Of a stretch of DNA of 64,000 bases, positions 1-64,000 are shown piece by piece. The stretch is from Sediminibacterium sp. GTDB lineage: Bacteria; Bacteroidota; Bacteroidia; Chitinophagales; Chitinophagaceae. The stretch is taken from NCBI RefSeq assembly GCF_019264485.1, contig NZ_JAHVAA010000011.1, forward strand, positions 620,001-684,000. Reading direction: 5' to 3'. How positions within the stretch are numbered: position 1 is the first letter of the stretch; each line of letters starts with the position of its first letter. Under the pieces are notes generated by a model that was not told the DNA's origin, searched no databases, and was given only the letters and a program-made list of their open reading frames with translations. The translations under genes and the position numbers were made by a program.

Positions 1-1
1 A

Positions 2-250
2 CACCAGATAAAAACCACCGCCAATTTTGCTACCAGAAATAAACTGGTAAGCTGGTTAGTAGGAGGATTGAATTTTCAGATTGAACACCACCTCTTTCCA
101 AAAATATCACATGTGCATTATCCTGCCATCAGTGAAATAGTAAGAAATGTTTGCAGAGAATACCAGCTACAATACATTGAGTACCCAACCATGCGTAAAG
201 CAGTGGTGGCGCATGTGCGCTTCCTCCGTCAGATGGGTCGACCGGAGTGA
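2..250 (+). CDS. Fatty acid desaturase, C-terminal fragment
   Basis: This is the 3' end of a gene that enters from the left edge; the open frame runs from base 2 to the stop at 250, so the track's TTG start at 68 is only an artefact of the window. The visible 82 residues hold the third histidine box of membrane front-end/acyl-lipid desaturases ([10 protein letters not shown], the Q-x-x-H-H form) followed by the usual cytosolic tail ([10 protein letters not shown], then a short basic end). Such enzymes are di-iron membrane proteins that introduce a double bond into acyl chains. The first two histidine boxes and the membrane segments lie outside the window, so regiospecificity cannot be judged. 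It converges on topA across a strong shared terminator. Confidence 0.85.
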
Positions 251-290
251 AGGAATACCGAATAAGAAATATTGAATGATCAATAATAAA

Positions 291-333
291 AATAAAGAGG
301 GTCATCTTTTTTTAAAAGATGACCCTCTTTATT
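291..333. terminator. Bidirectional terminator between desaturase and topA
   Basis: A perfect 20-bp inverted repeat with a 3-nt loop: arms 291-310 and 314-333, core GAGGGTCATC/GATGACCCTC. The outer stem is A-rich on the left and T-rich on the right, so it supplies a T tract to transcripts from either side. It sits exactly between two convergent stops, as expected for a shared intrinsic terminator. Confidence 0.85.
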
Positions 334-346
334 TAACGAAACAGGA

Positions 347-2923
347 TTATTTCTTTTTAACTGCAGCTTTCTTTGGGGCTGCTTTTTTAGTAGCTCCTTT
401 CTTTGCAGGGGCTTTTGTCTTTTTTGCAAAAGCATTGGGTACCTGTTCCACAATCATTTTTTTCACCTCTTCTACATCAATATCCGTTAGCTCTTCAGCT
501 GTATATTTTCCTCCATCGGTTTTGCGACCCATTTTCAGCATCTTTTTATTGAAGCGGATAAAAGGACCCCAGCGACCATTTTCTAAGCTTATTTTTTCGG
601 CAGGCCATTGTTTGATAAAACGATTGGCTTCTTTTTCCATTTTCTTCTCTATCAGTTCATTGATATCCTGTTGTGAGAGGCTGTCGAAATTGTAGGCCCT
701 GGGAATATTAATGAACATATCATTCCATTTAATAAACGGACCAAAACGTCCTTTCCCTTTGGTTACCGGTAAATCGTTATAAAAAGCAACAGGTGCATCG
801 GCCTGTTGTTTCTCATGTAAAAGTTCAATAGCTCGCTCTAATTCAATGGTGTGAAGGTCTTCGCCTTTTGGAATAGAAATAAATTGGTCACCTAATTTGA
901 TGTATGGACCAAAACGTCCCACGTTTACGGATAACTCCTGTTCTTCATAAGTACCCAACACACGCGGCAAAGCAAAAAGTTCCATGGCTTCTTCCATGGT
1001 AATAGTTTCAATACTCTGATCTGCTTTTAATTTTGCAAACCTTGGTTTCTCTTCATCTTCCGCCTGCCCAATCTGTACCATCGGGCCATAACGTCCCATG
1101 CGGGCAATTACTTTTTTACCTGTGGCTTCGTCTATGCCCAGCTCTCTTTCTCCTTTGGCCCTTTCGGCATTCTCCAGTGTATGTTCAATGTTTTCGTGGA
1201 AGGGTTTGTAGAACTCATCGATCATACTGCTCCAGCGGGTTTTTCCCTCGGCAATTTCATCGAACTCTTCCTCAATGCGTGCAGTGAAACCGAAATCCAT
1301 CACTTTACTGAAATGCTGTTTCAGAAAATCAGTAACTACCATGCCGAGATCAGTTGGGAAAAGTTTTGACTTTTCGGCACCCGTATTTTCTGTAAGAATT
1401 TCTTTTGCTATTTCCTGTTTTGGATTGAGACGTAAAATATTTACCTGTCTTTTAGTCCCCTCTTTATCGCGCTTCTCAACATAGTTTCTTTTGATAATGG
1501 TTGAAATAGTAGGCGCATAAGTAGAAGGACGGCCAATACCCAGTTCTTCCAGCTTTTTTACAAGCGATGCTTCCGTATATCTCGGAGCGGCGCGTGTAAA
1601 TTTTTCTGTTGCTGTCATTTCCCGGAAATCCAGTACCTGTCCGGCTGTTAAAGGAGGCAATATGCCATCATTGTCTTCTTCCTCTTCCTCATCTTTCCCT
1701 TCAAGGTATACTTTAAGGAAACCGTCGAATTTCATTACTTCACCGGTTGCGCTTAATGTTTCCTGATTGGTGGAGATATCTATTTTAGCCACTGTTTTTT
1801 CAAACTCTGCATCACTCATCTGAGAAGCGATGGTTCTTCTCCATATCAGTTCATACAGTTTACGGGTATCTTCATCGGCCACCGTACGATTGTTCATGTA
1901 AGTGGGGCGTATAGCTTCGTGTGCCTCCTGGGCATTTTCGTTTTTATTCTTGTATTTACGAGGCTGGTAATAATTATTTCCGTAGCTGCTGTCTATTTCT
2001 TTGCGGATATCGCCCATAGCAGTATCACTCAGGTTGATACTGTCTGTACGCATATAAGTAATCTTACCGCTCTCATATAATTTCTGCGCCAGTAACATGG
2101 TTTTACTTACACCATAACCCAGTTTGCGTGAAGCCTCCTGTTGAAGTGTGGAAGTGGTGAAAGGTGCGGCAGGAGAACGTTTGGCAGGCTTTACCGTTAC
2201 ATCCAGAACCTTATATGTGGCATTTTTGCAACTGGTTAAGAAATCAGCAGCTTTTTCTTGTGTATTAAGTTTGGATGGGCCCTCAGCCTTAAAAGAAACA
2301 TCTCTGTTATTGATGTCTTTTGCTGCAAAAATGGCTTCAATCTTATAGCTGCTTTCAGGAATAAAGTGATTAATCTCGCGTTCACGCTCCACAATCAACC
2401 TTACGGCAACACTTTGTACCCTGCCTGCACTGAGGCTGCGTTGCATACCAATTTTACGCCATAAAACGGGGCTCAGTTCAAAACCTACCAGCCTGTCGAG
2501 AACCCTGCGGGCCTGTTGGGCATTCACCAGGTTCATATTGATCAACCTTGGCTGCGCAACTGCTTTTTTAATGGCAGGTGCTGTAATCTCATGAAAAACA
2601 ATTCTTTTCGTGGTTTTGGGATCCAGACCCAATACCTCTGCGAGGTGCCAGCTGATACTTTCTCCTTCACGGTCCTCATCCGATGCCAGCCATACTTCAT
2701 CGGCTTTCTTGGCCAGTTGGCGAAGTTCTTTCACCACCCTTTCCTTGTCTTCCGGTACAATATAACGGGGTTGGTACTGATTATTTACATCAATACCCAT
2801 ATCGTCTTTTTCCAGATCGCGTATATGCCCATAACAACTTTTTACCTCAAAATCGCTTCCGAGGATCTTTTCAATTGTTTTGGCTTTTGCCGGAGACTCA
2901 ACTATCAATAAATTCTTTGCCAT
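347..2923 (-). CDS. topA: DNA topoisomerase I (type IA)
   Basis: Relaxes negatively supercoiled DNA through a transient 5'-phosphotyrosine break. The 858-residue protein starts with a Toprim domain (LLIVESPAKAK at 5-15; acidic D-x-D-x-E at D82/D84/E86), then the type IA core with the catalytic tyrosine Y290 in ITYMRTDS, and ARRVLDRLVG near 138-147. Instead of the three C4 zinc fingers of the E. coli enzyme, the C-terminal part has four GR(Y/F/W)GP repeats (topoisomerase C-terminal repeat type, about residues 590-820). The last ~25 residues are a Lys/Ala/Pro-rich tail resembling histone H1, a common DNA-binding extension in Bacteroidota. The ATG at 2923 gives the canonical MAKNLLIVES start. 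It appears monocistronic. Confidence 0.97.
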   Translation of the reverse strand: MAKNLLIVESPAKAKTIEKILGSDFEVKSCYGHIRDLEKDDMGIDVNNQYQPRYIVPEDKERVVKELRQLAKKADEVWLASDEDREGESISWHLAEVLGLDPKTTKRIVFHEITAPAIKKAVAQPRLINMNLVNAQQARRVLDRLVGFELSPVLWRKIGMQRSLSAGRVQSVAVRLIVEREREINHFIPESSYKIEAIFAAKDINNRDVSFKAEGPSKLNTQEKAADFLTSCKNATYKVLDVTVKPAKRSPAAPFTTSTLQQEASRKLGYGVSKTMLLAQKLYESGKITYMRTDSINLSDTAMGDIRKEIDSSYGNNYYQPRKYKNKNENAQEAHEAIRPTYMNNRTVADEDTRKLYELIWRRTIASQMSDAEFEKTVAKIDISTNQETLSATGEVMKFDGFLKVYLEGKDEEEEEDNDGILPPLTAGQVLDFREMTATEKFTRAAPRYTEASLVKKLEELGIGRPSTYAPTISTIIKRNYVEKRDKEGTKRQVNILRLNPKQEIAKEILTENTGAEKSKLFPTDLGMVVTDFLKQHFSKVMDFGFTARIEEEFDEIAEGKTRWSSMIDEFYKPFHENIEHTLENAERAKGERELGIDEATGKKVIARMGRYGPMVQIGQAEDEEKPRFAKLKADQSIETITMEEAMELFALPRVLGTYEEQELSVNVGRFGPYIKLGDQFISIPKGEDLHTIELERAIELLHEKQQADAPVAFYNDLPVTKGKGRFGPFIKWNDMFINIPRAYNFDSLSQQDINELIEKKMEKEANRFIKQWPAEKISLENGRWGPFIRFNKKMLKMGRKTDGGKYTAEELTDIDVEEVKKMIVEQVPNAFAKKTKAPAKKGATKKAAPKKAAVKKK

Positions 2924-3193
2924 CTACCGTTAAGTTGCTGTTTTGAGCAGCCTTTTTGATTGCTTTTCAAGCCATTTTTTCATCGCATTCATACATATAT
3001 ATATGCGGTAAAAAAATGGTATGCTACCCTGCAATATTAGGCGAAACCATGAAAACACAAAAAATGTTGGCAGATTAAGGAATAATTACCCCGTATTTAC
3101 CCGCAGTTAAACGATGAAAATTCAATAGTGTAAGAAAGTTTATTACTCTATGATAATGAATAGGTTAGAACAATATTTCACCTGCTTAACCAT
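2924..3193. other. Intergenic gap upstream of topA, no gene seen
   Basis: About 270 bases between topA and the alpha/beta hydrolase, both on the minus strand. It contains a short TA-dinucleotide run (near 2993-3005) and AT-rich sequence. I see no ORF with coding character, no RNA gene and no clear TAnnTTTG promoter on the minus strand, although the topA promoter should lie here. Confidence 0.5.
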
Positions 3194-4060
3194 TTAGTTA
3201 TTACTCAGAAAATCAAAAATGCGGGTCATTACCTGTTTATCCCGGTATATTTTATTGTGCCCCAGTCCCTCGGTTACCATAAAGTGGATATGAGGCAGTT
3301 GCAAGGATTGAACAGGAAGGGTATCACTATAAGGACAAATTCGGTCACCCTGATCATGAATCCATAAAATGGGTAAACTCATGGATTGTACAACCCTTTT
3401 TATGGAGAAATGGTCAACCGGTTTACCGGTCATTTCCATAATCAGTTGTTCAAATTCTGCCTGTACTGGTTCTTTTATCCTGAACATAGAATAAAACCCC
3501 CGTATGGCCGAGCTGGTTTCGGTAGCCGGCGCAATTAAAACCAGTTTCCTGTTCACAGACTGATCCATTTGTTCTGTAAGCAGTGATGCGGCCAATCCAC
3601 CTAAAGAATGTGCAATAATGCCATTGATGGGGCCGAATATTTGTTCAATCTTTTGTAAAAAACGCATATAGATCAGAGCGTTTACCATTTTACCCTCACT
3701 CAGTCCATGCGAAGGAGCATCGAATGCCAGTACTTCAAAACCCTCTTTTAACAATGGCTGAATGTATTTTTCAAATTTGTAGCTATAGCTGCTGAATCCA
3801 TGAACGATGAGAATTTTTTGTCCGGTGGGTTCATCGGGTTTCCATTGAAAACCTTTTGTATGTAATCCCTCAAAAAATACATCCTGTTTGATGGCTTTAT
3901 GAAAGATGACCGGTTCTTTTTGTTTTACACCCCTGCTGTACGGTGTACAGAAAACACGGAAAGCCTGTTCGGCAGCCCTGCGTGGCGATACCATGGCGAT
4001 GGTGCGAAGTTTTGTTTTGTAATAACCAATCACAACTCTTTGTGCTAATTTCATCTTCAT
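3194..4060 (-). CDS. Alpha/beta hydrolase
   Basis: A cytosolic serine hydrolase of the alpha/beta fold, substrate unknown. Using the start at 4060 (288 aa), the oxyanion strand is ILIVHGFSSYSY, the nucleophile elbow is AHSLGG (Ser152), the acid is in HDQGD (Asp239) and the base is His268 in EGLGH. The DAPSHGLSEG strand is typical of lysophospholipase/carboxylesterase-like members. The longer ORF (start 4126) would overlap the first 55 bases of the divergent DUF2520 gene, whose start is fixed by its Rossmann motif, so MKMKLAQR at 4060 is preferred. The 11-bp gap to the divergent gene leaves little room for promoters; one or both probably lie inside the neighbour's coding sequence. Confidence 0.85.
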   Translation of the reverse strand: MKMKLAQRVVIGYYKTKLRTIAMVSPRRAAEQAFRVFCTPYSRGVKQKEPVIFHKAIKQDVFFEGLHTKGFQWKPDEPTGQKILIVHGFSSYSYKFEKYIQPLLKEGFEVLAFDAPSHGLSEGKMVNALIYMRFLQKIEQIFGPINGIIAHSLGGLAASLLTEQMDQSVNRKLVLIAPATETSSAIRGFYSMFRIKEPVQAEFEQLIMEMTGKPVDHFSIKRVVQSMSLPILWIHDQGDRICPYSDTLPVQSLQLPHIHFMVTEGLGHNKIYRDKQVMTRIFDFLSNN

Positions 4061-4071
4061 AATATAAAGAT

Positions 4072-4836
4072 ATGGACGTAGTACTGATAGGAGCCGGTAA
4101 TGTTGCACATGTATTGGGGCGTTCACTAAAACATGCCGGGCATCGTATTCTTGCCATATGGAACAGGGATATTCAAAAGGCTGTTACACTGGCAGCGGAG
4201 CTGTCAGCAACAGTTGTGGAAAGAATTGAGCAATTACCACAGGATGCAGACATTTATATATTGGCGGTAAGCGACCATGCTATTGACGAAATGGTCGCTT
4301 TATTACAGATTAAGAAGGGCATCTTGGTGCATAATGCAGGCACAGTAAGTATTGATGTATTATCCAAAGCAGCAAAAAAATACGGTGTTCTCTGGCCAAT
4401 GAAAATGCTGCGGGCTTCCATGAAAGAACTGGGCGATTGTACCATTGTAATTGACGGGAGTGATGAAAATACCCGGAAAGAGCTGGAGCAACTGGCTAAA
4501 CAGTTATCAACCAGGATAGCGGTTGCTGATGATAATACAAGGCAAAAAATGCACCTGGTAGCGGCCATCAGTTCCAATTTCACCAACCATATGTACCACC
4601 TGGCGGCAGACTACTGTACAAGTACCAATATAGATTTTGCCCTGTTTTACCCTCTTATTCAAGCTGCTGCATCGCAAATTCAAACTGCCTATCCGGGTGA
4701 AGTACAGGCGGGCCCTGCATTCAGGGGCGATCTGGAGACCATTGAACGTCACAGGGCTTTGCTAAGCAAAGAACCCGGTCTTTTGCGACTATATAATGAA
4801 CTAACCCTGAGTATCCGTGAAAAATTTGGCCGATAA
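4072..4836 (+). CDS. Rossmann-like and DUF2520 domain protein
   Basis: A 254-residue NAD(P)-binding protein of the F420H2:NADP oxidoreductase/ketopantoate-reductase-like type. The N-terminal MDVVLIGAGNVAHVLGR is a G-x-G-x-x-A dinucleotide loop at residues 1-17, which fixes the start. The C-terminal half (about 120-250) is the helical DUF2520 domain (AAISSNFTNHMYHLAADYC). The reaction is not known. In many Bacteroidota this gene stands beside a KdsC-like HAD phosphatase, a UbiA prenyltransferase and maf, and the same set follows here, interrupted by ferredoxin and IscX genes. Family-level identification is secure; function is not. Confidence 0.9.
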   Translation: MDVVLIGAGNVAHVLGRSLKHAGHRILAIWNRDIQKAVTLAAELSATVVERIEQLPQDADIYILAVSDHAIDEMVALLQIKKGILVHNAGTVSIDVLSKAAKKYGVLWPMKMLRASMKELGDCTIVIDGSDENTRKELEQLAKQLSTRIAVADDNTRQKMHLVAAISSNFTNHMYHLAADYCTSTNIDFALFYPLIQAAASQIQTAYPGEVQAGPAFRGDLETIERHRALLSKEPGLLRLYNELTLSIREKFGR

Positions 4837-4909
4837 GCCGTTTTCCACAAAATTCCTCATTCCGATGCTAAAACCCTGAATTGATGGCGGGAAAGAGACG
4901 GTTTTGAAA

Positions 4910-4917
4910 TACTTTTG
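4910..4917 (+). promoter_or_regulatory. Putative Bacteroidota -7 box for the ferredoxin gene
   Basis: TACTTTTG matches the Bacteroidota -7 consensus TAnnTTTG and is followed by CAC, placing a start site near 4922. A good -33 TTTG at the usual spacing is not evident. It lies downstream of the ATG at 4904 that the ORF track used, which argues that translation begins at 4937. Confidence 0.5.
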
Positions 4918-4936
4918 CACTCCAAACGGAACCGAT

Positions 4937-5272
4937 ATGTACACGATTAAAGTAAAGTTTGAACAGAAAGGAATGGAGCCGGTTACTTTAACCGCAATAA
5001 AACCTGACCAGAGTTTACTGGAAGTTTGTTTAGACAATGGAATTGAATTACACCATAACTGTGGCGCTGTTTGTGCCTGCAGTACCTGTCATTTATATGT
5101 GGAGAAAGGAATGGAACACCTGGAAGAGTTAAGCGATAAAGAAGAAGACTTTATCGACCGTGCCATTAACCCCAGACTCAATTCAAGATTAGGTTGTCAG
5201 TGTGTGTTACAGGATGGTGATGGTGAAGTTGAAGTGATATTGCCTGATCAGACACAGTTTTTAGGCGAGTAA
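4937..5272 (+). CDS. fdx: Adrenodoxin-type [2Fe-2S] ferredoxin
   Basis: A small electron carrier of 111 residues. The cluster ligands are visible in adrenodoxin/Isc-ferredoxin spacing: C42-x5-C48-x2-C51 in NCGAVCACSTCHLY and the distal C87 in LGCQC. Such ferredoxins feed electrons to Fe-S cluster assembly or to P450-like enzymes. The track's ATG at 4904 is rejected because a TAnnTTTG promoter box overlaps it; MYTIKVKFEQ at 4937 is the natural N-terminus. The next gene encodes IscX, the same fdx-iscX order that ends the E. coli isc operon, although no iscS, iscU, hscA or hscB is present here. A role in Fe-S assembly is an inference from that pairing. Confidence 0.9.
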   Translation: MYTIKVKFEQKGMEPVTLTAIKPDQSLLEVCLDNGIELHHNCGAVCACSTCHLYVEKGMEHLEELSDKEEDFIDRAINPRLNSRLGCQCVLQDGDGEVEVILPDQTQFLGE

Positions 5273-5274
5273 AT

Positions 5275-5385
5275 AATTTGGAAATTAGGAGATTTGAAAA
5301 TTTGAAAATGATGAACTATTGTACTACAAAGTTCTCTTTCAGTTTCAAACAGTGTCAGTAAAACGAATACTCCTATTTCCAAATT
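5275..5385. repeat. Imperfect inverted repeat with 8-bp words
   Basis: The ferredoxin-iscX spacer has a dyad: AATTTGGAAATTAGGAG at 5275-5291 pairs with CTCCTATTTCCAAATT at 5370-5385 with one missing base. Inside it are two tandem ATTTGAAA octamers (5292-5307). The same AT-rich octamer, on the opposite strand, precedes purM at 38871. Confidence 0.6.
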
Positions 5386-5456
5386 TTCATCCTGCTTTGC
5401 AAAAATTTTACATAATCATAATCCTGCTTGAGCGGGACAAATTTCCAAATTAACAT

Positions 5457-5696
5457 ATGAACCATTTTGAACCCCCGATACATTGGTCAGATCATGAAGA
5501 TATTGCTATGAAACTGTATGAACGTTTTGGTGATGAGTTTACAGAGAGTAAAATCTATCGTATTCGGTTTACCGATTTACTGGAGTGGATACTTCAGATT
5601 CCTAATTTTGATGGTAAGCGGGAAGAAAGTAATGAAGGCCACCTGGAAATGATTCAGAGTGCCTGGGTATATGAGTGGAGAGATAATCAGAAATAA
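5457..5696 (+). CDS. iscX: IscX family Fe-S assembly regulator
   Basis: A 79-residue acidic protein of the IscX (YfhJ) family: IHWSDHEDIAMKLYERFGDE at the N-terminus, the central RFTDLLEWILQIPNFDG and the C-terminal MIQSAWVYEW match the E. coli protein's helical fold and tryptophan positions. In E. coli IscX binds IscS and iron and tunes the rate of cluster assembly. Here it follows a ferredoxin gene by 184 bp and precedes kdsC by 11 bp. No cysteine desulfurase or scaffold gene lies nearby, so its partner must be encoded elsewhere. Confidence 0.85.
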   Translation: MNHFEPPIHWSDHEDIAMKLYERFGDEFTESKIYRIRFTDLLEWILQIPNFDGKREESNEGHLEMIQSAWVYEWRDNQK

Positions 5697-5707
5697 TAAC
5701 AGCTCAT

Positions 5708-6223
5708 ATGTTAGCAGCCTTTCGTTATATCAGCACTTTTGTATTTGATGTAGACGGTGTAATGACCGATGGCAGTTTGTTGATATTGCCTGATGGTATT
5801 ATGGCACGTCGCATGAATATTAAAGATGGTTATGCTTTACAGCTGGCTATTAAAAAAGGGTACAGGGTGTTGGTTATTTCAGGAGGTGATGCCCCGGAGG
5901 TAAAAGACCGTTTGAACAAACTCGGAGTTGCCGATGTTTGGATGAAAACCCATCATAAGAAAGAAGTGTTGGCCGATTACCTGAAAAAACAGGGTATTAC
6001 TAAGGAACAGGTTTTATATATGGGTGATGATATTCCTGATCTGGATGTAATTCAACTGGCAGGTTTACCTTGTTGCCCTTCGGATGCAGTAGAGGAAATA
6101 AAAGACAAATCGATTTATATTTCTCCCGTAGCAGGAGGTGCTGGCTGTGTAAGAGATGTGATTGAAAAAGTAATGAAACTACGCGGTGACTGGAATGAAG
6201 ATACTTCCGTAAGGTCCAGGTAA
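5708..6223 (+). CDS. kdsC: KdsC-like HAD phosphatase (KDO-8-phosphate phosphatase)
   Basis: A cytosolic haloacid-dehalogenase phosphatase that in characterised members removes phosphate from 3-deoxy-D-manno-octulosonate 8-phosphate on the way to lipid A core. The 171 residues are the typical capless KdsC size. Motif I is FDVDGVMTDG (D14, D16), motif II is VISGGD (S58), and motif IV is MGDDIPDLD (D107, D108). The tail GAGCVRDVIEKVMK is characteristic of the family. Closely related phosphatases acting on other sialic-acid-like sugars share these motifs, so substrate is likely but not certain. It starts 11 bp after iscX and is followed after 59 bp by a UbiA gene. Confidence 0.88.
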   Translation: MLAAFRYISTFVFDVDGVMTDGSLLILPDGIMARRMNIKDGYALQLAIKKGYRVLVISGGDAPEVKDRLNKLGVADVWMKTHHKKEVLADYLKKQGITKEQVLYMGDDIPDLDVIQLAGLPCCPSDAVEEIKDKSIYISPVAGGAGCVRDVIEKVMKLRGDWNEDTSVRSR

Positions 6224-6282
6224 CATTTATTTGATACCCCTTGTTCAGACTCATTGTTTATCTTGTATCATAAATTCTTTTT

Positions 6283-7215
6283 TTGAAATTAATAACCGCT
6301 TTTTTACAGTTGGTGCGCTGGCCCAATCTGCTGTTTATCATGCTCACTCAGCTTTTGTTTGAGTATTGTATTTATGAGCGTATTTATGGCGCAGCAGAAG
6401 GGTTGAGTCAATACCAGTTCTGGTACATTATAATTGCTTCTGTTTTTATTGCTGCAGCCGGAAATATTATTAATGATTATTTCGACCTGAATATCGATCA
6501 GGTAAATAAACCTGATAAGGTTGTGGTAAACGTTGTTATCAACAGGCGTTGGGTTATCTTCTGGCATATGTTACTGAGTATGCTGGGTTTGTTTTTTACG
6601 GTAGTAGCCTTACCTGTATCACTTTACTGGCACCTGGTACTGGCCAATATTGGGAGTGTGTTATTACTCTGGTTTTATTCTACCAATTTCAAAAAGCAAT
6701 TACTGGTTGGTAATATTGTGATCTCCCTGCTTACTGCATGGGTAATATTAATCCTGTTTTTTGCGAAACAACCATTGCAGATCGAACATCTTTTATCTGC
6801 CGGGCATAATGAAATCCGTTTTTTCCGTCTTGCCATGCTTTACGCGTCTTTTGCATTTGTGATTTCACTTATCAGAGAAGTGGTAAAAGATGTGGAAGAT
6901 ATGGAAGGCGACAGAAAATATGGCTGTAAAACATTACCTATTGTTTGGGGCGTTCAGGCAGCTAAAATATTTGTAGCAGTGTGGCTCGTGGTTCTCATAG
7001 CTGCGCTGACTATTTTACAACTCTATGTATTGCCTCTTGGTTGGTGGCATAGTGCCTTATACTGTCTGATTGCCATAATAGTACCTTTGATCTGGATTTT
7101 CATACAGCTCTTTAAAGCGTCTACTCCTGCCGATTTCCATCGATTGAGCTCGGTTATAAAACTGGTTATGCTTACAGGTATTTTATCGATGGTATTTTTC
7201 AGGATATATGAGTGA
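6283..7215 (+). CDS. UbiA-family prenyltransferase (geranylgeranylglycerol-phosphate synthase-like)
   Basis: An integral membrane aromatic/polyprenyl transferase of 310 residues with about eight or nine hydrophobic helices. The two Mg-diphosphate motifs are present: NDYFDLNID (N64-D72) and DVEDMEGDRKYG (about 205-216). Bacteroidota members in the DUF2520-kdsC-maf neighbourhood are usually named geranylgeranylglycerol-phosphate geranylgeranyltransferase, but the acceptor has not been shown for most of them. Translation appears to start at a TTG (6283), because no ATG precedes the first helix (the next M is residue 20). A GTGAGTA-type heptad array overlaps and follows the stop. Confidence 0.85.
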   Translation: MKLITAFLQLVRWPNLLFIMLTQLLFEYCIYERIYGAAEGLSQYQFWYIIIASVFIAAAGNIINDYFDLNIDQVNKPDKVVVNVVINRRWVIFWHMLLSMLGLFFTVVALPVSLYWHLVLANIGSVLLLWFYSTNFKKQLLVGNIVISLLTAWVILILFFAKQPLQIEHLLSAGHNEIRFFRLAMLYASFAFVISLIREVVKDVEDMEGDRKYGCKTLPIVWGVQAAKIFVAVWLVVLIAALTILQLYVLPLGWWHSALYCLIAIIVPLIWIFIQLFKASTPADFHRLSSVIKLVMLTGILSMVFFRIYE

Positions 7216-7246
7216 GTGGTGAGTAATGAGTAGTAGCGAGTAAGAG
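7212..7246. repeat. Heptad array, GTGAGTA class
   Basis: Five degenerate 7-bp words in register (GTGAGTG, GTGAGTA, ATGAGTA, then two weaker copies) begin in the last codons of the UbiA gene and run into the spacer. There is no complementary arm nearby. The same word class occurs at 11763, 37706 and 46989. Confidence 0.65.
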
Positions 7247-7294
7247 ATTTTTTTGAGCGTAAAAAATAAATATAATCGCAGTCGAGTTCCCCAT

Positions 7295-7378
7295 ATTGAC
7301 CATTGACCATTGACCATTGACCATTGACCATTGACCATTGACCATTGACCATTGACCATTGACCATTGACCATTGACC
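7295..7378. repeat. Perfect tandem array of 12 ATTGACC heptamers
   Basis: Twelve identical 7-bp copies (84 bp) with no spacer end three bases before the maf ATG. On the plus strand TGA occurs every 7 bases, so all three frames are closed. On the minus strand all three frames are open, which produces the spurious MVNGQWS-repeat ORFs of the track. The perfect identity implies recent or ongoing slippage. The word (reverse complement GGTCAAT) is shared with hairpin arrays at 34640 and 36554. Confidence 0.97.
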
Positions 7379-7381
7379 ATC

Positions 7382-7963
7382 ATGCAACACATCATTCTAG
7401 CATCACAATCTCCTCGCCGTAAAATGTTACTCGAATGGGCAGAAGTACCCTTTGAAGTAATTGTTAAGCCAACAGATGAATCCTTTCCGGCTGAAATGCC
7501 TGTTGAAGAGGTGCCGGTGCATATTGCAAAAGAAAAAGCGATGACAGTAAGAAAATATGTGCAGGATGCTTATCATGGGGAGTATGCTGACAGAGCCATT
7601 CTTGCAGCAGATACAGTGGTGGTGCTTAATACAGAGATCATCGGTAAACCCAATGACAGGGATCATGCCATTGAGATATTAAAAAAATTATCGGGCCAAA
7701 CACATCAGGTAATTACAGGTGTTGTGATTCTGTCGGGTGAGTCAGAAATGAGTTTCGCAGACATTACAGAAGTTCAGTTCCATCCACTTACAGAAGAACA
7801 GATCATTTTTTATGTAGATAAATACCAGCCTTATGATAAAGCTGGTGCTTATGCCATACAGGAATGGATAGGGGTGGTGGGTATTCAATCCATCAAAGGC
7901 GATTTTTACAACGTGATGGGCTTGCCCGTAAGCAGGGTGGTAAAAGCACTTCAACGTTTATGA
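7382..7963 (+). CDS. maf: Maf family nucleotide pyrophosphatase
   Basis: A 193-residue house-cleaning nucleoside triphosphate pyrophosphatase that hydrolyses non-canonical or pyrimidine nucleotides (dTTP/UTP in the YhdE-like branch). The N-terminal ILASQSPRRK loop, the central LAADTVVVLN with GKPNDRDHA, and the C-terminal DKAGAYAIQEWIG are the Maf signatures. The track's TTG at 7373 lies partly in the last ATTGACC heptamer; the ATG at 7382, giving MQHIILASQSPRR, is the natural start. The 12-copy heptamer array sits immediately upstream, so changes in copy number could alter the distance to any upstream promoter. Confidence 0.93.
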   Translation: MQHIILASQSPRRKMLLEWAEVPFEVIVKPTDESFPAEMPVEEVPVHIAKEKAMTVRKYVQDAYHGEYADRAILAADTVVVLNTEIIGKPNDRDHAIEILKKLSGQTHQVITGVVILSGESEMSFADITEVQFHPLTEEQIIFYVDKYQPYDKAGAYAIQEWIGVVGIQSIKGDFYNVMGLPVSRVVKALQRL

Positions 7964-8029
7964 CTTTAAAAATCAGGTATAAACCGCAATAGTGTTCTGG
8001 GTATTTTTCGAGGAAACAAATTTCCTCTT

Positions 8030-9298
8030 ATGAACGAGCGTTTATTACAGTTTATCTGGCAGTTCCAGCATTATAATACCAGGGAACTAACCCTGTCTTC
8101 CGGAGAACCCCTGAAAATTATTTCTCCAGGTTCATGGAACCATCACCAGGGGCCTGATTTTTCTTCAGCTAAAATCAGGGTCGGTAATACTATTTGGGCG
8201 GGTAATATTGAATTACATATACTGGCATCAGACTGGTACAAACATGCGCATGATGATGATCCTAATTATCAAAATATTATTCTGCATGTAGTATGGCAGG
8301 AAGATGCAATGGTAAAAGACAGGTTTAATCAACCCGTACCCACACTTGTTTTATCGGGCAGGATATCTGGTTTATTACTCGATCGATACGGACAGATGAT
8401 GGACACTGTGAGACAGGTTCCCTGTCATCATTTTTTACCCGGAGCCAATGAACTTACCTGGTATTCATGGAAAGAAAGACTGATGGTAGAAAGACTGGAA
8501 AGGAAATCGGGTATTATTATGAAACAGTTGCAGGAAACGGGAAATCACTGGGATGAAGTTTTCTGGCGACAACTGGCCATGGGTTTTGGCTCAAAAACCA
8601 ATGCTGCTTTTTTTGAACAGGTAGCAAGAAGCCTTCCTTACAGCATATTACAAAGACACCGGAATATACCTGATGAACTGGAAGCACTTTTGTTTGGACA
8701 GGCGCAATTATTAAACAAAAAAAGAACAGATACTTATCCGCAGAAACTTGCGAAAACATACCTGCATCTTCAAAGAAAATACAAATTGATAAGTGCCGGC
8801 GGACAACCCGCTTTTCTAAGGATGCGTCCTGCGTCGTTTCCCACCATCAGACTCTCACAATTAGCCATGCTCATACACCTGCGTGAAAACCTGTTCTACC
8901 AGGTAAGAAATATTGAAACGATAGACAACCTTGTGCAACTTTTTCACGTAAAAACAAGTCAGTACTGGAACCAGCACTATCGTTTTGATGAACCTGCAAC
9001 CCAATCGCTGAAATGGGTTGGCAGGCAAATGACTGTTCACCTGCTCATCAATTCAATAGTGCCCATGGTTTTTACGTATGGTCTTGAGATGAAGCAACAG
9101 GCATATAAAGACAAAACCCTGCAATGGCTTTATTCATTGGAAGCAGAGCAAAACAGGATTACAAGTTACTGGCAGTCTGCAGGTATTCATAACCGATGTG
9201 CACTCGATTCACAATCGCTGATAGAACTCAATACGCAATATTGTGTTAATAAACGTTGTCTCGATTGCGCCATAGGCAACAAACTGTTGAGCCAATGA
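8030..9298 (+). CDS. DUF2851 family protein
   Basis: A 422-residue protein of a Bacteroidota-enriched family of unknown function. The N-terminal third (SPGSWNHHQGPDFSSAKIRV, then GNIELHILASDWYKHAHDDD) is the most conserved region of DUF2851; the aspartate, glutamate and histidine residues there recall a nuclease-like core, but this is only an impression. The C-terminus has a small cysteine cluster (C-x5-C-x2-C in YCVNKRCLDCAIG) that could hold a metal. There is no signal peptide, so it is probably cytosolic. A TATTTTTC close to the -7 consensus lies about 30 bases upstream. It converges on osmC. Confidence 0.85.
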   Translation: MNERLLQFIWQFQHYNTRELTLSSGEPLKIISPGSWNHHQGPDFSSAKIRVGNTIWAGNIELHILASDWYKHAHDDDPNYQNIILHVVWQEDAMVKDRFNQPVPTLVLSGRISGLLLDRYGQMMDTVRQVPCHHFLPGANELTWYSWKERLMVERLERKSGIIMKQLQETGNHWDEVFWRQLAMGFGSKTNAAFFEQVARSLPYSILQRHRNIPDELEALLFGQAQLLNKKRTDTYPQKLAKTYLHLQRKYKLISAGGQPAFLRMRPASFPTIRLSQLAMLIHLRENLFYQVRNIETIDNLVQLFHVKTSQYWNQHYRFDEPATQSLKWVGRQMTVHLLINSIVPMVFTYGLEMKQQAYKDKTLQWLYSLEAEQNRITSYWQSAGIHNRCALDSQSLIELNTQYCVNKRCLDCAIGNKLLSQ

Positions 9299-9317
9299 GT
9301 CCTATGAGAAATTTACC

Positions 9318-9369
9318 TGCAACTTGTAGCTTGTGACTTGCAGCTTCAAGCCACAAGCTACAAGCTGCA
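9318..9369. repeat. Heptad hairpin, CAAGCTA class
   Basis: Arms 9318-9335 and 9352-9369 are complementary over 18 bp with one mismatch (core CTTGTAGCTTGTG / CACAAGCTACAAG). Each arm is built of 7-bp words (CTTGTAG, CTTGTGA; CTACAAG, CTGCAAG). It lies between the convergent DUF2851 and osmC genes and could act as a shared transcript end, but no T tract follows. The same words build the larger hairpin at 13582. Confidence 0.85.
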
Positions 9370-9384
9370 AGAGATTCTGCCTTA

Positions 9385-9789
9385 CTACCAGTAAAAAGCC
9401 ATATCCAGTTCCATATCCGGATGAAGGCTTCTTTCAACCGGGCAGGTACGGGCAGTGCGTTCAAGTAGTTCTTTGGTTTTATCGTCGAGTTGCAGTGTTG
9501 ATGGAAAATATACGTGTGTAATGATCTTGCCGATTCGACGGGGATCACTCAACATAATTTTGGTGGTATCAACACGGGTGCCATCCAGATCAATGTTCAA
9601 AGTGCGTGCCTTAATGGCCATGGTGGTAACCATACAGGTGCTTAGGGCTGTAGCTACGAGGTCGGTAGGAGAGAAACGCTCACCTTTACCCTGGTTATCG
9701 GTAGGGGCATCGGTTTCAATACTGGTTCCGCTCTGAAGATGGGTAGCGATGGTTCGCAACTCACCTTTATAAATAATTTGTGAAGTCAT
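9385..9789 (-). CDS. OsmC family peroxiredoxin-like protein
   Basis: A 134-residue OsmC/Ohr-fold protein that reduces organic hydroperoxides in characterised members. Both redox cysteines are present: C52 in ALSTCMVTT and C116 in TARTCPVERS; the N-terminal arginine in GERFSPTDL is the expected helper residue. The length matches the YhfA/OsmC-like branch rather than classic Ohr. It is cytosolic and homodimeric in known relatives. It is divergent from the following envelope gene with a 39-bp gap, and convergent with DUF2851. Confidence 0.9.
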   Translation of the reverse strand: MTSQIIYKGELRTIATHLQSGTSIETDAPTDNQGKGERFSPTDLVATALSTCMVTTMAIKARTLNIDLDGTRVDTTKIMLSDPRRIGKIITHVYFPSTLQLDDKTKELLERTARTCPVERSLHPDMELDMAFYW

Positions 9790-9828
9790 TGCGTCAATTT
9801 TGCTATAAATTTACAAGTAACAAATCTA

Positions 9829-10656
9829 ATGGAAGTGAAGAAGCTATTTATCATTGTTAGTCTCCTCGGTTCAGTTGCCATTTCTGCACAACAGAAAACG
9901 CAGTCACCGGCCCAAATGGAGAAAGCCAGGAAAAAGGCAGAGAGAAAGGAAAAGATCAATCAAATGATCAAACAGGAAGAGGAGGGTGCCCTTGTTTTTA
10001 ATAAACAGGGATCATTCAGCTTCAAATTCAATTCAGACGGATGGGGCATGTTTTATGAACGTGGTAAATATAAAACCGTCACCAAAACCAATCTCTGGTG
10101 GATTGAATTGGGTGAACACAAGCATCCCAAAGAAGAAAAAGTGCCTACTATCAGTGCTTCAGGCGGTTTTCTGATTGTTTCCAGCTATATATATGGTAAG
10201 CGAAATAATTTCTACAACCTTAAATTAGGTCTGGGTCAACAAAAACTGATCGGAGGGAAGGGAAATAAAAATGGGGTAGCGGTTTCAGCCATTTATGGTG
10301 GCGGTCTTACGGCTGGTCTTCTGAAACCTTACTATATCGAGATTCAAAACCCCAACAACAATAAGCAGGAACAGATTAAATACGATAATAACGATAACCT
10401 GTTTTTGGATCCTACCATTATCCTCGGCCGTGGTGGGCTCACCAAGGGTTTTGGCGAAATGAAATTCGTTCCCGGCGCCCATGTAAGAACGGCTCTTCGG
10501 TTTGATTATGGCCGTTACAATGAAGTGGTATCTGCACTGGAAGTGGGCTTAAATGCAGAATATTATTCACAGAAAATGCCCATTTTATTACTAAATAAGG
10601 AAAAATCATTCTTTTTTAACGCCTATGTAGCCCTCACTTTTGGTAAGCGAAAGTGA
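9829..10656 (+). CDS. Secreted protein, probable outer-membrane beta-barrel
   Basis: I do not recognise a named family. The 275 residues open with a signal peptide (MEVKKLFIIVSLLGSVAISA, cut before QQK), then a short, highly basic helical stretch (KARKKAERKEKINQ), then a series of amphipathic strands rich in aromatic residues and glycine (GGFLIVSSYIYGKRNNFYNL, AIYGGGLTAGLLKPYYIEIQ) that end in VALTFGKRK. This pattern suggests a small outer-membrane beta-barrel of the kind often labelled 'outer membrane beta-barrel protein' in Bacteroidota. It stands 39 bp from osmC on the opposite strand and is followed by a hairpin before lipA. Confidence 0.6.
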   Translation: MEVKKLFIIVSLLGSVAISAQQKTQSPAQMEKARKKAERKEKINQMIKQEEEGALVFNKQGSFSFKFNSDGWGMFYERGKYKTVTKTNLWWIELGEHKHPKEEKVPTISASGGFLIVSSYIYGKRNNFYNLKLGLGQQKLIGGKGNKNGVAVSAIYGGGLTAGLLKPYYIEIQNPNNNKQEQIKYDNNDNLFLDPTIILGRGGLTKGFGEMKFVPGAHVRTALRFDYGRYNEVVSALEVGLNAEYYSQKMPILLLNKEKSFFFNAYVALTFGKRK

Positions 10657-10666
10657 CCTATTTTTG
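10639..10666 (+). promoter_or_regulatory. Putative promoter for lipA
   Basis: TATTTTTG at 10659-10666 fits the TAnnTTTG -7 box exactly. A TTTG at 10639-10642 is the only -33 candidate, at a slightly short 16-base spacing. It overlaps the end of the preceding gene; a transcript from it would carry the long heptad/octad hairpin in its leader. Confidence 0.4.
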
Positions 10667-10687
10667 TGGTTTGAAAGTCAGTCAGAA

Positions 10688-10812
10688 AGACCGGAAGTCG
10701 GAAAGTCCGAAAGAAGGTGCTCTGATATGCAGGAGACTTGTAAAACAATTACAGGTACTCGTTAATTAAACTTTCAATCTTTCGGACTTTCGGACTTCCC
10801 GACTTCCGGTCT
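10688..10812. repeat. Heptad/octad hairpin, GGAAAGTC class
   Basis: The left arm 10688-10714 (27 nt) and right arm 10778-10812 (35 nt) are complementary throughout, except that the right arm has one additional 8-bp unit of the word AAGTCCGA. The words are AGACCGGAAGTCGG and AAAGTCCGAAAGA. The loop is 63 nt. It lies 14 bases before the lipA start. The one-unit difference between arms indicates gain or loss of whole repeat units. Confidence 0.88.
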
Positions 10813-10826
10813 AAAAAAGGAGTTAC

Positions 10827-11762
10827 ATGCAAGAGTTACCCGTTGTTGCTAAAATTGATCCCGCCAGTTCCAAAATACAAAAACCTTCCTGGTTAAGGGT
10901 TAAACTACCCATTGGTGAAAGTTATAAGCATGTTCGCGGATTGGTGGATACCCATAAGCTGCATACTATCTGTGAAAGTGGTAATTGTCCAAATATGGGA
11001 GAGTGCTGGGGAGAAGGTACGGCCACATTTATGATTCTCGGAAATGTATGTACGCGTAGCTGTGGCTTTTGTGCAGTAGCTACCGGCAGACCTGAACCGG
11101 TGGATTGGGATGAACCCCAGCGTGTGGCAGAAGCCATACACCTCATGAAAGTAAAACATGCAGTATTAACCAGCGTAGATAGAGATGAATTGAAAGATGG
11201 AGGTTCCATTATCTGGTACAATACCATCAAGGCAGTTAAAAACCTGAATCCTGATACCACACTTGAAACACTGATCCCCGATTTTAAAGGTTATGCCGAT
11301 CAGGTACAACGTATTATTGATGCTGCCCCTGAAGTAGTGAGTCATAATATGGAAACCGTAGAACGTTTAACGCGTCAGGTAAGGGTACAGGCCAAATACC
11401 AGAGGAGTCTGGAAGTGCTGAACCTGCTGAAAAAAGGAGGTATGCGTACCAAAACAGGAATGATGCTGGGTCTCGGTGAAACCAAAGAAGAAGTAGTACA
11501 AAGTATGAAGGATCTGGTGAATGTGGGTTGTGATGTGCTTACCCTGGGGCAATATCTTCAACCCACTAAGAAACATTTAGCCGTTCAGCGTTTTGTGCAT
11601 CCTGATGAGTTTGCGGAACTGCGAGAGATAGGATACGATCTCGGATTTGATTATGTAGAGAGCGGTCCCTTGGTACGTTCCTCTTACCATAGCGAGAAAC
11701 ACGTAATTAAAGGATGGGGAAGGAACAAATGGATGGAAGAGAAAGCTGCCATGGTGGGTTGA
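10827..11762 (+). CDS. lipA: Lipoyl synthase
   Basis: A radical-SAM enzyme that inserts two sulfurs into octanoyl groups on lipoyl domains. Its 311 residues carry both [4Fe-4S] sites: the auxiliary cluster C49-x4-C54-x5-C60 ([12 protein letters not shown]) and the radical-SAM C75-x3-C79-x2-C82 (CTRSCGFC). The C-terminal RSSYHSEK contains the conserved serine ligand region. The start gives [11 protein letters not shown] long heptad/octad hairpin (10688-10812) occupies the leader. No lipB is adjacent. Confidence 0.97.
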
Positions 11763-11783
11763 GTGAGTAGTGAATAGTTAGTA
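11763..11783. repeat. Heptad array, GTGAGTA class (short)
   Basis: Three 7-bp words in register (GTGAGTA, GTGAATA, GTTAGTA) follow the lipA stop directly. No matching arm was found in the remaining ~100-bp spacer. It belongs to the same word class as 7212 and 46989. Confidence 0.55.
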
Positions 11784-11886
11784 CTGATTGAACTGATTAT
11801 TATGGTTGAACATCAAACTGCACATGCGTATATTTTAAATAGTCTTCTCAGTTTTTCTGCCGGCACTCGCTAATATATCACTATCA

Positions 11887-12597
11887 ATGATAGCAAAGGA
11901 ACAGAATCAGGCTTTACTGACAGTTGGGAATGCAGCATTAAAAAATCCTGCCTGGGTTGATTATGCGAATTACTGTTTTGACAGAGAAAAAGGCCTTCGA
12001 AAGCAAGCATTCCATCAGCTTGATAATTTTCTGAAATCTACAGACAGTTGGACCGAAGAAAGAAAAAAGGAGTTTGTACAATTCCTCTTCCCTTTTATGG
12101 AAACAGTGCAGGACGCTGACTATGGTCCTTTTCCTCAACTGCTAAGTGAGCAACTGGTTAAGCCTGTTCTGGAGAAATGGTGTGAAACGGAGAAAACAGA
12201 TGCAAGGCCATTCCGATGGTTTGGTACATATTATCGCAGTGAAGAATATTTGTTTAAAGCTTTGGATATTGATCCTGCGGATGATATTGCAAGGAAGATA
12301 ATTTTAAAAAACTGGACAGACAGTATTAATTATTCTCTTCATCATTTACCGGAATATTATATTGGAGATCCTATAGAAGATATACAACTCGCCGAAAAAA
12401 TAAAAATACAAATTGACCAATTAGCTACTGCTTCGCAACGTGAACATTGGGTAAACATACTCGAGGCTGATATGGAGCTTGTAAGAAATTATATTGAATG
12501 GCAGACATCCGGGCATAAGAATTTCGCGGAGTGGGGACTGGAAAATAAAAAGAAAACCGGTTACGATACAATACAAACATATTACTACGAGAAATAA
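11887..12597 (+). CDS. Protein of unknown function, helical, cytosolic
   Basis: A 236-residue protein I do not recognise. It has no signal peptide or membrane segment. The sequence looks almost entirely alpha-helical, rich in W, Y, E and K, with an alternation of helix pairs (NYCFDREKGLRKQAFHQLDNF; WFGTYYRSEEYLFKALDIDP) that suggests a TPR- or HEAT-like solenoid; the D-P-A-D-D at the end of one helix pair fits a TPR turn. It is followed after 22 bp by the phosphodiester glycosidase gene on the same strand, so the two may be co-transcribed, but they need not be functionally linked. Confidence 0.6.
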   Translation: MIAKEQNQALLTVGNAALKNPAWVDYANYCFDREKGLRKQAFHQLDNFLKSTDSWTEERKKEFVQFLFPFMETVQDADYGPFPQLLSEQLVKPVLEKWCETEKTDARPFRWFGTYYRSEEYLFKALDIDPADDIARKIILKNWTDSINYSLHHLPEYYIGDPIEDIQLAEKIKIQIDQLATASQREHWVNILEADMELVRNYIEWQTSGHKNFAEWGLENKKKTGYDTIQTYYYEK

Positions 12598-12619
12598 GAG
12601 CATTTATTCTGATATTTTT

Positions 12620-13576
12620 ATGAGCAAAAAAATATACTTCCTGCTGTTTCATGTAATTCTTATTTCTGGATTACAGGCACAAATAAAATGGATAAATGTC
12701 GACTCGCTGTTTCAGCCCTTACCATCATCCGTTCATGTGTACAAAACCACTGATTTTTTAGATGGCAAGTTCAATATAGCCTATTATGTGAGTGTTGACC
12801 TGAACGATAAAAAACTTGATCTGACAACAGCGGTAGGCAATGGTAAAAGATATACGCCTGCAGCATATTTTGAGCAACAAAATCAACCACTACTCGTTAT
12901 GAACACTACTTTCTTTGAATTCGTTCATAACAGTAACCTCAATGTGGTCATCAACAATGGTAAACTGTTATCGTATCAACAACATACAATTGCAGGCAGG
13001 GGAAAGGATACACTTACTTACCGCCATCCTTTTGGCAGTGCAATTGGTATCAGTAAAAAGAGAAAGGCAGATATTGCCTGGCTTTACACCGATACTGCTC
13101 AACTGGTAGCTTATGCAAGTCAGACGCCTGTTTCCTTTTTTAAAGACAGTATTGCAGATCCGCCAGCAAAGGAAATGCTGAAGAAAGGGGTATTCAAAAA
13201 ATGGAAAATGAAAACGGCTGTTGGGGGAGGCCCCGTACTGGTACAAAATGGTGAAATCAGTATCTCTAATAACCAGGAAATAAAATTTGCAGGTAAGGCT
13301 ATCGATGATAAACACCCGCGTTCAGCGATGGGTTACACAAAAGAGGGCAAACTTATATTCATGGTAATTGAAGGACGGTTTCCGGGAAAAGCAGAAGGAG
13401 CCACACTTACACAAACAGCTCAGTTGTTAAAAGATATTGGCTGCTTAGAAGCCCTTAACCTCGACGGTGGTGGTAGCAGTTGTTTACTCATCAACGGCAA
13501 AGAAACCATCACCCCAAGTGATAAAACAGGACAAAGGGCGGTGCCGGCAGTGTTTGTGGTTAAGAAAAAATTGTAA
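12620..13576 (+). CDS. Phosphodiester glycosidase (NAGPA/DUF2233) family protein
   Basis: An exported protein of 318 residues. After a signal peptide (MSKKIYFLLFHVILISGLQA) comes a phosphodiester glycosidase domain of the NAGPA type: VMNTTFFEF near the first third, GGGPVLVQNGE in the middle, and the signature ALNLDGGGSSCLLINGK near the end. Human NAGPA uncovers mannose 6-phosphate tags; bacterial members act on cell-envelope or exopolysaccharide phosphodiesters, and the substrate here is unknown. The track's start at 12494 overlaps the upstream gene and lacks the signal peptide; the ATG at 12620 is chosen. The 3' end is followed by the best heptad hairpin of the window. Confidence 0.87.
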   Translation: MSKKIYFLLFHVILISGLQAQIKWINVDSLFQPLPSSVHVYKTTDFLDGKFNIAYYVSVDLNDKKLDLTTAVGNGKRYTPAAYFEQQNQPLLVMNTTFFEFVHNSNLNVVINNGKLLSYQQHTIAGRGKDTLTYRHPFGSAIGISKKRKADIAWLYTDTAQLVAYASQTPVSFFKDSIADPPAKEMLKKGVFKKWKMKTAVGGGPVLVQNGEISISNNQEIKFAGKAIDDKHPRSAMGYTKEGKLIFMVIEGRFPGKAEGATLTQTAQLLKDIGCLEALNLDGGGSSCLLINGKETITPSDKTGQRAVPAVFVVKKKL

Positions 13577-13581
13577 ATCTT

Positions 13582-13687
13582 AAGCAATAAGTTACAAGCT
13601 ACAAGCAACAAGCCTCAAGCTGCAAGAAAATAAATGTTTATCAACACAGATCAACTTGTAGCTTGAGGCTTGTTGCTTGTAGCTTTT
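13582..13687. repeat. Heptad hairpin, AAGCTAC class, with T tract
   Basis: The left array 13582-13626 has six full 7-bp words plus part of a seventh (AAGCAAT, AAGTTAC, AAGCTAC, AAGCAAC, AAGCCTC, AAGCTGC, AAG). The right arm 13655-13685 is complementary to the last 31 bases with a single mismatch, with the variant words in mirrored order. The loop is 28 nt and the right arm runs into TTTTTT. It lies between two convergent genes and probably terminates the plus-strand transcript. Confidence 0.92.
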
Positions 13688-13692
13688 TTCCA

Positions 13693-14670
13693 CTAATTCT
13701 TCTCCCACACCAATGCAGAAGCACCTAAAATTGCCGCATCAGATTCCTTCAGATGACTTACCAGTATTTTTACTTTGTTCTGGAACACCTGAATCAGGTT
13801 GTCTTCCATGCTTTCGCGGGTAGGCTTTAAAATAAGGTCACCGGCTTTGGTAAGACCACCGAATAATACGATGGCTTCCGGACTTGAGAACATCACAAAA
13901 TTGGCAAGGGCAAGACCTAATATTTTACCGGTATATTCAAAAATTTCTTTGGCCAGTTCATCACCTTCCATCGCAGCGTCATATACTTTTCTGGAATCGA
14001 TTTCATCTTTTGGTACATTTCTCAACCAACTGGGCTGATCGCTTTTCTCCAGTAGTTCCAGTGTGGTAAGGCGTACACCCGTTGCTGATGCATAACTTTC
14101 CAGCGATCCGCGTTTACCGGTACCATCGTGTAATCGTCCATCAGGAATAATGATCGTATGTCCCAACTCACCTGCAAAACCATCATGACCATATACCAGC
14201 TTTCCATTGGCAACAATGCCACTGCCTACACCAGTACCGAGGGTAATCATAATAAAATCGTTCATACCCTGTGCTGCGCCATACATCATTTCGCCAATGG
14301 CGGCCGCATTGGCGTCGTTGGTAAGTGTTACAGGTAATTTAAATTTATCTTCTATGAGTTTGGCCAGTGGAATAATACCTTTCCAGGGAAGATTAGGGGC
14401 ATATTCAATAGTACCGGTATAAAAATTTCCATTAGGGGCGCCAACGCCAATACCTTTCATTCTTCCAATACCACCAGCTTTGGCAATCAATTCAGATAAT
14501 AGACTGTGTAATTCATCAATGAATGAGTCTACTTCTGCATGTTTGCGGGTCGACATTTCGTTGGAGAATAAAACATTCCCAATCCGGTCTACAATACCAA
14601 ATTTGGTTCCTGTACCTCCAATATCAATACCTATTGCAAGTGGTTCTAAAGATGTTGTATTGCTAGCCAT
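13693..14670 (-). CDS. ROK family sugar kinase (glucokinase-like)
   Basis: A 325-residue actin-fold kinase, most likely phosphorylating glucose at the start of glycolysis or glycogen synthesis. The phosphate-1 loop is GIDIGGTGTKFG (14-25), the catalytic aspartate lies in LTNDANAAAIGE (D119), and the phosphate-2 loop is TLGTGVGSGI. GELGH (H171) is present. The usual ROK zinc motif C-x-C-G-x-x-G-C-L-E is replaced by DGTGKRGSLE, so all three zinc cysteines are missing although the ESYAS that follows is intact. It is 27 bp downstream of a sugar transporter gene, which supports a sugar-uptake operon. Confidence 0.87.
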   Translation of the reverse strand: MASNTTSLEPLAIGIDIGGTGTKFGIVDRIGNVLFSNEMSTRKHAEVDSFIDELHSLLSELIAKAGGIGRMKGIGVGAPNGNFYTGTIEYAPNLPWKGIIPLAKLIEDKFKLPVTLTNDANAAAIGEMMYGAAQGMNDFIMITLGTGVGSGIVANGKLVYGHDGFAGELGHTIIIPDGRLHDGTGKRGSLESYASATGVRLTTLELLEKSDQPSWLRNVPKDEIDSRKVYDAAMEGDELAKEIFEYTGKILGLALANFVMFSSPEAIVLFGGLTKAGDLILKPTRESMEDNLIQVFQNKVKILVSHLKESDAAILGASALVWEKN

Positions 14671-14697
14671 ATCAAATCAAATTTGTCGTCCACAAAA

Positions 14698-16305
14698 TTA
14701 ATGTCCACCGCTTACTTGCGCATCGAAATCAAGTCCCTGTGATTGTAATACTTTTTTCATTTTAATTGCCAGGAAACCAAGGAAAGCAAAACAACCGGCA
14801 GCAAGTAAATAAGACCGATGCATACCAACCGATTCAAGATCGCCGATAGCACCCTGTAATGGAGGAATAATGGCACCTCCGAGAATCATCATAATCAGGA
14901 ACGCCGAACCCTGGCTGGTGTATTTACCAAGTCCGCCAACGCCTAATGAGAATATGCAGGGCCACATCACAGAACAGCAGAGTCCGCCAGCCATTAAGGC
15001 ATAAACTGAAACAATGCCACTCGTAAACACACCTACCAACATGGCCACTGTTGCCAGTATGGAAACAGCCAGCAATGTTTTTGCAGGTTTTTCCTGTCCG
15101 TAGAAAAAAGCAATCAGCGTAATGATAATACATACAGCATATCCCCATAAATCACTGATATCACTTCCATAGAGCGAGTTTACACCCAGTACTACCATAA
15201 AAGCAATAAAAGGAACCACAATGGTAAGTATCCTTCGCATGCTGGCCGATACATTAAAAACACTAATGGCTCCCGTCCACCGGCCAATCATCAGGCTCCC
15301 CCAATAAAGGGAAATATATTTCGAGATCATGCTTTCATCAAGTCCCATTTCAGTGAGATAACCGGGGGTTTTTAACAGCGCACCAAAATTATTGTCGATG
15401 GTAACTTCCACACCTACATATACAAAAATGCCAATCATCCCATAAATTAATTGTTGGTATTTCATGGCACCCCAGCCTGCATTGTTTTTAACGGCACTGG
15501 CATTTGAATAAAATAAAATTCCTACAACCGACACCAGCGCTATTAATAATAAAGTGAGTTTAGGCACTTCGGTTAATTGTCCGACTACAATAATGGCACC
15601 GATCAATAAAGTCATGATGGTTAAAGAAGCGGCTGCTTTATTTGCTTTTTCAAATTTCTCGTCATTCTTGCCATCGGGTAATTTGGAGAAGGCAAAAAAC
15701 AATGCTACCAATGCAAAGACTCCAGCTACAATCAGGTATAAGACATTGATATTTGTAACAGTTACTTCGCTTTGTTCACCGCCAATAGAACCAAAAAGGA
15801 AAAAACTAACGATAATAGGTCCCAGTGTGGTACCCAGTGAGTTTACTCCTCCTGCCAGGTTAAGTCGGTGTGCACCTGTAGATGCATCACCTAAAGAGAT
15901 AGCAAAGGGTTGAGCTGATGTTTGTTGAAGGGAGAATCCGAGTGCCACTACAAAAAAGGAAGCCAGTAAGGCAGGAAATGAATTGGCATTTGCAGATGGA
16001 ATAATCAGTAATGCACCTGCTACAGATATCCATAATCCATAAATAATACCTTTTTTATATCCGATTTTGTTGAGGATATCATAACCCAAAACGTTAGAAG
16101 ATATAAACAGAATCAGTGATCCTATAAAATAAGCCCCATAGAATGCGGAGCCGATTAATTGAGATTGGAACTGGTTGAGCTGAAAATGTGTTTTACAGAA
16201 TGGAATCAGGATACTGTTTGAAGCTGCAATAAATCCCCAGAAGAAAAAAACGATGACAAGTGTTGCAAGTGCACTTGTATTAGTGGGTTGTTTTGGTTGG
16301 GTCAT
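14698..16305 (-). CDS. Sugar MFS transporter, FucP/GluP type
   Basis: A cytoplasmic-membrane sugar:proton symporter of the FHS family. The 535 residues hold at least 12 hydrophobic helices. The family signature is clear: QQTSAQPFAISLGD followed by RLNLAGGVNSLGTTLGP matches the Q-x-x-A-N-P and R-L-N-L-x-x-x-x-N-S-L-G-T motifs of FucP, GluP and NagP. It is about 60-100 residues longer than FucP, with extra hydrophobic segments between residues ~230 and 290. The adjacent ROK kinase suggests glucose or a related hexose as substrate. It is divergent from glgA with a 125-bp shared upstream region. Confidence 0.87.
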   Translation of the reverse strand: MTQPKQPTNTSALATLVIVFFFWGFIAASNSILIPFCKTHFQLNQFQSQLIGSAFYGAYFIGSLILFISSNVLGYDILNKIGYKKGIIYGLWISVAGALLIIPSANANSFPALLASFFVVALGFSLQQTSAQPFAISLGDASTGAHRLNLAGGVNSLGTTLGPIIVSFFLFGSIGGEQSEVTVTNINVLYLIVAGVFALVALFFAFSKLPDGKNDEKFEKANKAAASLTIMTLLIGAIIVVGQLTEVPKLTLLLIALVSVVGILFYSNASAVKNNAGWGAMKYQQLIYGMIGIFVYVGVEVTIDNNFGALLKTPGYLTEMGLDESMISKYISLYWGSLMIGRWTGAISVFNVSASMRRILTIVVPFIAFMVVLGVNSLYGSDISDLWGYAVCIIITLIAFFYGQEKPAKTLLAVSILATVAMLVGVFTSGIVSVYALMAGGLCCSVMWPCIFSLGVGGLGKYTSQGSAFLIMMILGGAIIPPLQGAIGDLESVGMHRSYLLAAGCFAFLGFLAIKMKKVLQSQGLDFDAQVSGGH

Positions 16306-16430
16306 AACAATCGGTCGTTTAATGTGGGCTGTAAAATAACGAGAAAAATCAGCCTGAAAAATTTTAAAGTAGAATTTGACAGTACCATTTTACTTCCTAA
16401 CTTGAAAGCAAATCAGACAAACTGCTGTTC

Positions 16431-17846
16431 ATGGAGATCATTCATGTGAGTGCCGAATGTTATCCGGTAGCCAAAGCTGGCGGACTGGGAGATGTGGTAG
16501 GGGCACTTCCTAAATACCAGGTTAAAGCCGGCCATATTGCCAAAGTGGTGATGCCTATGTACAGGACCAAGTTCCTGTATGAAAATGACTGGACGGTTGA
16601 TTTTAAAGGGCAGGCGAATTTAGGGAACTGGTTTTTTGATTATACAGTAATCAAGGAAAGCAGTAATAAACTGGGATATGATCTTTACCTGATCGATATC
16701 AATGGACTCCTCGACCGACAAAAGATTTATGGTTATGATGATGATGCGGAAAGATTTACCGCCTTTCAGATTGCTTTTGTTAACTGGATGATTCATTGGG
16801 AACACCAGCCCGATGTAATTCATTGCCATGATTATCATACCGGACTTATTCCTTTTATGATGCAGTATTGTTATGATTATAACGGGCTGAAACGTATTCC
16901 TTCCGTTATTACCATTCATAATGCACAATACCAGGGGTGGATGGGATGGGAGAAGAGTCGTTATATACCACGCTGGGATCTCTGGAAAAGAGGTATGCTC
17001 GACTGGAATGACAACATTAATCCATTGGCATCGGGAATAAAATGCGCCAGTAAGGTAACTACGGTAAGCTGGAGTTATATGGATGAACTCAGGATAAGCT
17101 CAAATGGCCTTGAGAAATTATTTGAATTTGAAAGAGGTAAATGTGTAGGTATATTGAATGGTATAGATAATGAAGTATGGAACCCTGCCACAGATAAATA
17201 CCTCGAACATCATTTCAGTGTTAAAAATGTGGCGACAGGAAAGAAGAAAAATAAAGCTGTTTTATGTGAACGTTTTGGTCTTGATGCAGATAAGCCATTA
17301 TTCGTTTTTATCGGGCGACTGGTAGGAGAGAAAGCTGCTGATATTTTACCCTATGCCATTCGACTGGCGATTGAACAAACACAGGGGCAGGCCAGTTTTC
17401 TGGTATTGGGAAGTGGTGAAACAGCAGTAGAATGGGAGTTTCAGCAAATGACAGAACCTTATAAAGGTGTTTTTAATGTGGTGATTGGCTATGATGAAAC
17501 CCTCAGTCATTTAATGTATGCCGGTGCAGATTTTCTGCTCATGCCCAGCAGGGTAGAACCTTGTGGATTGAACCAGATGTATTCCATGCGTTATGGTACT
17601 GTACCAATTGTAAGGAGTACAGGAGGTTTGCAGGATACGGTGGTAGATATGGGCGATCCGGATGGTTTTGGTATCCGCTTTAATCATGCAACACCTGAAG
17701 ATGTGAACTATTCCATCGGCAGGGCTGTTTCAGTTTATCAGGACAGTACACATATGGAATGGATGCGGAAGCGTATGATGCAGATAGATCATAGCTGGGA
17801 GAGTACGGTGGATGAGTATACCAATGTGTATAAAAGCCTGAAATAA
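16431..17846 (+). CDS. glgA: Glycogen synthase
   Basis: A GT5 enzyme adding glucose from ADP-glucose (or UDP-glucose in some Bacteroidota) to growing alpha-1,4-glucan. The 471 residues begin with the ADP-glucose-binding loop (AKAGGLGDVVGALPKY, K-x-G-G-L type), contain the FIGRLVGEKAADI turn between the two Rossmann domains, and the C-terminal acidic motif PSRVEPCGLNQMYSMRYG with the retaining GT5 glutamate. The protein is of normal length. It is followed 79 bp later by glgC; a 20-bp imperfect hairpin fills that spacer. Confidence 0.95.
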   Translation: MEIIHVSAECYPVAKAGGLGDVVGALPKYQVKAGHIAKVVMPMYRTKFLYENDWTVDFKGQANLGNWFFDYTVIKESSNKLGYDLYLIDINGLLDRQKIYGYDDDAERFTAFQIAFVNWMIHWEHQPDVIHCHDYHTGLIPFMMQYCYDYNGLKRIPSVITIHNAQYQGWMGWEKSRYIPRWDLWKRGMLDWNDNINPLASGIKCASKVTTVSWSYMDELRISSNGLEKLFEFERGKCVGILNGIDNEVWNPATDKYLEHHFSVKNVATGKKKNKAVLCERFGLDADKPLFVFIGRLVGEKAADILPYAIRLAIEQTQGQASFLVLGSGETAVEWEFQQMTEPYKGVFNVVIGYDETLSHLMYAGADFLLMPSRVEPCGLNQMYSMRYGTVPIVRSTGGLQDTVVDMGDPDGFGIRFNHATPEDVNYSIGRAVSVYQDSTHMEWMRKRMMQIDHSWESTVDEYTNVYKSLK

Positions 17847-17851
17847 AGTTA

Positions 17852-17901
17852 GATTGTTCAATCTTTGATTTTTGGATTTTTAAATCACAGATCGAACAAT
17901 C
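17852..17901. repeat. Imperfect 20-bp hairpin between glgA and glgC
   Basis: Left arm 17852-17871 (GATTGTTCAATCTTTGATTT) pairs with right arm 17882-17901 with two mismatches and a 10-nt T-rich loop. No poly-T tract follows, so it may attenuate or process the glgA-glgC message rather than end it. It resembles the heptad hairpins in size but its 7-bp periodicity is weak. Confidence 0.7.
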
Positions 17902-17925
17902 GGAAAATCTATAAATAACGACCAT

Positions 17926-19209
17926 ATGAACAGTATTTCAACATCTGTATTAGCAGTAATTCTTGGAGGTGGTGCGGGTACCCGGTTGTATCCATTAACG
18001 GCCAGTCGATCCAAACCTGCTGTTCCAATCGCGGGTAAATACCGCCTGGTGGATATACCCATCAGTAACTGTATCAACAGTAATATCAACCGGATGTTTG
18101 TACTGACGCAGTTTAATTCTGCATCATTAAATAAGCATATCAAGAATACCTATCATTTCAGTGCATTCAGCACTGGCTTTGTAGATATACTGGCCGCCGA
18201 ACAAACACCCGATAATCCGGGCTGGTACCAGGGTACTGCAGATGCGGTACGGCAGTCGCTCAGACATATATCCAATATGGATTTTGAGTATATACTGATT
18301 TTAAGTGGAGACCAGTTATACCAGATGGATTTCAGTGAGATGCTTGAAAGCCACAAATCAAAAGGCGCTGATATTTCTATTGCCACTATTCCTGTGAATG
18401 AGAAAGACGCACCCGAATTTGGTATCCTGAAAGCCGATGAAGAAAATTATATCACTTCCTTTATCGAAAAACCCAAAAAAGAATTATTGCCGGAATGGGT
18501 GAGCGATACTGGTGCCGAGATGCAAAAAGCAGGTCGTCACTACCTCGCGTCAATGGGTATATATATATTCAGTAAGAAAGCATTGTATCATTTATTGAGT
18601 GAAGTGCATCCAAATGCTACCGACTTTGGTAAAGAAATTATTCCGGATTCCATTCAGAATTATAAAGTGGTAAGTTTTCAATATGATGGTTACTGGACCG
18701 ATATCGGAAATATCTATTCATTCTACGAGGCCAACCTGGCACTTACACAGGAAATACCACCGTTTAATTTGTTTGATAATACTAAAACCGTATACAGTCG
18801 TGCACGTATGCTGCCACCTGCTAAAATAAGTGGCACCACGCTTGAGAAAACAATCATTGCAGAAGGTTCTATTATTCATGCGAGCAGAATTGAACAAAGT
18901 GTGGTAGGTATCAGATCACGAATTGGTCATGGTACTACAGTGGTAAACAGTTACCTGATGGGTAATGATTATTATGAAACCATTGAAGAAATGGCAACAA
19001 ACACAGCAAAAGGGCTACCCAAAATAGGCATCGGTGAAAGATGTTATATTAAAGATGCCATCATCGATAAAAACTGCAGAATAGGCAATGATGTAAGAAT
19101 CAATGGCGGTAATCATCTGTCAAATACCGACCATGCTTTGTATACAGTAAAAGACGGTATTGTGGTGGTGAAGAAATTAGCAGTACTGCCAGACGGCTTC
19201 GTAATTTAA
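17926..19209 (+). CDS. glgC: Glucose-1-phosphate adenylyltransferase
   Basis: Makes ADP-glucose, the activated donor for GlgA. The 427-residue protein has the nucleotidyltransferase signature VILGGGAGTRLYPLTASRSK near residue 12, the second substrate motif RLVDIPISNCINS, the metal-binding LSGDQLYQMDF and the glucose-1-P contact FIEKPKKE. The C-terminal quarter is a left-handed beta-helix of the GlgC type (KTIIAEGSII, GIGERCYIKDAIIDKNCRIG). In this family the enzyme is usually controlled allosterically by glycolytic intermediates. It is next to glgA and transporter and amylase genes. Confidence 0.95.
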   Translation: MNSISTSVLAVILGGGAGTRLYPLTASRSKPAVPIAGKYRLVDIPISNCINSNINRMFVLTQFNSASLNKHIKNTYHFSAFSTGFVDILAAEQTPDNPGWYQGTADAVRQSLRHISNMDFEYILILSGDQLYQMDFSEMLESHKSKGADISIATIPVNEKDAPEFGILKADEENYITSFIEKPKKELLPEWVSDTGAEMQKAGRHYLASMGIYIFSKKALYHLLSEVHPNATDFGKEIIPDSIQNYKVVSFQYDGYWTDIGNIYSFYEANLALTQEIPPFNLFDNTKTVYSRARMLPPAKISGTTLEKTIIAEGSIIHASRIEQSVVGIRSRIGHGTTVVNSYLMGNDYYETIEEMATNTAKGLPKIGIGERCYIKDAIIDKNCRIGNDVRINGGNHLSNTDHALYTVKDGIVVVKKLAVLPDGFVI

Positions 19210-19247
19210 ATGATAGTGATAAAAACACTGCGTAATCTCTGTTACTC

Positions 19248-19281
19248 CTTTCTCTGCGGTAAAAATTCACCGCAGAGAAAG
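19248..19281. repeat. Perfect 13-bp hairpin after glgC
   Basis: CTTTCTCTGCGGT (19248-19260), an 8-nt loop AAAAATTC, and ACCGCAGAGAAAG (19269-19281). It could end the glgC transcript, although no T tract follows on the plus strand. Words such as CTCTGCG/CGCAGAG also occur in dispersed intergenic hairpins of other Bacteroidota as far as I recall; that comparison is from memory. Confidence 0.7.
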
Positions 19282-19390
19282 TGAGGGTGCAGGGTTTGTG
19301 TTTTACAAATGGTGGAATATTCATTCACTACTTTATAAAAATACGCTACATTTAAGTATATGTAATTACTACACATTGTAAACGATTGCC

Positions 19391-20779
19391 ATGGCCAGCT
19401 CAGTACCACATTCTCCTGTCTCTTCAGGATTGATGCCCAAACCCCGTTTATCACTTACCCAGATATTTTTCATGAGTTTTGGATTTCTGGGTGTTCAATT
19501 CGGCTTCGCATTGCAAAACGGAAATACCAGTCGTATACTCCGCTCTTTTGGTGCCGATGTAGAACATCTTCCTATGTTCTGGATTGTTGCACCCTTAATG
19601 GGAATGATTGTGCAACCCCTGATTGGTCACTACAGCGACAGAACCTGGAACAGGGTAGGAAGACGGAAACCTTATTTTCTGGTGGGGGCATTGCTTTCAT
19701 CTGCGGCACTTGTATTTCTTCCCAATTCTGGAGCTATGTCATCTGTTATTCCGGCATTATGGATTGGAGCAGGGATGGTGATGATCATGGATGCATCGTT
19801 TAATGTAGCAATGGAACCCTTTCGTGCGCTGGTAGCAGATAATTTACCCGATTCGCAAAGAACAAGTGGCTTTGCTGTTCAGACTTTCCTGATAGGAGTG
19901 GGTGCTGTCATTGGCTCAGAACTGCCATCCATTCTTGCCAAAAATGGCTTCTCACAGGAAGCCGGTGAATCGGGAGTAGCTGATAATATTAAATATGCGT
20001 TTTATATTGGTGCCGCTGTATTTATTGTTGCTATCCTGATAACGGTTTTTTTATCAAGAGAATATCCCCCTGCTGAGTATGAAAAATACCACGGTAAACC
20101 AGATGAAGCTTCTCAGAAAGCAGGGATAAGTGAAATATTCAAAGACTTTAAAAAAATGCCCAGAACCATGAAACAATTGGGACTGGTGCAGTTTTTTTCG
20201 TGGTTCGCATTATTTAGTATGTGGGTATTTACAACCGATGCAGTAGCTACACATGTATACGGATTATCACCAGATGATGCCAGATCGGTAGCTTATAACG
20301 ATGCAGGTAATAAAGTAAGTTCTGCTTTTGGTACTTATAACCTTGTTGCTGCTATTTATGCCTTATTTATTCCAATAGTTGCGAAGTTTTTGGGAAGAAA
20401 AGGTACGCATGCGTTTTCTCTTATTGCCGGAGGGGTAGGTCTTATTTCCATTTATTTTATTAAAGATCCTTCTATGCTCACCTATTCCATGATAGGGGTA
20501 GGACTGGCATGGGCCAGCATTTTAGCAATGCCTTATGTAATACTATCAGGTTCTATTCCTGCCGGGAAACTGGGTATTTATATGGGTATTTTTAATTTCT
20601 TTATCACGCTGCCGCAAATTATAAATGGTATTGGTGGTGGATGGATCGTTAAAAATATTTATGGTGGCCAACCTATTTATGCCATCGTACTCGCAGGTTT
20701 CTTTATGTTATGTGCGGCCGTAAGTGTATTGTTTGTGTATGATGCAGGCGCCATTCGTATCAGGCAGGAAAAAAAATAA
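19391..20779 (+). CDS. MFS transporter, SLC45-like (disaccharide/maltose type)
   Basis: A 12-helix membrane carrier of 462 residues. The N-terminal FGVQFGFALQNGN-like stretch, the loop DRTWNRVGRRKPYFLVGALL (MFS motif A, D-x-x-G-R-R type) and the central helix pair resemble the glycoside-pentoside-hexuronide/SLC45 sucrose-maltose symporters. Bacteroidota copies next to a SusA-like GH13 enzyme import maltose or maltodextrin released outside the membrane. Here the next gene encodes exactly such an enzyme, 37 bp on, so co-transcription is likely. The substrate assignment is an inference from that context. The ATG at 19391 follows a 181-bp gap containing a hairpin. Confidence 0.85.
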   Translation: MASSVPHSPVSSGLMPKPRLSLTQIFFMSFGFLGVQFGFALQNGNTSRILRSFGADVEHLPMFWIVAPLMGMIVQPLIGHYSDRTWNRVGRRKPYFLVGALLSSAALVFLPNSGAMSSVIPALWIGAGMVMIMDASFNVAMEPFRALVADNLPDSQRTSGFAVQTFLIGVGAVIGSELPSILAKNGFSQEAGESGVADNIKYAFYIGAAVFIVAILITVFLSREYPPAEYEKYHGKPDEASQKAGISEIFKDFKKMPRTMKQLGLVQFFSWFALFSMWVFTTDAVATHVYGLSPDDARSVAYNDAGNKVSSAFGTYNLVAAIYALFIPIVAKFLGRKGTHAFSLIAGGVGLISIYFIKDPSMLTYSMIGVGLAWASILAMPYVILSGSIPAGKLGIYMGIFNFFITLPQIINGIGGGWIVKNIYGGQPIYAIVLAGFFMLCAAVSVLFVYDAGAIRIRQEKK

Positions 20780-20816
20780 GGTACAGCGTTTATTACTGAA
20801 TCAAACGGGTATGGTC

Positions 20817-22685
20817 ATGAAAAAATTCTTTTACATAGTAATGTTATTGCTTGTATCAGTATTGGTTAAGGCAGAAGATATTGCTGTATATCCATCACAC
20901 TGGTTTACAGACATGCAATACAATAATGTACAACTCATACTGAAAGGAAGTGACACTGCATTCTGGCGTTATCGCTTTACCATTACCTACCCCGGGGTAC
21001 AAAAGCTACGGTCGCACAGGTTCAGCAATGGTAAATATGTGGGGCTGGATATCTCCATCTCTAAAGAAGCAAAACCCGGTGATGTAAAAATAGTCGGTGT
21101 ATACAATGGCAAAACCATTGAGTTGATATGGAAGCTCAAACCAAGAAGGGCTGGCAGAAATACAATTTTTGCCCAGGGAGTAACTTCAAAAGATTTTATT
21201 TACCTGATTATGCCAGACAGGTTCAGTAACGGAGATCCATCCAACGACCAGTTTAATAACCTCTATGATATAAGCAGTAACAGAAAAGATGTATTGCTTC
21301 GTCATGGTGGCGATTTAAAAGGAGTACAGAATCATTTATCATACCTGAAAGATTTAGGCGTGAGTACTGTTTGGATGACACCTGTTATTGAGAATAATAT
21401 GCCACTCAACAAAGAATCAGCAGGGATGATGAGTGGCTATCATGGCTATTGGTTTACCGATCATTATAAAGTAGATCCACGTTTGGGAGGTAATCAGACC
21501 TATCGTGAACTCTCTGATGCATTACATGCCAATGGTATGAAGCTGATACAGGATGCAGTGTATAATCATATCGGCTCACATCACTGGATAGCTCAGGAGC
21601 CACCATCTCCCGACTGGATTAACCGATGGAATAGCTATACAGGCAGTAACCATAGGGATGAAGCAATTTTCGGAAAATATGCAAGTGCAAAAGATAAACA
21701 GCAAATGCTTGATGGTTGGTTTGTACCCCATCTTCCGGATGTGAATCAACGAAACCCATTTGTGGCCAATTTTCTTATTCAACATGCAATTTGGAGCACG
21801 GAAGAATTTGGTGTAGATGGATGGCGTGTAGATACCTATAAATATTGTGATGAGGCTTTTCTGAATAAAATCAACGATGCACTTTTAAAAGAATATCCCA
21901 GGTTAACCATATTCGGCGAAGCATGGACCAATACGGTTACAGGCAGTGCATATTTCACGCGAAACAATATGAATGTTCCTTTCAAGCACAATGCAGAAGG
22001 AGTAACAGATTTTCCATTGAATGCCGGCATCATGGCCACCCTTAATCAACCCTTTGGCTGGACTGAAGGGGCAAATAAATTATACATGACATTGGCGCAG
22101 GATATTTTATACCAGCAACCTCTAAGCAACTGTATATTCCTGGATAATCATGATATGGATCGTTTTTATTCTGTGGCAGGGGAGAATATGAATAAGTTTA
22201 AACAGGGTATAGGACTACTGCTTACACTCAGAGGTATTCCACAAATGTATTATGGTACGGAAATACTCATGAAAAATTTCAAGAACCCGAGTGATGCGAT
22301 GGTGAGACTTGATTTCCCGGGAGGATTTGACGGGGATGCCGTAAATAAATTTAATAAAACCGGTAGAACAGCTCAGGAGCAGGAAGCTTTTGATTTTGTG
22401 CGGACTCTGGCATTGTTCAGAAAAAAATCTACAGCACTCACTACTGGTAAAACCATGCAATTCCTGCCGGCTGATGGATTGTATGTGTATTTCCGTTATG
22501 ACGATCGTCAGACCATTATGTGTATTGTTAATACCAGCGATACAAAAAAACAAGTTGTTTTAGCCGATTATGCAGAACGAACCAAAGGCTTTACAAAAGC
22601 AGTTGATATTTTTTCAGGGAAAAATTATGGAGAAGCCATAGAACTCCCTGCCCAGGGACTGATGATTGTAGAGTTAACGAAATAG
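20817..22685 (+). CDS. GH13 alpha-glucan hydrolase (neopullulanase/SusA-like)
   Basis: An exported alpha-amylase-family enzyme of 622 residues that cuts maltodextrins or pullulan. After a signal peptide (MKKFFYIVMLLLVSVLVKA) comes an N-terminal cyclomaltodextrinase-type beta-domain, then the (beta/alpha)8 barrel with the four GH13 regions: DAVYNHIG, GWRVDTYKYCD (nucleophile Asp), FGEAW (acid/base Glu) and FLDNHDMDRF (third Asp). A C-terminal beta domain ends the protein. The track's start at 20724 overlaps the transporter gene; ATG at 20817 (or 20811) gives a proper signal peptide. It is probably periplasmic or surface-bound and feeds the transporter just upstream. Confidence 0.92.
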   Translation: MKKFFYIVMLLLVSVLVKAEDIAVYPSHWFTDMQYNNVQLILKGSDTAFWRYRFTITYPGVQKLRSHRFSNGKYVGLDISISKEAKPGDVKIVGVYNGKTIELIWKLKPRRAGRNTIFAQGVTSKDFIYLIMPDRFSNGDPSNDQFNNLYDISSNRKDVLLRHGGDLKGVQNHLSYLKDLGVSTVWMTPVIENNMPLNKESAGMMSGYHGYWFTDHYKVDPRLGGNQTYRELSDALHANGMKLIQDAVYNHIGSHHWIAQEPPSPDWINRWNSYTGSNHRDEAIFGKYASAKDKQQMLDGWFVPHLPDVNQRNPFVANFLIQHAIWSTEEFGVDGWRVDTYKYCDEAFLNKINDALLKEYPRLTIFGEAWTNTVTGSAYFTRNNMNVPFKHNAEGVTDFPLNAGIMATLNQPFGWTEGANKLYMTLAQDILYQQPLSNCIFLDNHDMDRFYSVAGENMNKFKQGIGLLLTLRGIPQMYYGTEILMKNFKNPSDAMVRLDFPGGFDGDAVNKFNKTGRTAQEQEAFDFVRTLALFRKKSTALTTGKTMQFLPADGLYVYFRYDDRQTIMCIVNTSDTKKQVVLADYAERTKGFTKAVDIFSGKNYGEAIELPAQGLMIVELTK

Positions 22686-22687
22686 TA

Positions 22688-22708
22688 ACTTGTAGTTTGT
22701 ATTTGAAG
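22688..22708. repeat. Short heptad array after the GH13 gene
   Basis: Three 7-bp words in register (ACTTGTA, GTTTGTA, TTTGAAG) directly after the stop, related to the CTTGTAG words at 9318 and 13655. No complementary arm was found, so this is the weakest member of the set. Confidence 0.35.
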
Positions 22709-22783
22709 CCATTCTGTTAATCTGCTCATAGAACTACGCCACGGTTATGAAATCCGGCTCGGAGCACTTATATTGCAATCAGC

Positions 22784-23965
22784 ATGACTACATCTATCAT
22801 CATTACTTTATGTATACTGATATTACTGGCTTATTTATTTGATATCAGTTCGGCGAAAACGAGAATACCTGCGGTTATTCTTTTATTATTGCTGGGTTGG
22901 GTACTGAAACAATTAACAGTATTCTTTGCTGTTCCTTTACCTGAACTCTCGTCTCTGTTACCTTTACTGGGTACTGTTGGGTTAATACTGATTGTATTGG
23001 AAGGTTCTCTTGAATTGGAACTCAATAAGTCCAAACTGCCATTGGTAAAAAAAGCAGCCGTAGTTTCTTTTTTCCCCCTACTTGCAAGTGCATTGATACT
23101 CGCCTGGTTATTCAGTTATTTCGGGGGGTATTCTTATAAACAAGCGCTGGTTAATATGCTGCCATTTGCAATCATCAGCAGTGCCATTGCTATACCCAGT
23201 GCCAGAAACCTGAATGGATATAACCGTGAATTTGTTACATATGAAAGTAGTTTATCTGATATCATCGGTGTAATCATTTTTAATTTTGTAATGCTTAATG
23301 CAGTCATAGATGCTACTGCTTTTATGCACTTTGGCTGGCAACTGTTGCTGATACTTGTCGTTTCATTCCTTGCTACTGTTGGTCTTTCCTATTTACTCGG
23401 GAGAATACAACACCATATTAAGTTCATTCCCATTATGGTAATGGTGATACTTATTTATATTGTTTCCAAGCACTATCACCTGCCTTCACTGCTGTTTATT
23501 TTATTGTTTGGAATATTCCTGGGTAACCTCGACGAACTCAAGCGATATAAATGGATTGCAAAACTGAATCCCGATGACCTGAATAAAGAAGTACATAAAT
23601 TCAAGGAAATAGCCACAGAAGCGGCTTTTGTAATCCGTACTTTTTTCTTTCTTGTATTTGGTTACCTGATAGAGACCAATGAATTATTAAATACAGATAC
23701 TTTATTATGGGCTGGTATTGTTGTAGTGGTAATCTTTACTATAAGAGCCATTCAGTTGAAAATTGCTAAACTGCCTCTCTTCCCACTCTTATTTATTGCT
23801 CCTCGTGGGTTGATCAGTATATTGTTATTCCTGTCTATTTCACCAACTGACAAAATTGGTATAGTAAATAATTCACTGATTATACAGGTCATTATTTTAA
23901 CGGCATTAATAATGATGGGGGGAATGATGGGCGTGAAAAAAATAAAAGACGAAATACCCGCATAA
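22784..23965 (+). CDS. Cation:proton antiporter (CPA family)
   Basis: A polytopic membrane protein of 393 residues with about 11-13 hydrophobic helices and essentially no soluble domain, matching the Na+/H+ exchanger fold. The helix-5-like region AIPSARNLNGYNREFVTYES followed by SLSDIIGVIIF corresponds to the ion-binding segment, with an E-S-S-L-S-D sequence in place of the usual E-S-L-L-N-D. It is likely to exchange Na+ or K+ for protons across the inner membrane; specificity cannot be read from sequence. The following VOC-like gene starts 10 bp after the stop, suggesting one transcript. Confidence 0.82.
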   Translation: MTTSIIITLCILILLAYLFDISSAKTRIPAVILLLLLGWVLKQLTVFFAVPLPELSSLLPLLGTVGLILIVLEGSLELELNKSKLPLVKKAAVVSFFPLLASALILAWLFSYFGGYSYKQALVNMLPFAIISSAIAIPSARNLNGYNREFVTYESSLSDIIGVIIFNFVMLNAVIDATAFMHFGWQLLLILVVSFLATVGLSYLLGRIQHHIKFIPIMVMVILIYIVSKHYHLPSLLFILLFGIFLGNLDELKRYKWIAKLNPDDLNKEVHKFKEIATEAAFVIRTFFFLVFGYLIETNELLNTDTLLWAGIVVVVIFTIRAIQLKIAKLPLFPLLFIAPRGLISILLFLSISPTDKIGIVNNSLIIQVIILTALIMMGGMMGVKKIKDEIPA

Positions 23966-23975
23966 ACTATATCCG

Positions 23976-24341
23976 ATGCATATACGTATTCAAGAGATTG
24001 AAATGGGTGCTGCAGAGCCCGGTCAGACGACAAACTTCTTTTCATCTGTCTTGAAATTACCAGTAAAACTGCAGGAAAATACACTAACTGTTTTTGACGG
24101 CGGCATACCGGGACTGGATATCAATATTGCAGATCACCTTCCACCTGGTGCTGTGCGTATTAGTTTTTTGACCGACGACCTGCAATCTCTTATTACTATA
24201 ATTAAAGAACAGCAATTGTTATTTGAAGGTCCTTATGAATCGCACCTGGGTATGTTGGCTATCCGGTTTAAAACACCTGATGGTATTGAAATTGTTGTGA
24301 ATACGGCTACAGACAGTTCTCCCGGGTGGTTAAAATGTTAA
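23976..24341 (+). CDS. VOC (glyoxalase/bleomycin-resistance fold) protein
   Basis: A 121-residue protein that reads as a single vicinal-oxygen-chelate unit: FFSSVLKLPVKLQENTLTVF, a central RISFLTDDLQSLITIIKEQQ helix and a final strand AIRFKTPDGIEIVV with the end-of-domain glutamate. Members range from lyases to simple ligand binders, and the metal-ligand pattern is not clear enough here to call an activity. It sits 10 bp after the antiporter and 16 bp before the WD40 gene, so it is probably in the same operon. Confidence 0.65.
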   Translation: MHIRIQEIEMGAAEPGQTTNFFSSVLKLPVKLQENTLTVFDGGIPGLDINIADHLPPGAVRISFLTDDLQSLITIIKEQQLLFEGPYESHLGMLAIRFKTPDGIEIVVNTATDSSPGWLKC

Positions 24342-24357
24342 GTCAAATGATCACGCC

Positions 24358-25293
24358 ATGAAATACCTGTTCATACTATGTAGCTGGGTTGTTCTGGGCT
24401 CTTTTATCGGACCCTCACCGGGTAAGGGTTTATGGACAGTAGCAGTTGACCCCAGTGGTCGTTTTGCAATAACGGGAGGAGATGACCGGGAACTCCGACT
24501 CTACCAGATAAAAGATATGAAATTGCTGAAATCGTTTCCGGTTAGCTCAATGATAAGAAGACTGGCATGGCAACCCTTTGGCCAATTACTGGCGGTTGCT
24601 ACCAACGATAAGCATATGCACCTGCGTAATATGGTTACAGGCGACTCTGTTTCATTGCAGGGTATTGAATATGGTGGAAGAGGAATTACCTGGAGCTATA
24701 ACGGAAAATTTCTTGCTGTAACAGATAATCATCTTATTAAAATATTCAATGAAAAAGGGCAGTTGATCAGAATCATTCCCAAAGAAGATAAAACAAGCTA
24801 TTTTGATATTGACTGGCACCCGTCGAAAAATATATTACTGGTAAGTGGAGATGATATTCGCCTGTATGAAATGAGCGGAAAAAAACTGGCCATCCTCAAA
24901 CACCGGGAAGAACATACGGGCGTATTGTCTGTTGAATGGCATCCATCCGGACAATTTTTTGTGAGTGGGGATTATGGGCATGATGAGGAAGGCATACCAA
25001 GCTTATTACAATACTGGACACCAGAAGGCAAACTGTTCAAAACCATCAAAGGCAGCAAAATGGAATACCGGGATCTGCAATGGAATCAGGATGGTACTTT
25101 ATTGGCCACTGCCAGTGATAAATTGCGCATCTGGACCAAAGACGGAGCCTTAAAATATGAAGGAGGCAACGGAAAAGAAAACCTTTGGGGCGTGAGTTGG
25201 AATGATTATTCAAAAGAACTGGTGACTGTATATTTCACAGGAATTTTAGAAAAATGGAACAACAAAGCTGTTTCTTTGCACCGATTCGAATAG
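24358..25293 (+). CDS. Exported WD40 repeat protein
   Basis: A 311-residue beta-propeller protein. A signal peptide (MKYLFILCSWVVLGSFIG) is followed by roughly six or seven WD40-like blades, each with a W-(K/H/Q)-P-x-G-x-x-L/F pattern (LAWQPFGQLLAVA, ITWSYNGKFLAVT, IDWHPSKNILLVS, VEWHPSGQFFVSG, LQWNQDGTLLATA, VSWNDYSKELVTV). It probably forms a periplasmic interaction scaffold; partners are unknown. Tight spacing on both sides (16 and 18 bp) links it to the VOC-like and S74-like genes. Confidence 0.85.
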   Translation: MKYLFILCSWVVLGSFIGPSPGKGLWTVAVDPSGRFAITGGDDRELRLYQIKDMKLLKSFPVSSMIRRLAWQPFGQLLAVATNDKHMHLRNMVTGDSVSLQGIEYGGRGITWSYNGKFLAVTDNHLIKIFNEKGQLIRIIPKEDKTSYFDIDWHPSKNILLVSGDDIRLYEMSGKKLAILKHREEHTGVLSVEWHPSGQFFVSGDYGHDEEGIPSLLQYWTPEGKLFKTIKGSKMEYRDLQWNQDGTLLATASDKLRIWTKDGALKYEGGNGKENLWGVSWNDYSKELVTVYFTGILEKWNNKAVSLHRFE

Positions 25294-25311
25294 CTAACTA
25301 AAAGCCATTAT

Positions 25312-25734
25312 ATGAAAAATGCCATAAAAGCTCTTTTTTTAGGGCTATGCACCTGTATTACAGTTCAGTCAGTTTCTGCCCAGGAAATGAATGATACAGA
25401 ATTAAAAAAATATATCAGGCCTGTAAATGATGCCACCAATCAGATTCTGAAATTAAAACCGCAAATGTTTGAGTACAAAGCTGAATTCAATCGTTCATTG
25501 AAATTACCCGCGGGCAGACAATTTGGGTTTGGTATCGAAAATGTTGAAACAGTATTTCCACAACTGGTTAAAAGCCGGACCATTTCTTATACAGCCGGGA
25601 AAAATTTGTTCAAACAGGCTTATGTAAAAGAGGTTGAAATGGAGGGATTGATTCCTGTATTGGTAGAGTCGATTAAAGAATTGCAAATACAGATATCTCA
25701 ATTAAAAGCAGAGTTACAGGCTTTGAAAAAATAA
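25312..25734 (+). CDS. Exported tail-fibre/S74-like domain protein
   Basis: A 140-residue protein with a signal peptide (ending VSA-QEM) and a domain resembling the C-terminal intramolecular-chaperone (peptidase S74) region seen in Bacteroidota cell-surface proteins: an N-D-x-x-N-x-I-L-K-L-K-P segment, FGFGIENVETVFPQLV, then EGLIPVLVESIKELQ and a terminal coiled coil (QIQISQLKAELQALKK). It is far shorter than a phage tail spike, and the catalytic Ser/Lys dyad of true S74 is not obvious. It may trimerise through the coil. Function is unknown. It is the last gene of the antiporter-VOC-WD40 run. Confidence 0.7.
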   Translation: MKNAIKALFLGLCTCITVQSVSAQEMNDTELKKYIRPVNDATNQILKLKPQMFEYKAEFNRSLKLPAGRQFGFGIENVETVFPQLVKSRTISYTAGKNLFKQAYVKEVEMEGLIPVLVESIKELQIQISQLKAELQALKK

Positions 25735-25828
25735 CTTTACCCAGCCACATAAAACAACCAGCCCTTCAGCTTAGATTGAATATATTTAGCGTTTCCCGAT
25801 TCAGGGGTATGCTAAACAGGGCACTATC

Positions 25829-26401
25829 ATGTTGAAACAACAGGAAAACAGGCAACAACAGGCGAAAGTATTAAGGGTGTTCAGAAAAGTGCACAGGATT
25901 ACCGGGGCATTATTATTTGTATTCTTTTTTATTGTAGCAGTAACGGGTCTTTTATTGGGATGGAAAAAGAACAGTAATGGTTATTTACTGGCCAAATCAT
26001 ACAAAGGATCATCGACGGATACAAAAAACTGGTTATCCATAGACAGTCTCAGCCGAAAAGCCATTCATTACCTGCACGACAGTGTTGATGCAAATTTAAC
26101 CGGTACCATTGACCGGATTGATTTCAGACCTGAAAAGGGTATGGTTAAAATTCTTTTTAACGATCACTTTACAGCACTTCAACTCGATGCCAGTACCGGT
26201 GCATTATTGCATATTGAAACACGTAGGGCCGATTTTATTGAAAAAATACACGATGGGTCGGTGGTAGACCATTACCTGGGTATCACATCGGGGAGCTTCA
26301 AACTTTTTTATACCAGTGTAATGGGAGCGGCGTTGCTATTATTTACTGTTACCGGTTTTTGGCTATGGTATGGGCCCAAAAGAATGCGGGCAAGAAAATA
26401 A
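25829..26401 (+). CDS. PepSY-associated TM helix domain protein
   Basis: A 190-residue inner-membrane protein. HRITGALLFVFFFIVAVTGL (about 30-50) is the first helix with the characteristic H-R-x-x-G start; a periplasmic segment of ~95 residues follows (including a PepSY-like strand pattern, GMVKILFNDHFTALQLD); the second helix (FYTSVMGAALLLFTVTGFWLWYG) ends in W-x-W-Y-G-P-K as in PepSY-associated membrane proteins. Relatives are thought to act in iron-siderophore reduction or peptidase inhibition, but no TonB receptor is directly linked here. Its start lies 94 bp after the previous stop. Confidence 0.8.
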   Translation: MLKQQENRQQQAKVLRVFRKVHRITGALLFVFFFIVAVTGLLLGWKKNSNGYLLAKSYKGSSTDTKNWLSIDSLSRKAIHYLHDSVDANLTGTIDRIDFRPEKGMVKILFNDHFTALQLDASTGALLHIETRRADFIEKIHDGSVVDHYLGITSGSFKLFYTSVMGAALLLFTVTGFWLWYGPKRMRARK

Positions 26402-26521
26402 AAAGGAAAGTCCGTGAGTCTGTGGCCGATAGTAATACCCCCAAAACTATACAGCCATATAAACCCCCGGACTTCCCAGTATACATTTCATTCTCACGTA
26501 TCGGTAAAGTTCCGACTTCAG
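26402..26521. repeat. Weak GGAAAGTC-class dyad in the spacer
   Basis: After the PepSY gene, GGAAAGTCCG (26404-26413) faces CGGACTTCC near 26468 with one missing base. The words match those of the hairpin before lipA (10688). Pairing is short and the intervening loop long, so a hairpin is doubtful; it may be a decayed copy. No promoter or gene is seen in this convergent spacer. Confidence 0.35.
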
Positions 26522-27259
26522 TTATAGCAAAGAATTCCACAATATTCGTGCCGCTTCTTTGCCCCAGTCCTTCATCGCTTTATTTAAATCAGTTGAAAGT
26601 TGTGTCCAACTTGCTTTTTTCCCTTTTTGTGAAGGAGAGAGCTGTGCAGGCGTTGGATCAACCAATTCTACTTTGGTAGCAAACCAGGTAGTATGTAATC
26701 TGGGAACGGCCAGCCCGAGTATCATACCAGGCAAACCACTAAAACTTTCCGGGCCGCTGTTAACCATAATCTGGTCTGTATAGAAAGCAACCACATAAAC
26801 GGAGTCGCAGATTTTAGTGACCGCTTTTTTGCATTCAAAGCCTGCAATAGTGCGTGTTTCATCAGTAATGCGCCATTCGAGCTGGCGTAAACTGTCCTGA
26901 ATCAGGTAAGTTTGTTCAAATACATCACGTTGCATGGAGATGGTACCTTTATTGATGTCTTTAATGGTAACATCCGATTCGGAAGGCTTACCCATCCAGA
27001 GGTATTTATTATCCGGATTTTCTTTGAGTAATCGATACACAGATCTTTCATTATTGAACCGAAGCTCATAATGATCGGTGATCATTTTCGGATAGTTTTT
27101 TTTCATTTCAGCAATCCAGGGGCCTTCATTTTCTCCTTCCAACTGACTGTGCTGGTTGTATTTTCTTTCAAATTCAACCCTGCCCGAGCTGATAAACCTG
27201 GCCTGTGAAAAACTGGTTGTTGCCGACAGCAGGAATAATAGGATGAATATATTTTTCAT
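26522..27259 (-). CDS. GLPGLI family protein
   Basis: An exported 245-residue protein of the Bacteroidota GLPGLI family. A signal peptide (MKNIFILLFLLSATTSFS) precedes a beta-rich body; the family motif appears as FSGLPGMILGLAVPR and the two-cysteine region IAGFECKKAVTKIC is intact. Function is unknown, but the gene is regularly paired with a carboxypeptidase-regulatory TonB-type receptor, as here: it begins 13 bp after the receptor's stop. The longer ORF start (27319) would overlap the receptor and hide the signal peptide, so the ATG at 27259 is used. Confidence 0.9.
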   Translation of the reverse strand: MKNIFILLFLLSATTSFSQARFISSGRVEFERKYNQHSQLEGENEGPWIAEMKKNYPKMITDHYELRFNNERSVYRLLKENPDNKYLWMGKPSESDVTIKDINKGTISMQRDVFEQTYLIQDSLRQLEWRITDETRTIAGFECKKAVTKICDSVYVVAFYTDQIMVNSGPESFSGLPGMILGLAVPRLHTTWFATKVELVDPTPAQLSPSQKGKKASWTQLSTDLNKAMKDWGKEAARILWNSLL

Positions 27260-27272
27260 GGTTATGATCTGT

Positions 27273-30041
27273 TTAAAATCCGTTAGTAGGTTTTCCGTTT
27301 TTACTGAAATTATAAGCAATACTCAATAACCAGAAACGCTGGATATTCTGCTGAATGGTTTCTGTAATAAAATTGGTGCTGATATTTCTTCTGATATTCT
27401 GATTCTGGTTGAAAATATCGTTGATGGCGAGTTTCATTTCCAGCTTATCACTTTTGCCAAAAGTTTTTCCTAGTGAGCTGTTCACGATATAAACATTACT
27501 GTTACCAGCGAATACAGAAGTTCTCTGATAAAGGTTTATCTGAGATGAAGTAGTAAATATAAATTTCGCAGGTAATTTAAGTGTCAGATCTGCCCATGAA
27601 GAATAAGACCAGTACTTCGTGGTTGCATTGGGGCGAATGGAAGAACTTGAGTGGTTATAACGGGCATCAAAGCTGACATAAAAATTGAATTTCTTTTCCG
27701 ACCAGTGACTAATACCCAGGTTTATACCCAATGAATTGTTCTTACTGATATTTTCCAGACCATTCACAAAGTTTACAAAACGCGATACTGAAGGGGAAAG
27801 ACCAAAATTCAGGTTATAAGAAGGGAATAGATCAAATCCATACCTGCTCCACATAGATCCGGTATAATTACCGTTCACGTTGATGGCCTGGTTAATTCTT
27901 CTTCCAATACTGTCAATAAAGTTTGCATTGGTAATGGCATTATTGGTAGTACTGAAATTTGCACTCAGGTAAATATTCTTGCTTTTCAGGACTTTGTAAT
28001 CACTGAAACTCATGTTGAAATTATGCCTGAACTCCTGTTTCAGGTTGGGGTTACCTATGGTGATATTTAATGGATCAATATTGTCAATAAATGGCTGTAT
28101 CTGCTGCAGACTGGGGTTACGCGTGGTACCATTATAATTCAGGTTAATCCTTCTTTGTTTTTTGGGATTAAATGTAATACCTGCAGTAGGTAGAAAATTT
28201 GTAAAACTGATATTTCTGTTAGTACCTTTATTAATATCATCAAGGTTAAACTTCACCGAACCCAAAGAAGCACCACCATATAAACTGAATTTCTTCTCAT
28301 TTAATCTGAGCGTAAACCCACCAGTATGGTTATTGCTGTTGTAAATAAAATGATTGCTCAATGTGTCAATCATATTTTCATATTTACCACCTGGTGCATT
28401 ACGCTCGAGTGTATTTCTTTCTGCATCGTTACGATTAAAAGCAAAACGATAATTCAGCTCCATAAAAGTATTCTTCCAGAGCGGTTCTGTATAAGAAAGC
28501 CTTCCGTTTACACTGGATAATGCTTCTTTGTTTGTTTTAAACTGATCGAGGTTATCCTGACGAACCAAAGAACCGTTTTTATCGTAAAAATCATTTTTGG
28601 CGAAAAGGAACCCGTCATTTGTTTTATCCATGACTGAAAAATCGCCACTGAAGGAAAGGGTACGTCCTTTTTTCTTTAAACGTTTCTGCCATTGTAAGGA
28701 ACCCAAGAGGTTTCTGTCTTCCCCATCATTGGTAGTGGTACGATCAGACTGGTTAATGATCTGGCCATCTTCACTGATGGCTTTGCCTAAAAAGCTGTTG
28801 GCATTCCTGTTGGAAACAATAGATCCTGTTAATGATAATTTTAATGTACTGGTAGAATCAATCCGAAGATCATACTTGCTGTTGATGCGGTTTCTTCTCC
28901 TGTCACTCACAAAATTCTGATCCTGCGTATTGATGAAAGTAGTATCAGGTAATATGGTTTGTGTGGTAGTTTGTGTTCTGCCTTTTACATTCAGGTTATT
29001 ATACTGGTATGAATTATTGATATTGTGTTTGTCCTGGTTCCATTTGTTACTGAAAAGAAAACCTCCGGTAGTAGAAGTAGGCAAACCCTGCCCATATGAA
29101 AATTCATCACCACTGCTATACATCATAATTCCTCCATCATCCATTACCTCCATATTGGTATTGTTAGAACCATAGTTATTTCTTTCGTTCCAGTTCAGTG
29201 ATTCAAACCTGGTATTATCATTGGTGATGTAAGCAGCTAATTTTCTTTTGCCTTTAAATGCGTTCAGCATTCCCTTTCCATATTTATAACGATCAAAATC
29301 TGAGCCGGCTTCAATTTTTCCGAAATAACCTTTTTTGGCATCTTCTTTTAACTGAAGATTAATGGTTTTGGCCGTCTGTCCGTCATCAATACCTGTGAAA
29401 ACGGCCTGGTCACTTTTTTTATCGAACACCTGTACCTTTTCAACGGCATCGGCTCGCAGGTTTTGTGTAACTACTGCTGGGTCATCACTAAAGAATTCTT
29501 CGCCATCAACCAGTATTTTCTCTACTTTCTGTCCCTGTGCACTGATCTCCCCCTTTGAATTTACCTGTATACCCGGCATCCTCTTTAACAGGTCCTGTAC
29601 ATTGGCATTGGGACCCACATAAAAACTATCTGCCCGGTATTCGGTAGTATCGCCTTTCATGCGAATGGCAGAAATACGTTGTTTAACAATTACTTCTTCC
29701 AGCAAATGCGCCTTGGTGGTTACATAGATATTACCCAGCGTTTTTTGTGGTTGTGCCGACAGGTCGATATCATCCACAAAATCGGCATAATCGGGGTACG
29801 AGATAATCATGATATACTTTGTTGCAGGAAGATTGCCAAAGTTGAACTGGCCCTGCTGATCGGTTCTTACAAACTTCACCAATACTGAATCTTTGGGTCT
29901 TAATAAAGACACAACTGCATGTTGCAGATTTACTTTATTGGTAGTGTCAACAACCGTACCTTTAAGGGAGGCGTTTTGTGCGTAAACATTTGTAAGGGCA
30001 AATAATCCCATTACAAAAAGAAGGGCAGTCAGTTTTTTCAT
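27273..30041 (-). CDS. TonB-dependent receptor-like outer-membrane protein (CarboxypepD-reg type)
   Basis: A 922-residue outer-membrane protein. Order: signal peptide (MKKLTALLFVMGLFALTNVYA), a carboxypeptidase regulatory-like beta-sandwich (about 25-110, LKGTVVDTTNKVNLQHAVVS), a TonB plug-like region (about 130-225, DLLKRMPGIQVNSKGEIS, KILVDGEEFFSD) and a large beta-barrel ending in a Bacteroidota-type 'outer membrane protein beta-barrel' domain. This class with GLPGLI partners is thought to move or assemble peptides or other ligands across the outer membrane; the ligand is unknown. It is the first gene of a two-gene operon with the GLPGLI gene. Confidence 0.88.
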   Translation of the reverse strand: MKKLTALLFVMGLFALTNVYAQNASLKGTVVDTTNKVNLQHAVVSLLRPKDSVLVKFVRTDQQGQFNFGNLPATKYIMIISYPDYADFVDDIDLSAQPQKTLGNIYVTTKAHLLEEVIVKQRISAIRMKGDTTEYRADSFYVGPNANVQDLLKRMPGIQVNSKGEISAQGQKVEKILVDGEEFFSDDPAVVTQNLRADAVEKVQVFDKKSDQAVFTGIDDGQTAKTINLQLKEDAKKGYFGKIEAGSDFDRYKYGKGMLNAFKGKRKLAAYITNDNTRFESLNWNERNNYGSNNTNMEVMDDGGIMMYSSGDEFSYGQGLPTSTTGGFLFSNKWNQDKHNINNSYQYNNLNVKGRTQTTTQTILPDTTFINTQDQNFVSDRRRNRINSKYDLRIDSTSTLKLSLTGSIVSNRNANSFLGKAISEDGQIINQSDRTTTNDGEDRNLLGSLQWQKRLKKKGRTLSFSGDFSVMDKTNDGFLFAKNDFYDKNGSLVRQDNLDQFKTNKEALSSVNGRLSYTEPLWKNTFMELNYRFAFNRNDAERNTLERNAPGGKYENMIDTLSNHFIYNSNNHTGGFTLRLNEKKFSLYGGASLGSVKFNLDDINKGTNRNISFTNFLPTAGITFNPKKQRRINLNYNGTTRNPSLQQIQPFIDNIDPLNITIGNPNLKQEFRHNFNMSFSDYKVLKSKNIYLSANFSTTNNAITNANFIDSIGRRINQAINVNGNYTGSMWSRYGFDLFPSYNLNFGLSPSVSRFVNFVNGLENISKNNSLGINLGISHWSEKKFNFYVSFDARYNHSSSSIRPNATTKYWSYSSWADLTLKLPAKFIFTTSSQINLYQRTSVFAGNSNVYIVNSSLGKTFGKSDKLEMKLAINDIFNQNQNIRRNISTNFITETIQQNIQRFWLLSIAYNFSKNGKPTNGF

Positions 30042-30160
30042 TGTGTTTAGTTGCAGTATTTGATGCCTGATATGGAAAAATCCATAAAAAAAATGTAATA
30101 ACTAATTATTTAGTCGAAAAATAATGTTAATATTTTTCTTAATCTGATTATGAATGTCTT

Positions 30161-32188
30161 ATGAGCGATAAAACTAATAAGTCAAATGCCACCGATTCAG
30201 GTATTCCTGTTAAAGGAGTAGAGAAAGGAGGAAAGGTTGTAAATGAGGATAAAAAATATGAGGAGCTGCATTTTGTGGATACTACTCAGCCTGTATGGAA
30301 CTATTCTTTGTTCAGCGATACAGATGTACAGAACTTTCAACAGGGTACCCATTATCATTTGTATGATTTTTTTGGTAATAAACAGATTGAAGTATTAAAT
30401 ACACCCGGTACTTATTTTGCCGTATGGGCACCCAACGCTACTTATGTTAGTGTAACAGGATATTTCAATGAGTGGAACAAATCATCACATCCATTAAAAG
30501 TGCGTTTGGATAATTCAGGAATATGGGAAGGGTTTATTCCTTATGTGAACAGGGGGGAAGCGTATAAATATCATATTCATGGGTACAAGGGAATTAAACT
30601 CGATAAAGGCGATCCCTATGCCCATTTCTGGGAAAAGAGACCTCATACAGCTTCGATTACCTGGCAAACAGATTATGACTGGAAGGATGAAACCTGGATG
30701 AAGAACAGATCGAAACACAACGCTTTGGATGCGCCATGGTCTGTATATGAAGTACACCTCGCGAGCTGGATGCGACCCGATAAAAACGATGAAGAATCGT
30801 ACAATTCATACCAGCAGATTGCAGAACGTATGGTGCCCTATGTAAAGGAAATGGGTTTTACACATGTAGAACTGATGCCCGTCATGGAACATCCTTTCGA
30901 TGGGAGCTGGGGATACCAGGGAACAGGTTATTTTGCACCAACTTCACGCTTTGGTACACCACAGGATTATGCGGCATTTGTAGATGCTTTTCACCAGGCT
31001 GGTATTGGCGTTATTCTCGATTGGGTGCCTTCACATTTCCCTTATGATGCACATGGGTTATTTATGTTCGATGGAACACATACCTATGAATATGCAGACA
31101 TGCGGAAAGGCTATCACCCCGACTGGAACTCTTATATTTTTAATTACAAAAGGGGAGAAGTAAAATCATTTCTTATCAGCAGTGCCCGTTTCTGGTGCGA
31201 TCGTTTTCATACAGATGGCATACGGGTAGATGCGGTAAGTTCCATGTTGCGTTTAGATTACAGCCGCAACAAAGGACAGTGGGAGCCCAATGAATTCGGA
31301 GGTAATGGTAACCTGGAAGCAATTGCCTTTATCAAGGACCTCAATGAAACATTGTACCGGGATTTTCCTGATATTCAAACCATAGCAGAAGAAGCTACCG
31401 ACTGGCCCAAAATCAGCCGACCTACTTTTGAAGATGGTTTAGGTTTTGGTATGAAGTGGATGATGGGTTGGATGCATGATACACTTGATTATTTTAAAAT
31501 GGATCCCATCTTCCGCCAGTTTCATCAGGATAAGTTTACATTCAGCATGATGTATTTCTATGATGAGAATTTTATGCTGCCGCTGAGTCATGATGAAGTA
31601 GTACATGGCAAAAGCCCCATGCTATACAAAATGCCCGGCGACGAATGGCAGAAATTTGCCAACCTGCGCATATTATATACATATATGTTTACTCATCCCG
31701 GTGCCAAACTCCTGTTCATGGGTAATGAATTCGGTGCTACCAGTGAGTGGAACTATAAAAGTGAGTTGCAATGGGAGCTGCTACAGTTTCAGAGTCATGG
31801 CGGCATGAAATATTGTGTACAAAAACTCAATGAACTTTACCGCACCGAACCGGCACTCTATGAGAAACAGTTTTCTACAGAAGGTTTTGAATGGGTAGAC
31901 CTGAACCACCGCAGTGAATCGGTTATGGTATATAAACGCAAAGGAAAGAAACCCAAAGACGATATCCTCGTCATCCTCAATGTTACTCCTGTTGTTTATC
32001 ACGACTGGGAGATATATGCACACGGCAAAGAAAAATGGACTGAAATATTTAACAGTGATAACGAAGCCTTCTGGGGAACCGGAGATGTTTATAATCCCGA
32101 AATCAGCTCTACCCTGGTCGATAAAGCCTCAAAATGTTACCAGTTAAAAGTTCACCTGCCGGCATTGGGGGCAGTTGTATTAAGATGA
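30161..32188 (+). CDS. glgB: 1,4-alpha-glucan branching enzyme
   Basis: A GH13 transferase that makes alpha-1,6 branches in glycogen. The 675 residues start with a ~40-residue Lys/Asn-rich extension, then a CBM48-like N-terminal domain (YFAVWAPNATYVSVTGYFNEWN), the barrel with DWVPSHFPYDAHGL, DGIRVDAVSSMLRLDY (nucleophile Asp), IAEEATDWP (acid/base Glu) and PLSHDEVVHGK, and a C-terminal beta domain. It completes the glycogen set whose other members (glgA, glgC) are ~11 kb upstream. TATTTTTC, one base off the -7 consensus, lies upstream of the ATG. Confidence 0.95.
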   Translation: MSDKTNKSNATDSGIPVKGVEKGGKVVNEDKKYEELHFVDTTQPVWNYSLFSDTDVQNFQQGTHYHLYDFFGNKQIEVLNTPGTYFAVWAPNATYVSVTGYFNEWNKSSHPLKVRLDNSGIWEGFIPYVNRGEAYKYHIHGYKGIKLDKGDPYAHFWEKRPHTASITWQTDYDWKDETWMKNRSKHNALDAPWSVYEVHLASWMRPDKNDEESYNSYQQIAERMVPYVKEMGFTHVELMPVMEHPFDGSWGYQGTGYFAPTSRFGTPQDYAAFVDAFHQAGIGVILDWVPSHFPYDAHGLFMFDGTHTYEYADMRKGYHPDWNSYIFNYKRGEVKSFLISSARFWCDRFHTDGIRVDAVSSMLRLDYSRNKGQWEPNEFGGNGNLEAIAFIKDLNETLYRDFPDIQTIAEEATDWPKISRPTFEDGLGFGMKWMMGWMHDTLDYFKMDPIFRQFHQDKFTFSMMYFYDENFMLPLSHDEVVHGKSPMLYKMPGDEWQKFANLRILYTYMFTHPGAKLLFMGNEFGATSEWNYKSELQWELLQFQSHGGMKYCVQKLNELYRTEPALYEKQFSTEGFEWVDLNHRSESVMVYKRKGKKPKDDILVILNVTPVVYHDWEIYAHGKEKWTEIFNSDNEAFWGTGDVYNPEISSTLVDKASKCYQLKVHLPALGAVVLR

Positions 32189-32189
32189 G

Positions 32190-32275
32190 GCCATAAGCCT
32201 TGAGCTGCGGGTTAAATACCTGTTACAGTCTGGTAGCCAAAAACTCATGGCTCACGCCTCAAAACTCACAGCTAG
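32190..32275. repeat. Degenerate heptad hairpin after glgB
   Basis: The right part is five 7-bp words in register at 32241-32275 (AAACTCA, TGGCTCA, CGCCTCA, AAACTCA, CAGCTAG). The left part, from TGAGGCCATAAGCCTTGAG just after the glgB stop, is partly complementary to it with several mismatches. A decayed or weak stem is likely. It fills most of the 141-bp gap before the GIN-domain gene. Confidence 0.55.
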
Positions 32276-32329
32276 CCCCAATTGTAACTTTTTAACTGCC
32301 GGCCCGTTACACCCAAAAACAAACCTATC

Positions 32330-32998
32330 ATGAAACAGCTAATCAGTAGTTTATTGGCAGTCACCATGCTTTTTTCTTTTGCCCTGGGGCAGGAAGTGGT
32401 ATCAGGTGATAATGCGCAGAAAAGAAATGTAGGATCATTCCACGCCGTAAAAACATCAGCAGGCATACAGGTAATATTAACAAAAGGAAGTAAGGAAGAA
32501 CTGGCTGTAACTGCCAGTGATGCCGATCTGGTTGATAAAGTAAAAACCGTTGTAACCAATGGCGTACTTCGTATTTCCCGCGACAGTGATAACTGGCGTT
32601 TCTGGGAAAGAAGAAGAAACTGGAAAGTAGTTGTATATGTGTCGTACACTGAACTCGACGGACTGGAAGCCAGCAGCGGAGGTTCCATACAGGCAAAATC
32701 AGTAAGCTTTGATAAACTCACAGCCGATGTAAGCAGCGGTGGAACAATCAGCTTAACAGGATCGGCCAGATCATTGTCTGTAGACGGCAGTAGTGGCGGT
32801 ATCTTCCGTGGTTACGAACTGGCGGTCACCAATTGTAAAGCTGATGTAAGCAGTGGTGCAGGGGTACAGGTAACAGTTACCAAAGAAATTTCTGCTGAAG
32901 CCAGCAGTGGGGGCTATGTTCGTTTTAAGGGAGAAGGACTGATACGCGATATAAATGTAAGTAGTGGTGGATCAGTGAAAAGACAGAGCGATAAATAA
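32330..32998 (+). CDS. Exported head GIN domain (DUF2807) protein
   Basis: A 222-residue protein with a signal peptide (MKQLISSLLAVTMLFSFALG) and a single 'head GIN' auto-transporter-adhesin-like domain. The start GSFHAVKTSAGIQVILTKGS and the repeated (A/V)SSGG turns (EASSGGSIQ, DVSSGGTIS, DGSSGGIF, DVSSGAGVQ, EASSGGYV, NVSSGGSV) indicate a right-handed beta-solenoid. The family is abundant in Bacteroidota envelopes; its role is unknown. The gene stands alone between two hairpin-bearing spacers. Confidence 0.88.
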   Translation: MKQLISSLLAVTMLFSFALGQEVVSGDNAQKRNVGSFHAVKTSAGIQVILTKGSKEELAVTASDADLVDKVKTVVTNGVLRISRDSDNWRFWERRRNWKVVVYVSYTELDGLEASSGGSIQAKSVSFDKLTADVSSGGTISLTGSARSLSVDGSSGGIFRGYELAVTNCKADVSSGAGVQVTVTKEISAEASSGGYVRFKGEGLIRDINVSSGGSVKRQSDK

Positions 32999-33004
32999 TC
33001 AGGT

Positions 33005-33067
33005 AGTTGATAGTCCATGGTCCATAGTAGATTCCTGCTATGGACCATGGACTATCAACTATGGACT
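33005..33067. repeat. Heptad hairpin, GTCCATG class (perfect 23-bp stem)
   Basis: The arms 33005-33027 and 33038-33060 are perfectly complementary over 23 bp with a 10-nt loop. Heptads on the left are AGTTGAT, AGTCCAT, GGTCCAT; on the right ATGGACC, ATGGACT, ATCAACT, plus an unpaired extra ATGGACT (33061-33067). It lies 7 bases after the GIN-domain gene stop. No long T tract follows. Confidence 0.93.
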
Positions 33068-33174
33068 TCTTCTCTCATCCACAGTTTATGCACAAAAAAA
33101 TCGAGTAACAATTTCTTTACAATTTAATCATTGTTCGGTTATGTAACTGTGGTCACTTGCGCTAAATAATTTGT

Positions 33175-33468
33175 ATGAAAACAACATCTTACAGCCTGCT
33201 CGTAAATGCAGCGGGGCAATTATTACAGCAGCATGCATTTGATCATTTGTCGGATGAAAAATTATCGCGAATGAACAGTTGTCTGCATAAACTCGGTTGC
33301 CAGCCTGTTTCAGCGGATTTGCGTTCAATTGAAACAGAGTTATTGAATTATTGCAGGGAAGCAAACTTGTATGTTGAAACCACAACGCCACAATCATTGC
33401 ATCAATGGTATGCAGCCATGAGTTGTTTTGGTGAACCCATTATGCCTTTGCTGGAAGAGGCAGAATAA
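33175..33468 (+). CDS. Small protein of unknown function
   Basis: A 97-residue ORF with plausible protein composition but no family I recognise. It looks helical, cytosolic and contains four cysteines (SCLHKLGC, YCREANL, MSCFGE). Its last 29 bases overlap, in antisense, the 3' end of the convergent histidine kinase gene. The gap to the previous gene (176 bp) contains the GTCCATG hairpin. The ATG at 33175 gives MKTTSYSLLVNAAG. Confidence is moderate because length and overlap would also fit a chance ORF, yet the codon choice looks like that of neighbours. Confidence 0.6.
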   Translation: MKTTSYSLLVNAAGQLLQQHAFDHLSDEKLSRMNSCLHKLGCQPVSADLRSIETELLNYCREANLYVETTTPQSLHQWYAAMSCFGEPIMPLLEEAE

Positions 33469-34597
33469 GACGGAAACAAGTGCCTTTACCGGCTTCGCTC
33501 CATTTTACAAATAACTTACCATTGTGGTATTCTTCCATGATGCGCTTGCTCAGCGGTAATCCAAGTCCCCATCCTCTTTTCTTAGTAGTAAAACCTGGTT
33601 TGAAAACTTTATTCAGGTGTGTAGACTGAATACCTTTACCGGTATCAGTTACATCAATCATCAGACCTTCGCTTGTTATATGCGATTCTATTCGAATGGT
33701 TCCTTTTCCTTCCATTGCATCCAGTGCATTTTTTATCAGGTTCTCTATTACCCAGTCAAATAAAGGAGCACTTAGCAGTGGGTTTACTGGCAGTGTTGCT
33801 GGGTAAAACTCAAACTGTACCTGCGCACCCGAACGCTTTTTCATATACGTAATCATCTGCTCAATCTGTTCATAAGGATTACCCGGTTCCAGTTTTGGTT
33901 GGCTGCCTATTTTGCCAAACCTGTCTGTAATGAGTAATAAACGGTTTACATCTTTTGTGATCTCGGGTATAATAGCTTCATTTTCTTTTTTCTGTTTCAA
34001 TATTTCCAGCCAACCTTCCAGGCTGGAAACAGGCGTACCTAACTGATGTGCAGTTTCTCTGGCCATAGATGCCCATAACTGGTTTTCGGCACCACGGTAA
34101 TGCGACTGCACCGCCATGATGGCGATGGCAATAAAAAGTGCTACAATAACCAACTGTATCAGCGGATACAGTTTTACTTCTTTTAATAATTTACTTTGTC
34201 CATAGTAATAATGATTGGCTGTATATGGACTGTCTTTAATGACGAGTATAATAGGTTTATCATTATACCTACGGAACTCGCTAAGTTTATATTGTAGATA
34301 ACCCGGATCAGCCTGAACAAAATTACTGTCGAGGTTAAGATAATTACCGGTGATACTGTCTTTTTCGTTGGTTTCGAGAATGGGTATCTCTTTGTTTTCG
34401 AATGAAATAAAAGTAGCAAGATTTAAGCTGGCGGTGTCAGGTGTATTCAATATGGTTCGCTGTGCTTCAGCCCAAACGGTAACATATTTTCTTTCTTCTG
34501 TAGCGATTTTACCCGCTACGTACTGTGAATAAAAAATGGTACCACTCACCAGTATAATGGCAATAACAACCAATATAATCCGCCAGTTGATACGCAT
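33440..34597 (-). CDS. Sensor histidine kinase (orphan)
   Basis: A membrane histidine kinase of 385 residues. TM1 is at 7-28 and TM2 at about 144-164, enclosing a ~110-residue periplasmic sensor without a recognisable domain. The phospho-acceptor is H184 in ARETAHQLGTPVSSLEGW, the H-box form common in Bacteroidota. The ATPase domain shows NLIKNALDAMEG (N box), VTDTGKGI (G1) and TTKKRGWGLGLPL (G2). No HAMP or PAS is evident and no response regulator is adjacent on either side, so the partner must be encoded elsewhere. Its 3' end overlaps the convergent small ORF by 29 bp. Confidence 0.9.
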   Translation of the reverse strand: MRINWRIILVVIAIILVSGTIFYSQYVAGKIATEERKYVTVWAEAQRTILNTPDTASLNLATFISFENKEIPILETNEKDSITGNYLNLDSNFVQADPGYLQYKLSEFRRYNDKPIILVIKDSPYTANHYYYGQSKLLKEVKLYPLIQLVIVALFIAIAIMAVQSHYRGAENQLWASMARETAHQLGTPVSSLEGWLEILKQKKENEAIIPEITKDVNRLLLITDRFGKIGSQPKLEPGNPYEQIEQMITYMKKRSGAQVQFEFYPATLPVNPLLSAPLFDWVIENLIKNALDAMEGKGTIRIESHITSEGLMIDVTDTGKGIQSTHLNKVFKPGFTTKKRGWGLGLPLSKRIMEEYHNGKLFVKWSEAGKGTCFRLILPLPAKA

Positions 34598-34639
34598 GGA
34601 TGGTTTTTTGATGAAGATAGGAAAAACTGGAATGGGGTG

Positions 34640-34712
34640 GTGAATGTTGAATCGTCAATCGTGAATGGTCAATAGTGAATATAATCGTACCTATTCACTA
34701 TTGACCATTCAC
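34640..34712. repeat. Heptad hairpin, GTSAATN class (perfect 21-bp stem)
   Basis: The left array has six 7-bp words at 34640-34681 (GTGAATG, TTGAATC, GTCAATC, GTGAATG, GTCAATA, GTGAATA). The last three are perfectly complementary to 34692-34712, with a 10-nt loop. The words match those of the 36554 hairpin and, as reverse complement, the ATTGACC array before maf. Confidence 0.93.
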
Positions 34713-34724
34713 CTCCTGCCAGCA

Positions 34725-34750
34725 AAAAGGGAACCTTTCAGTTCCCTTTT
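34725..34750 (-). terminator. Intrinsic terminator of the coiled-coil membrane gene
   Basis: AAAAGGGAAC (34725-34734), a 6-nt loop, GTTCCCTTTT (34741-34750). Read on the minus strand it follows the stop of the gene at 34785 by 34 bases and ends in a T run (TTTTTGC), a normal rho-independent terminator. Confidence 0.8.
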
Positions 34751-34784
34751 GTCGATTGCTTGCTTATTGTTTCTTTTAGGATGC

Positions 34785-35759
34785 TTAACTAAATAAGCCA
34801 CCTTTTTTCAGCGTTTTTACACCTTCGCCAATTTTAAAACCATTATTATAGATTTCAATTTTATAATTGCCGGTTTGGTATTTCTCAGCCTGCTTCCAGT
34901 CGAAACTCACGGGTGTTACTTTACCTTGTTCGTAGTTAACGGTAACCTTGCTGGTATATATCTTCTCGCCATCTTCACGGGTAATAAATTTCGTGCCTTC
35001 AGAAATCACTTTCCCATCAGGGGCCGTTACGCATACGTAAATGTCTTTACTGCCACTTGCTGCAATACGGTTAGGATCGAGTACAAAGGAAATGCGCATC
35101 AGATCGGCACGTTTAGAAGTGCTGGTTGTTTTTTCCTTTCCACTGCTACGTACATCAATGGCAGTTATACCAATATTAGATGCATGCAGAGTAGAAGCAA
35201 CGTCTACTTTATCGTCAAGTTCTTTCTTAGTAGCACTGAGGTTTTGCTGCAGGTTTTCTTTTTCAGAAGTCAACTGCGTTTTTTCAGTGCTTAGTTGTTC
35301 ATTGGCAGCTGTAAGCTGCTTATTCTCCCCCTGCAGTTTCTCTATTTCGGCAAATAAACCATCAATCTTGCCATTCATTTCACTGATCATTTGTTTGGCT
35401 TGTGCAAGTTCTGCATCAGAAGCATTCTTACGCTTCAGGATATTGCTGATACTACCTTTCAGTTTCTGGATTTCAGAACCACGGTCTGCCAATGCTCCCT
35501 GTAACTGGATATTATTCTGTGTCAGCGAATCAGCTTTGGCAGAAACTTCCAGGAACTCCTGCTGAATGGCATTACGCGCACTGTCAACATTGGTAATCCT
35601 GGTTTCTAACTGACCAATGGCTTCCTTGGTCTGGCTTTTATCATAGAAGATATAGGCCCATGTGCTCAATAAGGCGAAAATCAGAATACCGTATATTACT
35701 TTACGGTTGTCTTTTTGCTGTGGTGCAGCGCTTGGATCTGGGGTGTTGAAGCTACTCAT
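34785..35759 (-). CDS. Membrane-anchored coiled-coil protein of unknown function
   Basis: A 324-residue protein I cannot assign to a named family. A short Pro/Gln-rich N-terminus precedes one membrane helix (VIYGILIFALLSTWAYIFYD, about 25-44). Residues ~45-190 form a long coiled coil with heptads (AIGQLETRITNVDSARNAIQ; MISEMNGKIDGLFAEIEKLQ). The last ~130 residues are a beta-rich domain (LMRISFVLDPNRIAASGSKD; YVCVTAPDGKVISEG; TGNYKIEIYNNGFKIGEG) that looks like an Ig-like or carbohydrate-binding fold. Topology, probably with the coil outside the inner membrane, suggests an envelope-spanning tether. It is monocistronic with its own terminator and is divergent from an exonuclease gene by 42 bp. 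Confidence 0.65.
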   Translation of the reverse strand: MSSFNTPDPSAAPQQKDNRKVIYGILIFALLSTWAYIFYDKSQTKEAIGQLETRITNVDSARNAIQQEFLEVSAKADSLTQNNIQLQGALADRGSEIQKLKGSISNILKRKNASDAELAQAKQMISEMNGKIDGLFAEIEKLQGENKQLTAANEQLSTEKTQLTSEKENLQQNLSATKKELDDKVDVASTLHASNIGITAIDVRSSGKEKTTSTSKRADLMRISFVLDPNRIAASGSKDIYVCVTAPDGKVISEGTKFITREDGEKIYTSKVTVNYEQGKVTPVSFDWKQAEKYQTGNYKIEIYNNGFKIGEGVKTLKKGGLFS

Positions 35760-35801
35760 AAAATGAAATTTTCAGTTAACGGATTTTTTTAAAATTTTCT
35801 T

Positions 35802-36518
35802 ATGCTCAAGGACCTGTTATTGCTTGATATTGAAACAGTACCAGCCTGTTCATCCTTTACCAGTATGGATCCGGACTGGCAACGCCTATTTTGCGACAAA
35901 ATATCTAAAACCGTGCCAGAAGGTACGGATCCGGAAGAATCTTACCGAAAAAAAGCCGGAATACTGGCCGAATTCGGTCGGATTATCTGTATCTCCACTG
36001 CTTTTTTTCATGCAGATGAGCAGGGGCAATGGCACCTGAAAATGAAGAGTATGTATGGGGATGATGAGGTAGAAATACTGAGGATTTTTACGCAATTATG
36101 TGAGAAAATGCAACTGGCCAACCCTCATTTTCAGTTTGCAGGGCATAATATCCGGGAATTTGATATACCCTATATCGGTCGCCGGATGCTCATCAATAAC
36201 CTGTCTTTACCTTTCTGCCTGCAATTGCAGGATCGCAAACCATGGGAAGCAAAAATGTTTGATACCCTCAGCTGGTGGAAATTTGGTGACCACAAAAACT
36301 ACGTTTCGCTCGATCTTTTGGCCCATGTTTTAGGCATACCCAGCTCCAAAACCGATATGGATGGCAGCATGGTTCAGGATGTATATTATATCGATAAAGA
36401 CCTAAAACGGATCGTAGCTTATTGCGAACGGGATGTGGTGGTAACGGCCAATATTATTCTTCGATTCCTTCAGCAACCCATACTAAAGCCCGAAAATATT
36501 ATAGTGGTAACTGCCTGA
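35802..36518 (+). CDS. 3'-5' exonuclease of the DEDDy/PolB-exonuclease-like type
   Basis: A 238-residue RNase H-fold exonuclease. Motif Exo I is LLLLDIETVP (D9, E11), Exo II is GHNIREFDIPYIGRRM, and Exo III carries Y-C-E-R-D-V-V with the Tyr of the DEDDy class. The family is annotated as 'predicted 3'-5' exonuclease similar to PolB exonuclease domain' and is common in Bacteroidota; a role in DNA repair or RNA trimming is possible. It has no fused polymerase or helicase. holA follows 156 bp downstream after a heptad hairpin. Confidence 0.87.
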   Translation: MLKDLLLLDIETVPACSSFTSMDPDWQRLFCDKISKTVPEGTDPEESYRKKAGILAEFGRIICISTAFFHADEQGQWHLKMKSMYGDDEVEILRIFTQLCEKMQLANPHFQFAGHNIREFDIPYIGRRMLINNLSLPFCLQLQDRKPWEAKMFDTLSWWKFGDHKNYVSLDLLAHVLGIPSSKTDMDGSMVQDVYYIDKDLKRIVAYCERDVVVTANIILRFLQQPILKPENIIVVTA

Positions 36519-36553
36519 TGGCAATATTCCGGATAAACAGGCGTTGTAAAATT

Positions 36554-36612
36554 GTGAATGGTCACTCGTGAATAGCAACAATTCATTCACGATTCACGAT
36601 TGACCATTCACG
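36554..36612. repeat. Heptad hairpin, GTSAATN class (unequal arms)
   Basis: The left arm has three words, GTGAATG GTCACTC GTGAATA (36554-36574). The right arm has four, ATTCACG ATTCACG ATTGACC ATTCACG (36585-36612). The arms pair with one mismatch in the shared part, and the right arm carries exactly one additional ATTCACG unit. It sits between the exonuclease and holA genes. Confidence 0.9.
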
Positions 36613-36674
36613 ATGTTCATAACTAAACCAGCAATCATTTTTTAAATCCTTCATCAACCATCATCTTTGCACCC

Positions 36675-37673
36675 ATGTCGGCGGAGAAGATTATAACAGA
36701 ATGGAAAAAGGGGCATTTTAAGCCCATTTACTGGCTGGAAGGCGAAGAGTCTTATTTCATTGACCAGGTGGTAAATCATGCCGAGCATAATATACTCCCT
36801 GAATCGGAAGCAGGGTTTAATCTTACTGTTTTTTATGGCAAAGATGCCGACTGGGCAGCGGTGGTTAATGCCTGCAGGCGTTATCCCATGTTTGCGGAAA
36901 GACAGGTTGTCATCCTGAAAGAAGCACAGCAGATGCGGGATATTGATAAGCTAGAGCCTTATATTGAAAACCCACTCAGTTCAACTGTTTTTGTAGTAAG
37001 CTACAAGGACAAAAAAGTAGATGGTCGCTCCAAACTGGCCAAAACCCTGAAAGCAAAAGGGGAAATGCTTACCACCAAAAAAATGTATGATAACCAGTTG
37101 CCCGAATGGACCATGGATGTGGTAAAAAAACATGGATTAACCATTAACCAGAAAGCATTGATGTTATTGGTTGATCATGTAGGCAATGATTTGAGCAGGA
37201 TTGAAAATGAAATTGAAAAACTGGCCGTCAATTTGTCAAACAGAACCAATATTACTGAAGACGATATTGAAAAATACATTGGCATCAGCAAGGAATTTAA
37301 TGTATTCGAATTACAGGAAGCCATCGGAAGAAAAGATCTGTCGAAAACCATTCGTATCATTCAGTATTTTGAAGCCAATCCGAAAGCAGCACCCATACAA
37401 CAGGTTTTGCCTGCATTGTATAATTATTTCAGTAAAGTATATATGCTGTTTGGATTACAGAATCCCGATGAAAAAACAGCAGCAAGCACAATAGGGGTGA
37501 ACCCCTATTTTGTTAAAGATTATATCAGTTCTGCACGTAAATATGAATACACAGGTGTAGAGCGTGTATTGCTTCTCCTGCATCAATATAACCTGCGCAG
37601 CGTAGGCGTTCATGATGCCGGTACTTCAGATGCGGGTTTAATGAAAGAAATGGTGGTGAAAATGATGAACTAA
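36675..37673 (+). CDS. holA: DNA polymerase III subunit delta
   Basis: The clamp-loader delta subunit, which opens the sliding clamp. The 332 residues begin with the family signature ITEWKKGHFKPIYWLEGEES and continue with FYGKDADWAAVVNACRRYPMFAERQVVIL (domain I, RecA-like without a P-loop), the central domain II-III LMLLVDHVGNDLSRIENEIEKL and the C-terminal collar domain (FNVFELQEAIGRKDLSKTIRII). The protein lacks a Walker motif, as expected for delta. CATCTTTGCACCC just before the ATG resembles the Bacteroidota -7 box with one mismatch. Downstream is a convergent ribF. Confidence 0.93.
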   Translation: MSAEKIITEWKKGHFKPIYWLEGEESYFIDQVVNHAEHNILPESEAGFNLTVFYGKDADWAAVVNACRRYPMFAERQVVILKEAQQMRDIDKLEPYIENPLSSTVFVVSYKDKKVDGRSKLAKTLKAKGEMLTTKKMYDNQLPEWTMDVVKKHGLTINQKALMLLVDHVGNDLSRIENEIEKLAVNLSNRTNITEDDIEKYIGISKEFNVFELQEAIGRKDLSKTIRIIQYFEANPKAAPIQQVLPALYNYFSKVYMLFGLQNPDEKTAASTIGVNPYFVKDYISSARKYEYTGVERVLLLLHQYNLRSVGVHDAGTSDAGLMKEMVVKMMN

Positions 37674-37705
37674 AGGTTTTGTTATAGTGGGTTTTGTAAG
37701 TTACT

Positions 37706-37719
37706 CGAGTGAGTAGTGA
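37706..37719. repeat. Two-word heptad remnant, GTGAGTA class
   Basis: GTGAGTA GTGATTG in the convergent holA-ribF spacer, directly after TTACTCGA, with which the first word makes a short palindrome (TACTCGAGTGAGTA). A minimal member of the GTGAGTA class. It is too short to be called alone. Confidence 0.35.
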
Positions 37720-37777
37720 TTGGTTGGAACTGAGTACAAATTTCCTTTCAATCTTTAATTTCCAAACCTGCCTGACA

Positions 37778-38719
37778 CTAAAAGGTAATCGCTGCCAGCG
37801 CATCTTTTTTATCCTGTGCCAATTGGGCTTTTAATGCTTCCAGACCGTCAAATTTTACTTCACTGCGTAGTTGTTGTAATACATGTATACGGAGATGTTC
37901 TCCATAAATAGCAGTATCGAAATCAAAAATATTTACTTCAATAACCCTTTTCTTGCCATCAACAGTTGGGCGGAGGCCAATATTCATCATACCTCCATAA
38001 ATGGTGTCATGACTGCCGACTATTTCAACTTTCACCGCATATACACCATTCTCAGGAATCAGTTTTTCTTCACTGCCAATATGAAGATTGGCAGTTGGAT
38101 AACCAATGGTTCTGCCGAGTTTATTGCCCTCTACTACCAGTCCCTCAAAAAAATAAGGGTAACCCAGTGCTGCATTGGCCGTATTGATATCGTTTTCTGC
38201 AATGGCTTTCCTGATTCGTGTAGAACTAACCGCAATCTCATTGAGTAATTGCTCTGTAATTTCTTTTACACTAAACCCTAATTGCCTGCCATAGGATTCG
38301 AGTAACTGGTAATCTCCTGTTCTGCCTTTGCCAAACCGATGATCGTAACCGATAATAATTGTATGGGGTTTGAAATATTTGCAGAGAAAATCTGTGATAT
38401 ACTCATCTGCAGACTGATTGGCAAAATGATGATCAAAAGGAACCACTACCAGGTGGTCGATACCTGCTTTTTCAAGTAATATTTTTTTCTCAGCCAGTGT
38501 AGTGAGCAGTTTTACATCACCGGGTACAGAGGAAACAATTTTTCGGGGATGAGGGTGAAAAGTAATAATAACGGTTTCGCCATCAATTTTTGCTGCTTCT
38601 TCTTTTAGCTGACCCAGTATCTGCTGATGCCCTTTATGTACACCATCAAAAGTGCCAATGGTAACCACAGCATTACGAAATTCGGGTAAAGAACCTGCCA
38701 GCTCACGATGTACTTTCAT
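37778..38719 (-). CDS. ribF: Bifunctional riboflavin kinase / FAD synthetase
   Basis: Converts riboflavin to FMN and then FAD. The N-terminal FAD synthetase (adenylyltransferase) half has VTIGTFDGVHKGHQQIL (G-x-F-D-G-x-H-x-G-H at about 20-35), and SSTRIRKAI (about 166-174) is the S-S-T-x-I-R loop. The C-terminal riboflavin kinase domain shows IGYPTANLHIG with the P-T-A-N metal/ATP motif and ENGVYAV. At 313 residues it is of normal RibF length. It is convergent with holA; the upstream region faces purM and holds a GCTGCAG heptad hairpin. No FMN riboswitch is visible. Confidence 0.95.
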   Translation of the reverse strand: MKVHRELAGSLPEFRNAVVTIGTFDGVHKGHQQILGQLKEEAAKIDGETVIITFHPHPRKIVSSVPGDVKLLTTLAEKKILLEKAGIDHLVVVPFDHHFANQSADEYITDFLCKYFKPHTIIIGYDHRFGKGRTGDYQLLESYGRQLGFSVKEITEQLLNEIAVSSTRIRKAIAENDINTANAALGYPYFFEGLVVEGNKLGRTIGYPTANLHIGSEEKLIPENGVYAVKVEIVGSHDTIYGGMMNIGLRPTVDGKKRVIEVNIFDFDTAIYGEHLRIHVLQQLRSEVKFDGLEALKAQLAQDKKDALAAITF

Positions 38720-38753
38720 AGCGATGGCGAAGGTAGGAAAAACAGCAATGTAA

Positions 38754-38784
38754 GCTGCAGGCTGCAGGCTTAAAGCCGCAAGCG
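38754..38784. repeat. Compact heptad hairpin, GCTGCAG class
   Basis: 7-bp words GCTGCAG, GCTGCAG, GCTTAAA, GCCGCAA in register. GGCTT-A-AAGCC forms a tight hairpin core and the flanking CTGCA/GC repeats extend it partially. It lies in the divergent ribF-purM spacer, unlike most others, which are at 3' ends. Confidence 0.55.
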
Positions 38785-38836
38785 TTTAAAATTCACGATC
38801 TGCCATCTGTGATTCCCAAATCCACCTTTCAACCCT

Positions 38837-38844
38837 TACCTTTG
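38837..38844 (+). promoter_or_regulatory. Putative -7 box for purM
   Basis: TACCTTTG followed by CAGCC matches TAnnTTTG. No clear -33 TTTG lies at normal spacing. It falls inside the long ORF that the track starts at 38809, so translation should begin downstream, at 38902. Confidence 0.45.
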
Positions 38845-38870
38845 CAGCCACGCGAATCAGCGGGGCCGCC

Positions 38871-38898
38871 AATTTTCAAATTTTCAAATTTTCAAATT
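38871..38898. repeat. Octamer repeat AATTTTCA (3.5 copies) in the purM leader
   Basis: Three tandem AATTTTCA units plus AATT (38871-38898) end three bases before the purM ATG. It is a leader or translation-start element candidate. The same octamer in the other orientation (ATTTGAAA twice) lies in the fdx-iscX spacer, and both iscX and purM are preceded by the shared string CAAATTAACAT. Confidence 0.8.
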
Positions 38899-38901
38899 AA
38901 C

Positions 38902-40080
38902 ATGTCTCTCTATTCCCAACGTGGTGTATCAGCCCAGAAAGAAGAAGTCCACGCAGCTATTCAAAAGCTCGATCAGGGATTGTATGCACATGCTTTCTGT
39001 AAAATATATCCTGATTTTCTTTGTAATGACGAGGCTTTTGTAAACATTATGCATGCCGACGGAGCAGGTACCAAGAGTATACTGGCTTATCTGTACTGGA
39101 AAGAAACCGGCGATGTGAGGGTATGGGAAGGTATTGCACGAGATGCCGTAGCCATGAATCTCGATGATTTATTATGTATTGGTGTAACAGATCAGTTATT
39201 ATTCTCATCTACGATCGACCGAAATAAACTCAGGATACCCGGGGAAGTATTAGAGGCTGTCATTAATGGAACACAGGCTTTTTTTGATCAGTTAAAAACC
39301 TATGGGGTCAATATACATTATCTCGGAGGCGAAACTGCCGATGTAGGTGATGTGGTTCGTACGATCGCCGTCAATGGAACGATGACCAGCCGCTGGCCCA
39401 AAGAAAAACTCATTACCAATGAAAAAATTGCTGCCGGAGATGTAATTGTAGGTTTTGCCAGCGCAGGTAAAGCAGTGTATGAAGAAGAATACAACAGTGG
39501 GTTGGGTAGTAATGGATTGACCAGTGCCCGTCATGATGTACTCGAAAAATATTATGCTCAGCAATATCCCGAAACTTTTGAAACATCATTGGCTGATGCG
39601 GTTGTGTATATCGGAAAAAATAAGATGACGGATACCTTACCCATAAAGGGTTTTGGTGATTTGCAGGTGGGTAAATTACTGTTGAGTCCAACACGTACTT
39701 ACGCTCCACTGGTAAAACAATTACTCGATCAGTATTTTGGGCAGATTCATGGTATGATACATTGTAGTGGGGGCGGACAAACAAAATGTATGAAATACCT
39801 GCCGCAGCCATTCAAAATTGTAAAAAATAACTTGTTCGAAGCACCGCCCATTTTTAAACTGATACAGGAAAATTCGGGTGCTGATATGCGTGAAATGTAC
39901 CAGGTTTTTAACATGGGGCACCGGCTTGAAATATTTACTGATGCCACAACAGCCAATGCCATGATTGGTATTGCTGAAAAACTGGGTATCGAAGCAAAGA
40001 TTGTAGGAAGGGTAGAAGCTGCTCAGCAGGCAAGCCTTCATCTGTATAGCACAGCAGGCGAAATAGTTTATGAATATTAA
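38902..40080 (+). CDS. purM: Phosphoribosylformylglycinamidine cyclo-ligase (AIR synthase)
   Basis: Closes the imidazole ring in purine synthesis (FGAM to AIR). The 392-residue protein has the PurM start (SLYSQRGVSAQKEEVHAAIQ), the ATP-binding core HADGAGTKSILAYLYWK and AMNLDDLLCIGVTD, GGETADVGDVVRTIAVNG, and the C-terminal domain with MIHCSGGGQTKCMKYL. It is of the Bacteroidota type, longer than the E. coli enzyme (345 aa). The track's 5' extension to 38809 covers a promoter box and the octamer leader and is rejected. It is followed by a short terminator and ftsE. Confidence 0.93.
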   Translation: MSLYSQRGVSAQKEEVHAAIQKLDQGLYAHAFCKIYPDFLCNDEAFVNIMHADGAGTKSILAYLYWKETGDVRVWEGIARDAVAMNLDDLLCIGVTDQLLFSSTIDRNKLRIPGEVLEAVINGTQAFFDQLKTYGVNIHYLGGETADVGDVVRTIAVNGTMTSRWPKEKLITNEKIAAGDVIVGFASAGKAVYEEEYNSGLGSNGLTSARHDVLEKYYAQQYPETFETSLADAVVYIGKNKMTDTLPIKGFGDLQVGKLLLSPTRTYAPLVKQLLDQYFGQIHGMIHCSGGGQTKCMKYLPQPFKIVKNNLFEAPPIFKLIQENSGADMREMYQVFNMGHRLEIFTDATTANAMIGIAEKLGIEAKIVGRVEAAQQASLHLYSTAGEIVYEY

Positions 40081-40082
40081 CA

Positions 40083-40110
40083 GGATCAAAACCTGTTGAT
40101 CCGTATTTTT
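40083..40110 (+). terminator. Short terminator after purM
   Basis: GGATCAA (40083-40089), a 6-nt loop, TTGATCC (40096-40102), then GTATTTTT. A competing AACAGG/CCTGTT pairing (40079-40097) overlaps it. The TATTTTTG at 40104-40111 also fits a -7 box and may start the ftsE transcript, so termination and initiation signals may overlap. Confidence 0.6.
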
Positions 40111-40155
40111 GAATAAGACCACTGAAGGTACTTGTAGAAATTGTAAATTAGAACC

Positions 40156-40836
40156 ATGTCAGAAACAGTTGTATCCATACATAATGCCAAAATTTATCAG
40201 GGGGGCAGTCTTATTTTAGAAGATGTAAATTTCTCTGTAAATAAAGGTGAGTTTGTATATCTCGTTGGTAAAACGGGTACAGGTAAAAGCAGCCTGTTAA
40301 AAACATTGTATGGTGAATTACCCCTTACAGAAGGAAGTGCATCGGTAGTAGGTTTTAACCTGCGTGATATGGACTGGAAAAAAGTACCTTTTCTCCGCAG
40401 AAACCTGGGTGTGGTGTTCCAGGATTTTCAATTGCTTACAGACAGGAATGTACATGAAAACCTGCGTTTTGTATTAAAAGCCACAGGCTGGCAGGATGAA
40501 AAACTGATTGAAGAGAAAATTAATGATGTATTAGATAAAGTAGGCCTTAAAAGCAAAGGTTTTAAGATGCCTTTTGAAATGAGTGGTGGCGAACAACAGC
40601 GTGTAGATATTGCCCGTGCTTTACTGAATTCACCCAAACTCATTCTTGCCGATGAACCAACCGGGAACCTCGACCCCGAAACCAGTGATGAAATCATGCA
40701 ATTGCTCATCCAGATCGCCCGCGATTATGGTACCGCCGTTATCATGGCCACACACGATTTTATTGTCATCAACCGTTACCCATCGCGTATTTTAAAAACA
40801 GAAAAAGGCAAGGTAATGGATAGCGCAGCGATGTGA
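40156..40836 (+). CDS. ftsE: Cell division ATP-binding protein FtsE
   Basis: An ABC ATPase of 226 residues that with FtsX controls septal peptidoglycan hydrolases. Walker A is [18 protein letters not shown] (about 37-54), the Q-loop is FQDFQLL, the signature is [16 protein letters not shown] and Walker B is [15 protein letters not shown], the wording typical of FtsE/LolD-type ATPases. FtsE is favoured over LolD by length and N-terminal sequence. No ftsX gene is adjacent; downstream is a convergent glycosyltransferase pair, so the permease partner lies elsewhere, as is common in this phylum. Confidence 0.87.
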
Positions 40837-40845
40837 GCAGGGGCT

Positions 40846-40873
40846 AAAATTCAAAAGCCAAAATTCAAAAGTA
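40846..40873. repeat. Heptad array AAAATTC/AAAAGCC after ftsE
   Basis: Four 7-bp words in register (AAAATTC, AAAAGCC, AAAATTC, AAAAGTA), which is also a 14-bp direct repeat. The related AAATTTTCAAAT near 40953-40965 might pair imperfectly. It lies in the 166-bp convergent spacer before the glycosyltransferases; nothing else is evident there. Confidence 0.5.
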
Positions 40874-41002
40874 AGAAAGCAATAAGCTTGTTTAATTGGC
40901 TACTCTGTCCGCGTCAGAGACATCTAGGCGACTTAAAAATGCTAATCATTTTTAAATTTTCAAATCCTCTCAAAAGGGGTCTATCGTACAAATTTCACTC
41001 TC

Positions 41003-42136
41003 TTATAATCGAGGCCAAATCCACCCCACCTGCATTTTTGCATTTCTTTCATTATTAAATAAACTGTTGGTAAGTAACTTTCTTTGTTCCGTTTCTTCTC
41101 TGGTGAAGGGCTGCTCAAAAAGTGTTTCGGTTTTTTCAATAAAATCCTCAGCGCTATCAGCAATATGGCAAGCCGATTCAAGTCCTGAATGTTTTACAGT
41201 AGCCTCATTTACCAGACAGTGCCGGCCATTAAAAATGGCATTTACAAGTTTTATTTTAATGCCAGTGTGTGTGTAGGAAGGGAGTATGTTGATTTGTGCT
41301 TTGGCAATCATGTCCTGCATTTCTCTTTCAGAAGGGTTGGCAACAAGACAGGTATGTCCCATACTATGTGCCAGTTCTTCGAGTTTTTCAGAAGGATTAT
41401 ACCCTGCAATGACGAGTGGAATATTAATCTTGCTGAATACTTTATCGAGTAACCAGATGGCTGCTTTTTCGTTGACATCCACACTCAGATCGCCATGATA
41501 AAGACAATAAGTTCCGGTACCCTGTTTTTCTTCAATTACCCAGTTATTGGGTATGTACAAGGGTAGTTGTTCAATATTGGTGGCACCAAATTCATGTTGA
41601 TAGGTATCATCATCTGCTGTCGTCATTCCCCAGAAAATGGCTTTGGAGGCAATTTTTCGTTCATACGCTCTCAGCATGATACTTTCTCTCTTGTAATAGA
41701 GCTTTCTGAAAGCAGAACTGGCCTGTGCACAGAGATCGTTGTAGTATTGATATTCTACATTATGAAGCCTTACAAAACAGTCGCGTTTGCTGAAACGGTC
41801 ATCCATAAGCGGGTAGGTGCAGTGAACACCTTCCATCATGATGGGATAATTGTCTTTCAGGAGGTTTTGAAGCAGTTCCTCATTCTTTCGCGAAGCAACG
41901 ATATAAGGAAGAGAAGTAGAAATACCCTTATGTCCTGTGAATCGCTGGTAATATTGAACTGAGGTGCAATATTCATTGAGTGCCGGTTGTTCGCCACGGC
42001 CATAATCAAAACAATGCAGGTGAATATGTATACCTTGTTCTTTTAAAGCCTTTAGTTTGTAAAACACATCATAAAGCCCTCCCTGGTTGGCAGGATAGGG
42101 AACGGTGTAAGATATGATGTGCAGGTGTTTTTCCAT
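41003..42136 (-). CDS. Glycosyltransferase (GT-B fold, GT4-like)
   Basis: A 377-residue cytosolic or membrane-associated glycosyltransferase. The N-terminal domain begins HIISYTVPYPANQGGLYDVF, typical for GT-B enzymes that bind an acceptor in the first half; the C-terminal domain has SVDVNEKAAIWLLDKVF, PLVIAGYNPSEKLEEL and the donor-binding stretch INILPSYTHTGIKIKLVNA in place of the usual E-x7-E motif. Donor and acceptor are unknown; an envelope or exopolysaccharide role is inferred. Its ATG overlaps the stop of the upstream glycosyltransferase (TGATG), showing translational coupling. Confidence 0.75.
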   Translation of the reverse strand: MEKHLHIISYTVPYPANQGGLYDVFYKLKALKEQGIHIHLHCFDYGRGEQPALNEYCTSVQYYQRFTGHKGISTSLPYIVASRKNEELLQNLLKDNYPIMMEGVHCTYPLMDDRFSKRDCFVRLHNVEYQYYNDLCAQASSAFRKLYYKRESIMLRAYERKIASKAIFWGMTTADDDTYQHEFGATNIEQLPLYIPNNWVIEEKQGTGTYCLYHGDLSVDVNEKAAIWLLDKVFSKINIPLVIAGYNPSEKLEELAHSMGHTCLVANPSEREMQDMIAKAQINILPSYTHTGIKIKLVNAIFNGRHCLVNEATVKHSGLESACHIADSAEDFIEKTETLFEQPFTREETEQRKLLTNSLFNNERNAKMQVGWIWPRL

Positions 42137-43218
42137 CAGGCTAATTCCTCGTAAAAACGGATAAGCTTAAGCGACTCATGCTCCCAATTGAGTACAGAAC
42201 GTGCTTTCAGGGCGTTTTGTTGTAAGCCTTTATAAAGAACAGTATCGGCAAGCAGTTTGTTCAGTTCCCTGGCAATTGTATGGCTGTCTGCTGTTTTAAT
42301 AAGATGTGCGAAGCCAAATTCATTGTTAATGTCCCTGTATTCGGGATAGTCAACGCATAACTGGGGGATACCTGCCATCATATAGTCAAAAAAGCGGTTG
42401 GATAATGATTGGTACTGATTAAGTCCCTTTTCATCAAAAAGGGTGAGTCCGATGGTGGCTTTCATAGTAATATCTCTTAGTGCGTCCGGCTTCATATAAC
42501 CTCTCAACTCAATTTTATCCTCCAGTTGATACTGCTTTATAAGCGCTTTTGTTTGTTCATAGTAATTACCCTTGCCACATATAACCAGTTTGGCATTTAC
42601 CTCAATCATGGCCGGGATCAGTGTATCAAAACAGCGGCCTTCATTTACAGCTCCCTGGTATAAAATATAATTATCCTTTTCAATAGTTTGTAAGGGGTAT
42701 TCCGTTGGGAGGTTTCGAATTATATCATATTGAACATCATGTCGTTCCTGCAGCCAGTTAGCAATAAATTGATTAACGGTATAGCCTTTTCTAAATCTTT
42801 TCACTGCAAATTGTTCGATCCATAACCAGATCTTTTGTATCTGTGGTCTTCGTATAATTTCAAATTGCTCGCTAAATAATTCATGTGCATCATACACCCG
42901 GATTTGTCTCTTCAGTACCGACGAAAAATAACAGGGCAGAATGGTATCAAGATCAATGGCGCAAATGCAATCTGCCTTATGCCATAAAAGAAAAAAGAAA
43001 AGCCTGATATTATACTCGATATAAAAAAGAGGCCCTTTTTCCCAAAAGCAAGAAAGCCTTTGTTGCTTAAATGATTGGGCGGATAACTTTTTTGAATCTT
43101 TCCGTACTCTTCCTACCAGTAAAACCTGGTACCCGTTGCTGCTTAGCGTACCTGCAATACGGTGCATACGCTGGTCATAATTCAGGTCGTTGGTAACTGT
43201 AAAAATTATCCGCTTCAA
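42136..43218 (-). CDS. Glycosyltransferase (GT-B fold)
   Basis: A 360-residue GT-B enzyme. The start RIIFTVTNDLNYDQRMHRIA is a recurring opening of Bacteroidota glycosyltransferases; DAHELFSEQFEI is the central D-x-H-E-x-x-x-E-x-x loop; the C-terminal domain has NYILYQGAVNEGRCFDTLIP and GLTLFDEKGLNQYQSLSNRFFDYM with a donor-site region. It is first in a two-gene operon with the overlapping glycosyltransferase, so the two probably build one glycan. Specificity is not inferable. Confidence 0.78.
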   Translation of the reverse strand: MKRIIFTVTNDLNYDQRMHRIAGTLSSNGYQVLLVGRVRKDSKKLSAQSFKQQRLSCFWEKGPLFYIEYNIRLFFFLLWHKADCICAIDLDTILPCYFSSVLKRQIRVYDAHELFSEQFEIIRRPQIQKIWLWIEQFAVKRFRKGYTVNQFIANWLQERHDVQYDIIRNLPTEYPLQTIEKDNYILYQGAVNEGRCFDTLIPAMIEVNAKLVICGKGNYYEQTKALIKQYQLEDKIELRGYMKPDALRDITMKATIGLTLFDEKGLNQYQSLSNRFFDYMMAGIPQLCVDYPEYRDINNEFGFAHLIKTADSHTIARELNKLLADTVLYKGLQQNALKARSVLNWEHESLKLIRFYEELA

Positions 43219-43457
43219 TTACTGTACTTAAGCAACAAATATACAGTCAGAATAACCGGAACTGACAGGCTGAATAAAATGATTTTTTAAATCGAATTAA
43301 TCTTCTTAACTATTTTATTATCAATTATTTGTGATGGTTTTTATTTTATTCATTTTTTTCATCATCCTTTTTCTCCACCTATTATACACAGGGTTATAAT
43401 CTTTCCAAAAAATCTACCCCTTTTCCTGTATGTTCGCAGGTACTAAACAGTGGAAAA

Positions 43458-46400
43458 GTGAGATTAAAATCATTAGAAATCAAAGGGTTCAAAAGTTTTG
43501 CTGATAAAACCATAGTGAGTTTTGATGAAGGTATAACCGGCATCATTGGTCCGAATGGTTGCGGCAAGAGTAATATCATCGACAGTATTCGTTGGGTAAT
43601 AGGCGAACAAAAAATATCGGCACTGAGAAGTGAAAACCTCGAAGCATTGGTTTTCAATGGCAGTAAAACAAGAAGTCCGAGTGGTCTGGCAGAAGTAAGT
43701 CTCACTTTCGAAAACACTAAAAATCTTTTACCAACCGAATTCAATACAGTAACTGTAACACGACGCTTTTATAAAAATGGGGAAAGCGAATACAGACTAA
43801 ACGATGTAACCTGTCGTTTGAAAGACATCCATAATCTTTTTCTTGATACCGGTGTAAGTACCGACAGTTATGCCATCATTGAATTGGGTATGGTGGATGA
43901 TATCATCAAAGACAAAGAAAACAGCCGACGCAGGATGCTGGAGCAGGCTGCAGGTATTACCATTTATAAAACACGTAAGAAAGAAGCCAAAAATAAACTC
44001 GATGCAACTGAACAGGATCTGGCACGTATTGAGGACCTGTTGTTCGAAATTAATAACCAGCTAAAAACACTGGAGAACCAGGCTAAAAAGGCAGAGAAGT
44101 ATTACGAGATTAAAAAAGAATACAAAGAAGTATCAGTAGAACTGGCTAAAGCAGCACTTGAAGGATTCAACATTACTTACAAAGAGCTGAATGAGCAACA
44201 GGAACTGGAGATCAATAAAAAAGTACAACTCGATGCAGAAATAGCGGTGGAAGAAGCAGCGATTGAGCAGGAGAAAGTAGGCTTTATTGAGAAGGAAAGG
44301 GCTTTGCAAAGTATGCAGCACGAGTTTAACGACCTTCTGCAAAACCTGCGCAGCAAAGAAAACGAACGTAACCTGGCAACCCAGAAGCTGCATTACCTGA
44401 AGGAAAAAGAAACAAGTTTAAAAGATTTTCTGGAGAAAGCATCCGGTCAGTTAAAAACCATTGGCGATTCTATTGAGTATACACAATTGCAGGTGGGTGA
44501 AGAAGAGTCGCGTTTGATAGAACTGCAGGACAGGGTAGAAACAGCCAAACTTGATATAGAAGACAAACGCCGTTTATTCGATGAACGCAGAAATGGTGTG
44601 GATGCCGTACGTAATCAGTACCAGCAGATACAGCGCAACCAGTTTGATGCAGAAAAGAAAGTAGCCGTTGCCGATACATCTATTCAGAACCTGCAGCGTG
44701 CACAGGCACAGCTGAATGAAGAAAAGCAGAACCGCGAACTGCAGCTGGAGCAATTACAAAAAGAGCTGTCAGAAAAAGAAGAAAACCTGGAAGCGCGCCG
44801 TATAGATCTGCAGCAATTACAGGAGCAGCATGATCGTACCCGTGAAAATATTTTTGAAACACAGGCACAACTCGAAGTATTACGTAATGAACTGGCAGAA
44901 GAGAACCGCAAACTCGACGCCAAGCGTAATGAATATAACCTGCTGAAAAGTCTGATCGACTCGATGGAAGGTTATCCGGAGAGTATTAAATTCCTGCATA
45001 AAAACCCCGAATGGAACCATGCGGCACCTATTCTGTCAGATATTATTTATGTAAAAGAAGAATTCCGGGCGGCCGTTGAAAATGTATTGGAGCCATACCT
45101 CAACTATTATGTGGTAAATAACCTGCAGGAAGGATTGCAGGCTATTCATTTACTCGATGCCAACAGCAAAGGGAAGGCCAACTTCTTTATGCTGGAAAAA
45201 TTTGCTGATCTGCGTGTAGAAACCCACCAGCCGGCCAATACCATCCGTGCCATGGATGTAATTGAAGTAGATGAACAATACCGCAAACTGGCAGAATATT
45301 TACTGGGCAATGTTTACATCGCCGAGAATGATGAAGCTATTGCCAATAGCAATGGTGCCGTGGTACTCGAAAAAACAGGTAAATACGTAAAAGGTAAATA
45401 CACATTAACCGGTGGCAGCGTAGGATTATTTGAAGGAAAGAAAATTGGTCGTGCCAAGAACCTCGAAAAACTGGCGGAAGAAATACTCGATCAGGAATCT
45501 GTAGTGAGCCTGCTGAAGGCCGATATTCAGGCCAAGCACAATGAAGTGATTGCATTTAATGAGCAGTTAAAAGAAAATGCAATCAAACAAACCGAAAACG
45601 AGATCAACCAGCTAACCAATCAGGTATTTGCTACTAAAAACCGTATTGAAAACTTACAGGCAGCACAACAGAATGGCTTACAGCGTTTGACGGATATTGA
45701 AACCCGTTTACAGGATGAGCAGGATGGTATTGCCGCTACAAGGGAAGAGCTGCATCTACTGAATGACCAGTTATTGCAAACCGGTGAACAGATGAAACTG
45801 GTGGAACAGGATTACCAGCTGGCTGAACAGGAATACAATTATGCATCGGTACAATACAATGAAACTAATCTTCAGTTAACCCGCCAGCAAAGTAAAATTA
45901 CTACCTTGAAACAGGAGCTGGTATTCAAAGAAAATCAGCTGAGCGAATTACATCAGCAGATTGAAAGTAATACGGCACAGTTATCTGACGCATCAGGTAA
46001 TATTGAAGAAGGTGAAAAAGCATTAATCGTTTCAGAAGAATTGCTCATAGAATTGATGCGTAAGAAAGAAGAAGAAGAGAAAAAACTGAATGAAGCAGAC
46101 CAGGCATATTATAACCTCCGTAATGCGTTACAGGAGAAAGAAAGTGAATTGAGGCTGAAAGTGAAGAGTAAGGAAATGATTGATCACCTGGTAACAGAGA
46201 TCAAAGACAGACTCAATGAACTGAAACTGCAATTGGCAGGAATGAAAGAAAGGCTGAGCGTAGAGTTTAAAGTAGAACTGGATGAAATACTCGATCAGGC
46301 ACGTACCACAGAAACTTCACTCGAAGAGTTACAGGCTACCAGCGATCGCATGAAAAAGCGACTGGAGAATATGGGAGAAGTTAACCCTACTGCCATTGAA

Positions 46401-46979
46401 GCTTTTACTGAAATGAAAAAGCGATATGAGTTTATCCTTGAACAAAAGAATGACCTTGTTTCTGCCAAAGAAAGCCTGCTTCAAACCATTCAGGAAGTAG
46501 AAGCAACAGCCAACCAGCAATTCCTTGATACGTTTAACCAGGTACGTGAAAATTTCCAGAAAGTATTCAAAGCCCTGTTTACAGAAGAAGATACGGCCGA
46601 TATGGTACTGGTAGATCCCACCAATCTTGCCGAAACAGGTATAGAAATCATAGCAAAGCCAAAAGGTAAACGCCCATCCTCCATTACACAGTTGAGTGGG
46701 GGAGAGAAAACACTTACAGCAACAGCATTGCTTTTCTCCATCTACCTGATTAAACCAGCACCATTCTGTATCCTGGATGAGGTAGATGCACCACTGGATG
46801 ATGCGAACGTGGGTAAGTTTACCCAGATGATCAAGAAGTTCAGTGATAACTCACAGTTCATCATCGTAACACACAACAAACAAACCATGGGTGCGGTTGA
46901 TGTGATTTATGGTGTAACCATGCAGGAGCCCGGAGTAAGTAAACTGGTTCCGGTAGACTTCAGAAGCCTTACGAACTAA
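43458..46979 (+). CDS. smc: Chromosome segregation protein SMC
   Basis: A 1173-residue SMC ATPase that organises chromosomes with ScpA/ScpB. The N-terminal head has MRLKSLEIKGFKSFADKT and Walker A GPNGCGKSNIIDSIRW (G31-I40 core). Two coiled coils (about 165-500 and 650-1000) flank a hinge (about 510-640, YPESIKFLHKNPEWNHAAPI). The C-terminal head has the signature QLSGGEKTLTATALLFSIYL and Walker B APFCILDEVDAPLDDANVGK. Translation starts at GTG (43458). A GTGAGTA heptad hairpin with a T tract follows the stop. No scp genes are nearby. Confidence 0.97.
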   Translation: MRLKSLEIKGFKSFADKTIVSFDEGITGIIGPNGCGKSNIIDSIRWVIGEQKISALRSENLEALVFNGSKTRSPSGLAEVSLTFENTKNLLPTEFNTVTVTRRFYKNGESEYRLNDVTCRLKDIHNLFLDTGVSTDSYAIIELGMVDDIIKDKENSRRRMLEQAAGITIYKTRKKEAKNKLDATEQDLARIEDLLFEINNQLKTLENQAKKAEKYYEIKKEYKEVSVELAKAALEGFNITYKELNEQQELEINKKVQLDAEIAVEEAAIEQEKVGFIEKERALQSMQHEFNDLLQNLRSKENERNLATQKLHYLKEKETSLKDFLEKASGQLKTIGDSIEYTQLQVGEEESRLIELQDRVETAKLDIEDKRRLFDERRNGVDAVRNQYQQIQRNQFDAEKKVAVADTSIQNLQRAQAQLNEEKQNRELQLEQLQKELSEKEENLEARRIDLQQLQEQHDRTRENIFETQAQLEVLRNELAEENRKLDAKRNEYNLLKSLIDSMEGYPESIKFLHKNPEWNHAAPILSDIIYVKEEFRAAVENVLEPYLNYYVVNNLQEGLQAIHLLDANSKGKANFFMLEKFADLRVETHQPANTIRAMDVIEVDEQYRKLAEYLLGNVYIAENDEAIANSNGAVVLEKTGKYVKGKYTLTGGSVGLFEGKKIGRAKNLEKLAEEILDQESVVSLLKADIQAKHNEVIAFNEQLKENAIKQTENEINQLTNQVFATKNRIENLQAAQQNGLQRLTDIETRLQDEQDGIAATREELHLLNDQLLQTGEQMKLVEQDYQLAEQEYNYASVQYNETNLQLTRQQSKITTLKQELVFKENQLSELHQQIESNTAQLSDASGNIEEGEKALIVSEELLIELMRKKEEEEKKLNEADQAYYNLRNALQEKESELRLKVKSKEMIDHLVTEIKDRLNELKLQLAGMKERLSVEFKVELDEILDQARTTETSLEELQATSDRMKKRLENMGEVNPTAIEAFTEMKKRYEFILEQKNDLVSAKESLLQTIQEVEATANQQFLDTFNQVRENFQKVFKALFTEEDTADMVLVDPTNLAETGIEIIAKPKGKRPSSITQLSGGEKTLTATALLFSIYLIKPAPFCILDEVDAPLDDANVGKFTQMIKKFSDNSQFIIVTHNKQTMGAVDVIYGVTMQEPGVSKLVPVDFRSLTN

Positions 46980-46988
46980 ATAATAGAA

Positions 46989-47060
46989 GTGAGTAGTGAG
47001 TAGTCAGTAGCGAGTTGGTATTTGTACTCACTACTGACTATTCACTACTCATTTTTTTTA
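46989..47060 (+). terminator. Heptad hairpin with T tract after smc
   Basis: Left arm GTGAGTA GTGAGTA GTCAGTA GCGAGTT (46989-47016) faces right arm TACTCAC TACTGAC TATTCAC TACTCAT (47025-47052), 24 of 28 positions complementary with an 8-nt loop. It is followed directly by a run of eight T. It is both a member of the heptad family and a plausible intrinsic terminator for smc. Confidence 0.85.
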
Positions 47061-47076
47061 TCCGCGCCGATATTTC

Positions 47077-47514
47077 ATGTATAAGTCTATTTTCATACTA
47101 TACCTTATCTGTTTTGGTTGTTACCTGTTATTTACCCGGCAGCCCGATTATTTTGATGGGGAGAAAGTGCCAGCCATAATCAGGCAGGTGCATAATTTAT
47201 CTGAGGGGGATACAGTGCTGAAGGCCGTTTTCAATACCGGCACAAAAGAATTTTCCATTGATCCATATTATCCGCTGAGAAGTATCAAAGAAGGTCAGCG
47301 ATTAACTGTTATCTATGAAACGGGTAACCCTGCGTCTGGTAAAGTGTATGGAGGGTGGGGGTATTGGTGGCTATGGGATGAATTATTAATGTCTGCTTTA
47401 CTGTGTTTTCTCCTTTTCCAGGTAGCAGTTTCAGTAACCAGTAATCCCGATCAGGAAGCACTAACTGAACAAGCTGAGTATAAAGAAGAAAAGAAAAGGA
47501 AATACCTTGACTGA
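47077..47514 (+). CDS. Small membrane protein, DUF3592-like
   Basis: A 145-residue protein with a first membrane helix (SIFILYLICFGCYLLF, about 4-19), a ~75-residue beta-rich soluble part with VKAVFNTGTKEFSID- and GQRLTVIYETGNP-like strands, a second helix (DELLMSALLCFLLFQVAVSV) and a basic tail (EEKKRKYLD). The layout resembles DUF3592 proteins, which have an extracytoplasmic beta domain between two helices, but the match is only by eye. Function is unknown. Its stop lies one base before the convergent neighbour's stop. Confidence 0.6.
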   Translation: MYKSIFILYLICFGCYLLFTRQPDYFDGEKVPAIIRQVHNLSEGDTVLKAVFNTGTKEFSIDPYYPLRSIKEGQRLTVIYETGNPASGKVYGGWGYWWLWDELLMSALLCFLLFQVAVSVTSNPDQEALTEQAEYKEEKKRKYLD

Positions 47515-47515
47515 T

Positions 47516-48349
47516 TTATTGTTCGGTATACTGGTATTCAATCCTGCCTATCTGTAATTTACTTTTATCGCTACAGATTTCTCCTGTTTTAAGTCCCTTA
47601 TCATTATACTTATACTTCCATACAAAATAGTTATTGCTACCAAGCGAATACTGGGTCATTTGCGTTGGCTGATTACCGGTATTGTATTCATAAACAAAAT
47701 CGGGTAGTATCTTTTTGAGCCTGCTGTTATACCTTGCTATATCTGTCAATTGCCTGTTTGCATTATAATAGTAGTAATAGCTCTCGATGGTACGCCCGTT
47801 TTTCTTCCATCTTTCTTCGCCAATATTACCCTGTTCATCTTTAATCAGTTGAACCATGACTGTGTCGTACTGGTTTTTAATTTTAAGCATGGAAACCGGA
47901 GCGCCATACTCGTCATAAGACCATTCATGCACTTCCGAAATAGTGCTGTTCATGAATGTATCGATGGTAGACAGGCTTACCCTGCTGATACGACCCTGCG
48001 TATCATAAGTATATTCTGTTTTGTTGCTGATATTTTTATTATTGGTTTGTGTACGTTTTAAAACACCAAGGTCATAGGTATTTATGGTGACACTTGTCTG
48101 GTTATTATTTTGGGTAGTGATATTGACTCTTTTTCCATCCCTGCTGATTTCCTGTGAAACCGAAAAGCCTTCAGTAACGCTATTGTCTGGCTCATAAGAG
48201 ATCGCTTTTATACCGGCAATTTTTTGGGCCCTCCATATTTTATACTGATCATTTCCCTGACGGATGGAAATGATATCATTGAAATAGTATTGTGCACTGA
48301 CCGAGCCGGCCAGCAATAAAAAGGAAATTATGCTGAATACTTTAATCAT
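47516..48349 (-). CDS. Exported protein with YD-repeat-like strands
   Basis: A 277-residue secreted protein (signal peptide ending SVSA-QYYF). The body has repeated aromatic strand pairs such as EYTYDTQGRISRVS, EWSYDEYGAPVSML, YYYNANRQLTDIARYN and WKYKYNDKGLKTGEI; the Y-x-Y-(D/N)-x-x-G/N-R pattern recurs about every 30 residues as in RHS/YD-repeat proteins. It is too short to be a toxin-bearing RHS protein, and no toxin domain or immunity gene is visible. I infer a small beta-sheet envelope protein of unknown role. Confidence 0.6.
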   Translation of the reverse strand: MIKVFSIISFLLLAGSVSAQYYFNDIISIRQGNDQYKIWRAQKIAGIKAISYEPDNSVTEGFSVSQEISRDGKRVNITTQNNNQTSVTINTYDLGVLKRTQTNNKNISNKTEYTYDTQGRISRVSLSTIDTFMNSTISEVHEWSYDEYGAPVSMLKIKNQYDTVMVQLIKDEQGNIGEERWKKNGRTIESYYYYYNANRQLTDIARYNSRLKKILPDFVYEYNTGNQPTQMTQYSLGSNNYFVWKYKYNDKGLKTGEICSDKSKLQIGRIEYQYTEQ

Positions 48350-48449
48350 TTAGCAAAATTACTCAAATCTGGCTGTTCATTTTTCAACATTCAACCAAGG
48401 ACAGTTGCGGCAATGGATTAGTTGTGTATTTTTAGTCAAACGTTAACAA

Positions 48450-49574
48450 GTGTCACATTTACCCGAAAGAAAGGAAAAAATATGCCTCAATTGCGGCGCC
48501 GCCCTCCATGGACGGTTTTGTCATTATTGCGGACAGGAAAACATAGAACCCAAAGACAGTTTCTGGCACCTGGTAACACATTTTGTGTATGATATCATAC
48601 ACTTTGACGGTAAATTTTTCAGTACCCTCAAATATCTTTTATTCAGACCCGGTTTTCTTTCACATGAATATTTAAGAGGTCGCCGGGCCGATTATCTGCA
48701 TCCGATTCGGATGTATGTTTTTACATCGGCTTTCTTTTTCCTGATTTTTTTTAGTTTTTATCAGAAAGAAGAAGAGATAGTGGTGAAGGAGAAAAAGGAC
48801 ACTGCCGAATCTGTACTGAAAAAATTAGAGAGCCAAAAAGCAAGTCTGGAAAAAGCAATAAAAAATCCAACCGCAATTGTAGCCATGGGGCCAATTAGGG
48901 ATAAAATAGCGCAGACGGAAGCTGAGATAGTCATGCTCAGACGGGACAGTACATTGTTAGACAGTGTAAAAAGTTTGCCGCAAAGCGGTTTTTCAATTAT
49001 GTCCGTAGGCAATAACAAGATAAATAGAACCTTGTCTACAGTTAAAGAGTACGATTCTATTCAGGCTCTATTGCCTGAAAAAGAAAGAGATGGATTTTTT
49101 GTAAGATCCATTGAAAGACAAAATATTCATTTGCGTGAAAAATACAATGGCGACTCCAAAGCGGGCATGAAAGCCATTACGAATAAATTTATTCACCTGT
49201 TCCCGCAGATGTTATTCGTGTCACTGCCACTATTTGCCATGCTGTTACAGGCTATGTATGCAAGGAGAAGGCAGTTTTATTATGTAAATCACATCATTTA
49301 CTCTATTCATCTGTATTGCGCCATCTTTATTATTATTCTGTCGGGTTTATGGCTGCACAGCATCGTAAAAGGAATTACACATGAAGTGCATGACTGGATT
49401 GGTTCGGTATTTACGCTGGCCGGTTTTTTCTATATGTATAAATCAATGCGTAATTTCTATGGGCAAAGACGGGCTAAAACAATACTGAAGTATATCCTGT
49501 TGTTATTTGCATCCTTATTGATTATGGTATTATTATTTAGTGTGTTTTTCCTTTTCTCAGCATTTGCAGTATAA
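48450..49574 (+). CDS. DUF3667 domain membrane protein
   Basis: A 374-residue protein starting at GTG. The N-terminal zinc ribbon has four cysteines, C12-x2-C15 and C24-x2-C27 (CLNCGAALHGRFCHYCGQ), followed by the DUF3667 signature (FDGKFFSTLKYLLFRPGFLS, EYLRGRRADYLHPIRMY). Membrane helices occur at about 88-105, then after a ~140-residue predicted coiled segment (KKLESQKASLEKAI) three or four more helices end the protein. Function is unknown. TATTTTTA, one base from the -7 consensus, precedes the start. mazG follows 21 bp later. Confidence 0.85.
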   Translation: MSHLPERKEKICLNCGAALHGRFCHYCGQENIEPKDSFWHLVTHFVYDIIHFDGKFFSTLKYLLFRPGFLSHEYLRGRRADYLHPIRMYVFTSAFFFLIFFSFYQKEEEIVVKEKKDTAESVLKKLESQKASLEKAIKNPTAIVAMGPIRDKIAQTEAEIVMLRRDSTLLDSVKSLPQSGFSIMSVGNNKINRTLSTVKEYDSIQALLPEKERDGFFVRSIERQNIHLREKYNGDSKAGMKAITNKFIHLFPQMLFVSLPLFAMLLQAMYARRRQFYYVNHIIYSIHLYCAIFIIILSGLWLHSIVKGITHEVHDWIGSVFTLAGFFYMYKSMRNFYGQRRAKTILKYILLLFASLLIMVLLFSVFFLFSAFAV

Positions 49575-49595
49575 CCGGAACAAGAAAATTGAAAC

Positions 49596-50363
49596 ATGAA
49601 ATCAACCGCTGATAGTTTTCTGGCATTAGTAACCATAATGGATGAACTCAGGGAGCAATGCCCCTGGGATCGTAAACAAACCATTCATACACTTCGCTCC
49701 ATGACCCTCGAGGAAACCTATGAACTGACAGATGCAATTGATGCAGGCGACTGGAAGGGCATAAAGGAAGAATTGGGCGACCTTTTATTACACATTCTTT
49801 TTTACACTAAAATAGGAACAGAGCAACAGCAGTTTGTACTGAAAGAAGTAATTGACGGAATAGCCCAAAAACTTATTACGCGCCACCCACACATATACGG
49901 AGATGTAAAAGTGGAAGATGATGAGGACGTAAAGCGAAACTGGGAGCAGATCAAAATAAAAGAGGGTAAGACTTCTGTACTTGGAGGTGTACCCAAATCA
50001 TTACCAGCTGTTGTAAAAGCTACAAGGATACAGGAAAAGGCAAAACAGGTAGGATTTGAATGGGATAACAGGGAAGATGTATGGAAAAAAGTGGAGGAGG
50101 AGATGGAGGAACTGAAAGAAGCTATAAAAGCAGAAAGTCAGGAAGAGATAAAAGAAGAATTTGGAGATTTACTCTTTAGTCTGATCAATTATGCACGGTT
50201 TTTGCAGGTAGATGCAGAAGCTGCCCTGGAGCAGACCAATAAAAAATTCATGTATCGTTTTCAGGCAATGGAATCGATGGCGGCAGAAAAAGGATTAAAC
50301 CTGCTAGATATGTCACTGGTAGAAATGGATGAACTTTGGAACGAGATCAAACGAAAACAATAA
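49596..50363 (+). CDS. mazG: Nucleoside triphosphate pyrophosphohydrolase
   Basis: Hydrolyses NTPs/dNTPs to NMP and PPi, clearing damaged nucleotides. The 255 residues contain two MazG domains: the first with EETYELTDAIDAGDWKGIKE and EELGDLLLHILFY (about 38-70), the second with EEEMEELKEAIKAES and EEFGDLLFSLINYARF (about 168-205), plus the REQCPWDRKQT loop at the start and the C-terminal MDELWNEIKRKQ. Length matches E. coli MazG. The large kinase gene overlaps or abuts its 3' end. Confidence 0.95.
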   Translation: MKSTADSFLALVTIMDELREQCPWDRKQTIHTLRSMTLEETYELTDAIDAGDWKGIKEELGDLLLHILFYTKIGTEQQQFVLKEVIDGIAQKLITRHPHIYGDVKVEDDEDVKRNWEQIKIKEGKTSVLGGVPKSLPAVVKATRIQEKAKQVGFEWDNREDVWKKVEEEMEELKEAIKAESQEEIKEEFGDLLFSLINYARFLQVDAEAALEQTNKKFMYRFQAMESMAAEKGLNLLDMSLVEMDELWNEIKRKQ

Positions 50364-53300
50364 ACTGTTGATCAAAACACTCAGAAAAGCTGCTTATAAA
50401 CACGGTTACCTGGCCATTACTGCTGCCTGGCTCTATACCTTTTCATTTATATTCATCAATTACTGGAGTTATAATGCCTCCCCGCAGAAGGTAAAGTCGA
50501 AACTGGAGCAACAGATCAGTAAACTCGAAAAACGGTATTATGACCTTCTCGAAGATACTACCCGGTTACATGCACTGATTGAACCTGCGAATAATACAGT
50601 AAAAGAAAAAACTGCAAAAGAGTCTTTCGGTTTATTTGTATATGCCCTTGCAGGCAAAAATACGCCTACATTGCTGTATTGGAATGCCAACAGGTATTAC
50701 ATGGTTCAGGATGATCTTTACAGGCAGGATAGTAACTGGTTTTCTGTAAAACGAAATGGAGAATTTGAGATACTAAAATCAACTGTGCCTGTTAAAGGAG
50801 GCGAACTACTTGTAGTGGGTATGATACCCATTCGATGGTCGTATTTTATTGAAAATAAGTACCTGCATAGTGATTTTGCAGGTTTTGAGGGCCTGGATGA
50901 CCAATACGAACTCACCACTGTTCCCGGTTCAGAAGTGTTACCGATTTTCAGCAGTACAGGTAAAGAACTGTTTGGTATTAAACCTAAACAGGGTAAATCA
51001 TTTATAGCGTATGACGGATTTACGATCCTGTTAAGAATATTAGCGATTGTTTGTTTACTGATTTTTCTTAATTCGGTAACAACGGAATTGATTGTCGCAC
51101 ATGGATTTAAAGCTGGGTTTAGCGTGTTGGCGGCTATTGTTTTGTTACTTCGGTTTATAGCTTACCAATTTAATTTTCCTTTCGATTACAGTAAGTTACC
51201 GCTGTATGATCCTTCAATCTATGCTTCTAATATCATACACCCTTCATTGGGCGATTTATTGGTAAATGCTATCTTATTATTCTGGCTGATTGGTGTGTAT
51301 AAAAACTATACCGACGATAAAACATGGCTCAGTAAACCCCTGCCATTGAAACTGAGAAACTATGGTAGTATTTTCCTGCTAACATTAATTGGATATGGAA
51401 TAGCCGGTATTGTTCAAAGCCTGGTACAAGACTCCAAAATATCTACTGATGTTACTAATTTTTTCAGTCTGGATATTTACAGTGTAGTAAGTTTTGTGAT
51501 TCTCTGTTTTCTGGTACTCAGTTTTTTTGGTTTGTCACAGATACTGTTGCGGCCATTGGTGGAACGTAAATTTCCTTTATTGGAACAATCTGTAACAGTA
51601 GTAATAAGTGCTTTTATTTGTTTGTTATTATTTTTCCCGAATAAAGAAATTCCTGCCGGACTGGCAATATTGCTCTGGTTACTGGCGTATTTGCTGATTA
51701 TTAATTTCAGGCGAAAAGACCTTAATCTACCCTTGCTCAGATCGACTTTTTTTATTTTCTGGGTCATGTTTTTTACTTTTTCCATTGCCGGAATGGTACT
51801 GTATGAAAACAGGATCACAGAATTTGAGCAGCGAAAACGTATTGCTGAAAAACTTGCACTGCAAATTGATCCTTCAGGTGAAAACCTGCTGAATATTGCC
51901 GCTACCAATTTCGATGACCAGTTTCTGCTCAAAAACTTCAACCGTTTTCAAAGTGAGCTTGAAAACAAATACATCAAGGATAGCCTGATCAACCAGAATT
52001 TCTCTGGTTACCTGAATAAATACGATACAAGAATTTATACATTCGACAGTTTATATCACCCACTATACAATGAAGATTCTACAGACTATGCAGCTATTAA
52101 AACTATTATTCTCAATCAGGCAAGACCTACGGTAATACCGGGTTTATATAGTTACGACAATACCTCAGAAGGTTTTAGTTATCTCTATCAGAAAGAAGTA
52201 AAAGAAAGAGGAAGAACATTGGGTTATTTATTTGTAATTGCCAAATCGAAACGCTATAAGAGTGAAGCTTTATACCCCGAATTATTTAACCAGGTACAAA
52301 ATCTGTCTTCCGATCTGAACACCAATTATGCATACGGTATTTATAATAAAGGAAAGCTGATTAATCATTTTAATACCTATCATTTCCCGTCAAGACTGAA
52401 AAAGAATGAAATCAATGAATTTGAATTTACTTATAAGGTTTCGGGTGAATACAGCGAACTCTGGTTCAATAGCGGCGATGATAAACAGGTAGTGGTGGTT
52501 AAAAGAAATACCTGGGTAGTAGAGTTTCTTACATTATTTGCTTATCTGTTTTGTTCTTTCCTGGTCATCATATTTATATTTCATATTGGTAGCCAGTTAC
52601 TGAAAGCCAGGTTCAAGTGGCGTGAAATAAAGAAACTGTTCCGGTTTAATATCCGCACGCAGATACAAGCCACCATTATATTCCTCAGTGTATTTTCTTT
52701 TCTGGTAATTGGTATAGCTACTATTTCTTTTTTTATCATCCGCTTTAACCGGAGTAATGAAGAAAGACTGTCAAAATCCATTCAGGTAATGTCGAATGAA
52801 ATCAACAGTAAACTGAATGCGCAGTTCAGTTTTGATGATGTGCTTACATTCAAGAATGTAGGATTGTCACGTGAACTGGAGCAAGACATAGCAGAAGTAT
52901 CTGATCTGCATAATGTGGATGTGAATTTTTATGATATCAATGGTAACCTGCTCACATCCACACAGCCCTATATTTATAATAAACACCTGCTTAGTACGCA
53001 GATGGAACCCAGGGCTTACCAGCAATTACATTTCGATAATAGTATTCGATACATACAGTCGGAAAAAGTAGGCGATTTTGAATACCTGAGTATCTATGTA
53101 CCGCTCTCCGACGATGCAGGTGAAAACTACGCATACCTGAATATTCCATACCTCAATTCACAAAATGAATTGAACCAGGAGATATCAGGCTTTTTGGCTA
53201 CGCTTATTAATCTCAATGCATTTATATTCCTGGTAGCCGGAGCTATCGCATTTTTCCTTACCAGCAGGATTACGGCTTCCTTCAGCCTGATAGGAGATAA

Positions 53301-54111
53301 AATGCGACAGATGAACATCGGTAAAAATAATCAGGAGATCATATGGACCCGAAATGATGAAATCGGGATGCTCGTAGGCGAGTATAATAAAATGGTGCGT
53401 AAGCTGGAACAGAGTGCTTTTGCATTGGCCAGAAGTGAGAGAGAAGGGGCATGGCGTGAGATGGCAAGACAGGTAGCACATGAAATCAAAAACCCGCTTA
53501 CACCAATGAAACTGAGTATACAGTACTTACAGAAAGCCATTCTCAATGGGTCACCTGATGTAAAAGAACTTACATCAAATATGGCCCTCACACTTATTGA
53601 ACAGATCGATCAGCTGTCGAAGATTGCCAGTGATTTTTCTCAGTTTGCAAATATTGGAAATGCAAAAATGGAAAAAATTGATTTACGTGAAGTAATAGAG
53701 TCTGTTACCCGCTTATACGCCACACATCCTGAACTGGAGATTAATTTTATCCCGCCAACAGGAATAGTGTGGGTAATGGCCGATAGGGTACAGATGAATC
53801 GTTTGCTTACCAACCTGTTACAGAATGCTGTAGAAGCTGGAAATGAGGAGGATAAAAAGGTACAGGTAAAAATCAGTATTCAACAAGAGGGAGATAAAAT
53901 TTTACTTTCCGTTCAGGATGATGCAGGAGGTATTCCTGAATCGATGCAGGCCAATATTTTTACGCCCAACTTTACCACCAAGTCATCAGGCACAGGCTTG
54001 GGTTTGGCTATTTGTAAGGGTATTGTGGAAAAAGCAAATGGAACCATCTGGTTTAATACCCGGGAGAATGAGGGAACGATTTTTTTTGTAGAACTCCCTG
54101 CTACCTCATAA
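50329..54111 (+). CDS. Large NtrY-like membrane sensor histidine kinase
   Basis: A 1260-residue kinase, unusually long. TM1 is at about 28-48, followed by an extracytoplasmic sensor; a block of about eight closely spaced helices (residues ~235-490) embeds it in the membrane; a second sensor (~500-720) with a TM (~730-755) and another helix (~790-815) lead to a third extracytoplasmic part, a final TM (~960-985), HAMP, HisKA with H1051 in ARQVAHEIKNPLTPMKLS, and HATPase with NLLQNAVEAG, VQDDAGGIPESM and TKSSGTGLGLAICKG. The track ATG (50329) overlaps mazG by 35 bp; a TTG at 50368, 4 bp after the mazG stop, is an equally good start. No response regulator is adjacent. The NtrY-like label is by architecture. 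Confidence 0.85.
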   Translation: MNFGTRSNENNKLLIKTLRKAAYKHGYLAITAAWLYTFSFIFINYWSYNASPQKVKSKLEQQISKLEKRYYDLLEDTTRLHALIEPANNTVKEKTAKESFGLFVYALAGKNTPTLLYWNANRYYMVQDDLYRQDSNWFSVKRNGEFEILKSTVPVKGGELLVVGMIPIRWSYFIENKYLHSDFAGFEGLDDQYELTTVPGSEVLPIFSSTGKELFGIKPKQGKSFIAYDGFTILLRILAIVCLLIFLNSVTTELIVAHGFKAGFSVLAAIVLLLRFIAYQFNFPFDYSKLPLYDPSIYASNIIHPSLGDLLVNAILLFWLIGVYKNYTDDKTWLSKPLPLKLRNYGSIFLLTLIGYGIAGIVQSLVQDSKISTDVTNFFSLDIYSVVSFVILCFLVLSFFGLSQILLRPLVERKFPLLEQSVTVVISAFICLLLFFPNKEIPAGLAILLWLLAYLLIINFRRKDLNLPLLRSTFFIFWVMFFTFSIAGMVLYENRITEFEQRKRIAEKLALQIDPSGENLLNIAATNFDDQFLLKNFNRFQSELENKYIKDSLINQNFSGYLNKYDTRIYTFDSLYHPLYNEDSTDYAAIKTIILNQARPTVIPGLYSYDNTSEGFSYLYQKEVKERGRTLGYLFVIAKSKRYKSEALYPELFNQVQNLSSDLNTNYAYGIYNKGKLINHFNTYHFPSRLKKNEINEFEFTYKVSGEYSELWFNSGDDKQVVVVKRNTWVVEFLTLFAYLFCSFLVIIFIFHIGSQLLKARFKWREIKKLFRFNIRTQIQATIIFLSVFSFLVIGIATISFFIIRFNRSNEERLSKSIQVMSNEINSKLNAQFSFDDVLTFKNVGLSRELEQDIAEVSDLHNVDVNFYDINGNLLTSTQPYIYNKHLLSTQMEPRAYQQLHFDNSIRYIQSEKVGDFEYLSIYVPLSDDAGENYAYLNIPYLNSQNELNQEISGFLATLINLNAFIFLVAGAIAFFLTSRITASFSLIGDKMRQMNIGKNNQEIIWTRNDEIGMLVGEYNKMVRKLEQSAFALARSEREGAWREMARQVAHEIKNPLTPMKLSIQYLQKAILNGSPDVKELTSNMALTLIEQIDQLSKIASDFSQFANIGNAKMEKIDLREVIESVTRLYATHPELEINFIPPTGIVWVMADRVQMNRLLTNLLQNAVEAGNEEDKKVQVKISIQQEGDKILLSVQDDAGGIPESMQANIFTPNFTTKSSGTGLGLAICKGIVEKANGTIWFNTRENEGTIFFVELPATS

Positions 54112-54144
54112 AAAAAGAACCGGTTTTAAACCGGTTCTTTTTTT
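54110..54144. terminator. Bidirectional terminator, kinase/TonB receptor
   Basis: A perfect 17-bp inverted repeat around a single central T: arms 54110-54126 and 54128-54144, core GAACCGGTTT/AAACCGGTTC with A7 before and T7 after. It lies between two convergent stops and serves both. Confidence 0.9.
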
Positions 54145-54155
54145 GTTAATAATAT

Positions 54156-56357
54156 TTATAGTTGTATTTCCAATCCCGCAGAAATAAACCGGTCTAACCC
54201 AACCCTGATGCCTGTTGGTCTCCTGCTCACGATATATCTCTCATTGAATAAATTCTTACCCGATAAAGTAAAATTAACCTGCGGTGTAATGTTCCAGAAG
54301 AAAGAGGCATCCAGTACAAACCGACTGCCAATTAAACCCGTTAACCCATTGGCAGATGCGGTTGTTGTGTTGAGTTCGTCTGCAAATTGTTCCCCGGTAA
54401 AAGTGCCATAAAAACGAAATCCAGGACCATTTTTAAATTCTGCTCCTGCATTTAAATTGAGTACCAGAGAAGGAGCATAGGGTAACTTATTGTTCAGTAC
54501 GTTTTTGGCATTCGTGCCCGAGCCAATAAATCTGTTGGCCGAGTATTTAGATTCCACATAAGTAGCATTTACACCAATCGAATACTGATGTACACTCTTT
54601 AGTAATTTACCCATTTCCAATTGTATAGCTGCTTCAAGGCCCTGGTGTTTAGTTCTTCCACCATTTGCCAAACCCGTAGCATTGGTATTGCCGCTTGACT
54701 GTGATACCGGTATGATCTGGTTATCAAAATTCATGATAAAGCCTGTGATCTCTGCAGTTAAAAAATCTCCTTTGACGATACGTGTGCCTATTTCATAATT
54801 AATACTTTTTTCTGCATCAAGATCAAGTGCTATTCCGTCGGAAGTAATGGCATCTTTTGTTCGTGGGGGTGCAAAACCTTTATGAACACCAGCAAATAGC
54901 GTGATAGCTTCTGCGGCTTTATAGCTGATACCAGCGCCTGGTATGAGACTGAAAGTATTATTGCTTGTAACCAGGTTGGTATCGGCAACCACATTGTTTA
55001 CGCCGTTGATCCTGAATCGACCCCTCAAAATTCTTCTTGAGTAATCAAAGTTTTCCAGGCGGATACCCGCATTAAAACTCCAGCGGTCATCGAGTGTAAC
55101 TGTATTCTGTACATAAGCGCTAAAAGCATTACCTGTTCTCTCTTCTACATCTCTCAGATCACCACCTCTGGCATCGGCTTTACGCCCGATGAGGAATTGT
55201 TCATCCGCTTTTTCATACAATAACCTTGTTCCAATGACCAGTGCATTGCTGCCATTCAACAACCTGTGATTTACTTTTAGCTGAGGTTCAATACCCATTA
55301 CCTGAAACTGCCTGTTTCGGTGACCATTGGCATTCAACATATAAATGGCACCACCTGCAACAGAAGGATTACCCCAAACAACACCTGTCTGATTAGGAGC
55401 ACTTGCATTAGCCGTAAATTCCTGCCTTTGCCAGTTTCGAGTAGTAGTATATGCAAAACCTGTAGTCTGCAGCGAAACATGATCACTTATTTTATATTGG
55501 TGAGTCGCACTCAATGAATAACGACGAACAGGTAAACGATCATCGGGGGCCATTAGTACAAAATCCTGGCCACCTTTGTCATACATGGTTTGTGTTAAAC
55601 CTATATAAGTGCTGTTACTAATTTCATCGTACACGCCCATTTTAAGACCCAGTAATGATTTTTCATTCAGCCGGAATTTGATCTTGGCATTCAGGTCATG
55701 TATCCTGAAATTGGTATAACCGAGGTTGTCGGCTCTTTTATGCAGGTAGCTTACGATAAAACCAGTGTTATTTACTGTTTTGCCATAACTCGCATAGCTG
55801 CTGAAAAAACCTCTTTGCCCACCTTGTATTTTAAACCTTGCTGATTCTTCTGCAGGAGGGTCCTGTGTTATATAGTTTACCACGCCACCAATTGTTTGAG
55901 GTCCGAAAAGAATCTGACCGCTTCCTTTCAATACTTCCACGGTCTTCATTTTATCGATCACAGGCGTGAAATACATTTCAGGTTCCCCATAAGGGTTCAA
56001 TGCCACAGGGATACCATCTTCCAATACCAGTATATTCCGGCTCCTGTCGGGATCCAACCCACGCACACCAATATTTATCCTTAAACCGGCACCTTCTTCA
56101 TCCACCACATTCAGTCCGGGTATTTTTCTTAGTACATCATTACCACTCACAGGAGCAATCTGCCGGATTTGCTTTTGTCTTATAACAAAAACAGAACCGG
56201 GAACACGTGATAATAATCTGTCAGTATAGGATACCACTTGTATTTGTGGCATTTCAACAACCTTGCTGGTATCTTCTGAACTTACAGGTGATATAGGATT
56301 CTGGGCATATCCATAATTGGCCATTATCGTTAAGGCAATCATCTTTCCGATTTTCAT
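54156..56357 (-). CDS. TonB-dependent receptor (FecA-like)
   Basis: An outer-membrane active transporter of 733 residues. A short signal sequence (MKIGKMIALTIMANYGYA) is followed by a TonB-box region and the plug: PGSVFVIRQKQI, NDVLRKIPGLNVVDEEG, NIGVRGLDPDRSRNILVLED and VEVLKGSGQILFGPQTIGGV, wording close to ferric dicitrate receptors. The barrel (about 200-733) ends in a typical terminal strand (RFISAGLEIQL). There is no N-terminal carboxypeptidase-regulatory or signalling domain, and no FecI/FecR or siderophore genes nearby. Iron-chelate import is the best guess. Confidence 0.9.
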   Translation of the reverse strand: MKIGKMIALTIMANYGYAQNPISPVSSEDTSKVVEMPQIQVVSYTDRLLSRVPGSVFVIRQKQIRQIAPVSGNDVLRKIPGLNVVDEEGAGLRINIGVRGLDPDRSRNILVLEDGIPVALNPYGEPEMYFTPVIDKMKTVEVLKGSGQILFGPQTIGGVVNYITQDPPAEESARFKIQGGQRGFFSSYASYGKTVNNTGFIVSYLHKRADNLGYTNFRIHDLNAKIKFRLNEKSLLGLKMGVYDEISNSTYIGLTQTMYDKGGQDFVLMAPDDRLPVRRYSLSATHQYKISDHVSLQTTGFAYTTTRNWQRQEFTANASAPNQTGVVWGNPSVAGGAIYMLNANGHRNRQFQVMGIEPQLKVNHRLLNGSNALVIGTRLLYEKADEQFLIGRKADARGGDLRDVEERTGNAFSAYVQNTVTLDDRWSFNAGIRLENFDYSRRILRGRFRINGVNNVVADTNLVTSNNTFSLIPGAGISYKAAEAITLFAGVHKGFAPPRTKDAITSDGIALDLDAEKSINYEIGTRIVKGDFLTAEITGFIMNFDNQIIPVSQSSGNTNATGLANGGRTKHQGLEAAIQLEMGKLLKSVHQYSIGVNATYVESKYSANRFIGSGTNAKNVLNNKLPYAPSLVLNLNAGAEFKNGPGFRFYGTFTGEQFADELNTTTASANGLTGLIGSRFVLDASFFWNITPQVNFTLSGKNLFNERYIVSRRPTGIRVGLDRFISAGLEIQL

Positions 56358-56456
56358 GCATACTGTTTTAGATGCGCAATATTCGGAAATGATGAAACCC
56401 CGGATTGCCCGAATCGGGAAATCGATTTACGGAATGCGTAAAATCAGATAGAGATG

Positions 56457-58130
56457 CTATCTCTTGGCGTGCTGTTGCACGAGGAAGGCTTCAAAAGCAT
56501 CTTTTGAAAAACTACTCAGGTTATGTTCTTTGGTTAAACCTGCTTTCTGAGCAGCCAGAACTCCAAAACGGCAGTCATCATAACCTTCAATATAGTGTGC
56601 ATCGGGATTAATGGAAATAAGTACACCTTTCTCCAGCGCTTTGTCAATCCAGCGCCAGTCCATATCGAGCCTGCGGGGATGTGCATTAAGTTCAATGACC
56701 ACATCATTGGCCGCACAGGCATCAATGATTTTGGCATGATCAACAGGGTAGCCGTTCCTGCTCAGTAACAGACGGCCTGTCATATGACCAAGAATGCTGG
56801 TATAAGGGTTCTCGATGGCATTCATCAGCCTCATCATGGCTTTTTCTTCGGGCATTTTCAGGTTGGAGTGAATAGAAGCGATGATCAGGTCGAAATCTGC
56901 CAGTACTTCGTCGGGATAATCAAGGCTGCCATCGTTCAGGATATCGCTCTCAATACTCTTATAAATACGGAAAGGGGCCAATTTCGCATTAAGCTCATCT
57001 ACCTGCTGATGTTGCGCATATACCCGGTCAATATCAAGTCCGCTTGCATAAAAAGCCGACCGGGAATGGTCACTGATAACGAGGTATTCAAAGCCACCTT
57101 CTATAGCAGCTAAGGCCATTTCTTCCAGGGTATTACTTCCATCGCTCCATTTACTATGACTATGAATGATACCCTTAATATCATGGGGTTCAATAACAAC
57201 AGGTAACTGCTTATTGCGGGCCTGCTCAATAATGGTTTCTTTTTCGCGTAAGAAAGGAGGAATGAATGCAATGCCGGCATCTTCAAAAATAGCTTCTTCA
57301 GTTACATAATTCAGTTCAGGTTTCCAGTCTGTAATATTTTTCCAGGCAGATAAAAATGATTCACTGCAACTGGTTTCAAAAAGTTTACTGAAGCATTGTT
57401 CTTTGCTGCTGCAATAAAAACCAAGACTTACATTATCGGTTGATTTTACAGACAGGTAATCGGCAGTTGATGTGATGATTTCAAACTGTTGTGCTGAAAA
57501 AAATGCAAGCAGTTGATCTGATGAGCAGGTAGTAACCCATTCGAGTATATGCACAATTTCGTCCTGTTTTCTGTACGAACCTGTGGATAAAAAAATGGCT
57601 GCCGGGAAGCTTTCCTGGAGTTTTTGGGTCGCTTTTCCCGCAAAACCATCCATTTGCTGGTAGAGGTAACTACCAAGAGAACCGAAATAAAATTCGATTG
57701 ACTCTCTGATATTGTTCTGCGTTTTCTCACCAAATCCTTTATAAAGTGTCAAACGATTTTCGTTACAGGCATACAATAATTCACCCAGTGTTTCTATTTC
57801 GAGTTCTTTCCAGATCGTTGCAATTTTCTTCGGACCCAGTCCTTTGATCTGTAACATTTCAATAATGCCTTCTGGTGTTTTAGCTATATATTCTTCTAAC
57901 ACAGAAAGGGTTCCTGTTTCGAGTTGTTCAAGAATACGCCTGCCTGTACTTTCTCCTATTCCTTTTTGTGCGAAAATTTTATCAGGCGAAAGGGTGGAGA
58001 GTTCCATCGGCAGCTTGTCTATGCTGAAAGCCGCACTGGCATAGGATTTGGCCTTAAATGAGTTGTCTCCATGGATATCCATTAGTTTGGAAAGAAGGGA
58101 GAAATTTGCGGCAATGGCTTCGTTTGTCAT
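56457..58130 (-). CDS. PolX-like protein with intact PHP domain and eroded polymerase motif
   Basis: A 557-residue relative of bacterial family X polymerases. Residues 1-150 are the Pol-beta-like 8-kDa/fingers part with two helix-hairpin-helix units (KGIGESTGRRILEQL; IKGLGPKKIATIW). At 182-198 the palm motif reads STGSYRKQDEIVHILEW, where active PolX has G-S-x-R-R-G-x-E-x-x-G-D-x-D; the catalytic D-x-D is absent. The C-terminal PHP domain looks intact (IIHSHSKWSDGS, H323/H325/D330; IASIHSNL; GHMTGRLL; ELNAHPRRLDMDW; NPDAHYIEGYDDCRFG), so 3'-5' exonuclease or phosphoesterase activity may remain. ATG at 58130 is chosen over 58166 because MTNEAIAANFSLL is the usual family start. Confidence 0.87.
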   Translation of the reverse strand: MTNEAIAANFSLLSKLMDIHGDNSFKAKSYASAAFSIDKLPMELSTLSPDKIFAQKGIGESTGRRILEQLETGTLSVLEEYIAKTPEGIIEMLQIKGLGPKKIATIWKELEIETLGELLYACNENRLTLYKGFGEKTQNNIRESIEFYFGSLGSYLYQQMDGFAGKATQKLQESFPAAIFLSTGSYRKQDEIVHILEWVTTCSSDQLLAFFSAQQFEIITSTADYLSVKSTDNVSLGFYCSSKEQCFSKLFETSCSESFLSAWKNITDWKPELNYVTEEAIFEDAGIAFIPPFLREKETIIEQARNKQLPVVIEPHDIKGIIHSHSKWSDGSNTLEEMALAAIEGGFEYLVISDHSRSAFYASGLDIDRVYAQHQQVDELNAKLAPFRIYKSIESDILNDGSLDYPDEVLADFDLIIASIHSNLKMPEEKAMMRLMNAIENPYTSILGHMTGRLLLSRNGYPVDHAKIIDACAANDVVIELNAHPRRLDMDWRWIDKALEKGVLISINPDAHYIEGYDDCRFGVLAAQKAGLTKEHNLSSFSKDAFEAFLVQQHAKR

Positions 58131-58172
58131 ACAGGAAAAAATAAGAAATAGGGGTGAAGTTAACACAAAAAA

Positions 58173-58193
58173 AGTCCCGCCTTAGGCGGGACT
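58173..58193 (-). terminator. Terminator after the Lys/Ala-repeat gene
   Basis: AGTCCCGCCT (58173-58182), T, AGGCGGGACT (58184-58193). On the minus strand the GC-rich 10-bp stem is followed by TTTTTTTGTG. It lies 34 bases past the stop of the tiny gene at 58227, and before polX. Confidence 0.85.
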
Positions 58194-58226
58194 CTTAAAT
58201 CTATTTTAGCTAAAGCTAAACTAAGA

Positions 58227-58355
58227 TTACTTCTTTTTAGCGGCTTTTTTAGCAGCTTTTTTAGGAGCAGCTTTTTTAGCAGCTTTTTTAGGAGCAGCTT
58301 TTTTAGCAGCTTTCTTTGGTGCAGCTTTCTTAGCAGCTTTTTTTGCAGTTGCCAT
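58227..58355 (-). CDS. Tiny Lys/Ala/Pro-repeat histone-like protein
   Basis: A 42-residue protein too short for the ORF track. It reads MATA then KKAA units punctuated by proline (P-K-K-A-A, three times) and ends KKK: about 19 lysines, 17 alanines, 3 prolines, no acidic residue. This is the composition of histone H1 C-terminal tails and bacterial Hc1/AlgP-like repeats, so DNA or RNA binding is likely. Support for a real gene: an ATG, a complete frame without any other residue type, its own terminator (58173-58193), and a -33/-7 promoter-like pair upstream. TopA in this window ends in a similar tail. It follows rpmA. Confidence 0.75.
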   Translation of the reverse strand: MATAKKAAKKAAPKKAAKKAAPKKAAKKAAPKKAAKKAAKKK

Positions 58356-58389
58356 GTTTTTTAGATTTAATGGTTAGTAAATAATACAT

Positions 58390-58419
58390 TAAAAATAAAA
58401 ACTTATTTGTAACTACAAA
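58390..58419 (-). promoter_or_regulatory. Putative promoter for the Lys/Ala-repeat gene
   Basis: On the minus strand TTTG (58416-58419) and TATTTTTA (58390-58397) are 18 bases apart, near the Bacteroidota -33/-7 pattern with one mismatch in the -7 box. It lies about 35 bases before the ATG at 58355, suggesting transcription apart from rpmA. Confidence 0.4.
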
Positions 58420-58428
58420 AAAAAATTT

Positions 58429-58695
58429 TTATGCGGTCTCTGCAACGGGTGCAACCGATACAGTTGTTTTATCGTTTCTTCCTTTCCTGAATTCAACGAT
58501 TCCGTCAGATAATGCGAACAAAGTAAAGTCAGAACCCACACCTACATTTTTACCAGGATGGTAAACAGTTCCTCTCTGACGAACAATGATATTACCAGCA
58601 ATAGCAGGCTGACCACCATATATTTTTACACCGAGACGTTTGCTCTGAGAGTCGCGGCCGTTCTTTACGCTACCTTCACCTTTTTTGTGTGCCAT
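58429..58695 (-). CDS. rpmA: 50S ribosomal protein L27
   Basis: An 88-residue ribosomal protein that lies near the peptidyl-transferase centre. [20 protein letters not shown] is the classical L27 N-terminus, which fixes the start at 58695 rather than the track's 58722; the core [20 protein letters not shown] and [16 protein letters not shown] follow. The C-terminus has a short Ala/Val/Glu extension ([10 protein letters not shown]). Unlike Firmicutes L27 there is no cleavable leader before MAHKKG. It follows rplU by 53 bp in the usual L21-L27 order. Confidence 0.98.
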
Positions 58696-58748
58696 GGTTA
58701 TTTGTTTTTGAACCGGGATCACTCAATTGATACCGGGTATGTTTTTTA

Positions 58749-59054
58749 CTAAGCGATGCTTTCGATTTTGATTCGCGTATAATGCGTTCTGTGACCATGC
58801 TTCTTGCGGAAGCCCTTTCTTCTTTTCATTTTAAAGGCGATCACTTTGTCTCCCTGAACTAAGTCACTGATGATTTCAGCTTTTACAATAGCTTTTACAC
58901 TACTGCCTGAAGCAACAGAACCGGCATTGTCTGTAAACAATACATCGGTAAATTCAACTTTGTCTCCGGTTTTACCCTGCAGGTGAGGAACATACAGGCT
59001 TTGACCTTCCTGTACCTTAAATTGCTGACCTGCGATTTTTACAACTGCTAACAT
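58749..59054 (-). CDS. rplU: 50S ribosomal protein L21
   Basis: A 101-residue ribosomal protein binding 23S rRNA. MLAVVKIAGQQFKVQEGQSL, the central VEFTDVLFTDNAG and the basic C-terminal KMKRRKGFRKKHGHRTHYTR are diagnostic for L21. The ATG at 59054 follows a consensus Bacteroidota promoter (59076-59108). rpmA is next. Confidence 0.98.
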   Translation of the reverse strand: MLAVVKIAGQQFKVQEGQSLYVPHLQGKTGDKVEFTDVLFTDNAGSVASGSSVKAIVKAEIISDLVQGDKVIAFKMKRRKGFRKKHGHRTHYTRIKIESIA

Positions 59055-59075
59055 AGCTATCCAAAATTAGGACGG

Positions 59076-59108
59076 CAAAGGTAGGGATTTGGACGTTAAT
59101 TTTGCAAA
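59076..59108 (-). promoter_or_regulatory. Consensus Bacteroidota promoter of rplU-rpmA
   Basis: On the minus strand, TTTG (59105-59108), 21 bases, then TACCTTTG (59076-59083), an exact fit to the -33 TTTG / -7 TAnnTTTG pattern of Bacteroidota primary sigma factor. A start site about 7 bases on gives a leader of roughly 15 nt to the rplU ATG. Confidence 0.75.
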
Positions 59109-59290
59109 GATTTTTGAAATAAATCTTATTCACAGTGCTGTAAAAGCAAAATTAAGAGCTGATTTGGCTCAGTTAATCCCTTTTTCACCAAAAAAATAAA
59201 CTGATTTCGATCGGGTATTTTTATATCTAATTGATAATCATATCGATATAATAATATACCTGCTCAGCCCTTTTAAACGGAACTTCTGTC

Positions 59291-59298
59291 TATTTTTG
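59291..59298 (+). promoter_or_regulatory. Putative -7 box for the GH3-family gene
   Basis: TATTTTTG followed by CCC matches TAnnTTTG, 30 bases before the ATG at 59328. No good -33 TTTG is seen at 17-23 bases upstream. The 273-bp divergent region shared with rplU holds no other feature. Confidence 0.45.
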
Positions 59299-59327
59299 CC
59301 CGCAGGTCGTAAAGACCTGCTAACGAT

Positions 59328-60827
59328 ATGAACCTGAAATCCCTGTTGGCAAAACCATTTGCCCAATATATCCATAAACAGATCAAAAGAAACAGTACTC
59401 ACGCCCTGGCCGATCAGGAAACCATCCTGAAACAACTGTTGAAAGTTGGGAAAGCCACAGAATTTGGCAAAGAGCACAGATTCAGCGACATAGCGGATTA
59501 TCAGGCATTTCAGCAGACCGTACCCCTACGCGATTACGAGGCATTCAAACCCTTTATTGAAAGGATAAAAGAAGGTAGGGAGAACGTACTCTGGAAAGGC
59601 AAACCCATTTATTTTGCCAAAACAAGCGGTACCACCAGCGGAGTGAAATATATCCCTATCACCAAAGATTCAATTCCTAACCATATTAATACCGCCCGAA
59701 ATGCCCTGCTCTGCTATATGGCAGAAACAGGAAACACTGCATTTGCCGGTGGTAAAATGATTTTTTTAAGCGGCTCACCTGTACTTGAAAGAGTGGGGGG
59801 TATTCCCACCGGCCGTTTAAGCGGTATCGTTAACCATCATGTACCCAGTTATCTGCGCGCTAACCAGCTGCCTGGTTATGAAACCAATTGTATTGAAGAC
59901 TGGGAAACCAAACTCGATAAAATAGTGGCAGAAACTATTAACAAAGACATGACCCTCATTAGTGGAATACCACCATGGATGCAGATGTATTTCGACCGGT
60001 TAATGGAAAAAAGCGGAAAAAAAGTAGGGGAGCTCTTTCCCAATTTCAGCGTAATGGTACAGGGAGGCGTAAATTTTGAACCTTACCGCGCCAAACTATT
60101 TGAAAGCATCGGTAGAAAAATAGATAGTATAGAACTGTTTCCTGCCAGTGAAGGCTTTTTTGCTTTTCAGGACCAGCAGGATGCAGAAGGATTATTACTG
60201 AATACCAATAGCGGTATTTTTTATGAGTTTGTACCTGCCGCAGAAATCTTTAATGAAAACCCCACCAGACTCAGTCTGAAAGAAGTAAAGCTGGGCGAAA
60301 ACTATGCACTTATCATTAATAATAATGCGGGGCTCTGGGGGTATAATATTGGGGATACAGTAAAGTTTGTAAGCCTAGACCCTTACCGGCTCATTGTAAG
60401 TGGCCGGACCAAACATTTTATCTCTGCTTTTGGGGAACATGTAATTGGGGAAGAAGTGGAATATGCATTATTAAAAGCAGCAATAGAAACCGGAGCGCAT
60501 ATTACAGAGTTTACAGTAGCCCCGATGATTGAACAGGGAGAAGGAAAAAGTTTTCATGAATGGTTTGTTGAGTTTGAAAAAGAACCCGAAAATTTCCAGC
60601 TTTTTATTCAGAAAACAGAGGAAAACCTGCGCCTGAAAAATGTATACTATGATGACCTCATCAGGGGCAATATTCTTCAGACATTAAAAGTTCGGAAAGT
60701 TCGCAAAAACGGCTTTATAGATTATATGCGATCTATAGGTAAACTGGGCGGACAAAATAAAGTGCCGCGTTTAAGCAACGACAGAAAACTGGCAGATGCT
60801 CTAACTGCTTTTGTGGATCATTTATAA
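59328..60827 (+). CDS. GH3 auxin-responsive promoter family acyl-adenylating protein
   Basis: A 499-residue member of the GH3 branch of acyl-adenylate-forming enzymes (ANL-like). In plants these join amino acids to jasmonate or auxin; bacterial substrates are unknown. Visible motifs: YFAKTSGTTSGVKYIPIT (phosphate-binding T-S-G-T-T-x-G-x-x-K loop at about 97-115), YPASEG-like FPASEGFFAFQD (motif 2), and NNAGLWGYNIGDTVKFVS (motif 3, G-D-x-V). The C-terminal domain includes RTKHFISAFGEHVIGEEVE. No carrier protein or biosynthetic cluster is attached. Confidence 0.9.
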   Translation: MNLKSLLAKPFAQYIHKQIKRNSTHALADQETILKQLLKVGKATEFGKEHRFSDIADYQAFQQTVPLRDYEAFKPFIERIKEGRENVLWKGKPIYFAKTSGTTSGVKYIPITKDSIPNHINTARNALLCYMAETGNTAFAGGKMIFLSGSPVLERVGGIPTGRLSGIVNHHVPSYLRANQLPGYETNCIEDWETKLDKIVAETINKDMTLISGIPPWMQMYFDRLMEKSGKKVGELFPNFSVMVQGGVNFEPYRAKLFESIGRKIDSIELFPASEGFFAFQDQQDAEGLLLNTNSGIFYEFVPAAEIFNENPTRLSLKEVKLGENYALIINNNAGLWGYNIGDTVKFVSLDPYRLIVSGRTKHFISAFGEHVIGEEVEYALLKAAIETGAHITEFTVAPMIEQGEGKSFHEWFVEFEKEPENFQLFIQKTEENLRLKNVYYDDLIRGNILQTLKVRKVRKNGFIDYMRSIGKLGGQNKVPRLSNDRKLADALTAFVDHL

Positions 60828-60853
60828 GATATTCCCTTCCAAAAAACTAAGCA

Positions 60854-61600
60854 TTATTCGAGAAACAAATCGATCTGCTGCTGGGTAATATTGATGTTTT
60901 TGTATTTACCGTTTTGCGTAATCCGATTAATAAACTGTTGCTGAACAATGGGATTGTTCTTTACTGCAAGCAGGTACATGTCTAAAACAAAACGGGTGAG
61001 TATCAATAATACCGCTGCTGCCATTGCTCCTTCACCAAAAATGAAAAAGAACCCTGCTAGTATAACCACCATTTGTTGTACAAATATCCTGATATAAGGT
61101 TGCATGAATAAAGCTGTCAGTGTATATGCATGATAGCGTTGTGGTAAAAAGAAATTACGAATACTATACGCCAGGCTGGTGATGGCAATCGATGCAAAAG
61201 CCAGTTGCATATCGGTCTGCGATAATAAAAAAAGGTAGTTAGCCCATATATTAAATCCGTCTGAAGGTAATCCCGGAAGATTCTTCCCGACCGTAGAAAA
61301 AATAAAAATGGATTGAATAAAAATGAAAAAGAAATAATGTACCAGAAAAAAGGGTATCGTTCCCCATCCTTTTAATTGCCTGGAGTTTGTTGAAACAGTT
61401 ATATTTTTTTGGGTATTACCATAGCGGTAAACCATCCATAATTTGAACAGGTGTATAATGCCAATAATGATGGTTTCAAATACATAGGCAAAGACAATGA
61501 TTACTGGCCGCCATCCTAAAAAAAACAAACCAGCGAGCATCACAAACATGTTCAGCCAGATAAAGAGATTGCGTGAATCGGGTAAAAAAGTTTTGTACAT
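60854..61600 (-). CDS. DUF6498-like multipass membrane protein
   Basis: A 248-residue inner-membrane protein with about six hydrophobic helices (LFIWLNMFVMLAGLFFLGW; IIVFAYVFETIIIGIIHLFK; FFLVHYFFFIFIQSIFIFS; LAFASIAITSLAYSI; IFVQQMVVILAGFFFIFG; AAVLLILTRFVLDMYLLA). The W-R-P-x-x-I-x-x-x-Y-x-x-E-T-x-I-I-G pattern resembles DUF6498 proteins, identified from memory only. Function is unknown. The ATG at 61600 (MYKTFLPDSRN) is preferred over 61615. It is convergent with the GH3 gene 26 bp away and divergent from dxr. Confidence 0.65.
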   Translation of the reverse strand: MYKTFLPDSRNLFIWLNMFVMLAGLFFLGWRPVIIVFAYVFETIIIGIIHLFKLWMVYRYGNTQKNITVSTNSRQLKGWGTIPFFLVHYFFFIFIQSIFIFSTVGKNLPGLPSDGFNIWANYLFLLSQTDMQLAFASIAITSLAYSIRNFFLPQRYHAYTLTALFMQPYIRIFVQQMVVILAGFFFIFGEGAMAAAVLLILTRFVLDMYLLAVKNNPIVQQQFINRITQNGKYKNINITQQQIDLFLE

Positions 61601-61812
61601 AAAGTGTCCGGACAATGATTATACTTGGAAGTTATTACTATTTTATATTTGAGTAAAACCTGTTTTGCCAATTCTGTCTTGCTGTAGTAGGCATACTACA
61701 GGCTATAAACGAATCATCATCTAAACCGTTAAAAGAAAGAAGGGCTAGTGTTCATACTCCTTTTTTTGACATAAATTGTGTAACTATGCCCGCATCTACC
61801 GGGAACGATATT

Positions 61813-62970
61813 ATGAATCAGAAAAGGATTGCCATATTTGGCTCAACAGGATCAATCGGAACACAGGCACTGGATGTAATAGCGGCCAACCCCGACCTGT
61901 TCACAGCAGAGATACTCACCGCTCAAACCAATGATGAACTGTTGATTAAACAGGCATTGGCATTCAATCCGAATGTAGTTGTAATTGGCGATGAGAGGAA
62001 ATACAACACGGTAAAGGAAGCACTCAGTAAAACTGATATAAAAGTATTTGCCGGCGAAAAAGCGCTGATAGAAGCCGCCGCCATGGATTGCTATGATATG
62101 ATGCTGGCAGCTATTGTAGGTTATGCAGGTCTCAAACCCACATTAATGGCTATTTCCAACGGTAAAGCCATTGGGTTGGCCAATAAAGAAACATTGGTAG
62201 TAGCAGGAGATATTGTGGTGAGGACGGCTATGGAAAAAAAAGTGCCCATCATTCCGGTCGATAGTGAGCATTCCGCAATTTTTCAATGTCTGGTGGGAGA
62301 GGGAAGAAATAAAATAGAAAAAATCATCCTTACGGCTAGTGGAGGGCCTTTTTTAGGGAAAAAGCCCAATTTCCTTGTAAATGTAAAAAGAGATCATGCT
62401 TTACAGCACCCCAACTGGAGCATGGGGGCTAAAATCAGTATAGATTCTGCAACTTTAATGAATAAGGGTCTGGAAATGATAGAAGCCAAATGGCTCTTCA
62501 ACCTCCATCCCGATCAGATAGAAGTGATGGTTCATGCCCAAAGTATTATTCACAGTATGGTGCAGTTTGAAGATGGTAGTATCAAAGCGCAAATGGGCCT
62601 TCCCGACATGAAACTACCCATTCAGTATGCGATGGCTTTTCCACAGAGGATACCTAATGCATTCCCCCGTTACGATTTCAGAAAGCCTAATACCCTCACT
62701 TTTGAGGAACCCGATACCAAAACCTTCAGGAATCTGGCACTGGCAACAGAAGCTTTATACAAGGGTGGAAATATGCCCTGTATACTCAATGCTGCCAATG
62801 AAATAGCCGTTTTTGCTTTTCTTCGTAACAGGATTGGCTTTCTCGATATGACCGAAGTGGTAGAGCAAACCATGCAGAAAACAACTTTTATCGAAAAACC
62901 AACACTCGAAGAGTATTTTGAAAGCGATGGAGAGGCCCGTAACTTCGCCGCTTCTTTGATTCACATGTAA
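61813..62970 (+). CDS. dxr: 1-deoxy-D-xylulose-5-phosphate reductoisomerase
   Basis: The first committed step of the MEP isoprenoid pathway, converting DXP to MEP with NADPH. The 385-residue protein begins with the NADPH loop RIAIFGSTGSIGTQALDVI, then NGKAIGLANKETLVVAG, the metal and substrate loop IPVDSEHSAIFQCL, LTASGGPFLG and the catalytic SIDSATLMNKGLEMIEAKWLF. The C-terminal domain is complete. MNQKRIAIFG at 61813 is the natural start; the track's 61786 adds nine residues without family support. rseP follows 72 bp on. Its product feeds the UbiA enzyme and quinones. Confidence 0.97.
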   Translation: MNQKRIAIFGSTGSIGTQALDVIAANPDLFTAEILTAQTNDELLIKQALAFNPNVVVIGDERKYNTVKEALSKTDIKVFAGEKALIEAAAMDCYDMMLAAIVGYAGLKPTLMAISNGKAIGLANKETLVVAGDIVVRTAMEKKVPIIPVDSEHSAIFQCLVGEGRNKIEKIILTASGGPFLGKKPNFLVNVKRDHALQHPNWSMGAKISIDSATLMNKGLEMIEAKWLFNLHPDQIEVMVHAQSIIHSMVQFEDGSIKAQMGLPDMKLPIQYAMAFPQRIPNAFPRYDFRKPNTLTFEEPDTKTFRNLALATEALYKGGNMPCILNAANEIAVFAFLRNRIGFLDMTEVVEQTMQKTTFIEKPTLEEYFESDGEARNFAASLIHM

Positions 62971-63042
62971 TCTTTACCTATTTTCACACCAATATACTGC
63001 ACGAAAATGAGGTATCATTATCTAAACAATCAGTAAATCTGT

Positions 63043-64000
63043 ATGACATTATTAGCAATTGACTGGGGTAGTGTGGCAGTTAAGGCCGGACAATTCATTT
63101 TATCTTTTTCCATTTTAGTCATCTTACATGAACTCGGACATTTTTTACCAGCCCGCTGGTTTAAATGTCGAGTAGAGAAATTCTATCTTTTCTTTAATCC
63201 ATGGTTCAGTCTATGGAAGAAAAAGAAAGGTGAAACAGAATATGGACTTGGCTGGGTGCCTTTTGGCGGTTATGTAAAAATCGCTGGTATGATTGATGAA
63301 AGCATGGACAAGGAGCAGATGAAACTGCCCCCGCAGCCATGGGAATTCAGGGCTAAGCCAGCCTGGCAAAGATTGATCATCATGATTGGTGGTGTAGTAG
63401 TAAACGTACTGCTGGCCATTGTAATTTTTATTGGTATTACCTGGATGTGGGGAGATGAATACCTGCCGGTAAAAAACCTGAAGTATGGTGTGCATGCTGA
63501 TTCGCTGTCGAGGTCAATCGGTGTACAGGATGGCGATAAAATTGTGGGTATCAATGGCAAGCCATTGGAAAACTTTGCTACACTCGAATCAGAAATGGTG
63601 TTAAATGATGCACAAACCATACTGGTGGAGCGTAATGGCACTGTGAGGGCATTAAGTGTACCGGAAGGGTTTACCAAACAATTGGTAAAGAACCGAAAAA
63701 CCGGGGGCATGGCTATCCCGCGCTATCCTGCTATCGTTGACAGTGTTTCAGTAAAAGATGCTGTATTCACCAATGGTAAATTATTGAAAGGCGATACCCT
63801 GATTGCACTCAATGAAACCCCGATTACATATTACCATGAATACCAGCAATTGGTGAAAAATTATACTGACTCCATTATAACTCTTACTGTATTACGTGGA
63901 ACGGATACAGCCAAAGTAAAAGTACTGGTGAATGAAAAGGGCAAGGTTGGATTTTTTGCCGTATCGCCACTGACAATATTTGGTACCGTTGAGAAAAAAT
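63043..64000 (+). CDS. rseP: Site-2 protease RseP, 5' part (cut by window edge)
   Basis: Absent from the ORF track because it lacks a stop in the window; 319 codons are open from the ATG at 63043 to the right edge. It is an inner-membrane zinc metalloprotease that cleaves anti-sigma factors and leftover signal peptides. The active site H29-E30-L-G-H33 in VILHELGHFLPARWF is in the first helix; GLGWVPFGGYVKIAGMID follows as usual, then RLIIMIGGVVVNVLLAIVIF. Two PDZ domains are visible (IGVQDGDKIVGINGKPLENF; GKLLKGDTLIALNETPITYY). The LDG motif for the second zinc ligand lies beyond the edge. dxr-rseP order is common in Bacteroidota. Confidence 0.95.
   Translation, partial: MTLLAIDWGSVAVKAGQFILSFSILVILHELGHFLPARWFKCRVEKFYLFFNPWFSLWKKKKGETEYGLGWVPFGGYVKIAGMIDESMDKEQMKLPPQPWEFRAKPAWQRLIIMIGGVVVNVLLAIVIFIGITWMWGDEYLPVKNLKYGVHADSLSRSIGVQDGDKIVGINGKPLENFATLESEMVLNDAQTILVERNGTVRALSVPEGFTKQLVKNRKTGGMAIPRYPAIVDSVSVKDAVFTNGKLLKGDTLIALNETPITYYHEYQQLVKNYTDSIITLTVLRGTDTAKVKVLVNEKGKVGFFAVSPLTIFGTVEKK

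Follow-up and report, generated by a model that had tools for sequence, protein, structure and literature searches.

The hairpin locus and its neighbours

The window analysed here, a stretch of 64,000 nucleotides, is on sequence grounds Sediminibacterium (Chitinophagaceae) DNA, and its ROK kinase shares 96-97% identity with proteins from S. goheungense and from MAG UBA12329. This kinase gene and a glycosidase gene converge on a spacer of 116 bases, which holds a long hairpin built from variants of the heptad AAGCNNC. A second member of the same family lies in another convergent spacer of the window. The features are as follows:

9322..9372, no strand assigned: second AAGC family member, in a convergent spacer (stops at 9298 and 9385), nearly loopless and of opposite polarity
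12620..13576, plus strand: upstream gene, phosphodiester glycosidase (Pfam PF09992), stop at 13576
13582..13595, plus strand: unpaired left heptads AAGCAAT (13582) and AAGTTAC (13589), outside the stem (sequence, repeat search)
13596..13626, plus strand: left arm, AAGCTAC (13596) AAGCAAC (13603) AAGCCTC (13610) AAGCTGC (13617) AAG (sequence, repeat search, fold)
13627..13654, no strand assigned: loop of 28 nt; with respect to the genes on either side, it is inverted in the nearest relative (locus L031 of genome G102)
13655..13685, minus strand: right arm, read as complement from 13685, AAGCTAC AAGCAAC AAGCCTC AAGCTAC AAG (sequence, repeat search, fold)
13686..13690, plus strand: T run immediately 3' of the stem, about six T including the last arm bases (sequence), a putative U-tract
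13693..14670, minus strand: convergent downstream gene, ROK family sugar kinase (Pfam PF00480), end at 13693

A repeat search delimits two arms of 31 nt each, with 30 of the 31 positions paired (97% complementary). The first-pass annotation of this DNA had noted the same words in the same order in both arms with a single mismatch in 31 bases, and two additional heptads on the left beyond the stem. The repeat search and the sequence confirm the former, and the latter occupy 13582..13595, outside the arms. The sole mismatch falls in the fourth word, TGC on one side versus TAC on the other. As RNA, the hairpin is predicted to fold with -57.3 kcal/mol (z -10.5 against 200 shuffles). The stem and its T run may end transcription of the glycosidase gene. 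A scan for Rho-independent terminators gave no canonical site at this hairpin, where a T run is present on the plus strand and the loop measures 28 nt versus the short loop (3-8) of such terminators; Rfam gave no match above the gathering score in the window.

Several other repeats of short unit length were observed in the window. At 7295-7380, a perfect array of 12.3 ATTGACC heptads reaches to or next to the start codon, at about 7383, of a gene with an N-terminus that resembles a Maf-type protein, and 77 CATTGACC-type matches in the genome are related to it. An inverted repeat with 8-nt units (AGACCGGA/AGTCGGA/AAGTCCGA) and mirrored variants lies at 10688-10812, its right arm being one unit longer. 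Mirrored variants are also found in the perfect 24-bp inverted repeat at 33004-33061 (heptads TAGTTGA TAGTCCA TGGTCCA TAG). At 34640-34712, three of five heptads (TGAATCG, TCAATCG, TGAATGG and others) form a perfect 21-bp stem, so that the array exceeds the stem as it does at 13582-13687. An 8-nt array, 3.5 copies of AATTTTCA, stands shortly upstream of an ATG at 38871-38898; period 8 ranks second among the repeat units of Chitinophagaceae spacers. Finally, a tandem 27-bp repeat beginning with AGCAGCTTTTTTAGG covers 58234-58348; on the minus strand it would code for a tail rich in Lys and Ala that perhaps resembles histone H1.

Dispersed heptad hairpins and word replacement

Beyond what the first-pass annotation had noted, the AAGCNNC word is widely dispersed in this genome, which was sampled as stretches around pattern matches, with genes outside the window called by a home-made codon-usage caller. 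Runs of three consecutive AAGCNNC units, with up to 2 mismatches, number 15 in the window, where 0.33 would be expected. The 3.64-Mb genome contains 130 matches (58+72) to AAGCNNCAAGCNNCAAGC with up to 1 mismatch, and the reversed-pattern control gave 0. In the stretches fetched, which do not include every match, AAGCNNC matches form at least 34 clusters. Within the units, positions 1-4 and the last are nearly fixed, and positions 5 and 6 vary freely. These arrays share with heptanucleotide simple sequence repeats the 7-nt unit, the intergenic position and the over-representation relative to other unit lengths, but their units are not the perfect or near-perfect ones of such repeats. Arm length and words differ from copy to copy; the arm words are common to different loci, whereas the loops differ without relationship between loci. 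In four genomes the purine-rich arm stands 5' in 55 copies versus 4 of the opposite polarity. Across Chitinophagaceae the word is sporadic, being present in 15 of 150 genomes and 14 of 103 genera. In genome G241, 31 matches to the reversed control pattern (CGAACNN heptads) were observed, which represent an independent heptad word. Other words with the same architecture are dispersed as well: CATTGACC-type triplets give 77 matches in this genome and 0 with the control. Slippage or templating alone leaves the presence of one word in more than 34 clusters unaccounted for.

Across Chitinophagaceae, repeats in spacers are mostly of period 7, whatever their word. In the intergenic DNA of 80 Chitinophagaceae loci, exact runs of at least 12 matches number 26 at lag 7, 21 at lag 14 and 9 at lag 21, and between 0 and 5 at the other lags from 4 to 20; coding DNA of ten times that amount contains 2 lag-7 runs, and shuffled DNA contains 0. 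By a more tolerant score, 40 spacers bear repeats, of period 7 or 14 in 34 of them, of period 8 in five and of period 4 in one, and shuffled spacers give none. A strong stem is present in 59% of the period-7 spacers versus 10% of the others.

The words themselves are short-lived. In relatives, the spacer 3' of the ROK gene carries heptads as different as AAGCNNC, CACGCNG-like, GAGCTNN, AATTAAN, GTGAAGA and TCATAAC. Two relatives (loci L033 and L034) share 94.9% identity along the 7 kb that lead to this spacer and 91% beyond it, and the element itself has no convincing alignment; at about 6978-7113 the two hold hairpins of unrelated heptad words at one site, between flanks about 91-95% identical. 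Among the orthologous spacers read, after a search of 147 genomes of the genus, the same element is kept only in G072/G102, a single close relative, so that the loop inversion described below and the AAC change may each have run in either direction. Replacement of words and whole elements between near relatives is fast, and the constant feature is period 7, not the word: the word at a site may change completely between genomes about 95% identical.

Word classes were also followed in the Pinibacter group, where genomes G299-G301 contain from 194 to 601 matches to GARARTT heptad triplets each. At two loci of this group both arms switch word class together (TTGAAAR versus TTGAGAG). A genome-wide word switch was considered and rejected, as GAAARTT and GAGAGTT classes coexist among the matches listed for G300 and G301.

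Shared words in the two arms and inversion of the loop

The first-pass annotation had argued that independent expansion on each side could not produce the mirrored order of heptads at 13582-13687. This proved too strong for one hairpin. When the heptad order of one arm is shuffled, an equal score is reached in 16% of cases (p 0.16), and in local alignment the two arms score 29 with each other against a cross-locus mean of 22.4, with 1 of 36 cross pairs equalling or exceeding the first score. The mirrored order of a single hairpin is therefore weak evidence, because common words let arms of different loci pair almost equally. Alignment favours arms from one locus over arms from different loci by a small margin only (88 of 20,000 permutations; z 2.6 in a second test), and such unweighted tests, dominated by the fixed heptad positions, were rated weak. 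A z of 13.7 from a heptad-order permutation of AAGC arms taken with their flanks was discarded, since the shuffling mixed flank and array.

A clearer picture emerged from the variable two-letter words alone, compared in 54 non-redundant hairpins of four genomes against 20,000 within-genome shuffles. Both arms carry the same rare word 20 times, where 6.75 would be expected; ordered word pairs that include a rare word are found in both arms 14 times, against 2.79; and any ordered word pair 32 times, against 13.6. None of the 20,000 shuffles reached any of these three values. With the locus described here omitted, rare-word sharing is 17 and ordered rare pairs are 12. Both the cut-off for rare words (8%) and the weighting of words were set after the data had been seen, though the any-word pair test holds too. 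The excess of shared rare words and ordered pairs means that mirrored variants characterise the family as a whole. Sharing of multi-base variants by the two arms of an inverted repeat beyond chance, as template switching leaves it, is accordingly found in the 54 hairpins taken together, and not in the hairpin at 13582-13687 taken alone (p 0.16).

Orthologous spacers give a mixed answer to the comparison that the first-pass annotation had proposed, namely whether changes in one arm are matched in the other. In 16 orthologous pairs with G102 and G101, weighted by word rarity, the arms of a hairpin agree better with each other than with the opposite arms in the other species (sum 31.9; sign-flip p 0.007), but without weighting the effect is absent (p 0.44). 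The weighted result is support rather than proof, because the weighting was chosen after the data had been seen. At one locus, L145 (2523), the left arm TA-TT-CG-TA is kept in both species, and the right arm reads TT-CG-TA in this genome only. For the hairpin at 13582-13687, the only close ortholog, L031, has one arm partly decayed.

The same ortholog differs in the orientation of its loop. Positions 13596-13672 of the window align with 6057-6133 of L031 in direct orientation (88%), whereas the flanks, 12689-17535, align with 7044-2207 in reverse orientation (84%). Compared with L031, the loop gives z 12.3 when inverted and z 1.4 when direct; the five other loops that align significantly are all direct. 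By these alignments, the loop is inverted relative to the genes between the window and its nearest relative, which is the inversion of the spacer between arms that template switching would leave in relatives. Of the first-pass interpretation, which is right in part, the proposed alternatives, inverted duplication of an already diverged array or arm-to-arm correction through the hairpin, are supported by the word sharing in the family and by the inverted loop.

Proposed template switching, its rivals and related repeats

Template switching across the fold-back of heptad arrays grown by slippage is probably the best explanation of this dispersed family of intergenic hairpins. Homogenised arms and inverted spacers are the two traces that have been described for template switching at inverted repeats, in genes of yeast and in rRNA hairpins that include those of bacteria (PMC8604942, PMC8794818). 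Copying from arm to arm is supported because arm homogenisation and loop inversion are this published footprint. The polymerase mechanism itself we infer. A short heptad array would lengthen or shorten by slippage, and in many bacteria heptads are the most frequent of the long simple repeats; during replication, the nascent strand would switch template across the fold-back, so that one arm would be rewritten as the complement of the other. Such a switch would produce mirrored word variants, leave part of the array unpaired and at times invert the loop.

Selection for an RNA hairpin, either a terminator or a 3'-end stabiliser, would instead let the arms mutate independently and retain only the compensating changes. 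The stem is very stable and, at this locus, followed by a T run. In addition, strong period-7/8 stems of the wider Chitinophagaceae sample avoid divergent spacers (0 of 23, against a background of 96 of 482), although these loci share ancestry and are not independent, and the purine-rich arm stands 5' in 21 of these 23 stems as it does in 35 of 46 ordinary strong stems. However, the hairpins of Sediminibacterium are as frequent in divergent spacers as the background predicts (6 of 34; background 26 of 133), and five of those so placed have Pfam domains confirmed on both sides. Restriction to gene 3' ends, as expected of a terminator, thus holds for the copy at 13582-13687 but not for the family, and T runs are not general, with 3.8 T against 3.2 in the 10 nt after the stem. 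Termination is not the general role of the family, because its hairpins also occupy divergent spacers. Moreover, selection for pairing predicts neither an inverted loop nor the ordered sharing of rare words, and we consider it unlikely as the origin of the family.

If the inverted arms recombined or underwent gene conversion, through RecA or a site-specific invertase, the loop would flip and the arms would be homogenised, leaving an identical footprint of inverted loop and matched arms. Both the arms, at about 20-31 bp, and the loop, at about 28 bp, are short by the standards of homologous recombination. With one inverted loop in six alignable loci, there is no sign of a frequent switch, and this route seems to us distinctly improbable.

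We would give a little less credence still to a broader proposal, that period-7 hairpins in Chitinophagaceae spacers are self-renewing. The architecture would be inherited and the word replaceable; words would spread between loci and switch as a class, either through template switching in trans or through dedicated machinery that sets the 7-nt unit and the purine-rich 5' arm.

Insertion of whole hairpins, in the manner of REP/REPIN or MITE-type mobile repeats, is very unlikely. It would be consistent with the dispersal over more than 34 clusters, with the predominance of one polarity and with the single Y1_Tnp (TnpA-REP-like) gene of the genome, but the copies have unrelated loops, vary in arm length and words, and are replaced at orthologous sites by other words of the same architecture. 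The Y1_Tnp (RAYT-like) gene lies at G000:C11:31609-31947 (L244), with a AATTTGGA octad inverted repeat about 1.5 kb off, and no AAGC heptads were found within about 1.5 kb of it. A REP/REPIN identity was disfavoured, as there is neither a constant palindromic unit nor heptads beside this gene. Chance, with arms drawn from a pool of common words (TA alone makes up 28% of them, 130 of 465) and this locus as the best match of many, would agree with the order permutation of the single hairpin, but it is refuted at the family level by the rare-word and ordered-pair sharing, the loop inversion at this locus also stands against it, and we regard it as hardly credible.

Several described repeats and mutations resemble this family. 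The heptameric GGGAATC repeats of Xanthomonas form 70-75 close inverted pairs per genome, with possible stem-loops (Rehm et al. 2015, PMC4692102), and like the AAGC family they are dispersed intergenic 7-nt arrays that change fast in length and sequence between near relatives. Their units are G-rich, near-perfect and studied as G-quadruplexes, whereas AAGC units are degenerate, with two free positions; the AAGC family differs further in its mirrored arm variants, its inverted loop and the unrelated words at the same sites in relatives. An excess of unit length 7 among long simple sequence repeats of bacterial genomes, with polymerase slippage as the proposed cause, is attributed to Mrazek et al. 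(2007) in PMC4679880 and PMC4692102; as described there, those repeats are perfect tandem ones, whereas the AAGC arrays are imperfect and arranged as hairpins. TAACTGA heptamers, known from Beggiatoaceae, Cyanobacteria and some Bacteroidetes (PMC4679880), are likewise intergenic and sporadic. Unlike the AAGC family, they repeat a single invariant word in direct orientation, mostly immediately ahead of start codons, and are not hairpins. The template-switch mutations cited above share arm homogenisation and spacer or loop inversion with the AAGC family; those published cases concern single genes and rRNA, whereas here the process would recur in a dispersed tandem-repeat family whose word variants serve as markers.

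On the template-switching explanation, the hairpin is a natural record of DNA polymerase template switching and not a new type of gene. It is also a caution that mirrored, covarying stems in such spacers do not by themselves prove a selected RNA structure. The variable heptad positions are natural tags, and therefore arm-to-arm copying can be read directly from genome sequences. These tags let one ask how often template switching, independent of selection, maintains bacterial hairpins, and the heptad hairpins offer material for studying the preference for a 7-nt unit.
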